A stretch of 35,838 nt of DNA from Verrucomicrobiota bacterium. GTDB lineage: Bacteria; Verrucomicrobiota; Verrucomicrobiia; CAIQCK01. Location: contig JACRKA010000055.1 of the NCBI GenBank assembly GCA_016219905.1, positions 1 to 35,838 of the forward strand. Direction: 5' to 3'. The notes beneath the pieces were generated by a model, which was not told the origin of the DNA, did not search any database, and saw only the letters and a list, made by a program, of their open reading frames with translations. Below are positions 1-35,838 of this stretch, piece by piece. A program made the position numbers and the translations under genes. The stretch's first letter is position 1, and each line of letters starts with the position of its first letter.

Positions 1-244
1 GCACTCGATCCGCGTGCGCACCTTTGAGCGCGGTGTCGAGGGCGAGACCCTCGCCTGCGGCACCGGCGTCTGCGCCAGCGCCATCATTGCGCGCCTGGCC
101 GGCAAGGCTGAGCCGCCCGTGAAAGTCCGCGTGCAGGGCGGCGACACGCTCCAAGTGGATTTCAAAGTGGATGGCCGCGAGGTCCGCGACGTGACGCTCA
201 AAGGCCCGGCCGATTTCGTGTTCGAAGGCACCATCAACATCTAA
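1..244 (+). CDS. dapF: Diaminopimelate epimerase, C-terminal part (5' end cut by window)
   Basis: DapF converts LL-diaminopimelate to meso-diaminopimelate in the cytoplasm, for lysine and peptidoglycan. Only the last 80 or so residues are present; the frame is already open at base 2 and ends at TAA 242-244. The family signature around the second catalytic cysteine is plain: VRTFERGVEGETLACGTG, followed by VCASA. The rest (VQGGDTLQVDF, then VTLKGPADFVFEGTI) matches the normal C-terminus of the family, so the gene is not truncated at this end. The stop is 8 bases before dapA, and the dapA ribosome site overlaps the end of dapF, so the two are co-transcribed. An internal GTG at base 14 is not a real start; the gene continues upstream of the window. 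Confidence 0.95.
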   Translation, partial: HSIRVRTFERGVEGETLACGTGVCASAIIARLAGKAEPPVKVRVQGGDTLQVDFKVDGREVRDVTLKGPADFVFEGTINI

Positions 245-252
245 GGAGCTTT

Positions 253-1128
253 ATGTTTTCTGGCGCATACACCGCGATCGTCACTCCCTTCCGCAACGGC
301 AAGGTGGACGAGAAAAAACTCGCCTCGCTCGTCGAGTCGCAGATCAGGGCGGGCATTGACGGCCTCGTGCCCGTCGGCACCACCGGCGAATCGCCGACGC
401 TCGGCTACGACGAGCACACCCGCGTCATCCAGGTCGTCGTGAAAGCCGCCAAAGGCCGCTGCAAGGTCATCGCCGGCACCGGCTCCAACTGCACCGACGA
501 GGCGATCATGCTGACGCGGCAAGCCGAGAAAGCCGGCGCGGACGCGACATTGCAGGTCAATCCCTACTACAACAAGCCGACGCAGGAAGGCCTGTTCCGG
601 CATTTCAGCGCCGTCGCGAAAGCGACGAAGCTGCCGGTGATCCTCTACAACATCCCCGGCCGCACCGGCGTGGACTGCACCGCCGAGACCGTCGCGCGGC
701 TCGTCGAGGCGAACAAGAACATCGTCGGCATGAAAGAAGCCAGCGGTTCCTGCGACCGCGTCGCGCAACTCAAAGCGCTCTGTGGCGACCGGCTGACGGT
801 GCTCAGCGGCGACGATTCGCTGACGCTGCCGTTCATGTCGGTCGGCGCCGAGGGCGTCATCAGCGTCGCGTCGAACATCATCCCGGCGGAGGTGGCGTTG
901 ATGGTGCAGGCGTTCCTCAATGACAACGTGAAGGTGGCCGCCGCAATCCACGCGAAATACGTCGCGCTGTTCAAAGACCTCTTCATCGAGACCAACCCCA
1001 TCCCGGTCAAGACCGCGATGGCGATGATGGGCCAGATCAGGGAAGAGTTCCGACTGCCGCTCTGCCCGATGGGCGACAAGAACAAAGCGGTGCTGAAAGC
1101 CACGCTCCAGAAAGTGGGGTTGCTGTGA
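253..1128 (+). CDS. dapA: 4-hydroxy-tetrahydrodipicolinate synthase
   Basis: DapA condenses pyruvate with aspartate semialdehyde, the first committed step toward diaminopimelate. The 291-residue product has the family's usual length and is a cytoplasmic TIM barrel. Visible landmarks are GTTGESPTL at 42-50 (Thr44), the tyrosine pair at 105-106 (Tyr106 of the proton relay), YNIPGRTG at 132-139 (Tyr132) and the Schiff-base lysine Lys161 in GMKEASG. All expected catalytic residues are therefore present. The ATG at 253 follows an AAGGAG ribosome site (243-248) at a good distance. It lies in a dapF-dapA-dapB string: 8 bases after dapF and overlapping dapB by 4 bases (GTGA), which implies translational coupling. 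Confidence 0.97.
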   Translation: MFSGAYTAIVTPFRNGKVDEKKLASLVESQIRAGIDGLVPVGTTGESPTLGYDEHTRVIQVVVKAAKGRCKVIAGTGSNCTDEAIMLTRQAEKAGADATLQVNPYYNKPTQEGLFRHFSAVAKATKLPVILYNIPGRTGVDCTAETVARLVEANKNIVGMKEASGSCDRVAQLKALCGDRLTVLSGDDSLTLPFMSVGAEGVISVASNIIPAEVALMVQAFLNDNVKVAAAIHAKYVALFKDLFIETNPIPVKTAMAMMGQIREEFRLPLCPMGDKNKAVLKATLQKVGLL

Positions 1129-1862
1129 TCAAACTCGTTGTCAACGGCTCCAAAGGCCGCATGGGCCAGGCGATCATCGCCCTGGCGAAACAAGACGCGG
1201 ACTTCCAGCTCGCCGGCGAGGTGGACCTCGGCGACGACATCCGCGCCGCCGCCGCGAAGGCCGACGTCATCATAGACTTCAGCCTCCACGGCGCGACGCT
1301 CGGCGTGGCCCAGGCCGCCGCGAAGAACAAGAAACCGCTCGTCATCGGCACCACCGGCCACACCCCCGAAGCGAAGAAGGCCGTCGCGGACGCCTTGCGC
1401 GGCATCCCGGTCGTCTGGGCTGCGAACTACTCCACCGGCGTCAACACGCTCTTCTACATCACGCGCAAGGTCGCGGAGATCCTCGGCCCCGGCTTCGACC
1501 AGGAAATCGTCGAGATGCATCACCGGCTGAAGAAAGACGCGCCGAGCGGCACCGCCGAGCGGCTCGCCCAAATCCTCGCTGAGGTGAAACAGAAACAGCT
1601 CGCCGAACTCGCCCGCCACGGCCGCCACGGCATCGTTGGCGAACGCACCCGCGACGAGATCGGCATCCACGCCGTCCGCGGCGGCGACGTCGTCGGCGAT
1701 CACACGGTCATCTTTGCCGCGCCCGGCGAGCGTGTGGAGTTGGCGCACAAAGCTTCCAGCCGCGAGACGTTCGCGCGCGGCTCGCTGCGCGCCGCCAAAT
1801 GGCTCATCGGCAAGCCCGCCGGCCTCTACGACATGCAGGATGTGCTGGGGCTGAAAGATTGA
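1125..1862 (+). CDS. dapB: 4-hydroxy-tetrahydrodipicolinate reductase
   Basis: DapB reduces the DapA product with NAD(P)H to tetrahydrodipicolinate, the substrate of DapL. The 245-residue protein has an N-terminal nucleotide-binding motif NGSKGRMG (7-14), the GTTGHT loop, and the catalytic/substrate block HHRLKKDAPSGTA starting at His132, with His133 and Lys136 as the expected catalytic pair. It ends in the usual GLYDMQDVLGL. The start is GTG at 1125, overlapping the dapA stop (GTGA, bases 1125-1128); the next in-frame starts would cut into the Rossmann motif. The following gene, folK, is separated by a 102-base gap filled by a hairpin repeat. Confidence 0.97.
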   Translation: MIKLVVNGSKGRMGQAIIALAKQDADFQLAGEVDLGDDIRAAAAKADVIIDFSLHGATLGVAQAAAKNKKPLVIGTTGHTPEAKKAVADALRGIPVVWAANYSTGVNTLFYITRKVAEILGPGFDQEIVEMHHRLKKDAPSGTAERLAQILAEVKQKQLAELARHGRHGIVGERTRDEIGIHAVRGGDVVGDHTVIFAAPGERVELAHKASSRETFARGSLRAAKWLIGKPAGLYDMQDVLGLKD

Positions 1863-1866
1863 ACCA

Positions 1867-1960
1867 TTGGAGTAATGGAGTGTTGGAGTGATGGAGTATT
1901 GGGCAATGGATGCGCATCTTCTCCACATGACTCCAATACTCCAAAACTCCATTACTCCAT
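1867..1960. repeat. Imperfect inverted repeat of GGAGTAATGGAGT type between dapB and folK
   Basis: The left arm (about 1867-1897) is built from short GGAGT units spaced by ATG/TTG/GTG-like triplets: GGAGTAATGGAGTGTTGGAG. The right arm (about 1929-1960) is its near reverse complement, ACTCCATTACTCCAT at its end. About 30 bases pair with a few mismatches around a 31-base loop. It fills the whole dapB-folK gap and has no T run, so it is not an ordinary terminator. The arms also consist of quasi-direct repeats of GGAGTnnTG. I recall similar elements scattered in other Verrucomicrobia genomes, but that is memory and not a search. Confidence 0.8.
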
Positions 1961-1964
1961 CGTC

Positions 1965-2462
1965 ATGAAAGCCGGCATTGCCATCGGATCGGACTTGGGC
2001 GATCGGCTGGAGCATCTGAAGCAGTCGCGGGATTTCCTCCGCACCCTCAGCGATGACGGTTGGCTGCTCGCCGCGCCGGTCTATGAGACCTCGCCGGTTG
2101 ACTGTCCGCCCGGCACGCCGGCGTTCCTCAATACCGTGGTCGAGATCGAGTCTTCCCTGCCGCCGGATGAACTGCTGCGCCGGCTGTTGCAGTTCGAAGA
2201 GACGCACGGGCGGCCCAACGTCCACGGGCGAAACACGCCGCGCACGGTGGACTTGGATGTCCTTTATTTCGGCGACCTGATGATGAAGGAAGGGATGGTC
2301 ACGCTCCCGCATCCGCGGATGCATGAGCGCCGGTTCGTGCTCCGGCCGCTCGCAGACATCCGGCCGGAGCTGGTGGTGCCGGGGCTGGACAGGACGGTGC
2401 GCCAACTTCTGGCTTCGTTGGGCGACGCGCAGCCGGTAAGGTTGCTCGCGAAGGATTGGTGA
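1965..2462 (+). CDS. folK: 2-amino-4-hydroxy-6-hydroxymethyldihydropteridine diphosphokinase
   Basis: FolK (HPPK) transfers pyrophosphate from ATP to the pterin precursor of folate. The 165-residue product is the usual size for a single-domain HPPK. It shows the N-terminal IAIGSDLGDR (GSNLGD in most members, so Asn to Asp here), ETSPVDCPPGTPAFLNTV, the pterin/ATP-site block GRNTPRTVDLDVL and the C-terminal LPHPRMHERRFVLRPLADI. The frame is open further upstream to 1875, but that stretch encodes only the inverted repeat and resembles no protein, so I start at ATG 1965. No clear ribosome site precedes this ATG: the upstream bases are the right arm of the repeat. folK may therefore depend on read-through or an unusual initiation context. 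Confidence 0.93.
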   Translation: MKAGIAIGSDLGDRLEHLKQSRDFLRTLSDDGWLLAAPVYETSPVDCPPGTPAFLNTVVEIESSLPPDELLRRLLQFEETHGRPNVHGRNTPRTVDLDVLYFGDLMMKEGMVTLPHPRMHERRFVLRPLADIRPELVVPGLDRTVRQLLASLGDAQPVRLLAKDW

Positions 2463-2477
2463 TGAACTGGATGGGTT

Positions 2478-2549
2478 AACCGCGGATGACGCGGATTTCG
2501 CGGATGGCGGAAGACACTTTTATCCGCGCCATCCGCGTAATCCGCGGTT
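2478..2549. repeat. Inverted repeat of CCGCGGAT-nACGCGGAT type between folK and panB
   Basis: The left arm (2478-2509) starts AACCGCGGATGACGCGGAT and the right arm (2521-2549) ends ATCCGCGTAATCCGCGGTT, its reverse complement with small differences. Each arm carries repeats of GCGGAT. It occupies most of the 101-base folK-panB gap. Members of the same family occur at 13302-13329 and 13753-13829. There is no T tract after the stem, so a classical terminator is unlikely. Confidence 0.85.
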
Positions 2550-2563
2550 GAATCAGAAACATT

Positions 2564-3379
2564 ATGAGCGCCGTTTCGCCACGCAAGAAGATCACGACGG
2601 CGACGATCCGCGGCATGAAGGGCTGCGAGAAGATCGTCTCGCTGACGGCCTACGACTACGTCACCGCGAAGCTGGTGGACGAGGCCGGCGTGCATTTGAT
2701 CCTGGTGGGCGACTCGCTCGGCATGGTGGTGCTCGGCTACGAAAGCACGCTGCCGGTGACGATGGCGGACATGCTGCATCACACCGCCGCCGTCGCGCGC
2801 TCCAAGCCGAGGGCTTTGCTCATCGCCGACATGCCGTTCATGAGCTACCACCGCGGCGTGGACCAGGCGGTGAAGAACGCCGGCCGGTTCGTGCAGGAAG
2901 CCGGCGCGGAGGGCGTGAAGCTCGAAGGCGGCAGCCCGCGCATGGTGGAGAAGATCGCCGCCATCGTCGAGGCCGGCATTCCCGTGCTCGGCCACATCGG
3001 CCTGACGCCACAGAGCGTGCTGGAACTGGGCGGCTACAAGATTCAGGGCAAGACCGAGGCGACCGCCAAGCGGCTGCTGGACGAAGCGAAGCGGGTCGAG
3101 GCAGCCGGCGCGTTCGCGATGGTGCTGGAGTGCGTGCCGGCGGAGTTGGCGAAGACAATCAGCGAGTCGCTGCGCATCCCGACCATCGGCATCGGCGCCG
3201 GCCCGCACTGCGACGGGCAGATTCAGGTGATCAACGACCTCCTCGGCCTCGCGACGTGGCCGACGTTCAAACACGTGAAACGCTTTGCCTCCGTCGGCGA
3301 CGCGATGCGCACAGCCGTCGCCTCCTACCGCGACGAGGTGCAGAGCGGGAAGTTCCCCACCAAAGAGCAATCGTTCTGA
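2564..3379 (+). CDS. panB: 3-methyl-2-oxobutanoate hydroxymethyltransferase
   Basis: PanB makes ketopantoate from alpha-ketoisovalerate and methylene-tetrahydrofolate, the first step of pantothenate (CoA) synthesis. The 271-residue product spans the full family: VSLTAYDY near the N-terminus, the metal/substrate block LVGDSLGMVVLGYESTLPVT, VKLEGG, GHIGLTPQ, ECVPAEL with the expected catalytic Glu, and IGIGAGPHCDGQIQVINDLLG near the C-terminus. The ATG at 2564 is chosen because MSAVSPRKKITTATIRGMKG matches normal PanB N-termini; the ribosome site is weak, since the leader derives from the repeat. It follows folK in the same direction. Its pathway partner panC is about 3.8 kb downstream, and no panD is seen. 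Confidence 0.96.
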   Translation: MSAVSPRKKITTATIRGMKGCEKIVSLTAYDYVTAKLVDEAGVHLILVGDSLGMVVLGYESTLPVTMADMLHHTAAVARSKPRALLIADMPFMSYHRGVDQAVKNAGRFVQEAGAEGVKLEGGSPRMVEKIAAIVEAGIPVLGHIGLTPQSVLELGGYKIQGKTEATAKRLLDEAKRVEAAGAFAMVLECVPAELAKTISESLRIPTIGIGAGPHCDGQIQVINDLLGLATWPTFKHVKRFASVGDAMRTAVASYRDEVQSGKFPTKEQSF

Positions 3380-3393
3380 GTTGTGGCTGCGAT

Positions 3394-3422
3394 TTGCCAC
3401 CAGATGCCGGCAGATGTAAACT
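3394..3422 (+). promoter_or_regulatory. Candidate sigma70-type promoter for the ankyrin gene
   Basis: TTGCCA (3394-3399), a 17-base spacer and TAAACT (3417-3422) fit a -35/-10 pair. The predicted start of transcription near 3429 leaves a leader of about 37 bases containing the ribosome site AAAGGAG. It lies just after the panB stop. Prediction by eye only. Confidence 0.5.
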
Positions 3423-3465
3423 GATGCCGTCAGGGAGCCGAGTGTGAACCAAAGGAGCGTGGAAG

Positions 3466-4725
3466 GTGACCATGAGAGCGCCGACGGCACTAAGCGTTAT
3501 CGCGGTTGTTTTGGTGGGGGGGAGTTTGTGCCAGGCCGATCCCGCGAAAGAGATATGTGAGGCGGCTTTCTTTGGCAGGGATCCCAAGGTTGCGTCGCTC
3601 CTGAAGGCGGATCCCGGGCTGGCCAACGCCAAGGGCATGGCGGGGCAGACGCCACTGGCGCTGGCTGCGGAGAACGGCCACCAGCGGATCGTTGAGATGC
3701 TGCTGGCCCACAAGGCAGACCTGAATGCCCAGGACAGCGCGGGCTTCACGGCGCTTCACTTCGCGGTTTGGAAGGGGCGCAAGGTTATTGCCGAGTTGTT
3801 GATCGCCAAAGGCGCCGACATCAACGTCCGCGGGCCGGGCGGCAAGACACCCCTGCTGCTGGCCGTGCAGGAGAACGTCAGGGAAATGGTCGCGCTGTTA
3901 CTGGCCCACAAGGCAGACGTCACTGTTCCCGACAATCAGGGCGCCACGTCGCTGCTGTGGGCGGTCGAGCATGGGAAAAAGGACATGGCCGAACTGCTGG
4001 TTGCCCGCGGAGCCGATATCAACGGCAAGGACCGTCGAGGCAACACAGCGATCGGCGTGGCGTTGGCTGGCGGCAAGAAAGAAATGGCGGATTGGCTGCT
4101 CGCGAAAGGCGCGAAGCCCGACATCTTCCAAGCGGCTCAACTGGGCGGATCGGAGCTGGTCTCGGGCATCCTCGCCGGGGATGCTGCGCTCGCGAATGCG
4201 CGGACGCAAAAGGGATCGGCGCCATTGCACATCGCCGCCTTCGCAGGCCGGAAAGAGGTGGTTGAACTCCTGCTGGCGCGCGGGGCAGAGGTGGACGCAA
4301 AGACACCGCTGGGGCAGACACCGCTGCATTTCGCGGCACAGGCGGGTCGCAAGGAGGTTGCAGGTCTGTTGCTGGACCACAAGGCGACGCTGAACGCCCG
4401 GACAGAGTTTGGCCCCATGCCGATGGCTTATGCCGGCAAGAGAGGGTGGACGCCGCTTCACACGGCCGCATCCAACGGTCAGAAAGAAGTGGCCGAGTTG
4501 CTGCTCTCACGCGGGGCCGAGGTGAACGCACGCACCGAGTGGAGCGCGACGCCGTTGCACCTCGCCGCGGTGGAAGGCCATCGTGCAGTGGTGGAGTTGC
4601 TGCTGGCCAACAAAGCGGACGTGAACGCAAAGTCGCGGCTCGGCCTGACTCCGCTGGTGGTCGCCAGGCAAAAGGGGAAGAAAGAGGTCTGCGACTTGCT
4701 GCGGCAGCACGGCGGGATAGAGTAA
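3466..4725 (+). CDS. Secreted ankyrin-repeat protein
   Basis: An exported protein made almost entirely of 33-residue ankyrin repeats, a protein-binding scaffold without a catalytic motif. The N-terminus has a signal peptide (hydrophobic ALSVIAVVLVGGS, likely cleavage after CQA). The rest holds about nine canonical repeats with G-TPLH-A-G--EVAELLL--GA-VNA, for example GWTPLHTAASNGQKEVAELL, plus degenerate units at the start and in the middle (around DIFQAAQLGGSELVSGILAG). One repeat carries an insertion ending FGPMPMAYAGKR. The start may be GTG 3466 (after AAAGGAG at 3451-3457) or ATG 3472; both give the same signal peptide. It appears to have its own promoter. It converges on dapL, 49 bases away. 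Target and role are unknown. Confidence 0.88.
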   Translation: MTMRAPTALSVIAVVLVGGSLCQADPAKEICEAAFFGRDPKVASLLKADPGLANAKGMAGQTPLALAAENGHQRIVEMLLAHKADLNAQDSAGFTALHFAVWKGRKVIAELLIAKGADINVRGPGGKTPLLLAVQENVREMVALLLAHKADVTVPDNQGATSLLWAVEHGKKDMAELLVARGADINGKDRRGNTAIGVALAGGKKEMADWLLAKGAKPDIFQAAQLGGSELVSGILAGDAALANARTQKGSAPLHIAAFAGRKEVVELLLARGAEVDAKTPLGQTPLHFAAQAGRKEVAGLLLDHKATLNARTEFGPMPMAYAGKRGWTPLHTAASNGQKEVAELLLSRGAEVNARTEWSATPLHLAAVEGHRAVVELLLANKADVNAKSRLGLTPLVVARQKGKKEVCDLLRQHGGIE

Positions 4726-4774
4726 GGCCGCGAACACACTCGCTTCCCTCACCTTCGCGCAAGAGGCGCCTCGC

Positions 4775-6037
4775 TCAAAACTCCAGCTTCACATCGCCAA
4801 GCCGTTTCTCGATCTCGCCGACCACGCGCGCCTCGTCGGCCGCGCCTTTGGCGATGAAGGTGACGCTCCAGCGGACGTAGGCGCCGGCGTCATCCCACGG
4901 GACGGTCGAGATGAGCTTTTCGGTGATGAGCCACTGGCTGAAGTCCTCGGCTTTCGCGAACTCCACGGCATTGCCGCCGACCACGGCGCGTTTCGGGCAG
5001 CGTGTGTAGAGGAAGAACGAACCTTTCGGTTTCTTCGCTTTGAAGCCGAATCTATTCAGCACGCGCACGAGGCGGTTCATCCGGCGGGAGTATTTCGCGG
5101 CAATCTTCTCGGTGATCTCCGGGTGGTCGAGCGAGACAGCGCAGGCTTTCTGGATGGCGAGGAACTGGCCGCTGTCGGTGTTGTCCTTCACGTCGCCGTA
5201 GGCTTTCACGATGAGCGGGTTGCCGACGACAAAGCCGAGCCGCCATCCGGTCATGTTGAAACCTTTGCTCAGCGAGTGCAGTTCGACGCCGACGTCCTTC
5301 GCGCCGGGCGTGGCGAGGAACGAGAGCGGGCGCGCCGGTTCGCCGCCTTTGCCTTTGAACACCAGCGCGGCGTAGGCGGCGTCGTGGATGACGATGAGGT
5401 TGTTGGCTTTGGCGAATGCGACGACCTTCACGAAGAACTCCGGCGTGGCGCTCGCGCCGGTCGGGTTGTTCGGGTAGTTGATGACCAGCGTCTTGGCGCG
5501 ACGCAGCACGTCGGCGGGGATGCTGTCGAGGTCGGGCAGGAAGTTGTTCTCCGCCGTCAACGGCAGGTTATGGACCTCGCCGCCGAGGTATTTCGAGTGC
5601 GTGCCGAACACGGGATAGCCCGGCACGGTCATCAGCGCGACATCGCCGGGGTTGATGAAGCAGGCCGGCAAGATCGAGAGCGCGGCTTTGCTCCCGATGC
5701 TGTGGATGACTTCTTTGTCAGGATCAATTCCCGCGACGCCGCAGACGCGTTCCATCCAACGCGCGGCGGCTTGACGGAACTCCGGCCCGCCGTTGTCGGC
5801 GTAGCCGCGGTTCTCCGGTTTGCGCGCCTCGGCGCAGAGCGTTTTCACCGACAGCGGAAACGCCATCTCGTCCGGCTCGCCGACGCCGAGGTCGAGCAGT
5901 TCGACGCCGGGATGGGCGGCGGTGGCGGCGCGTTTGGCGCGTTTGATTTTCTCGAACTTGTATATGGCGGTGCTTTTGCCGTAGTTGGCGCCTCCGATGC
6001 GTTCGGCAAAAAGGTTCTGGATGTAGGATTCGCTCAT
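4775..6037 (-). CDS. dapL: LL-diaminopimelate aminotransferase
   Basis: DapL makes LL-diaminopimelate from tetrahydrodipicolinate in one PLP-dependent step with glutamate, replacing DapD, DapC and DapE. The 420-residue length fits DapL. It is a fold-type I aminotransferase: LDLGVGEPDE near 48-57, ENRGYADNGG (75-84), VINYPNNPTG (185-194), the Asp-Tyr pair in HDAAYAAL (218-225) and the PLP lysine Lys258 in SLSKGFNMTGWRLGF. ENRGYADNGG and the long N-terminal IGGANYGKSTAIYKFEKI are typical of DapL rather than of aspartate aminotransferases. The ATG at 6037 begins MSESYIQNLF; no strong ribosome site is seen. It is on the opposite strand to dapF-dapA-dapB, yet within 5 kb of them, so all dedicated steps from DapA to meso-DAP are nearby. 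Confidence 0.94.
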   Translation of the reverse strand: MSESYIQNLFAERIGGANYGKSTAIYKFEKIKRAKRAATAAHPGVELLDLGVGEPDEMAFPLSVKTLCAEARKPENRGYADNGGPEFRQAAARWMERVCGVAGIDPDKEVIHSIGSKAALSILPACFINPGDVALMTVPGYPVFGTHSKYLGGEVHNLPLTAENNFLPDLDSIPADVLRRAKTLVINYPNNPTGASATPEFFVKVVAFAKANNLIVIHDAAYAALVFKGKGGEPARPLSFLATPGAKDVGVELHSLSKGFNMTGWRLGFVVGNPLIVKAYGDVKDNTDSGQFLAIQKACAVSLDHPEITEKIAAKYSRRMNRLVRVLNRFGFKAKKPKGSFFLYTRCPKRAVVGGNAVEFAKAEDFSQWLITEKLISTVPWDDAGAYVRWSVTFIAKGAADEARVVGEIEKRLGDVKLEF

Positions 6038-6071
6038 GTCAAAATTGTGTTTGGAAAACTGAGGCGCGGAG

Positions 6072-6099
6072 ATTATCGCCGCGGCGAGGCTGATGCAAG
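6072..6099 (-). promoter_or_regulatory. Candidate promoter for dapL
   Basis: Read on the minus strand, CTTGCA (6099-6094), a 16-base spacer and GATAAT (6077-6072) resemble a -35/-10 pair. Transcription would begin near 6065, about 28 bases before the dapL ATG. It faces away from the candidate promoter at 6126-6153. Prediction by eye. Confidence 0.45.
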
Positions 6100-6125
6100 C
6101 GCGGTCCGGCGGCGAGTTTCTGCCC

Positions 6126-6153
6126 TTGCCAAGGGACCGAAAGCCGATAGACT
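6126..6153 (+). promoter_or_regulatory. Candidate promoter for the lipoprotein gene
   Basis: TTGCCA (6126-6131), a 16-base spacer and TAGACT (6148-6153) form a plausible -35/-10 pair about 33 bases upstream of the ATG at 6187. The same TTGCCA -35 box is seen before the ankyrin gene. Prediction by eye. Confidence 0.45.
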
Positions 6154-6186
6154 GCCGTCGAGGTCAACCAAGTCACGGAGCACGCC

Positions 6187-6993
6187 ATGATGAATGCAGG
6201 ATTCCTATCCGCCACACGCTTCTATTGGAAATCAGTTGGGGTCGCTGTTCTATGCTGGACACCTTGCTGCTTTCTGGTCGGCTGCGCCTCATATGTGACA
6301 CCCGGAGGTGGCGCAGACCTCACAGTGCTGGGGGTTCCGAAGTCCACGCGCATCGGCCAGACCGACGTGAGCATTTACACGGCTCTTGAGAAGAAACCCC
6401 TGGCGGCGCTTCCGACCGGTCTTGCCGTGGTTCGCGTGCAAGCGCCCGGCTACCGATTCAGTCACGGCCAAGGCCGTTACGCCGTCGTCACCACGAGGGA
6501 CGTGGAGAAGGAAGAGCAGATTGCGCGGCTTCAGAAGCTGCCCATGATCGCCGGCGTCGCTCCGGTCAATCGCCTGCTGTTGACCGACCGGCTGGATTCC
6601 GATGAGCAGCTTCGTCAGGCGGCAGCGAAGTTGCACGCCGACATGACGTTGATTTACACGTTTGAAACCCAGTTCTATGTGCAAGACATGGCCCGGCCGC
6701 TGACGGTCATCTCGCTCGGGCTTTCCCCAAACAAGAAGGCCCGCATTGTGACAACGGCTTCCGCCGTCCTGATGGACACCCGCAACGGCTACATTTACGG
6801 CGTCCTCGAAGCAACCGAGGAACACAACGCCATCACCAACGCTTGGAGCAGCGAGGACGCGATCGAGGCTTCCCGACGCCAGACCGAATCACGCGCCTTC
6901 GAAAAGCTGGTCGGTGAATTTGAAAAAATGTGGAAGGGCGTTCTCCAGCGGGTTCCAGCACAGCCGGTCTCAGCTCGTCCTCCTCAGCCTTAG
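6187..6993 (+). CDS. Putative lipoprotein of unknown function
   Basis: I do not recognise a named family. The 268-residue product starts with a hydrophobic segment (VGVAVLCWTPCCFLVGC) ending in a lipobox with Cys33 as the probable lipidated residue, so it should be a membrane-anchored lipoprotein. After that come a beta-rich region (VLGVPKSTRIGQTDVSIYTA, then LAVVRVQAPGYRF), a middle region with an ADMTLIYTFETQF strand, and a C-terminal helix ending in a proline-rich tail (PAQPVSARPPQP). The ATG pair at 6187/6190 follows GGAG (6177-6180). It is transcribed divergently from dapL and separated from panC by about 140 bases. No catalytic motif is evident. The regular strand-helix pattern and codon use support a real gene. 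Confidence 0.75.
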   Translation: MMNAGFLSATRFYWKSVGVAVLCWTPCCFLVGCASYVTPGGGADLTVLGVPKSTRIGQTDVSIYTALEKKPLAALPTGLAVVRVQAPGYRFSHGQGRYAVVTTRDVEKEEQIARLQKLPMIAGVAPVNRLLLTDRLDSDEQLRQAAAKLHADMTLIYTFETQFYVQDMARPLTVISLGLSPNKKARIVTTASAVLMDTRNGYIYGVLEATEEHNAITNAWSSEDAIEASRRQTESRAFEKLVGEFEKMWKGVLQRVPAQPVSARPPQP

Positions 6994-7097
6994 CCAGTCG
7001 GTTCCTTCTTTTCGGCGGCTTGGCTACCTTCCGCAATCACGTCGCCCTATTTCTTTGGCGCGAGCAAAAGGTCGGTGGGGGTTTCTCTGATTCAGGC

Positions 7098-7126
7098 ATG
7101 ACTTCCCCCCTGTGGCTTTGTATTGT
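7098..7126 (+). promoter_or_regulatory. Weak candidate promoter directly before panC
   Basis: ATGACT (7098-7103), a 17-base spacer and TATTGT (7121-7126) are each 4/6 matches to the sigma70 boxes. Transcription would begin at about 7132-7133, right on the GTG I propose as the panC start, which has no ribosome site. Weak evidence. Confidence 0.25.
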
Positions 7127-7132
7127 CGCAGC

Positions 7133-7975
7133 GTGGAATTCATCACGACAGTTTCTGCAATGCAAGCGTGGTCCCGCGCGGCGCGGGCCGCAGGGAAACG
7201 CGTCGGCTTCGTGCCGACGATGGGCTGCCTGCACGACGGGCACTTGAGCCTGATGCGCGAGGCGAAACGGCGCGCGGACGTGTGCGTCGTCTCGATCTAC
7301 GTCAACCCGACGCAGTTCGGGCCGAAAGAGGATTTCTCGAAATACCCGCGCGACTTCGAGCGCGACCGGAAGCTGTGCGAGTCGGCCGGCGTGGATGTGA
7401 TCTTCGCACCGACGGACGCGGAGATATACCCCGCAGGTGCGGCGACGACGTGGGTGGAGGAGACGGCGGTGGCGGAGCGATGGGAGGGCGCGTCGCGGCC
7501 GGGGCATTTCCGCGGCGTGTGCACCGTGGTGGCGAAGCTGTTCAACATCGTGCTGCCGGACGTGGCGTGCTTCGGCCAGAAGGACGCGCAGCAGTGCGCG
7601 GTGCTGAAACGGATGGTGCGGGACTTGAGTTTTCCACTGGAGTTCGTGGTCTGCCCGACGGTGCGCGAGCCGGACGGGCTGGCGATGAGCTCGCGCAACG
7701 TGTATCTCAGCCCGGCGGAGCGGCAGGACGCGCTGGCGCTGAAGCAGTCGCTGGATTTCGCCGCGCGCGACCTGCCGGCGGGCCGGACGGTTGACGAGGT
7801 GAGCGCGGCGATGGTGCGGCTGATCGGCAGCAAGCCGTCGGCGCGGATTGATTACATCGCGTTCGTGGACCCGGAGACGTTGCTGCCGGTGAAGCGTTAC
7901 GAACCGGGCAGGATGCTGGTGATGATGGCAGTGTTTGTCGGCAAGACGCGGTTGATAGATAATATGGTGTTGTAA
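7133..7975 (+). CDS. panC: Pantoate--beta-alanine ligase
   Basis: PanC joins pantoate and beta-alanine with ATP, the last step to pantothenate. The 280-residue product has the cytidylyltransferase-like landmarks: [12 protein letters not shown] (26-37, the HIGH-type ATP site His34/His37), [19 protein letters not shown], and [11 protein letters not shown] (the KMSKS-like loop), ending in [11 protein letters not shown]. The frame is open seven codons further up to GTG 7112, but [18 protein letters not shown] from GTG 7133 matches the normal PanC N-terminus, so I use 7133. No ribosome site precedes it; initiation may be leaderless. nadB follows 29 bases after its stop in the same direction, suggesting a panC-nadB-ligase-thioesterase transcript. 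Confidence 0.94.
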
Positions 7976-8004
7976 GCCGGGCCGATGACGGACGGTTTCA
8001 AATC

Positions 8005-9600
8005 ATGATCGAGACAGATTTTCTTGTGCTGGGCAGCGGGATCGCGGGCCTCTGGTATGGCCTGCGCGCGGCGGAGCACGGCACGGTGTCCATCGTGACG
8101 AAGAAAGACAGCGCCGATGCCGCGACCAACTACGCGCAGGGCGGCATTGCGTGCGTGATGGACCCGAAGGATTCGTTCGACGCGCACGTCCGCGACACGC
8201 TGGTGGCCGGCGACGGGTTGTGCAAAGAGGACGTGGTGCGGACCATCGTGACGGAAGGGCCGGCCCGCGTGCGGGAACTGATCGCGTTCGGCGTGGATTT
8301 CGCGCGGTCCAAGGAGGGCCAGTTCGACATGGGGCGCGAGGGCGGCCACTCGGCGCGGCGGGTGTTGCACGCGACGGACATCACGGGGCGCGAGATCGAG
8401 CGGGCGTTGCTGGCGGCGGCGGCGCGGCATCGGAACATCAAAATCTACGAGAACCACCTCGCGGTGGACCTGGTGACGACGCGCAAGCTGGGCCAGACCG
8501 GGCCGCTGCGCTGCGTCGGGGCCTACGTGCTCGACAAGAAGGCGGGCCGCGTGGAGACGTTCGGCGCGCGGGTGACGGCGCTGGCGACGGGCGGCTGCGG
8601 GAAGGTGTATCTCTACACGTCGAACCCCGACATCGCGACGGGCGACGGCGTGGCGATGGCGTATCGCGCCGGGGCGCGCGTCGGGAACATGGAGTTCATC
8701 CAGTTCCACCCGACGTGCCTGTATCATCCGAGGGCGCGGACGTTCCTCATCAGCGAGGCGGTGCGCGGCGAGGGCGCGCTTTTGGTGAACAAGAGCGGGC
8801 AACGGTTCATGGAGCGGAGCCACCCGCAGGCGGAGCTGGCGCCGCGGGACATCGTCGCGCGGGCGATTGACGCGGAGATGAAGAAGAGCGGCGCGGATTG
8901 CGTGTATCTGGACATCACGCACAAGCCGGCGAAGTTCATCATCCGGCGGTTCCCGAACATCTACGAGACGTGCCTGCGCCATGGGATAGACATGACGAAG
9001 GAGCCGTTGCCGGTGGTGCCGGCGGCGCACTACATGTGCGGCGGCGTGATGTCAAACGTGGACGGGCGGACGGACATCGAGGGACTGTTTGCCGTGGGCG
9101 AGGTGGCGTGCACAGGCCTGCACGGCGCGAACCGGCTGGCGAGCAACTCGCTGCTGGAAGCGGTGGTCGTGGCGCACCGCGCGGCGGAACAGTCTGGCGA
9201 AATGCTGGGGCGTTTGCCGCGGAATCATCTGGCGATCCCGCCGTGGCAGAGCGGCAAGGCGCACGACGCGGACGAACTGGTGGTGGTCTCGCACCTGTGG
9301 GACGAGATCCGCCGGCTGATGTGGGACTACGTCGGCATTGTGCGCACGGACAAGCGGCTCCAGCGGGCCAGGACGCGCATCGAGAATCTCCAACGCGAGA
9401 TCCTCGACTATTACTGGGACTTCATCGTGACGGCCGACCTGCTGGAGTTGCGCAACATCGCGACGGTGGCGTGGCTGATCGTCGAGAGCGCGCTGCGGCG
9501 CAAGGAAAGCCGCGGCCTGCACTACACCCTCGACTACCCGAAGCACGACGACGCGGTGGCGGGCCGGGACACCATCCTGCAGCCGGACGCCGGCGAATGA
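8005..9600 (+). CDS. nadB: L-aspartate oxidase
   Basis: NadB oxidises L-aspartate to iminoaspartate with FAD, the first step of de novo NAD synthesis. The 531-residue product is the usual length. It starts with the FAD dinucleotide motif VLGSGIAGL (8-16), then [10 protein letters not shown], the active-site region [16 protein letters not shown], the capping-domain segment [14 protein letters not shown], and the C-terminal FAD block [26 protein letters not shown] read in two overlapping motifs. The final 120 or so residues are the helical succinate dehydrogenase/fumarate reductase C-terminal domain. These features separate NadB from SdhA/FrdA, particularly NYAQGG and the length. nadA and nadC are not in the window. 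It sits between panC and the lipoate-ligase-like gene. Confidence 0.96.
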
Positions 9601-9628
9601 CCGCCCTGCCGACGCGGGAATCCTGGCC

Positions 9629-10345
9629 GTGCACTTCCTCGACCTGATGCTGCCGACGCCGGAAGAAAACCTCGCGCTCGACGAGGCGATGCTCGTCGCG
9701 GCGGAGGAAACCGGTGGTGGCGAAACCCTGCGCGTCTGGGAAAGCGCGACGCCCTTTGTCGTGCTCGGCTACTTTTGCCGCCTAGCCGATGACGTGGACG
9801 AAGTCGCCTGCCGCGCCGACGGCGTGCCGATCCTGCGGCGCGTCAGCGGCGGCGGCACGGTGTTGCAAGGGCCGGGCTGCCTCAACTTCGCCGTCGTGCT
9901 CGACATGCGCGGCGAGCCGGCGCTGCGCGACATCGGCCGCTCGCACCGCATCATCCTCGGCAAGATCGCCGGGGCGCTCGCGCCGCGTTTCAGCGGCATC
10001 GAGTTTCATCCGCCGAACGACCTCTCCATCGCCTGCCGCAAGTTCTCCGGCAACGCCCAGCGCCGGCGCCGCGACTGGCTGCTGCACCACGGCACGCTGC
10101 TCTACGACTTCCCGCTCGCGAGCGTCGCCCGCTGCCTGCGTGAGCCGCAACGCCGGCCGGACTACCGCGCGAGCCGGCGACATGATGATTTCCTGATGAA
10201 CCTTGCCACTGACAGGGAGTGGCTCGTCGCGCGGCTGCGCGAGACGTGGCACGCGGACCCCGTTGCCGCCGATTGGCCGCGCGCGCTGACCGCGGAATTG
10301 GTCGCGTCACGTTACGCAAACCCGGAGTGGATTCGGCGGCGGTGA
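9629..10345 (+). CDS. Lipoate--protein ligase A family protein
   Basis: A 238-residue member of the biotin/lipoate ligase (BPL/LplA/LipB) fold that attaches lipoate or a related acyl group to a lysine of a carrier domain. The motifs are NLALDEAM near the N-terminus, the nucleotide loop RRVSGGGTVLQGPGCLNF, NDLSIACRKFSGNAQ with the conserved lysine, and HHGTLLYDF. There is no obvious C-terminal accessory domain of the E. coli LplA kind; the tail is short and arginine-rich. The start is GTG 9629, because MHFLDLMLPTPEENLALDEA fits the family. An ATG overlapping the nadB stop (9597) is in another frame and ends after 16 codons. Substrate (lipoate, octanoate or other) cannot be told from sequence; no lipoyl-domain enzyme is nearby. 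Confidence 0.85.
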   Translation: MHFLDLMLPTPEENLALDEAMLVAAEETGGGETLRVWESATPFVVLGYFCRLADDVDEVACRADGVPILRRVSGGGTVLQGPGCLNFAVVLDMRGEPALRDIGRSHRIILGKIAGALAPRFSGIEFHPPNDLSIACRKFSGNAQRRRRDWLLHHGTLLYDFPLASVARCLREPQRRPDYRASRRHDDFLMNLATDREWLVARLRETWHADPVAADWPRALTAELVASRYANPEWIRRR

Positions 10346-10368
10346 TTGGGTAGCCTTCCGGCGCGACC

Positions 10369-10863
10369 ATGAGCCAGCTCCTGCCCTACACGCGCAACTG
10401 CTTCGTCTGCGGCGCGCACAACCTCCACGGCCTGCAACTGAAGTTTCGCCGCGAGGGCGACGAAGTTTGCGCCGACTTCACGCCGCAGCCGCACCACGCC
10501 GGCTTCCGCGGCATCATCCACGGCGGCATCCTCTCGACCGTCCTCGACGAGGCGATGTTCTGGGCCGCCGCCATCGCCACGCGCCGCTTCGGCCTCGCGG
10601 TGGACCTCAACGTCCGGTTCATGAAGAAGGTCTCCGTCGGCGACGCGCTCACCGTCGTGGCCGCGTTCGTGGCCGACAAGGGCCGCCTCTGGGAATCGCG
10701 CGCCGAGCTGCGCCAAGCCGACGGCACGGTGGTGGCCCGCGCGACGTGCAAGCAGATGCCGATGAGCGAGGAGGAGATGCGGTTCGCCGCGGGCGATTTC
10801 CTCGCCGACCCGGCGACGACGGCGGCCGCAGAGTTGTTTACCGGTTTGAAGGAGCGACCATGA
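10369..10863 (+). CDS. Hotdog-fold thioesterase (PaaI type)
   Basis: A 164-residue single hotdog domain protein, probably hydrolysing an acyl-CoA or aryl-CoA thioester in the cytoplasm. The N-terminus carries CFVCGAHNLHGL, typical of the PaaI-like thioesterases with a conserved Cys-Cys entry. The core has the active-site helix motif HGGILSTVLDEAM (His-Gly-Gly and the downstream Asp/Glu), then LAVDLNVRFMKKVSVGD and the last strand TVVARATCKQMPM. The ATG at 10369 lies 23 bases after the ligase gene. Its stop overlaps the start of the next gene (ATGA, 10860-10863), although that gene encodes an exported propeller with no evident metabolic link. The natural substrate is unknown. Confidence 0.88.
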   Translation: MSQLLPYTRNCFVCGAHNLHGLQLKFRREGDEVCADFTPQPHHAGFRGIIHGGILSTVLDEAMFWAAAIATRRFGLAVDLNVRFMKKVSVGDALTVVAAFVADKGRLWESRAELRQADGTVVARATCKQMPMSEEEMRFAAGDFLADPATTAAAELFTGLKERP

Positions 10864-12374
10864 AGCGCGCCGCGGCCGTGCTCTTGCAACTCATTCTTGC
10901 GTCTCTCGACGGAGCGGCCCTTCATGCCGCCGACCAGCCGCAATGGGGCCAGCGCGGGTCGCGCAACATGGTGTCGGAGGAGAAGCGCCTGCCCGACACT
11001 TTCGACCCGAAGACCGGCAGGAACATCCAATGGTCCGTCGCGCTCGGCAGCGAGACACATTCGACGCCGATCGTCGCAAGAGGCCGCGTGCTCGTCGGCA
11101 CCAACAACAACGCGCCGCGCGATCCGCGCCACCAGGGCGACCGCGGCGTGCTGATGTGCTTCGACGAGAAGGACGGCAGGTTCCTCTGGCAGCTCCTTGT
11201 GCCGAAGATCACCGGCGACATCTACCTCGACTGGCCCAACTCCGGCATCTGTTCGCCGCCGACGGTCGAGGGCGACCGCGTCTATGCCGTCAGCAACCGC
11301 GGCGAGGTGATGTGCCTCGACCTCCACGGCATGGCCAACGGCAACGACGGGCCGTATCGCGACGAAGGCCGGCACATGGTTCCCGCCGACGCGCCGGCCG
11401 TCGAGCCGCTGCCGACGGACGCGGACATCCTCTGGATGTTCGACATGCGGGGCGAGCCGACGAAGGTCTATGAGAACGACGCGTTTCACTGCTCGCCGCT
11501 GCTGCACGGCCGGTTCCTCTACGTCAACACCTCCAACGGCGTGGACAACACGCACCGGAAAATCCGCGCGCCGGACGCGCCGAGCCTGATCGTGCTCGAC
11601 AAGATTACCGGCCGGCTCGTCGCGCGCGACCACGAGGGCATCGGCCCGCGCATTTTCCACTGCTCGTGGTCATCGCCGTCGCTCGGTGAGGTCAACGGCC
11701 GGCCGCTGGTGTTCCTCGCGGGCGGCGATGGTGTCGTGTATGCGTTCGAGCCGGTCAAGGAAGCTCCGCCCGAAGGCGAAGTGCTGAAGCTGAAGAAGGT
11801 CTGGTCCTTCGACGGCGACCCCACCGCGCCGAAGCAGGAAGTCTCCCGCTACATGACCAACCGGAAGGAAGGCCCGAGCGACATCTTCGGCATGCCGGTC
11901 TTCGTGGATGGCCGCGTGTTCGTCGCGGGCGGCGGTGACATCTGGTGGGGCAAGAACGAGGCGTGGCTCCAGTGTGTTGACGCGAGCAAGACCGGCGACA
12001 TCACGAAGACGGCGCAACTCTGGGCGTATCGCTTTGAGCCGCACACGATGTCCACGCCCGCGGTGCAAGACGGTTTGGTGTTCGTCAGCGACACGGCGGG
12101 CAAACTGCACTGCGTGGACGCCGCGACGGGCAAGTCGCACTGGGTGCATCAGGCCAACGGCCCGTTCTGGGCCTCGTCGCTCATCGCGGACGGAAAAGTC
12201 TATATCGGCACGCGGCGCGGCCAGTTCCTGATCCTCGCCGCGAGCAAGGAGCTTCGCGTGCTCAGCACCATCGAGCTCGAAAGCCCCATCAGCGCGACGA
12301 CCGTCGCCGCCAACGGCACGCTTTACGTTGCCACGATGAACCGGCTTTATGCCGTGCGGAAGCCGGCTGAATGA
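10860..12374 (+). CDS. Exported PQQ-type beta-propeller protein
   Basis: A 504-residue protein with a signal peptide (MKRAAAVLLQLILASLDG, likely cleavage after LHA) and a chain of PQQ/WD-like propeller blades. Recurring blade ends such as GVLMCFDEKDGRFLWQ, GEVMCLDLHG, GVVYAFEPVK, GKLHCVDAATGKSHW and GQFLILAAS show the A-W docking pattern of BamB/PQQ propellers. Upstream, the frame is open as far as 10467, but that part is the thioesterase read in another frame; ATG 10860 has AAGGAG (10848-10853) at a proper distance and overlaps the thioesterase stop. There are no dehydrogenase catalytic residues that I can place. Many verrucomicrobial and planctomycete genomes hold large sets of such propellers of unknown function. 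ThuA follows 16 bases downstream. Confidence 0.88.
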   Translation: MKRAAAVLLQLILASLDGAALHAADQPQWGQRGSRNMVSEEKRLPDTFDPKTGRNIQWSVALGSETHSTPIVARGRVLVGTNNNAPRDPRHQGDRGVLMCFDEKDGRFLWQLLVPKITGDIYLDWPNSGICSPPTVEGDRVYAVSNRGEVMCLDLHGMANGNDGPYRDEGRHMVPADAPAVEPLPTDADILWMFDMRGEPTKVYENDAFHCSPLLHGRFLYVNTSNGVDNTHRKIRAPDAPSLIVLDKITGRLVARDHEGIGPRIFHCSWSSPSLGEVNGRPLVFLAGGDGVVYAFEPVKEAPPEGEVLKLKKVWSFDGDPTAPKQEVSRYMTNRKEGPSDIFGMPVFVDGRVFVAGGGDIWWGKNEAWLQCVDASKTGDITKTAQLWAYRFEPHTMSTPAVQDGLVFVSDTAGKLHCVDAATGKSHWVHQANGPFWASSLIADGKVYIGTRRGQFLILAASKELRVLSTIELESPISATTVAANGTLYVATMNRLYAVRKPAE

Positions 12375-12390
12375 CAGAGACAAACCGACC

Positions 12391-13278
12391 ATGACCATGA
12401 TGACATCACTTCGCCTCACCACCCTCCTTCTTCTCACCGCCATCGTGTGGCTCACGCCAGCCCATGCGGCTGATGCGGCGCGGCCCAAGCCGCTGCGCGC
12501 GCTGCTCGTCATCGGCGGTTGTTGCCATGACTACAAGACCCAGAAAAACATCCTCAAGCAAGGCATCGAGGAGCGCGCCAACGTCGTCGTGGACATCTGC
12601 TACTGCGAAGACAAGAGCACCAAGCCGCCGCTGCCGATCCTTGGCAAGCCCGATTACGGTGCGGGCTACGACGTCATCATCCACGATGAGTGCGCCGCGA
12701 GCATCTCCGACGCGGGGTTGATCGAGGGCGTGCTCAAGCCGCACCGCGACGGCATCCCCGGCGTGAACCTGCACTGCGCGATGCACTGCTATCGCATCGG
12801 CAACCCCGGCGAGCCGGCCGATCCGGCCTCGACCCGTGCGCTTTGGTTCAACTACCTCGGCCTCCAGTCCAGCGGCCACGGCCCGCAAGCGCCGATCGCG
12901 GTCGTCCACACCGACAAGGCCCACCCGGTCACGCGCGGACTGGAGGACTGGACGACCATCAATGAAGAGCTTTACAACAACATCAAGGTCCTCGACACGG
13001 CCCAGCCGTTGGCGCGCGGCAAGCAACATGTGTCGCAGCGGAAGAAGCAGAAGGACGGCACCGAGAAGCTCATCGAGCGGGATGACGATTACGTCGTCAC
13101 ATGGACCAACACCTACAACGGCCGGACCCGCGTGTTCAGCACCACGCTCGGCCACAACAACAAGACCTGCGAAGACGCGCGCTACCTGGACCTCGTCACG
13201 CGCGGCCTGCTCTGGGCCTGCGACAAGCTCGACACGAACAGCAAGCCGAAGGCCGGCTACGGTCCGGCCGGCCACTGA
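12391..13278 (+). CDS. Exported ThuA-domain protein
   Basis: A 295-residue ThuA-like (trehalose utilisation, class I glutamine amidotransferase-like fold) protein. It has a signal peptide: TTLLLLTAIVWLTPAHA, likely cleavage after AHA. The fold markers are the first strand RALLVIGGCCHDY with a glycine-rich turn, YDVIIHDECAAS, GVNLHCAMHCYR, HPVTRGLEDW and FSTTLGHNNKTCED. The function of ThuA is not firmly known; in Verrucomicrobia and Planctomycetes such proteins are often exported and found near sugar oxidoreductases or propellers. The frame is open to 12349, but that stretch belongs to the preceding gene in another frame. I choose ATG 12391 (12397 and 12400 are also possible). It is likely co-transcribed with the propeller gene. 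Confidence 0.9.
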   Translation: MTMMTSLRLTTLLLLTAIVWLTPAHAADAARPKPLRALLVIGGCCHDYKTQKNILKQGIEERANVVVDICYCEDKSTKPPLPILGKPDYGAGYDVIIHDECAASISDAGLIEGVLKPHRDGIPGVNLHCAMHCYRIGNPGEPADPASTRALWFNYLGLQSSGHGPQAPIAVVHTDKAHPVTRGLEDWTTINEELYNNIKVLDTAQPLARGKQHVSQRKKQKDGTEKLIERDDDYVVTWTNTYNGRTRVFSTTLGHNNKTCEDARYLDLVTRGLLWACDKLDTNSKPKAGYGPAGH

Positions 13279-13301
13279 CGGCCGATGAAGATTATTGTTT
13301 G

Positions 13302-13329
13302 ACCGCGGATAACGCAGATGGCGCGGATG
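13302..13329. repeat. CCGCGGAT-type repeat, copy left of the GxxExxY gene
   Basis: ACCGCGGATAACGCAGATGG (13302-13321) followed by CGCGGATG matches the arms of the repeats at 2478-2549 and 13753-13829. A possible degraded partner (TAATCCGTG, about 13349-13357) follows at some 20 bases. It lies between the ThuA stop and the 3' end of the GxxExxY gene. Confidence 0.75.
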
Positions 13330-13364
13330 GTTATTGGGGCTGGGCCAGTAATCCGTGTTTTTCT

Positions 13365-13742
13365 TCAATCGTCAACAGCTTCTCGGACGACGCGTTTCCA
13401 CTGGAGGCGGGAGAACTTGAAATTCAGCAGCAGAGCGACCTGGAGACCGGTGATCGCGAGGTAGCCGACCATTTGCGCGATGTGACTCTCATTGAATGCA
13501 GTGACTACCTTGGGATCCACAATCACCTTGCCATCCACGATCAAGTCGGGAATCAACATGCCGATGTGTTCATTCCGATAGCTGACAGGAAACTGGCGCT
13601 GTTGCTCGATGGTGTGGCCGCCGGCTTTCAATTCCAAGACGAGCGCGTTCTCGTAAAGCTTCTCGTCAAGGCCAGGCCTCAACTCGTTGAGCACGCGCAT
13701 GGCGGCGCCGATGATTGCCTTCGTGAGTTCCTCGTGTTGCAT
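13365..13742 (-). CDS. GxxExxY protein (PDDEXK-like)
   Basis: A 125-residue member of the GxxExxY family, which is predicted to have a PD-(D/E)XK nuclease-like fold; its biological role is not established. The name motif is visible as GLDEKLYENALVLEL, followed by a basic QQRQFPVSYRN strand and the core PDLIVDGKVIVDPKVV, with the C-terminal MVGYLAITGLQVALLLNF. In most members, as I recall, the core ends in ELK; here it is DPK, so the presumed catalytic acid is changed and followed by proline. The frame extends to 13787, but those codons come from the flanking repeat; I start at MQHEELTKAIIG (ATG 13742). Codon use is less GC-rich than its neighbours. Flanking CCGCGGAT repeats on both sides suggest a mobile or repeat-associated unit. 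Confidence 0.88.
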   Translation of the reverse strand: MQHEELTKAIIGAAMRVLNELRPGLDEKLYENALVLELKAGGHTIEQQRQFPVSYRNEHIGMLIPDLIVDGKVIVDPKVVTAFNESHIAQMVGYLAITGLQVALLLNFKFSRLQWKRVVREAVDD

Positions 13743-13752
13743 AGTTGGGTGT

Positions 13753-13829
13753 AACCGCGGATTACGCTGATACCGCGGATGAGTCATGAATTCGCCGAAC
13801 CATCCGCGTCATCCGCGATATCCGCGGTT
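13753..13829. repeat. Inverted repeat of CCGCGGAT type, right of the GxxExxY gene
   Basis: The left arm AACCGCGGATTACGCTGAT (from 13753) and the right arm ATCCGCGATATCCGCGGTT (ending 13829) pair over about 27 bases with some mismatches; the loop is about 18 bases. The right arm ends exactly at the stop codon of the esterase gene (13829-13831), and the left arm lies 10 bases upstream of the GxxExxY start. It is a third copy of the family at 2478-2549. Confidence 0.85.
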
Positions 13830-14737
13830 CATTTTTTCTTTGTCAGCACGCCCAGCGAGCGCATCCATTCCTCGGCGCGTTTGGGCCAGGTGGTGACGAG
13901 CTTGTCGGACGGGCGCAGCCCGTAGCCGTGGCCGCCCACTGGATAAAGGTGCATCTCGGCGGGCACCCCAGCATTCTTCAGCGCGAGGAAGTAAAAGATG
14001 GGGCACTCGACGCGAATCTTGTCGTCCTCGGTCATCACCAGGAACGTCGGCGGCGTTTGCGCCGTCACGCGCAGCTCCGGCGACAGCTCGGTCTTGTCTT
14101 TCTGGATGAGATACGCCGGATAGATCGGCATCGCGAAATCCGGCCGGCAGCTTTCCTTGTCGGCGTCATCCACCGGCTCGTAAGTGCGCTTGTCGAAGTT
14201 GGTGCTTGCGCACGCCGTCAGGTGGCCGCCGGCGGAGAAACCCAGGATGCCGATGCGGTCGGGTTTGATGCCCCACTCCTTCGCGCGATGGCGGACGATG
14301 CCGAGCGCACGCTGCGCGTCCTGCAACGGCGCCTCGTGGCGCAGGCGGTCCTTGCGCGCCGGCACGCGATATTTCAGCAACACGCCGGTGACGCCGATGG
14401 AGTTGAGCCACTTGCAGACTTCCGTGCCTTCGAGGTCATACGCGAGGATGCTGTAACCGCCGCCGGGGCAGACGACGACCGCCGCGCCGGTCTGTTTGCC
14501 TTGCGGCCGGAACACGGTGATCGTCGGCTTGCTGACGTTGCCGAGGCGGATCACGGACTTGCCGGTGGGCTTGCCGTCCTTCGGCTTCGTCATGTCCTTC
14601 TCCTCGCCGATGTCGCCCTTCTCGCCAGGCGCAGCGCCGGGCCAGAGCGGGATGGGCTGCGGGCCGGCGGCGAACGACGGTGCAACGGTGGCGGCGAAAA
14701 CCAACGAAGCGAGGCAGGCGGCGAGGGTCTTGTTCAT
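13829..14737 (-). CDS. Exported alpha/beta-hydrolase (carbohydrate-esterase-like)
   Basis: A 302-residue secreted serine hydrolase resembling the BD-FAE/acetyl-xylan-esterase-like branch of alpha/beta-hydrolases, probably removing acyl groups from polysaccharide. The signal peptide is MNKTLAACLASLVFAATVA, likely cleaved after FAA24. Next come PIPLWPGAAPGE, common to this branch, the oxyanion stretch VVVCPGGGYSILAYD, the nucleophile elbow GFSAGGHL with Ser168, an Asp region FLVMTEDD and the histidine in PVGGHGYGL. The full triad is therefore present. The frame opens 33 codons further upstream, but MNKTL at 14737 gives a proper signal peptide. It is divergent from the sialidase gene with a 70-base shared upstream region. 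Confidence 0.9.
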   Translation of the reverse strand: MNKTLAACLASLVFAATVAPSFAAGPQPIPLWPGAAPGEKGDIGEEKDMTKPKDGKPTGKSVIRLGNVSKPTITVFRPQGKQTGAAVVVCPGGGYSILAYDLEGTEVCKWLNSIGVTGVLLKYRVPARKDRLRHEAPLQDAQRALGIVRHRAKEWGIKPDRIGILGFSAGGHLTACASTNFDKRTYEPVDDADKESCRPDFAMPIYPAYLIQKDKTELSPELRVTAQTPPTFLVMTEDDKIRVECPIFYFLALKNAGVPAEMHLYPVGGHGYGLRPSDKLVTTWPKRAEEWMRSLGVLTKKK

Positions 14738-14760
14738 GCCGGGATGAAAGCGGAAAAATG

Positions 14761-14788
14761 TTGCGACCGCAAAGGGAAACTGCACACT
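14761..14788 (+). promoter_or_regulatory. Candidate promoter for the sialidase-like gene
   Basis: TTGCGA (14761-14766), a 16-base spacer and CACACT (14783-14788) lie in the 70-base divergent gap. The leader would be only about 12 bases, and no ribosome site is seen before ATG 14808. Prediction by eye. Confidence 0.3.
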
Positions 14789-14807
14789 CTCGCGCCTACC
14801 CACCGCC

Positions 14808-15998
14808 ATGAACACGAGCCAAACCTCCCCGATCAACCGTCGTCATTTCCTCAAGGCCGCCACTGCCGTTGCCGGTGCGACGTTTGTCAGCGTCAAGCCG
14901 CGTGCGCAGGCCGCGCCGACCATCAAGCTGCTGGAGACGAAAGTCATCAGCCACCAGCCGCAGTATTACCACGGCTGGCCGACCGTGGCGCGCCGCCGCA
15001 ACGGCGACCTGTTGCTGAGCTATTCCGGCGGGCGCGAGGCGCACGTCTGCCCGTTCGGCCGGGTCGAGTTGATGGTGTCGCACGACAACGGCGCGACGTG
15101 GGGCTGGCCACAGGTGCTGCTCGACAGCGCGATTGACGACCGCGACTCCGGCGTGCTGGAGACGGCGAAGGGTTCGATCCTCGTCACGACGTTCACGTCG
15201 CTGGCTTACGAGAGCGGCCTGCTGGCAGCAGAGAAGAAGAAGCCCGGCGACAAAGGCGCGTGGCCAGCCGAGAAGCTCAAAGCATGGCAGGCCGCGCACA
15301 ACCGGCTCAGCGCGGAGCAACGGCAGGGCGAACTCGGCCAATGGATGACCCGCTCGACCGATGGAGGTGTGACCTGGTCCGCGCGCTATCCGACCATCGT
15401 GAACAGCCCGCACGGGCCAATCCAGCTCGGCGACGGCCGGCTGCTCTATGCGGGCAAGGAGCTTTGGACCGGCAAGAAGCGCGTCGGCGTTTGCGAGTCG
15501 CGCGACGATGGCAAGTCGTGGCACTGGCTTGCGGAAATTCCCGCGCGCGCTGGCGACGAGGCGAAGAATTACCACGAGTTGCACGCCGTCGAGGTGTCGC
15601 GCGGCCGGGTCATCGTCCAGATCCGCAACCACAACAAAGCCAATGCCGGCGAGACGCTCCAAACCGAATCTTCCGACGGCGGCAAGACGTGGTCGGTGCC
15701 ACACTCCATCGGCGTTTGGGGACTGCCGTCGCATCTGCTGCGGCTGCGCAGCGGCAGGCTGCTGATGACCTACGGCCATCGCCGCGCGCCGTTCGGCAAT
15801 CAGGCCCGCATCAGCGACGACGGCGGCAAATCGTGGTCGGAGCCGGTCATCGTTTCCGGCGATGGCGCGGGCGGCGACCTCGGCTATCCGAGCACGGTCG
15901 AGCTGGCCGACGGCGCGCTGTTGACGGTGTGGTATGAATCAATGAAGGGGTCGCCGCGCGCCGTGCTGCGGCAGGCGCGGTGGACGCTGGAAGCTTGA
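14808..15998 (+). CDS. Tat-exported sialidase-fold protein (exo-alpha-sialidase-like)
   Basis: A 396-residue six-bladed propeller of the sialidase/neuraminidase superfamily. The N-terminus carries a twin-arginine signal (NRRHFLKAATAVAGATF). Five Asp-box motifs (S-x-D-x-G-x-T/S-W) are visible: SHDNGATWGWP, STDGGVTWSAR, SRDDGKSWHW, SSDGGKTWSVP and SDDGGKSWSEP. Together with the strand before each, these mark the fold clearly. Arginines likely to bind a carboxylate cannot be assigned with certainty, so true sialidase activity is not shown; many environmental members act on other uronic or keto sugars, or are uncharacterised. It is divergent from the esterase and followed by a 229-base stretch of repeats. 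Confidence 0.92.
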   Translation: MNTSQTSPINRRHFLKAATAVAGATFVSVKPRAQAAPTIKLLETKVISHQPQYYHGWPTVARRRNGDLLLSYSGGREAHVCPFGRVELMVSHDNGATWGWPQVLLDSAIDDRDSGVLETAKGSILVTTFTSLAYESGLLAAEKKKPGDKGAWPAEKLKAWQAAHNRLSAEQRQGELGQWMTRSTDGGVTWSARYPTIVNSPHGPIQLGDGRLLYAGKELWTGKKRVGVCESRDDGKSWHWLAEIPARAGDEAKNYHELHAVEVSRGRVIVQIRNHNKANAGETLQTESSDGGKTWSVPHSIGVWGLPSHLLRLRSGRLLMTYGHRRAPFGNQARISDDGGKSWSEPVIVSGDGAGGDLGYPSTVELADGALLTVWYESMKGSPRAVLRQARWTLEA

Positions 15999-16007
15999 GA
16001 GACCGAC

Positions 16008-16171
16008 AGCTCCGTTAGGAGCGTCATGTTTATAGTATGGCATATCCACCAACCCCAAGCTCCGTAGGAGCGGCATGACGGAATCGCAGCCGAGCCATAC
16101 CGTGTCGCTCCTACGGAGCTTCCTCGATATTAGCTGGGTCGTGCTATAACCATGTCGCCCCTGACGGGGCT
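16008..16171. repeat. Cluster of AGCTCCGTAGGAGCG-type palindromic repeats
   Basis: Four copies in 165 bases. Copy 1 (16008-16039) reads AGCTCCGTTAGGAGCGTCAT then GTTTATAGTATG. Copy 2 (16057-16076) is AGCTCCGTAGGAGCGGCATG. Copy 3 is inverted (16102-16121). Copy 4 is inverted and diverged (about 16139-16171), still carrying the CATG and TATA-like tail of copy 1. Copies 2 and 3 can fold into a 19-bp hairpin, as in BIME/REP pairs. It fills most of the gap before the propeller operon (15999-16227), which holds no gene. No transposase is present in the window. Confidence 0.85.
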
Positions 16172-16227
16172 GTATTAGAAGACCACAGCGACAATGCCGA
16201 GCTGGTTCGACACCGGAGAATGAACAT

Positions 16228-17259
16228 ATGAAGACAGAGCAATTGACACACCTCCCTGCGGTGATTGCGGCGGGCGTCGTTCTCGCTGTTTCACTGTTTG
16301 CGCCGTTGGCTCACGCCGTGGAGCCAGCCAAGCAATCGCCCCCGCCCGGCCCGATCCAGACGGGCAAGGGCCATCACTTCGCCTGCACGGATTACAGCGG
16401 CAAGAAGGTCTTCATCGTCAACACGGACGGCAAGGTCGAGTGGGAATACGCGACCGGCTCGTGCAACGACCTGTGGGTGCTGCCCAACGGCAACTTGCTC
16501 TTCAACACCGGCACCGGCGTGCAGGAGGTCACCCGCGACAAGAAGGTCGTCTTCGATTACAAAGGCTCGCCGTTCAAGCGCGCCGTCAAGCAGAAGGACG
16601 GCACGACGAAGCAGGTCGAGGGGCCGAGCGAAATCTACGCCTGCCAGCGGCTCGCCAACGGCAACACGTTCATCGGCGAGTGCAACACCGGCCGGCTGCT
16701 GGAGGTCACGCCCGATGGAAAGATCGTCAAGGAAGTGCGGCTGCTGCCCGAGGGCAAGGACGGCGGCCACGGCTACATCCGCAACGCGCGCCGGCTCGCC
16801 AACGGCAACTATCTGGTGACGCACTACGGCGAGCAGGCGGTGCGCGAATACGACGCGCAGGGCAAGAGGGTGCGCGAGATTCCCGCGACCGGCGGCACGC
16901 ACAGCGCCATCCGCCTGCCGAACGGCAACACATTGATCTCCTGTGGCGACCTGCCGGGCGGCCATCGCGTGTTCGAGGTGGACGCGGGCGGCAAGACCGT
17001 GTGGGAAGTCAAAGACGACGAACTGCCGGGCATCAGCCTGAAGTTCATGGCCGGTCTCCAGCGGCTGCCGAACGGCAACACGGTGATCTCAAACTGGCTC
17101 GGTCACGGCCAGTTCGGCAAAGGCCCGCACCTGATCGAGCTGACGCCCGACAAGAAGGTCGTCTGGACCTTCAGCGACCACCAGACGATGAAGACGATCT
17201 CCAGCGTCCAATTTCTCGACGTGCCGGGCGACGTCATCAAGGGCGAAGTCATGCACTGA
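16228..17259 (+). CDS. Exported beta-propeller with NGN-repeats
   Basis: A 343-residue protein with a signal peptide (VIAAGVVLAVSLFAPLAHA, likely cleavage after AHA) and repeated strands carrying an L-x-NGN core: WVLPNGNLLFN, QRLANGNTFIG, RRLANGNYLVTH, IRLPNGNTLIS and QRLPNGNTVIS. The repeats of about 45-50 residues, each with a V-W-E or V-F-E strand (KVEWEYA, KTVWEVKDDE, KKVVWTFSD), suggest a six- or seven-bladed propeller related to PQQ-like or arylsulfotransferase-like propellers. The catalytic histidines of arylsulfotransferases are not obvious. The ATG follows GGAG (16215-16218). It is first in a run of four same-strand genes with short gaps, and is probably part of a secreted polysaccharide-handling operon. 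Confidence 0.85.
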   Translation: MKTEQLTHLPAVIAAGVVLAVSLFAPLAHAVEPAKQSPPPGPIQTGKGHHFACTDYSGKKVFIVNTDGKVEWEYATGSCNDLWVLPNGNLLFNTGTGVQEVTRDKKVVFDYKGSPFKRAVKQKDGTTKQVEGPSEIYACQRLANGNTFIGECNTGRLLEVTPDGKIVKEVRLLPEGKDGGHGYIRNARRLANGNYLVTHYGEQAVREYDAQGKRVREIPATGGTHSAIRLPNGNTLISCGDLPGGHRVFEVDAGGKTVWEVKDDELPGISLKFMAGLQRLPNGNTVISNWLGHGQFGKGPHLIELTPDKKVVWTFSDHQTMKTISSVQFLDVPGDVIKGEVMH

Positions 17260-17280
17260 ACCAATCGGAGGCGCGACCGT

Positions 17281-18174
17281 ATGCAAACGAGACGACTCCT
17301 GCTGGTCATTGTTTCCGTGGCCGTCGCGCGCTTGCTAGCGGCGCAAGAGATCGTCCGCGACGGCGCGATGGAGAAACTCGTCCTCTTCGGCCCGGACTCG
17401 GCCAAGAGTTGGTCGGTCGCCGAGTCTTCGCTCGAAGCCTCCGCCGCCCACGTCAAGACCGGCCGCGCCGCGCTGCACTGGCACGTGACGGTGGACTATT
17501 ACGGCGGCGAGGAGAAATATCCCATCGGCTGGCCGCGCTTCGGCCACAACATCCCGGAGCCGATGCGCGACTGGTCGGCGTGGGACTATTTCCACGCGTG
17601 GGTCTATACGACCACCTCCCGTGCCGCGCTGCCGAAGGAACCGGTCGGCCTCGGCATCCAGGCGCCCGACAAGGCCGGCACATACCATGTCCGCCTGACC
17701 GAGTTGAAGCCGGGCGCGTGGGTCGAGATCAAGATTCCTGTTTCGCGCATCGCTCAACCTGCCGACGTGCGCAACCTCCAGTTCAATATCTCTGAGTCCG
17801 ATTACAAGCACGGCGACCAGCTTGACCTGTGGGTTGATGATCTCGCGCTGCTCCGCTACGCCGAGCCGACGCTGCTCGAGTTCGCCGCCGAGAACGCTGT
17901 GATGTTCGCTGGCGCGCGCACCGTGCCGGTGAAACTCCAACTTGCCGGTGTCCGGCCCGGCCAGCGTGTCGAACTGGCGTGCGAGCTTCGCTGCGACGGC
18001 CGCGTCGTCGCGCGGGCCAACTCGTCGGCCGAGCGCGGCCCGCAACGCATCGCGCTCGACGTCGGCGGCAAGAAGCTGCCGCCGGGCGACTACGAGCTGG
18101 CCGCGCGGGTTGCCGGCAATCCGCAACCGGTCACAGCAAAGGTTCGTCTCATTGAATCGCCGTGGAGGAAATGA
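17281..18174 (+). CDS. Exported protein with sugar-binding-like jelly-roll domain
   Basis: A 297-residue protein with a short signal peptide (LLLVIVSVAVARLLAAQ). Residues 25-195 look like a beta-sandwich of the carbohydrate-binding kind, with W-x-V edge strands (SWSVAESSLEASAAHVKTG), a central DYFHAWVYTTT strand, WVEIKIPVSRI and the closing LDLWVDDLALLRY. Residues 200-297 resemble an Ig-like domain (VPVKLQLAGVRPGQRVELAC, then LPPGDYELAARV). There are no catalytic residues that I recognise. GGAGG (17267-17271) precedes the ATG. It lies between the NGN propeller (21-base gap) and the clan GH-A-like gene (nearly abutting), so an accessory polysaccharide-binding role is inferred. Confidence 0.75.
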   Translation: MQTRRLLLVIVSVAVARLLAAQEIVRDGAMEKLVLFGPDSAKSWSVAESSLEASAAHVKTGRAALHWHVTVDYYGGEEKYPIGWPRFGHNIPEPMRDWSAWDYFHAWVYTTTSRAALPKEPVGLGIQAPDKAGTYHVRLTELKPGAWVEIKIPVSRIAQPADVRNLQFNISESDYKHGDQLDLWVDDLALLRYAEPTLLEFAAENAVMFAGARTVPVKLQLAGVRPGQRVELACELRCDGRVVARANSSAERGPQRIALDVGGKKLPPGDYELAARVAGNPQPVTAKVRLIESPWRK

Positions 18175-18176
18175 TC

Positions 18177-20654
18177 ATGCGCATTACGCATTACGCATTA
18201 CGCATTACGCCCGCCCTCGCCGTCGTCGCGTTGCTGACTCCCGCATCGCTCCGCGCCGACCTGCCGCCGGTTCGCGGCGAACGCGCGGTGTTTGCCATCA
18301 GCGAGGATGTGGTGGTGGCCCAGCCGGCGCGTTTCGGCGCGAACCTCCAGCCGCCGGCGATGTCGCATTGGTCCGAGGAGCCGTTTCACAACCAGTGGTG
18401 GCTCCATCCGAATCTCAATCCGCTCGAAGCCCGCGTGAAGAACCTCGCCACCGGCGGCGGCGCGGACTTCATCGAATGCCTGACTCGCTGGCAAGGCAGC
18501 CAAGGATCGGGCATGGGCTGGTATGATGTGTTTCGCGACGGATTTTTTGACGGCGGCAACGTCACGGTCTATCGGCACGGAGGCGGCAAGACCGCGCTCG
18601 TGCGCGAGGGCCGGATCAAATCCTACAAGGCGTCGCGGGAAGGCGTGAACCGGCTTTGGTTCGACAAGCCGGGACCTGAGGTGAAGGCGGGCGATGAGTT
18701 CATCATTCGCATCACGCGCGGCGACGTTCCCGCCGGCGCCACGCGCACGATGGAGGGCCGCCCGTTCATCATGCGCGGGTTCATGATCTTCGACCGGCAG
18801 CGCGAGCAGCAGTTTGCCGACGCCGGCGGCAAGATGGTCGTGGACAGCGATGCGCCTCCCGGCGGTGGCCGCGGCAGCCTGCGCGTGAGCGTGCCGGCCG
18901 GCGCGACGCCTGTTGGCATCGGCACGTGGCTGATCTCCGCGGAGAAGAGCGACTGGCCGCGGTTCAAGGAGGGCAAATCCTACGAACTGCGATTCTGGGC
19001 CAGGCAACAAGGCATGGCCACCGGCGCGGTGCGAGTGCGCGTGGCGTCGCTGAAGGAAGCCGCCGTCACCGTCGGACGCGAATGGAAGGAGCACGTCGTG
19101 GAGTTCATCGGCGCGCCGCCGAAACGGGCCGCCGAGCCGCTGGAGTTCGGTATCGGCGAAGCCGGCACGCTCTGGCTCGACAACGTCGTCATCTTTGAGA
19201 AAGGCGTGGCGCCGTGGGCGTTTTATCCGGAGATCGTCGAGACGCTGAAGGATTACCGCCCCGGCCATCTGCGGCTCTGGGCGCTCCAGTGCAACCGCGG
19301 TTTCGGCCGGTCGCTCGACTCCGCGCTCGGGCCGGTGTTGGAGAGCGACACCGAGTTCGGCGAGTTGAGCGGCGGCGCGCCCACCAACGCGACGGGCCTG
19401 CACCAGCAACTCGAATTCTGCGCGGCCATCGGCACGCGGCCCTGGATCATCGTCTCCACGCTCGCCACGCTGGAGGAACATCGCCAGCTTATCGAATACC
19501 TCGCTGGCCCCGCCGACTCGCCCTTCGGAAAAAAACGCGCCGCGTGGGGACGGCGCGCGCCGTGGACCGACAGCTTCGATACCATTTACATCGAGACAGG
19601 CAACGAGACGTGGAACGGCATGTTCGGCCCGCAGTGCTTCTCCGGCCGGCCGGAAGATTACGGCAGCTACTCGGAGTTGATCTTCCAAACCATGAAGACC
19701 AGCCCGCACTTCCAGCCGGCTAGGTTCAAGTTCATCCTCAATGGCTGGGTCGCCGTCACCAACCGCAAGTGGGGCTACGGCCCGCTGGCGCTCTCGACCT
19801 GTCCGAGCGCCGACGCCTCCGACATCGCCTACTACACGGGCGGCTGGGATGCCGTCGGGTTGATCAAAGCCGAGGATGAACGCAGCGGCTGGTTCAACGT
19901 TCTCACCTACTCCTGCCGCATGTTGCGCCCGCGTTCGCTCGAATATGCCCAGGTGATGAAGGAGATCTCCGCCGAGCGCGGCCGGCCCGTGTCGCCGATG
20001 GTCTATGAAGCCGGCCCCGGCTACACGTTGCCCGGCCCCGGCAAGTTCAACCGCAAGGAACAGGACGAAGGCAAATCCATGGCCCAGGCCGTCAACTCGC
20101 TGGACATCTTCATGACCAACCTCGCCGCCGGTTACGCCGAGCAATCATTCTTCCTCTTCCGCAACGGCCACTACTGGTCCTCCCACAACCGCCAGTGGCA
20201 GGAACACATCGCTTGGAAGGCGCTCAAGCTGCGCAACCGGCTGCTCGAAGGCGACCTCATCACCGCCACCGCCCGCGAAATGGTGCTCGTGGATTTGCCC
20301 GAGGCCGAGGCCGTCGTCCTCAGCCAAAGCAACAGCGCCGACCGCAGGGCGCGGAAGTTTCCCGCCGTCAGCGATGTGCCGCTGGTGGCCTGTTACCCGT
20401 TCAAGCAGGGCAACCGCTACGCCATCATGCTTTACTCCCGCCGCCTCGATGCGCCCACGCCCGTGACGCTCGAACTCCCCTACGCGCCGGCCCCCGAAGT
20501 GGAAATCCACACGCTTGCCGCCAAGCCCGACACCCACAACGTGGACGACGAACTCGTGAAAGTGAAAGTCGAGACGCGCAACGACTTCGCCCGGAAATAC
20601 CAGCTCACACTCCCGCCATGCGGCGTGATGGTGCTGGTCAACAAAGCGCGATGA
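18177..20654 (+). CDS. Exported clan GH-A-like glycoside hydrolase with carbohydrate-binding-like module
   Basis: An 825-residue secreted enzyme candidate. The order is: signal peptide (HYALRITPALAVVALLTPA); N-terminal beta domain; a CBM4/9-like module at about 210-340 (SYELRFWARQQ, ending TLWLDNVVIFEKG); then a TIM-barrel-like part with YIETGNETWNG, where Asn476-Glu477 fit the acid/base pair of clan GH-A; VYEAGPGY, where Glu611 fits the nucleophile; and a C-terminal beta domain (KYQLTLPPCGVMVLVN). Family assignment within the clan is open. GGAGG (18164-18168) best serves ATG 18177; ATG 18171 (overlapping the previous stop as ATGA) and GTG 18162 are alternatives. The signal-peptide codons contain four exact 7-bp repeats. 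GH123-like gene follows after 12 bases. Confidence 0.78.
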   Translation: MRITHYALRITPALAVVALLTPASLRADLPPVRGERAVFAISEDVVVAQPARFGANLQPPAMSHWSEEPFHNQWWLHPNLNPLEARVKNLATGGGADFIECLTRWQGSQGSGMGWYDVFRDGFFDGGNVTVYRHGGGKTALVREGRIKSYKASREGVNRLWFDKPGPEVKAGDEFIIRITRGDVPAGATRTMEGRPFIMRGFMIFDRQREQQFADAGGKMVVDSDAPPGGGRGSLRVSVPAGATPVGIGTWLISAEKSDWPRFKEGKSYELRFWARQQGMATGAVRVRVASLKEAAVTVGREWKEHVVEFIGAPPKRAAEPLEFGIGEAGTLWLDNVVIFEKGVAPWAFYPEIVETLKDYRPGHLRLWALQCNRGFGRSLDSALGPVLESDTEFGELSGGAPTNATGLHQQLEFCAAIGTRPWIIVSTLATLEEHRQLIEYLAGPADSPFGKKRAAWGRRAPWTDSFDTIYIETGNETWNGMFGPQCFSGRPEDYGSYSELIFQTMKTSPHFQPARFKFILNGWVAVTNRKWGYGPLALSTCPSADASDIAYYTGGWDAVGLIKAEDERSGWFNVLTYSCRMLRPRSLEYAQVMKEISAERGRPVSPMVYEAGPGYTLPGPGKFNRKEQDEGKSMAQAVNSLDIFMTNLAAGYAEQSFFLFRNGHYWSSHNRQWQEHIAWKALKLRNRLLEGDLITATAREMVLVDLPEAEAVVLSQSNSADRRARKFPAVSDVPLVACYPFKQGNRYAIMLYSRRLDAPTPVTLELPYAPAPEVEIHTLAAKPDTHNVDDELVKVKVETRNDFARKYQLTLPPCGVMVLVNKAR
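18181..18210 (+). repeat. 7-bp tandem repeat GCATTAC x4 in signal-peptide codons
   Basis: Four exact GCATTAC units (18181-18208) plus GC follow directly after the ATG at 18177 and encode RITHYALRIT. Seven is not a multiple of three, so gain or loss of one unit would shift the frame of the hydrolase. The unit is much richer in A and T than the gene. Confidence 0.9.
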
Positions 20655-20666
20655 AAGCCCCGTGAG

Positions 20667-23018
20667 ATGAAAACCGCAGCCATTATCTTCGCCGTCGCCG
20701 CCACCGCCCACGCCGCGCCGCTGCTCTACGACATGGGCACCGAGAAGTCGGAGGTCTGGCCCGGCTTCACGCAGGTCACGCCCAAGAGCGCGGGCTGGCA
20801 GCGCAAGGACGGCCTCACCGCCTCGGCGCGCGCCTACCGCGAGATGGTCGAGGACAAGCGGCGCGGCCGTGAGGAGCAACCGCCAATCTGGACCAACCCG
20901 ATCACCGAGGACGCCGTCATCGGCGAAAGCGAGAACGTGTTCCTCATGGCCGCGCCGCCGGGCGACTACAATCTCTATGTCGTCTGCGGCACGAGCGACT
21001 CGAAGTATCGCGCGCAGTTCTTCGACTTTATCGTGCAGGCCGGCAGGCAGACGCAGCACGTCCAGATCGAAGGCTGCTACCAGTTCCGCACGCTCCGGTT
21101 CCGCGTGTCTGTGCCCCGTAGGCCAGACACTCCTGTCTGGCCAGCAAAGACAGACCCGAAGACCGGGAAGGCCAGACAAGAGTGTCTGGCCTACGAGCCG
21201 CTCGCCATCAAGTTCGCGCCGCGCAGCAAGTGGGTCGTCAATGCCATCATGGCGTGGACCGATGCCGACGCGGCGCGCGTCGAGAAGGAAATCATCACGC
21301 CGTTCGAGGAATGGACCGTCCGCATGCCGCCAGAGCAATGGGCGAAGTGGAAGCAAGACCCGGAGCCGCCGACCGGCCCGATGCCGAAGCTGGACGCTGC
21401 GGACGAGAAGCGCGGCTTCGCCATCTGGTCGCGGCACTACCTAGAGTGCGTCTATCCGCACACCAACCCGCGCGCCGAGGACCTCAACCCCGAACTGCGC
21501 GCGTTCGCGACGCCGGGCGAGTTCGAGCCGGTGAACTTCATCGTCCGCCCGCTGCGCGACCTCGCCAACGCGAAGGTCAGCGTCAGCGCCATCGGACCGA
21601 TAGCGGCGAAGAACGTCGAGGTGCGCCGCGTCCGCTACATGCTGGCGCGACCGAACTACACGGTGCTCCATCGTTGCCGCATCGTGCCCGACGTGCTGGA
21701 GCGGTTCGAGGGCGGCGATCTCAAGGCCGGCGAGAACGCGCGCTTCTGGCTGACAATCCGCGTTCCCGACAACGCCCCGGCGGGCGAGTATCGCGGCAAT
21801 GTCACGTTCACCTGCGCGGGCGGCAAGGCCGTCGTGCCGGTGAAGCTGCGCGTGCTTCCGTTCAAGCTGCGCGACGACCCGGCGAAGATTTTCGGCATCT
21901 ACTACCATCATCCGCTCGACCGCGCTGCCGAGGCGAAGGACGATGTCTCGCGCGAGTATTGGCGGCGCAAAGCCGACCTGGAGCACGCCGACATGGTCAC
22001 CCACGGCACGCGCAACGTTGTGCTCTCGCTCTGGTGCCCGGCCGCTGACAAAGACGGCAAGTTCGACATCAAGTGGGACACGCTCGCCGAGAAAATCGCG
22101 TTGTGGAAAAAGCACGGCTTTGTCGGGCCGATGGTCATGGGCATCAACAGCGGCGGCGTCTATCATAAATATATGAAGGAGTCGCCCGGCTCGCACCTGC
22201 GCGGCGTGAAGGATCCGCCGGAGGAGTTCAGCCGCGAGATGACCGCGATGGTGCGCGCCATCGAGGCGGGGCGGAAGGAGCGCGGTTGGCCGGAGTTCCT
22301 CTACTACCCGGTGGACGAACCAAGCACGAACCCCGACTCGGTGAATTTCATGGTGAAAGTGCTGAAGGCGTGCAAGGCCGCGGGCGTGCGGACCTACGTA
22401 ACGGCCGACCCGACGCACGAGCAGTTCGAGCCGATGCGACCGTTCATTGACGTGTGGAGCACGCAGCCGTTCGCGCCGGACCGCGAGACGGTGCTCGCCG
22501 ACATGAAGGCGCGGAATGTTGAGTATTGGTGCTACCCCAATCACGTCAACGGCGAGAACGACCACACGCCGGTGACCGGCGCGCGGATGACCTACGGCTT
22601 CGGCTTCTGGCGCAGCGGATTCCTGACGCTCAATCCGTGGATTTACCAGGCCAGCGGGGGCGACCCGTGGAACTACCTCGACAGTTCCTCGATGGATTTC
22701 TTCAACCGCAGCGAGCGGGACGGCGCGCCGATTCCCGTGGCGATGTGGGAGGCGTATCGCGAAGGCTACGACGATTACCTCTACATCTACACGTTGGAGC
22801 GACTCATCGCCGAGGCGAAGAAGAGCGCAAAGCCTGTCGCGCAAAATGCCGCGACAGAGGCGGATCAGGAATTGAAATCGGTCTGGGACGCCATCCGCGT
22901 GCAGTTGAAATACAAGCACGACGACCTCTGGTCGCCGGCGGAGTTCGACGTTTACCGCTGGATGGTGGCGCGGCAGATTCTCGCGCTGCAATCGGCGATG
23001 GGCGGGCGCGGCCGTTAG
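20667..23018 (+). CDS. Exported GH123/DUF4091-like glycoside hydrolase
   Basis: A 783-residue secreted protein. A short signal peptide (MKTAAIIFAVAATAHA) is followed by an N-terminal beta domain, the FATPGEFEPVNFIVRPLRDL domain typical of GH123 and DUF4091 proteins, a Ca-binding-like beta sandwich (AGEYRGNVTFTCAGG) and a TIM barrel. FLYYPVDEPS contains adjacent Asp550-Glu551, matching the Asp-Glu pair of GH123 beta-N-acetylgalactosaminidases. The C-terminus has AYREGYDDYLYIYTLE, the DUF4091 signature. It may act on N-acetylated or deoxy sugars; the substrate is inferred only. Residues 151-176 are encoded by an inserted inverted repeat. The stop codon overlaps that of the convergent Usp gene by 4 bases (TTAG). 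Confidence 0.85.
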   Translation: MKTAAIIFAVAATAHAAPLLYDMGTEKSEVWPGFTQVTPKSAGWQRKDGLTASARAYREMVEDKRRGREEQPPIWTNPITEDAVIGESENVFLMAAPPGDYNLYVVCGTSDSKYRAQFFDFIVQAGRQTQHVQIEGCYQFRTLRFRVSVPRRPDTPVWPAKTDPKTGKARQECLAYEPLAIKFAPRSKWVVNAIMAWTDADAARVEKEIITPFEEWTVRMPPEQWAKWKQDPEPPTGPMPKLDAADEKRGFAIWSRHYLECVYPHTNPRAEDLNPELRAFATPGEFEPVNFIVRPLRDLANAKVSVSAIGPIAAKNVEVRRVRYMLARPNYTVLHRCRIVPDVLERFEGGDLKAGENARFWLTIRVPDNAPAGEYRGNVTFTCAGGKAVVPVKLRVLPFKLRDDPAKIFGIYYHHPLDRAAEAKDDVSREYWRRKADLEHADMVTHGTRNVVLSLWCPAADKDGKFDIKWDTLAEKIALWKKHGFVGPMVMGINSGGVYHKYMKESPGSHLRGVKDPPEEFSREMTAMVRAIEAGRKERGWPEFLYYPVDEPSTNPDSVNFMVKVLKACKAAGVRTYVTADPTHEQFEPMRPFIDVWSTQPFAPDRETVLADMKARNVEYWCYPNHVNGENDHTPVTGARMTYGFGFWRSGFLTLNPWIYQASGGDPWNYLDSSSMDFFNRSERDGAPIPVAMWEAYREGYDDYLYIYTLERLIAEAKKSAKPVAQNAATEADQELKSVWDAIRVQLKYKHDDLWSPAEFDVYRWMVARQILALQSAMGGRGR
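21118..21194. repeat. In-frame inverted repeat GTAGGCCAGACACTC inside the GH123-like gene
   Basis: The 25-base arms 21118-21142 and 21170-21194 are reverse complements with a single mismatch. The left arm reads GTAGGCCAGACACTCCTGTC then TGGCC; the spacer is 27 bases. The element is translated as part of the protein (RRPDTPVWPA ... GKARQECLAY), interrupting a normal-looking sequence between TLRFRVSV and YEPLAIKFAP. Confidence 0.92.
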
Positions 23019-23857
23019 CGGGTCAGGAGCACGGGCACGTCGCTCTTGCGGATGACGTGGCTGGTGGTGGAGCCGAGCACGAACTCGCGGATGCGGGTGT
23101 GGCCGTAGGCGCCCATGACGATGAGGTCCATTTTCTCCCGCTGGGCGAAGCCGAGGATTTCCTTTTCGGGATGACCGACGCGCGTGACGCCGCGCGGGCT
23201 GAGGCCGTGGTCCTTGGCCGTGCGCATCGCATCGGCGAGCAATTCTGCCGCGGCCGACTCCGGCTCGCTTGGCGCGACGGTGAGGATCGTCAGCGGCAGG
23301 CCAAGCGCCCGGACCAACTCGATGGCGACCTGGAGCGAATTGCTGGAGTGCTCGCTGCCGTCGTAGGCCATGAGGACCTGGCGCACCTCGCGGAACGCGG
23401 ACGGCGTGACGAGGCAGGGCTTGATGGAGCGGCGGACGACGTTCTCGACGCTGGAACCCATGAGCGGGCCGAGCCATCGCGCGTGTTCGCCGCGCTGGCC
23501 GAGCACGACCAGCTCGGTGCGCTTCTCCTCCTCGACGATGTTGTCGAGCAGGCCGCCGGTGCGGTGGAGGACGTCGCACGGCACGCCGGCCTTGCCGCAA
23601 CGGTCGGCGACCGCGGCGAGGATGACGCCCGCGCGCTGCTTCTGGACCTCCTGCAGTTGCGGCAGCAGCGCCTGATAAGGCTGCGCGCCGATGGCGCCGG
23701 AGATGTCGGCCAAGAGCGGCCCTTCGAGCAACCGGATGTCGGTGACGTGCAGCGCGCTGATGCGCGCGCTCAGTTTGCGCGCGAACCAGATGGCGTAGTC
23801 GCCGGCGACCGTGGCGTATTCGGAACCGTCGGTGCAGTAGAGAATGCTCTTTATCAT
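23015..23857 (-). CDS. Tandem universal stress protein
   Basis: A 280-residue cytoplasmic protein with two UspA domains. Domain 1 (1-145) begins MIKSILYCTDGSEYA and ends in a nucleotide loop GQRGEHARWLGPLMGSS, spacing G-2-G-10-G. Domain 2 (about 158-280) begins QVLMAYDGSEHS and ends GAYGHTRIREFVLGST, a perfect G-2-G-9-GST ATP-binding motif. Domain 2 should therefore bind ATP, and domain 1 may be degenerate. A strong AGGAGG (complement of 23863-23868) sits 5 bases before ATG 23857 and only 2 before GTG 23860, so ATG is chosen. The stop overlaps that of the GH123-like gene. The HlyD-type gene lies 74 bases upstream in the same direction. Confidence 0.92.
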   Translation of the reverse strand: MIKSILYCTDGSEYATVAGDYAIWFARKLSARISALHVTDIRLLEGPLLADISGAIGAQPYQALLPQLQEVQKQRAGVILAAVADRCGKAGVPCDVLHRTGGLLDNIVEEEKRTELVVLGQRGEHARWLGPLMGSSVENVVRRSIKPCLVTPSAFREVRQVLMAYDGSEHSSNSLQVAIELVRALGLPLTILTVAPSEPESAAAELLADAMRTAKDHGLSPRGVTRVGHPEKEILGFAQREKMDLIVMGAYGHTRIREFVLGSTTSHVIRKSDVPVLLTR

Positions 23858-23931
23858 CACGTCCTCCTTTTGCTGGCTAACTATCCGCTACAACTGCGCG
23901 GGAATCAAAACCGGAAACCGGCACCGGGCGC

Positions 23932-24732
23932 TTACTTCGCGGCGGCCTGCGGCGCGTCGGGCAGCAGCGTCACGGTGCCTTGCAGCCCGGCCTTGATCTC
24001 ATGCTTCGGGTTCGCGATGAGCACCTTGATGCGGAACCCGCCGCTGGCGGCATCCACCACTGCGTCCACGTAAACGACCTCGCCGGCCACCACGCGGTTG
24101 CCCAGCAACGGGATCCGGACCTCGGCCTTCTGGCCCGTATGAACCTGCGCGACGTATTTGGCGTCCGGAAAAGCCATCATGTAGAGCGAGTCAATGTGCG
24201 CGACCTTCATGATGTTCTCGACGCCCGCGGTGACCACCAGCACCTCGCCGGGTTTCTTCATGTGCTTGAGGACGACGCAACGGATCGGCGCGCGGATGAT
24301 CTTCATCTCGATGTTTTCCTGCGTGGTCTTCAACTGCGCCTCCGCCTGCGCCACCAGCGCAGCCGACTGGAGGTAATTGAGCCGCTTGGCGCGCAGGTCC
24401 TCATCGGTGGCGATCTTCTGCTCCTGCAGCTTGCGGGTGGCCTCGTAATCCAACTGGTATCGCTCCACCTGGCAGCGCGCGCTCTCCAGTTGCGCCTTGC
24501 GCAAATCCAGTTCAAACCGCTCCAGGTTGTCGCGCAACTTGACCAGCGGGGCGTCCTTGGCCACCGCCTCGCCCTCGTCGGCCATCCAGAGGATCAGGCC
24601 GCGCATCTCGCTGCCGATGTGGATCTCCTCCAGTGGCGTGAGGATGCCGCTGGCCGTGACCGGCTCGGCCGCCAGCGCGCCCCGCGCGCCCACCACCGCG
24701 AGCAACAGCAGCAGCTTGAAGAAAGTTCTCAT
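23932..24732 (-). CDS. HlyD/AcrA-type periplasmic adaptor protein
   Basis: A 266-residue membrane-fusion-type protein. The signal sequence is MRTFFKLLLLLAVVGARGAL, likely cleaved after LAA. Next are a lipoyl half (GLILWMADEGEAVAKDAPLV), a long charged helical hairpin (about 70-145, including VERYQLDYEATRKLQEQ), the second lipoyl half (IIRAPIRCVVLKHMKKPGE) and a beta-barrel domain ending in GLQGTVTLLPD. Such proteins normally link an inner-membrane pump (RND, ABC or MFS) to an outer-membrane channel, but neither is in this window, and at 266 residues it is shorter than most RND adaptors. The frame extends to GTG 24753, but ATG 24732 gives the proper signal peptide. It is probably co-transcribed with the Usp gene. 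Confidence 0.88.
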   Translation of the reverse strand: MRTFFKLLLLLAVVGARGALAAEPVTASGILTPLEEIHIGSEMRGLILWMADEGEAVAKDAPLVKLRDNLERFELDLRKAQLESARCQVERYQLDYEATRKLQEQKIATDEDLRAKRLNYLQSAALVAQAEAQLKTTQENIEMKIIRAPIRCVVLKHMKKPGEVLVVTAGVENIMKVAHIDSLYMMAFPDAKYVAQVHTGQKAEVRIPLLGNRVVAGEVVYVDAVVDAASGGFRIKVLIANPKHEIKAGLQGTVTLLPDAPQAAAK

Positions 24733-24840
24733 GTCACTGGCTGGGCGCGTCACCTGTCCGCGGACTCTGACCTCATGGCGGCAACCCTACCGCCGCACCC
24801 CACACCCAGTCAATACTCCGCCCGTGAGTGGCGTTGGGCT

Positions 24841-24870
24841 TTGACAAGCGGCGGCGCGCGGGGCTAAAAG
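24841..24870 (+). promoter_or_regulatory. Candidate promoter for the beta-helix gene
   Basis: A consensus TTGACA (24841-24846), an 18-base GC-rich spacer and TAAAAG (24865-24870). The start of transcription would be about 40 bases before ATG 24919. It lies in the 186-base gap between the divergent adaptor gene and the beta-helix gene; I see nothing else there. Confidence 0.5.
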
Positions 24871-24918
24871 CGGCGTCACTCTCAGCACGCCCATTGCCCG
24901 CGAAGGATCGCGCAAACC

Positions 24919-26856
24919 ATGAAACCCACTGTGATCACCTGCATCGCGTTGTTGACCGTAACATGCGCCGTCGCTGGACTGGCCCAGGCGGCGGAGAACC
25001 CGCGGACCTTCCACGTCAGTGCCGCATCCGGCGATGACAGCAACTCTGGTCTCTCGCCGCGAGCGCCGTGGCGCAGCCTCGACAAGGTCAACGCCGCGGA
25101 ACTCCGGCCCGGCGACAAGGTGCTCTTCAAACGCGGTGACATCTGGCGCGGGCAACTGGTCCCGCAGAGTGGCAAGCTGGGCGTGCCGATCACCTACGCC
25201 GCCTACGGCAAAGGCGACCGGCCGCTGCTGCTCGGCTCGGTCCGTTGCGACAAGCCGGGCGACTGGCGGCACGAAGGCGGCAACATCTGGGCCACCGCAA
25301 AGCCCGTCTTTACGGAACTGGAGACACGCAACGATCTCGCGGCGTTGCGGTGGTCGGTCCATGCCGAGTCCGGCGCGAAGGTCAGGGCGACGACATCCGA
25401 AGTAGGCGCCGACGTAAGGAGGCGGTCCGATCAATCCGCAAATCCAACGCGCCTCCTCACGTCGGCGCCTACACCCATGACGCAAATCGAGTGCGCCGCC
25501 AGCGGCACGGCAGGAAATCACATCCAGGTTTACGCCGGCGGTTTCTCGATCAAGGAAGGCGACTACTATGCCTTCAGCTTCCGCGCCCGATGCACCAAGC
25601 CGTTTGTCCTGCGCAACGTCAGCCTGATGAACCAGTCGCCGCCGTGGAAGAGCTACGGCCGCGGCAGCGCGGTGGAGTTCAACGTCGGCGCGGACTGGAC
25701 CAGATGCGCAGTCCGTTTCAAGGCCACGAAAACGGCCGACGACGGACGGATCACTGTCTATCTCGGCGGCGCGCTGCCCGCCGGCGCGACGTTCTGCTTC
25801 CAGCCCGTCTCGTGGAAACGGCTCCGGTGCAATGAAGCCGACCTGCTGTCGGTGGATGTCGGCAACATCATCTTCGACCACGGCAAGGCCGTCGGCGTGA
25901 AGAAATGGAAAGCCGCCGACCTCAAGCAGCCGGGCGACTACTGGTATGACGGCGCCAACTGGCAGGTGAAGCTCTATTCGGAGAAGAACCCCGCCGAGTC
26001 ACACAAGAGCATCGAGCTGGCGCTGCGCCGGCATATCATCAGCCAAGGTGGCGTGGGCCACGTCGTCTATGAGAACCTCGCCGTGAGCTGTGGCGCGGCG
26101 CACGGTTTCGGCGGCGGCTCGACGCGCGGCATTGTCATCCGCAACTGCGACATCTCATGGATCGGCGGCGGCCACCAGTTCACCCATCCCGGAGGAAGGC
26201 CCGTCCGCTTCGGCAACGGCATCGAGTTCTGGTCGAGCGCGCGCGACTGCCTTGTCGAGGGCTGCCGCCTCTGGGAAATCTACGACGCCGCGCTCACCAA
26301 CCAGGGCAGCGGCACCAACCAGCAGGTCAACATCACCTACCGCGACAACGTCATCTGGAACTCCGAGTATTCGTTCGAGTATTGGAACCGCGGCTCCGCG
26401 TCCGTCACGCGCAACATCCGCTTCGACCACAACACCTGCGTCAACGCCGGCTTCGGCTGGGGCCACGCCCAGCGTCCCGACCGCAACGGCCGCCATCTCA
26501 TGTTCTACCACAACCCGGCGCAGACCTCGGAGTTCCACGTCCGCGACAACATCTTCTGCAACGCCACCGAGAGCGCCCTGCGGATGTGGAACGATTGGAC
26601 CGCCGGCCTGACGATGGACCGCAACTGCTGGTTCCAGCGCGGTGACGTGCTGATGCTGCTCCTGAAGTCGCCGTTCGCGCCCGGCCAGTTCGCGGAGTTC
26701 CAGACGCAAAGCAAACTCGACGCCCACTCCCTCGTCGCCGACCCGAAGTTCATCAACGCCGACAAGCTCGACTTCCGTCTTGCTCCCGACAGCCCCGCGC
26801 GCAAGCTCGCCGCCGGCGGCGGGCCGGTGGGATCACGGAAACGGCTGCGGGAGTAG
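24919..26856 (+). CDS. Exported right-handed parallel beta-helix protein with embedded CBM-like module
   Basis: A 645-residue protein with a signal peptide ending LAQA. The mature start HVSAASGDDSNSGLSPRAPW is the usual opening of DUF1565/pectate-lyase-like beta-helices. At about 140-310 a CBM4/9-like module is embedded (SIKEGDYYAFSFRARCTKPF, then WTRCAVRFKATKTADDGRI). From about 365 the helix continues with many N-containing rungs (GIVIRNCDISWIGGG, VEGCRLWEIYDAALTNQGSG, VTRNIRFDHNTCVNA). Substrate and whether it is lyase, hydrolase or epimerase are not clear. Residues 162-185 are encoded by an inserted inverted repeat between the first strands of the CBM-like part. It has its own candidate promoter. 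The SGNH gene follows after 68 bases. Confidence 0.87.
   Translation: MKPTVITCIALLTVTCAVAGLAQAAENPRTFHVSAASGDDSNSGLSPRAPWRSLDKVNAAELRPGDKVLFKRGDIWRGQLVPQSGKLGVPITYAAYGKGDRPLLLGSVRCDKPGDWRHEGGNIWATAKPVFTELETRNDLAALRWSVHAESGAKVRATTSEVGADVRRRSDQSANPTRLLTSAPTPMTQIECAASGTAGNHIQVYAGGFSIKEGDYYAFSFRARCTKPFVLRNVSLMNQSPPWKSYGRGSAVEFNVGADWTRCAVRFKATKTADDGRITVYLGGALPAGATFCFQPVSWKRLRCNEADLLSVDVGNIIFDHGKAVGVKKWKAADLKQPGDYWYDGANWQVKLYSEKNPAESHKSIELALRRHIISQGGVGHVVYENLAVSCGAAHGFGGGSTRGIVIRNCDISWIGGGHQFTHPGGRPVRFGNGIEFWSSARDCLVEGCRLWEIYDAALTNQGSGTNQQVNITYRDNVIWNSEYSFEYWNRGSASVTRNIRFDHNTCVNAGFGWGHAQRPDRNGRHLMFYHNPAQTSEFHVRDNIFCNATESALRMWNDWTAGLTMDRNCWFQRGDVLMLLLKSPFAPGQFAEFQTQSKLDAHSLVADPKFINADKLDFRLAPDSPARKLAAGGGPVGSRKRLRE
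25402..25472. repeat. In-frame inverted repeat GTAGGCGCCGACGT inside the beta-helix gene
   Basis: The 23-base arms 25402-25424 and 25450-25472 are reverse complements with one mismatch (GTAGGCGCCGACGTAAGGAG then GCG on the left); the spacer is 25 bases. It is read through as VGADVRRRSDQ ... LLTSAPT. The reading frame used avoids the TAG and TAA that occur in another frame of the left arm. Confidence 0.92.
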
Positions 26857-26924
26857 CGGCGGGAATGGAATGGAATTGCCTGGAGCTTGCTGTTAGCGTT
26901 GCTGCAAGCGAAACAAGACACCCC

Positions 26925-28061
26925 ATGAACCATCGCTCCCTCATCGCTCTCACGTGGGCCGTCGCGCTCACGGCGCTCAACGCCCAGACACCCGCGCCCG
27001 CCAAACCCGCAGCCAAAGCCCCCCAGCCGCCACCGCCGCTTGACTGGCACGACGTGACACAGTGGGGCGTCGAGGGCCGCGCGTGGCCTGAGATGGAGCG
27101 CAGGCGTTGGTTCGACCGCCTGCCCGCCGAGGCCGAGGGCAAGGTCACGCCGACGGTCTGGAACCTGAGCCGCGACAGCACGGGCATGATGGCGCGGTTC
27201 AAGACCGACGCGACGGTCATCTGGGCGCGCTACGTCTTGAAGTCCGACCGCGTCGGGATGCCGCACATGCCGGCCACGGGCGTCAGCGGCGTGGACCTCT
27301 ACGCCCGCGACGCGCGCGGCAAATGGCGCTGGGTCTATGTCACCAAGCCCGACAAGAAGGAGGTCTGCCAGGCCCTCGCCAGCGACCTCGCGCCGGGCCT
27401 GCGCGAATACGCCGCGTATCTGCCGCTCTTCAACGCCGTCGAATCGCTGGAGATCGGCGTGACGCCCGGCGCGAAGTTCGAGGGCCTGCCGCCGCGCGCC
27501 GCGAAGCCGATCATCTTCTACGGCACCTCCATCACCCACGGCGCGTGCGCGTCGCGGCCCGGCATGGTCCACACCGCCATCCTCGGCCGGCGCTTCGACC
27601 GGCCGGTGATCAACCTCGGCTTCTCCGGCAACGGCCGCATGGACGCCGCCGTCGGCGAGTTCCTCTGCAAAGTGGACGCCGCGGCCTATGTGATTGATTG
27701 CTCTCCGAACATGGGCCCCGACAGCGTGCGCGAGAAATGCCCGCCGCTGGTGAAGATGCTCCGTGCCGCCCGCCCGCAGACGCCGATCGTGCTCGTGGAG
27801 GACCGCCGCTTCACCAACTCATGGGTCCGGCCCGAGAAGAACAAGTTCCACACTGACAACCACGCCGCGTTGCGCGAGTGCTACGACGCTCTCAAGAAGC
27901 AAGGCGTCAAGAAGCTCTACTACATCCCCGGCGACCATCTGCTCGGCGACGACGCCGACGGCGCGACCGACGCCTCGCACCCGAACGACCTCGGCTTCAT
28001 GCGCCAGGCCGACGCGTTCGAGAAGGTGTTGAAGCTGGCGCTGGCGGGAGGCGGGAGATGA
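26925..28061 (+). CDS. Exported SGNH-fold hydrolase
   Basis: A 378-residue secreted esterase-like protein. It has a signal peptide (SLIALTWAVALTALNA), a proline/alanine linker (PAPAKPAAKAPQPPPP), an N-terminal beta-sandwich domain (LPAEAEGKVTPTVWNLSRDS) and a C-terminal SGNH domain. Block I is IIFYGTSITHGACAS with nucleophile Ser202 (GTS in place of GDS), block III is NLGFSGNG with the oxyanion Asn, and block V is DASHPND with Asp349 and His352. The catalytic set is complete. The two-domain form resembles GxSITHG esterases of secreted carbohydrate loci; probably it removes acetyl or other ester groups. The frame opens to 26865, but ATG 26925 gives the proper signal peptide. Confidence 0.9.
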   Translation: MNHRSLIALTWAVALTALNAQTPAPAKPAAKAPQPPPPLDWHDVTQWGVEGRAWPEMERRRWFDRLPAEAEGKVTPTVWNLSRDSTGMMARFKTDATVIWARYVLKSDRVGMPHMPATGVSGVDLYARDARGKWRWVYVTKPDKKEVCQALASDLAPGLREYAAYLPLFNAVESLEIGVTPGAKFEGLPPRAAKPIIFYGTSITHGACASRPGMVHTAILGRRFDRPVINLGFSGNGRMDAAVGEFLCKVDAAAYVIDCSPNMGPDSVREKCPPLVKMLRAARPQTPIVLVEDRRFTNSWVRPEKNKFHTDNHAALRECYDALKKQGVKKLYYIPGDHLLGDDADGATDASHPNDLGFMRQADAFEKVLKLALAGGGR

Positions 28062-28065
28062 CTCA

Positions 28066-29040
28066 ATGAAGATCATGCCCATCGAAACAAAGAGGAGTGC
28101 CGGATTTGGGCTGGTCACCATTATCCGAGGGAGGACGCTCTCGTTGCTTTTGCCAGCAGTGTTGTTCACAGCGTGTGCGGATTTGCATCGCTGCGACCAG
28201 TCAACACCTCTTTCAACGTTTCGATCGGCGGGTTTGGCAATCAAAAATGACGACCCAAAGATGTTTTATCGGTGTATCGAGTGGACGCATTGGTTCTTTG
28301 GTTACAGGCAATTCCTGGAATTCCTGTGGGTGGAAGATTGCGCATGGCCACGATACGGCGTTTGCAATGGAGAAATACCATCGGACAAACGGGCAGCAGA
28401 GTTCTTCCTGCAAGCCGATGCTGTCTGGGAACGCATCGGAATTCTGGAAAAACGAGGTCGCGTCGAACACCGAATCCTCTTGTTTCGTTGGAATCAAGGC
28501 AAGATCTTCAGAGAGGCAGAATTCGTCCGGGAAAAGGGTGGCAGGAGTTGGCGGTTGATGCCTGACCCGTATGCCTCAGAATACGCATTCTGCGACCTCT
28601 CCACGCCAAGCAATGCTTACCTTTTCGTTGAACAGAGCACCAGTTTGAAAGTGCTAGACGATCTGTGCGCAGCATACGCAACATCAGTGAAGGGGGGCCT
28701 CAGCGACAAGGAATGGGTTCGAATACTCAGCGATCGGCTTTCAAGATTACAACCCGAAAGAATTCAAGGAGCATGGGAGCAGCCTCAGATGACAAGTGCT
28801 AGAGAAGATCTCGATGTGGAAATGCAACCTGTGCAAGCAGGCGGCAGTGAATTGAAATGCACGGTATGGCGTTTGCGTTACGACACAAGAAAACGGCTGT
28901 TTCCGGAAACATTCGTAAAAGAAGGCGACCAATGGAAGTGGCTGCCGAAACCGGAATACTTTTTCTTGTATCCGAACAAGATTGAGTCCCCAGAACTGAA
29001 GCGACGGATGAAGACTCCCGACTCGTCAGACAAGAAATGA
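28066..29040 (+). CDS. Putative lipoprotein, unknown function, GC-poor
   Basis: I do not recognise the family. The 324-residue product starts with a basic segment and a hydrophobic stretch ending LLLPAVLFTAC, a lipobox with Cys37, so a lipid-anchored protein is likely. The mature part is rich in aromatic residues and has tryptophan-rich strands (WTHWFFGYRQFLEFLWVEDC, then GRSWRLMPDPYASEYAF, and EGDQWKWLPKPEYFFLYPNK). It ends with a lysine-rich tail. The DNA is visibly less GC-rich (roughly half G+C) than both neighbours, which suggests recent acquisition or relaxed composition. GGAG (28054-28057) precedes the ATG at 28066, only 4 bases after the SGNH stop. Confidence 0.7.
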   Translation: MKIMPIETKRSAGFGLVTIIRGRTLSLLLPAVLFTACADLHRCDQSTPLSTFRSAGLAIKNDDPKMFYRCIEWTHWFFGYRQFLEFLWVEDCAWPRYGVCNGEIPSDKRAAEFFLQADAVWERIGILEKRGRVEHRILLFRWNQGKIFREAEFVREKGGRSWRLMPDPYASEYAFCDLSTPSNAYLFVEQSTSLKVLDDLCAAYATSVKGGLSDKEWVRILSDRLSRLQPERIQGAWEQPQMTSAREDLDVEMQPVQAGGSELKCTVWRLRYDTRKRLFPETFVKEGDQWKWLPKPEYFFLYPNKIESPELKRRMKTPDSSDKK

Positions 29041-29137
29041 TGTCTGTCCTCCGTCCGCGCCATTCCCGATCCATAACTCCGTCGCGCGCTCTGAGAATTG
29101 CTCGCATTGACGCCGTCGGCGTGCAACAGGTTACGCC

Positions 29138-30433
29138 ATGAAACCGCCCGCCAGCCTTGTGCATCCGCGCGACGAGATCATGCGGACGATGGACCGCATC
29201 TATCGCTACCGCATGACGACCACCTCCGGCGGCAACCTGTCCGTCCGCGACGATAACGGCGACATCTGGATCACGCCGGCCCGCGTGGACAAGGGCAGCC
29301 TCACGCGCAACGACATCGTCTGCGTCCGGCCCGACGGCAGCGTCGAGGGGCCGCACAAGCCGTCGTCGGAGTTCCCGTTCCACCGCGCGATCTACGAGGC
29401 GCGCCCGGACATCCGCGGCATCGTCCACGCGCATCCGGTGGCGCTGGTGGCGTTCAGCATCAACCACCAAGTGCCGGACACGCGGCTGTTCCACCAGGCG
29501 CGGCAGGTGTGCGGCGAGGCCGGCTTCGCGCCCTACGCGCTGCCCGGCAGCGAGGCGCTCGGCGCGAGCATCGCGCGGACGTTCGCGACCGGCGTCCACT
29601 GCGTGATGCTGGAGAACCACGGCGTGGTGACCGGCGGCGACAGCCTTGCGCAGGCGTTCCAGCGGTTCGAGACGCTGGAGTTCACCGCCAAGACCATCAT
29701 CAAGGCCAGCCATCTCGGCGAGGTGCGCTATCTCACCGACGAGCAGGTGGCGCTGCCGCGGCGCAGCGTGAAGCCGCTGCCGTCGTTCCGGCCCGACCCG
29801 CCGACGAGCCGCGAGAAGGAACTGCGCCGGCAGCTTTGCGAGTTCGTCCGGCGCGGCTACCAGCAGCGGCTGCTCATCAGCACGGAGGGCAGCTTCTCGG
29901 CGCGGCTCGACGGCGACTCGTTCCTCATCACGCCGTATCAGGCGGACCGCAACACGGTGGACGCCGCCGACATCGTGCTGGTGCGCCGCGGCGCGGCCGA
30001 GGAAGGTAAGACGCCCAGCCGCGCGAGCCGCAACCACGCGGCCATCTATGAACAGCATCCGTCCATCGGCGCCATCGTCAACGCCTACACCGTCAACGCG
30101 ACCGCGTTCAGCGTCACCGGCGCGGCGCTCGACAGCCGGACGATCCCGGAGAGCTACCTGTTCCTGCGCGACGTGCAGCGGATCCCCTACGGCGAGCAGT
30201 TCGCCGACAGCACGGAGTTGGCCCGGCGCGTCTCGCCGGAGCGGCCCATCGCGCTGATGGAGAACGACGGCGTGATGGTCTGCGGCGCGAACGTGCTGGA
30301 CGCGTTCGACCGGCTGGAGGTGCTGGAGTCCACGGCCGAAGCGGTCATCAACAGCCGCCCGCTCGGCGACGTGGTGCCGATGTCCGACGCGGTGATCCAG
30401 GAACTGGTCGCGGCGTTCTTGAAGAAGCCGTAG
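29138..30433 (+). CDS. Double class II aldolase/adducin protein with degenerate second half
   Basis: A 431-residue protein made of two class II aldolase/adducin domains. Domain 1 (about 8-215) is intact: TSGGNLSVR for phosphate or substrate binding, catalytic Glu78 in SSEFPFH, zinc ligands His97 and His99 in VHAHP, and His161 in ENHGVV. Domain 2 (about 225-431) keeps the fold ([30 protein letters not shown]), but the matching residues are Ala296, Asn315, Tyr317 and Asp377, so the zinc site and acid/base are lost. Substrate (fuculose-phosphate-like, ribulose-phosphate-like or other) is not known. A 97-base gap precedes it; no ribosome site stands out. The pairing of an active and a pseudo domain suggests an internal duplication followed by decay to a structural or regulatory role. 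Confidence 0.88.
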
Positions 30434-30487
30434 AGGGCGGGGAACACGCGGCAGATGAGAGCTTGCCGCAGAGGCGGAGCACGACGG

Positions 30488-30702
30488 GGGCGCATCTCAG
30501 TTTCTGAGAGTCCATCATTCCGTCGGCGCAGTTGGTTTTTCTGCCGCCGTGAGCAAGGCGGCGGAGGTCCGCCGCAGTCCAAGACGCTGTCGCGTATTTT
30601 GGCCGCTCTCGGTAACGCGCCAGCGTCTTGGACTGCGCCAGCCCTCTGGCGCTTTTCGTCCGGGGCAAACAAGCGGTGAGGCCAAGAAACTGAGATGCGC
30701 CC
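30488..30702. repeat. Nested inverted-repeat element before leuS
   Basis: Outer arms of 18 bases match perfectly: GGGCGCATCTCAGTTTCT (30488-30505) and its complement (30685-30702). Inner arms of 22 bases have one mismatch: GCAGTCCAAGACGCTGTCGC then GT (30574-30595), and 30615-30636. Small hairpins flank the inner pair: GCGGAGGTCCGC on the left (about 30561-30572) and GCGCCAGCCCTCTGGCGC on the right (30635-30652). The element occupies most of the 340-base gap 30434-30773, which contains no gene that I can support. Confidence 0.88.
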
Positions 30703-30729
30703 AGAAGCAGGGCAGAGGCGGTTATAGTC

Positions 30730-30757
30730 TTGCAGCGCCGGAAGCGCTCCCCTATCT
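30730..30757 (+). promoter_or_regulatory. Candidate promoter for leuS
   Basis: TTGCAG (30730-30735), a 16-base spacer and CTATCT (30752-30757). It lies 17 bases upstream of the ATG at 30774, just outside the nested repeat. The leader would be under 10 bases, and no ribosome site is seen. Prediction by eye. Confidence 0.35.
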
Positions 30758-30773
30758 TCCGCGCCGATTTTCC

Positions 30774-33287
30774 ATGGCAGCGACCCGCAAGCAATACCCG
30801 TTCGACCTCATCGAGCCGAAGTGGCGGCAATTCTGGCTCGATAACAAGACGTTCCGCGCCAGCGACGGCGGCTCGAAGCCGAAGTTTTACATCCTCGACA
30901 TGTTCCCGTATCCGAGCGGCGCGGGGCTTCACGTCGGCCACCCGGAGGGTTACACCGCCACGGACATCCTCGCCCGCTACAAACGGATGCGCGGTTTCAA
31001 CGTGCTGCACCCGATGGGCTGGGACGCGTTCGGCCTGCCCGCCGAGCAATACGCCATCGAGACCGGCACGCATCCCGCCGCGACGACGCGCAAGAACATC
31101 GCCACGTTCCGCCGCCAGATCCAGATGCTCGGCTTCAGCTACGACTGGAACCGCGAGGTGGACACGACTGACCCGGACTACTTCAAGTGGACGCAGTGGA
31201 TTTTCCTCCAGATTTTCAAGAAGGGCCTCGCCTACGAGAGCGAGGTGCCGGTGTGGTGGTGCGAGGGCTGCAAAGCCGTGCTTGCGAACGAAGAGGTCAG
31301 TGGTGGCGTTTGCGACCGCAAGGGCCACACCAACGTCGTGCGCCGGCCGTTGCGGCAGTGGGTGTTGAAGATCACCGCCTACGCCGACCGATTGCTGGAG
31401 GACCTGAAGCTGGTGGACTGGTCCGAGGCCATCAAGGAGATGCAGCGCAATTGGATCGGCCGCAGCGAAGGCGCGGAGGTCAAATTTCAGATCGCAGATT
31501 TGAAATCTGAGATCACCGTGTTCACCACGCGGCCAGACACGCTCTTTGGCGCGACCTACATGGTTCTCGCACCGGAGCATCCGCTTGTGGAAAAGGTGAC
31601 GACGGTTGCGCAGCGCGCGGCGGTGAGCGCTTATCGCGAGGCGGCGACGAAGAAGAGCGAACTGGACCGCACCGATCTCGCGAAGGAGAAGACCGGCGTC
31701 TTCATTGGCGGCTACGCGATCAATCCGGTCAACAACGAGAAGATTCCGATCTGGGTCGCTGACTACGTGATGATGGGCTACGGCACCGGCGCGATTATGG
31801 CCGTGCCGGCCCATGACACCCGCGACCTGGAGTTCGCGCAGAAGTTCAACCTGCCGGTGATCATCGTCGTGCAGGCTCCAGCAGGCCAAGAGAGCATCGG
31901 CTTTGTCGGCGACGGCGTGTCGGTCAATTCCGGCCTCATCACCGGCCTGCCGACGCCGGAAGCGAAGAAGAAGATTACAGCGTGGCTCGAAGAGCGCGGC
32001 CTCGGCAAGAAGGCGATCAACTACAAGCTCCGCGATTGGCTGTTCTCGCGGCAGCGTTACTGGGGCGAGCCGATTCCCGTCGTCCACTGCAACAAGTGCG
32101 GTGTGGTGCCGTTGCCGGAGTCGGCGCTGCCGCTGACGTTGCCGGAGATGCACGATTACACGCCGCCTGCGTCGGCCGAGCCGCCGCTGGCGAAGGCGAC
32201 CGATTGGGTGAAGACGACCTGCCCGAAGTGCGGCGGGCCGGCGACGCGCGAGACGAACACGATGCCGCAGTGGGCCGGCTCGTGCTGGTATTACCTGCGG
32301 TTCATTGACCCGAAGAACCCGCAGGCGTTCGTCGCGAAGGACAAAGAGAAATACTGGATGCCGGTGGACCTCTACGTGGGCGGCGCGGAGCATGCGGTGC
32401 TGCACCTGCTCTACTCGCGGTTCTGGCACAAGGTGCTCTACGACCTCGGCCACGTCTCGACGCCGGAGCCGTTCATGAAGCTCGTGAACCAGGGCATGAT
32501 CCTCGGCGAGGACGGCCAGAAGATGAGCAAGAGCCGCGGCAACGTCATCAATCCCGACGACGTGGTGGCCGACTTCGGCGCGGACTCGTTCCGGCTTTAC
32601 GAGATGTTCATGGGGCCGCTGGAGGCCAGCAAGCCTTGGAGCACGAAAGGCATCGAGGGCGTGAACCGCTTCCTGGGGCGCGTGTGGAGGTTGTTCGTGG
32701 ACGAGAAGGCGCAGCAGGATTTCGAGCTGGCCGTCGCGGCAGGCACGCCGGGCGAGCAGGCGCTCGCGGGCGTGAAACTCTCGCCCGCCATCAAGGACGC
32801 CGTGCCGACGCCGGAGCAGTTGAAGCTCTTGCACGCGACAATCAAGGCCGTTACGGACGACCTCGATGCGATGGGGTTCAACACGGCCATCTCGCGGATG
32901 ATGGAGTTTGTGAACGAGGCCACGCGCTGGGTCGCGGCGGGCCAGCCGCTGCCTCGTAAGGCTGCGGAGCCGTTCGTGCTGCTGCTGGCGCCGTTCGCGC
33001 CGCATGTGTGCGAGCAACTGTGGACGATGCTCGGCTACACGCAGTCGCTGGCTTATGAGCCGTGGCCGGGCTACGATGCGGCGTTGTTGGTGGCGAAGGA
33101 AGTCGAAGTTGTGCTACAGGTCAACGGCAAGGTGCGCGACCGCATCAGGGTCGCCGCGGGCCTGCCGCAGGCCGAGTTGGAGAAGCTCGCCCACGCCAAC
33201 GAGAAGGTCGTGCAGCACACGGCAGGCAAGACGGTCCGTAAAGTGGTTGTAGTGCCGGACAAGTTAGTCAATATTGTCGCGGCCTGA
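30774..33287 (+). CDS. leuS: Leucine--tRNA ligase
   Basis: LeuRS charges tRNA-Leu with leucine in the cytoplasm. The 837-residue product is of bacterial length. Landmarks: HVGH (53-56) in [19 protein letters not shown], zinc-like [17 protein letters not shown], the editing-domain [31 protein letters not shown], the KMSKS loop at 583-587, and the C-terminal VNGKVRDRI. All usual active-site parts are intact. The frame is open from 30549, but the extra codons come from the nested repeat, so ATG 30774 ([19 protein letters not shown]) is the start. Residues about 237-247, just before the editing motif, are encoded by AT-rich repeat-like DNA. A perfect 9-bp hairpin follows the stop. Confidence 0.97.
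31481..31514. repeat. AT-rich quasi-palindromic segment inside leuS
   Basis: CAAATTTCAGATCGCAGATT then TGAAATCTGAGATC contains overlapping inverted and direct repeats of the CAGATTTGAAATCTG kind. It is read in frame as [11 protein letters not shown]. The base composition is strikingly AT-rich compared with the rest of leuS. The length of the region seems normal for LeuRS, so it may be a replacement rather than an extra insertion. Confidence 0.55.
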
Positions 33288-33293
33288 GCCGTA

Positions 33294-33315
33294 GCGGAAA
33301 GCGCGAGCTTTCCGC
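33294..33315. repeat. Short perfect hairpin with GCGA loop after leuS
   Basis: GCGGAAAGC (33294-33302), the loop GCGA, and GCTTTCCGC (33307-33315) form a perfect 9-bp stem with a GNRA-type tetraloop, 6 bases after the leuS stop. No T run follows, so intrinsic termination is doubtful. It may be another dispersed palindrome, an RNA stabiliser, or a weak attenuator before the next gene. Confidence 0.8.
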
Positions 33316-33341
33316 GCGGGGTTACGCGCGACGAGACGCCG

Positions 33342-33533
33342 ATGGATCGCACGGATTGGGATTACATCAAGGGCGCGTTCAGCCTGACGCCGAAGGAGCG
33401 CGCGGTGGTGATCGTGGCCGCCGCGGTGCTCGCGGTGGGCGCCGCGGTGAAATACTGGCGCGACAGCCACGCGCAGCCGGAGCCGTTGCCAGCGCAGCAG
33501 CAACAGACAGCCGCAGAAGCAAAGAGCAACTAG
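33342..33533 (+). CDS. Small single-pass membrane protein
   Basis: A 63-residue product with a charged N-terminus (MDRTDWDYIKGAFSLTPKER), one membrane segment (AVVIVAAAVLAVGAAVKYW) and a soluble proline/glutamine-rich tail (PEPLPAQQQQTAAEA). No named family is recognised. Its support is the sensible membrane topology, the ordered spacing (55 bases after leuS, stop 2 bases before the next ATG) and the absence of a competing frame. SLTPKER followed by a single membrane helix resembles the N-termini of some verrucomicrobial ComEA-like proteins, but the helix-hairpin-helix part is missing. It may be an inner-membrane anchor for its neighbour; this is inference. Confidence 0.6.
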   Translation: MDRTDWDYIKGAFSLTPKERAVVIVAAAVLAVGAAVKYWRDSHAQPEPLPAQQQQTAAEAKSN

Positions 33534-33535
33534 CC

Positions 33536-33979
33536 ATGCAAAAAGTCAGCTTTGCCGAAGCCATCGAGAAGATCCGCCAGCAAGACCCGCGCTACGCGGA
33601 GGACGCCTACTACTTCCTGCGCGAGGCGCTGGATTTCTCGATGAAGCTCTACAAGAAACCGCAGCACGGCTCGGCCAAGGACCGCCACGTGTCCGGCCAG
33701 GAGCTGCTCGAAGGCATCCGGCAGTTCGCGCTGGAACAGTTCGGCCCGCTGACGGCGACGGTGCTGGAATACTGGGGTGTCCGGCGCGGCGAGGACTTTG
33801 GCGAGATCGTGTTCAACATGGTGGAGACCGGCATCCTCGGCCAGACGGACAAGGATTCGCGGGCCGACTTCGCCGGTGGCTATGAGTTCCATGAGGCGTT
33901 TGCAAAGCCGTTCCTGCCATCCAAGAAAGCCGCAGCGAAAAAACGGCCGCATCCGCTGCGCCAGGAACCCGCCCAATAA
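33536..33979 (+). CDS. Minf_1886 family protein (Verrucomicrobia/Planctomycetes-restricted)
   Basis: A 147-residue cytoplasmic protein that I recognise as the Minf_1886 family (also described as Verrucomicrobia/Planctomycetes-restricted), of unknown function. The hallmark stretches are DPRYAEDAYYFLREALDFS, HVSGQELLEGIRQFALEQFG and YWGVRRGEDFGEIVFNMVE, followed by GGYEF and a basic tail (KKAAAKKRPHPL). The frame opens further upstream to 33356, but that overlaps the small membrane protein in another frame; MQKVSFAEAIEKI at ATG 33536 fits the family. The ATG lies 2 bases after the preceding stop, so the two are probably co-translated. Its presence is the best single taxonomic marker in the window. 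Confidence 0.9.
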   Translation: MQKVSFAEAIEKIRQQDPRYAEDAYYFLREALDFSMKLYKKPQHGSAKDRHVSGQELLEGIRQFALEQFGPLTATVLEYWGVRRGEDFGEIVFNMVETGILGQTDKDSRADFAGGYEFHEAFAKPFLPSKKAAAKKRPHPLRQEPAQ

Positions 33980-34027
33980 GCCGTGTCCCATCGCAACGCC
34001 CCCCGCCTTCCCGTTGTCTGATTCACC

Positions 34028-35838
34028 ATGAAACGCATCCTGTGTCTGCTGGCACTGACCCTCGCCATGAGCGCCCACGCCAAGAAACTCGAATTCGACC
34101 TCAACGCCATTGACGGCCGCACCGTCCGCCGCGCCGTGCTCGACAACGGCATGGTGCTCCTGATCCGCGAGGACCACAGCGCGCCCGTCGCGAGCGTCCA
34201 GATGTGGGTGAAGACCGGCAGCATCCACGAAGGCACGCAGATGGGCGCGGGCCTGTCGCACATCCTCGAGCACATGCTGTTCAAGGGCACCGAGAAACGC
34301 CCCGTCGGCCAGATCGCGCGCGAGGTCGCCGACAAGGGCGGCCACATGAACGCCTACACGCACTACGAGCGGACGGTCTATCACATCAACGTCCCCGTGG
34401 ACGGCGGCCAGCCCGGCACCACCAGCGGCCTGGACACGGTGATGGATGTCATCGCCGATTCGATGATGAACTCCTCGCTGCCGGAGGAGGAATACAAGAA
34501 GGAGCAGCAGGTCATCCTGCGCGAGCTGGCGATGAACCGCGACGACCCGACGCGCATGGCCTACCTGCTCCTGTTCAACACCGCCTACACCACGCACCCT
34601 TACCGCCACCCGATCATCGGCTACGAGGAAATCTACCGCCGCCTGACGCGCGAGGACGCCTACCACTACTACAAGTCCCGTTACTCGCCCGACAACATGG
34701 TCTTCGTCGTCGTCGGCGACTTCGACGGCACGAAGGTCGAGGCGCAGGCGCGCGAGCTGTTCAAGGACTTCAAGCGCACGCCGATTGACCCGGTGTTCAT
34801 CCCGGCCGAGCCGGCGCAGTTCGGCCGGCGCGAGGCGCACGAGGAGCGCCCCATCAACCTCTCGCGGCTCTACTTCGCGTGGCACATCTGCGACGCGCGG
34901 CACGCCGACGCGCCCGCGCTCGACCTGCTGGCCTACGTGCTCGGCAACGGCAAGAGTTCGCGCCTCTACCAGCAGCTTCGCGACAAGAAGGGTCTTGTCC
35001 AGTCCGTCAGCGCCTCGGCCTACACGCCGGGCCAGCCGGGCATTTTCTACGTCACCACGTCGCTCGAACCCGCCAAGCGCGCCGAGGCCGAGCGCGAACT
35101 GCTCGCCGAGATCAAGAAGGTCGTCGCGAACGGCGTCACGCCCGCTGAGTTGGAGAAAGCAAAGCGGATCGCGTTCTCGACGCAATTCGAGACCCTCAAG
35201 ACAATGGAAGGCCAGGCGCAGGACCTCGGCACCAACGAGGTCGTCGCGGGCGACCTCGGCTACACGCGCCGCTACCTCGAGCGCGTCGCCGGGCTGACCG
35301 CCGCCGACCTCGCTCGCGTCGCGCGGACCTACCTGGGCGAGGACAACGTCACCGTCGTCAGCGTCAACCCGACCGGCACGCTCGGCAAGCTCGCCCGGCC
35401 GCGCGTCGAGCGCGCCGAGATGAAGCTCTCCAGGTTCGAGCTGCCCAACGGCCTGCGCGTGGTCGTGCGCGAGGATCCCCGGCTGCCGTTCGTGAACTTC
35501 TACGCGGCGGCCAAGGGCGGCCTGCTGGCCGAGACCGACGCCAACAACGGCGTCACCTCGCTCATGGCCCGGCTGCTGCTCAAAGGCACCAAGACCCGCG
35601 CCGCCGAGCAGATCGCCGAGGAGATCGAGAGCGGCGGCGGTTCCATCAGCGCCACCGGCGGCAACAACAGCCTCGGCGTCGCCATCGAAGTGCTCCGGCC
35701 CGACTTCGACAAGGCCATGGACGTGCTCGCCGATGTGCTGCTGCGGTCCGCGTTCCCGGCCGAAGCCGTCGAGCGCGAGCGGCACATCCAGCTCAACGCC
35801 ATCAAGACCGAGAAGGAAGCGCCGACCTCGGCCGCGCA
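34028..35838 (+). CDS. M16 family zinc metallopeptidase (3' end cut by window)
   Basis: The first 603 codons of an exported M16 (pitrilysin/MPP-like) peptidase. A signal peptide (MKRILCLLALTLAMSAHA) is followed by the first M16 domain with the inverted zinc motif HILEH (His78, Glu81, His82) and, 76 residues later, Glu159 as the third ligand; this part is intact. Typical M16 segments follow (HPYRHPIIGY, YYKSRYSPDNMVFVVVGDF, GKSSRLYQQLRDKKGL). A second M16 domain starts near residue 470 (FELPNGLRVVVREDPRLP); the position of the zinc motif there reads VTSLMARLLLKGT, so it is the usual inactive half. A partner gene is not needed. The reading frame is open to the last base; the stop lies outside. 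Confidence 0.94.
   Translation, partial: MKRILCLLALTLAMSAHAKKLEFDLNAIDGRTVRRAVLDNGMVLLIREDHSAPVASVQMWVKTGSIHEGTQMGAGLSHILEHMLFKGTEKRPVGQIAREVADKGGHMNAYTHYERTVYHINVPVDGGQPGTTSGLDTVMDVIADSMMNSSLPEEEYKKEQQVILRELAMNRDDPTRMAYLLLFNTAYTTHPYRHPIIGYEEIYRRLTREDAYHYYKSRYSPDNMVFVVVGDFDGTKVEAQARELFKDFKRTPIDPVFIPAEPAQFGRREAHEERPINLSRLYFAWHICDARHADAPALDLLAYVLGNGKSSRLYQQLRDKKGLVQSVSASAYTPGQPGIFYVTTSLEPAKRAEAERELLAEIKKVVANGVTPAELEKAKRIAFSTQFETLKTMEGQAQDLGTNEVVAGDLGYTRRYLERVAGLTAADLARVARTYLGEDNVTVVSVNPTGTLGKLARPRVERAEMKLSRFELPNGLRVVVREDPRLPFVNFYAAAKGGLLAETDANNGVTSLMARLLLKGTKTRAAEQIAEEIESGGGSISATGGNNSLGVAIEVLRPDFDKAMDVLADVLLRSAFPAEAVERERHIQLNAIKTEKEAPTSAA

Follow-up and report, generated by a model that had tools for sequence, protein, structure and literature searches.

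A GTAG-tagged REP doublet, very probably a REPIN, read in frame in a Verrucomicrobiota gene, and a RAYT lineage linked to its family

REPINs have been described as replicative units (Bertels and Rainey 2011; PMC3116915), and TnpA-REP recognises GTAG plus a hairpin in single strands and cleaves at a nearby CT (PMC8266576). GTAG REP dimers located within genes, including those of the verrucomicrobium Opitutus terrae, were reported by Di Nocera et al. in 2013 (PMC3733652). We analysed a stretch of 35,838 nucleotides from a Verrucomicrobiota genome (the window; contig JACRKA010000055.1 of GCA_016219905.1), in which a 71-bp palindrome at 25402-25472 is translated as part of a longer protein. It is highly probable that this palindrome is a REPIN, a non-autonomous miniature mobile element of the RAYT class, encoding a peptide that is most likely functionless.

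In-frame palindromes and their empty sites

Re-reading the window sequence bore out the palindrome that a sequence-only reading had described in frame as residues 162-185. Positions 25402-25424 read GTAGGCGCCGACGTAAGGAGGCG and the minus strand of 25450-25472 reads GTAGGCGCCGACGTGAGGAGGCG; these 23-bp arms match at 22 of 23 positions and enclose a 25-nt spacer. Codon 162 of ORF 24919-26856 opens exactly at 25402, and codon 185 consists of the final two bases of the element and one flanking base. The element is composed of two 24-nt REPs paired head-to-head. The left REP (25402-25425, plus strand) is GTAG followed by the hairpin GCGCC GA C GTAA G GA GGCGG, with the basal G-G unpaired, and the right REP (25449-25472, minus strand) is GTAG followed by GCGCC GA C GTGA G GA GGCGC. 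The sequence separating them (25426-25448) is unconserved among copies. ViennaRNA folded single arms of this family, here termed F2, into the outer stem of 4-5 bp, and the whole element into one long hairpin (z -8.9).

The host gene (24919-26856, plus strand) encodes a carbohydrate-active-type protein of 645 aa with weak matches to CBM_4_9 and DUF5123. The insert had been placed inside an embedded CBM-like module; this location was not borne out, as the CBM_4_9 match (E 3.8e-4, below the Pfam cut-off) covers residues 196-283 and the insert sits just ahead of it. Homologues from six other genomes (G002-G006 and G016), 63-77% identical, align to either side of the insert but do not have it. They are shorter by a net 24 or 25 residues, according to the homologue, which corresponds to 72 or 75 bp against an element of 71 bp. 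Comparison of these protein sequences demonstrated an insertion at 25402-25472, the exact junctions of which are uncertain. A pseudogene, or an error of assembly, with a frame left open by accident is extremely unlikely. In favour of such a reading, the source genome is a fragmented MAG in which F2 copies lie at several contig ends. Against it, the frame is open across all 645 aa, the flanks of the insert are 57-85% identical to the homologues on both sides, and several other F2 copies, within conserved domains or between them, are likewise in frame.

A second palindrome, at 21118-21194, had been assigned to a different family of the same design, and both are indeed in-frame, GTAG-tagged REP doublets. 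The arm of this family (F1) is GTAG followed by GCCAGACA-CTCC-TGTCTGGC, so that its plan is that of F2 and its hairpin, with a perfect 8-bp stem of GCCAGACA and TGTCTGGC, is different; compensated stem variants such as GTAGGACAGACACTCCTGTCTGTC also occur. The element is read within ORF 20667-23018 (plus strand), encoding a protein of 783 aa with a match to the N-terminal domain of glycoside hydrolase 123 slightly under the cut-off. Homologues in five genomes are empty at this site, with a net difference of 25 residues against 77 bp. Uninterrupted homologues, which the sequence-only reading had proposed looking for, were thus found for both host genes. Its proposed shared GTAGGC start was too long, since many F2 copies read GTAGC; GTAG is the only sequence that F1 and F2 arms have in common, and it is the common end in the other copies. 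The outcomes named beforehand as refuting, a lack of further copies or differing termini, were not observed.

Further repeats were observed in the window. A third type of REP, GTAGCGGAAAGCGCGAGCTTTCCG, with a perfect 8-bp stem, occurs singly at 33291-33314, just past the stop of ORF 30549-33287, and resembles REPs adjoining a RAYT in G003 (L284). At the start of the same ORF (30555-30655) is an imperfect palindrome with 41-bp arms (83%) and without a GTAG end, the core of which, GTCCAAGACGCTG, has 20 copies in the genome compared with 0 for the reversed control. A palindrome of TGGAGTATTGGAGTGATGGAG-type units at 1868-1959, with 46-bp arms that are 78% complementary, is apparently another repeat type, and a CCGCGGATnnCGCGGAT-type repeat recurs several times, in both orientations, at 2478-2549 and 13302-13829.

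Copies and arm hairpin of the F2 family

We searched the source genome (4.88 Mb in 393 contigs, 89% complete) with one F2 arm, and catalogued the copies by pattern searching and from fetched stretches of sequence. A tolerance of up to 3 mismatches yielded 95 arms, compared with 0 for the reversed pattern, which places the F2 palindrome beyond chance. F2 was present in all seven genomes searched of the source's GTDB family, and also in many Verrucomicrobiota MAGs. The fetched copies comprised 39 inverted pairs with GTAG outermost and 22 further single entries. The arms were constant and the spacers unrelated from copy to copy; the conserved unit is the 24-nt arm rather than the long palindrome. 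The stated total of 71-77 bp was too narrow, as F2 pairs range from 53 to 128 bp with a mode of 71-72.

The arm follows the plan GTAG, five stem bases, GA, one base, GTNA, one base, GA, five stem bases, giving a hairpin with a 5-bp stem, a GA/GA mismatch, one closing pair and a GTNA loop. In searches that held the core constant but let the stems vary, stem pair 2 was found as C-G, A-T and G-C, and stem pair 3 as G-C, A-T and C-G. Of 63 distinct arms, 46 had a complementary pair 2, whereas 1000 shuffles gave 27.8 on average and never more than 39. The loop-closing pair, left free in the search, was C-G in 280 of 319 arm copies, G-C in 30 and other combinations in 9. These compensatory changes within single arms indicate folding of the individual arm; the covariation events are non-independent because the copies are related, yet several distinct double changes exist. 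With GTAG at the foot of a hairpin, a high copy number and a stem kept by complementary changes, F2 arms have these features of REPs, and a pair of them, inverted across a short spacer and forming one long hairpin, has those of a REPIN.

We also considered a classical MITE, in which the 23-bp arms would be terminal inverted repeats, the enzyme a DDE transposase and the unit the whole palindrome. The length of about 71 bp and the inverted ends resemble those of a small MITE, and the whole element forms one strong hairpin (z -8.9). However, compensatory changes support a hairpin within each arm, a feature that terminal repeats would not require; the end is the GTAG that tags RAYT-linked REPs; there is no relation among the spacers; and the F2-linked gene is RAYT-type (see below). 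Target-site duplications were looked for at the F2 and F1 empty sites and none was seen, in homologues that have diverged. Together this makes a MITE very improbable, and favours the REPIN.

Other F2 copies also lie inside genes. A mostly extragenic location is a further trait of GTAG REPs; among the 39 F2 pairs at least five are in verified genes and several more probably so. In a PSCyt2/PSD1 protein on contig 204, the insert lies right after the conserved ATYRQ motif, and two paralogues lack exactly 24 residues relative to an element of 71 bp. Further in-frame copies lie in a PutA protein, with the proline dehydrogenase domain on one side and the aldehyde dehydrogenase domain on the other (a copy left out of the insertion-length measurement because the linker has diverged in the only homologue), within a BNR sialidase-like domain, and in an interval that separates GH38 domains; a GT9 protein, a VWA protein and another BNR protein hold probable copies. 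Not every element within a gene has a length divisible by three, which requires the gain or loss of a few bases at the junctions. Translation of the element uses two frames (VGADVRRR... and RSRRRKEA...), and the third contains the TAG of GTAG.

These copies bear on whether the insert has been retained for a function in the host protein or mRNA, as a domesticated linker or in the control of translation or stability. The open frame and the otherwise well conserved host protein are consistent with this, and REPs may serve as RNA elements in other bacteria (PMC3733652). However, the insert at 25402-25472 is present in the source genome and lacking in the homologues from six others, and the occurrence of F2 in unrelated proteins and in two frames argues against a common peptide function. 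We therefore regard retention for function as most doubtful, and a tolerated REPIN insertion as the better account. The broader proposal that REPINs are a regular source of in-frame peptide inserts in this Verrucomicrobiota lineage is rather unlikely. If it were true, the element itself, with two of three frames open and a net length of about 72 bp, would make insertion into genes tolerable, and would be a transposase-linked counterpart to the Rickettsia palindromic elements.

RAYT genes adjoining F1 and F2

Seven Y1-transposase matches were found in the source genome. One of these, the RAYT on contig 272 (longest ORF 14853-15557), has F1 REPINs at both sides and forms an F1 REPtron: the REPIN at 14811-14904 overlaps the 5' end of the longest ORF, and that at 15554-15631 lies at its stop codon. 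The other Y1-transposase genes of this genome adjoined GTAG hairpins of other types or had none that we could find, and none adjoined F2.

An F2-linked RAYT was reached through contigs with exact F2 arms, which we searched with RAYT proteins; a PF01797 search alone missed it. On a MAG contig labelled Akkermansia muciniphila (L185), F2 REPINs (3094-3184 and 4027-4123) flank a RAYT at 3240-3821. Its lineage has members in G005 (L283) and G003 (L289) that adjoin F2-type REPs and are respectively 84% and 72% identical to a RAYT of G006 (L155), which adjoins a close F2 variant with the same GTRA loop. REPs adjoining a more distant RAYT (G003 contig 7, 46% identity) have another stem, and most of them have the GTRA loop. 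A likely cognate RAYT is thus flanked by the same REPs for F2 in three other Verrucomicrobiota genomes and for F1 in the source genome. A close homologue of the F2-linked RAYT was not found in the source genome (best 35% identity), nor in G004, a genome with 56 F2 arms; with the source genome in 393 contigs and 89% complete, its F2-linked RAYT may be missing from the assembly or lost.

The RAYT proteins conserve the HxH motif and the tyrosine. They matched NCBIfam REP_Tyr_transpos (NF047646) with E 9e-19 and 1e-17, at 64-75 bits against a cut-off of 80, and the E. coli TnpA-REP structure 4er8 with E 7e-7 and 7e-9. The L185 lineage is the likely F2 transposase. The F1- and F2-linked enzymes are only about 29% identical to each other. 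Related insertion machinery had been suggested for the two palindromes, and this was supported: F1 and F2 are each in physical linkage with a RAYT of their own, and both RAYTs fall in one superfamily.

In genomes of the source's GTDB family (L031, L036, L037, L160, L283, L284), we observed many RAYT-like genes with varied adjoining families of GTAG hairpins. Some REPINs were heterodimers of one perfect and one mismatched REP (G005 contig 9).

F2 may move by a TnpA-REP-like route, as its anatomy and gene linkage suggest. The F2-linked RAYT lineage would recognise GTAG and the hairpin in single-stranded DNA, cut near the hairpin foot, and transfer the doublet to a new site by a single-strand route. 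Most insertions into genes would presumably be lost. The survivors would be those with a net length that is a multiple of three and a frame without the TAG of GTAG, tolerated, where domains meet or in loops, as inserts some 24 residues long, and the encoded peptide would most likely have no function of its own. The base preceding GTAG is C or T in 80-86% of F2 arms, which is compatible with TnpA-REP cleavage at CT. This pyrimidine was all that emerged of the insertion preference that we had been led to look for, and the left end of 25402-25472 deviates from it (A). The signs of mobility are confined to the empty sites in related species and paralogues, with no excised or polymorphic copy seen inside a single species, and because the spacers differ between copies, it is by inference that we treat the whole doublet as the moving unit.

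Comparison with known systems

The REPINs and RAYTs of Pseudomonas (PMC3116915) resemble F2 in their inverted REP hairpins, less conserved spacer and many copies, and, as here, a RAYT is flanked by its own REPs and several families occur per genome. However, the Pseudomonas REPINs were described as extragenic, whereas here a number are in frame within genes. The REPs of E. coli TnpA-REP (PMC8266576; 4er8) share with F2 the GTAG foot, two conserved stem mismatches and an HUH Y1 transposase, which in sequence matches the F2-linked RAYT; the sequences of stem and loop differ from F2. Rickettsia palindromic elements are likewise in-frame palindromes in many unrelated protein genes, but the Rickettsia conorii repeats have CGTC instead of GTAG and are without an associated transposase, as given in PMC3733652. 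The dimers of O. terrae and others described in the same paper belong to the same phylum and are GTAG-tagged, head-to-head and intragenic, encoding 20-30 residues, with several families per genome. They are likened here to F1 and F2 by description, not by consensus sequences.

An in-frame REPIN within a gene is a known phenomenon, and F2 is a further case. To this we add a pair of families within one window, their empty sites, a linked RAYT lineage, and a hairpin supported by covariation, with a GA/GA mismatch and GTNA loop that we propose as a candidate recognition element for the linked RAYT. For annotation, this means that Verrucomicrobiota protein stretches resembling VGADVRRR...LLTSAPT are scars of insertion and not domains. 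In-frame palindromic protein inserts, with empty sites in relatives, are here tied to a specific, testable transposase lineage.
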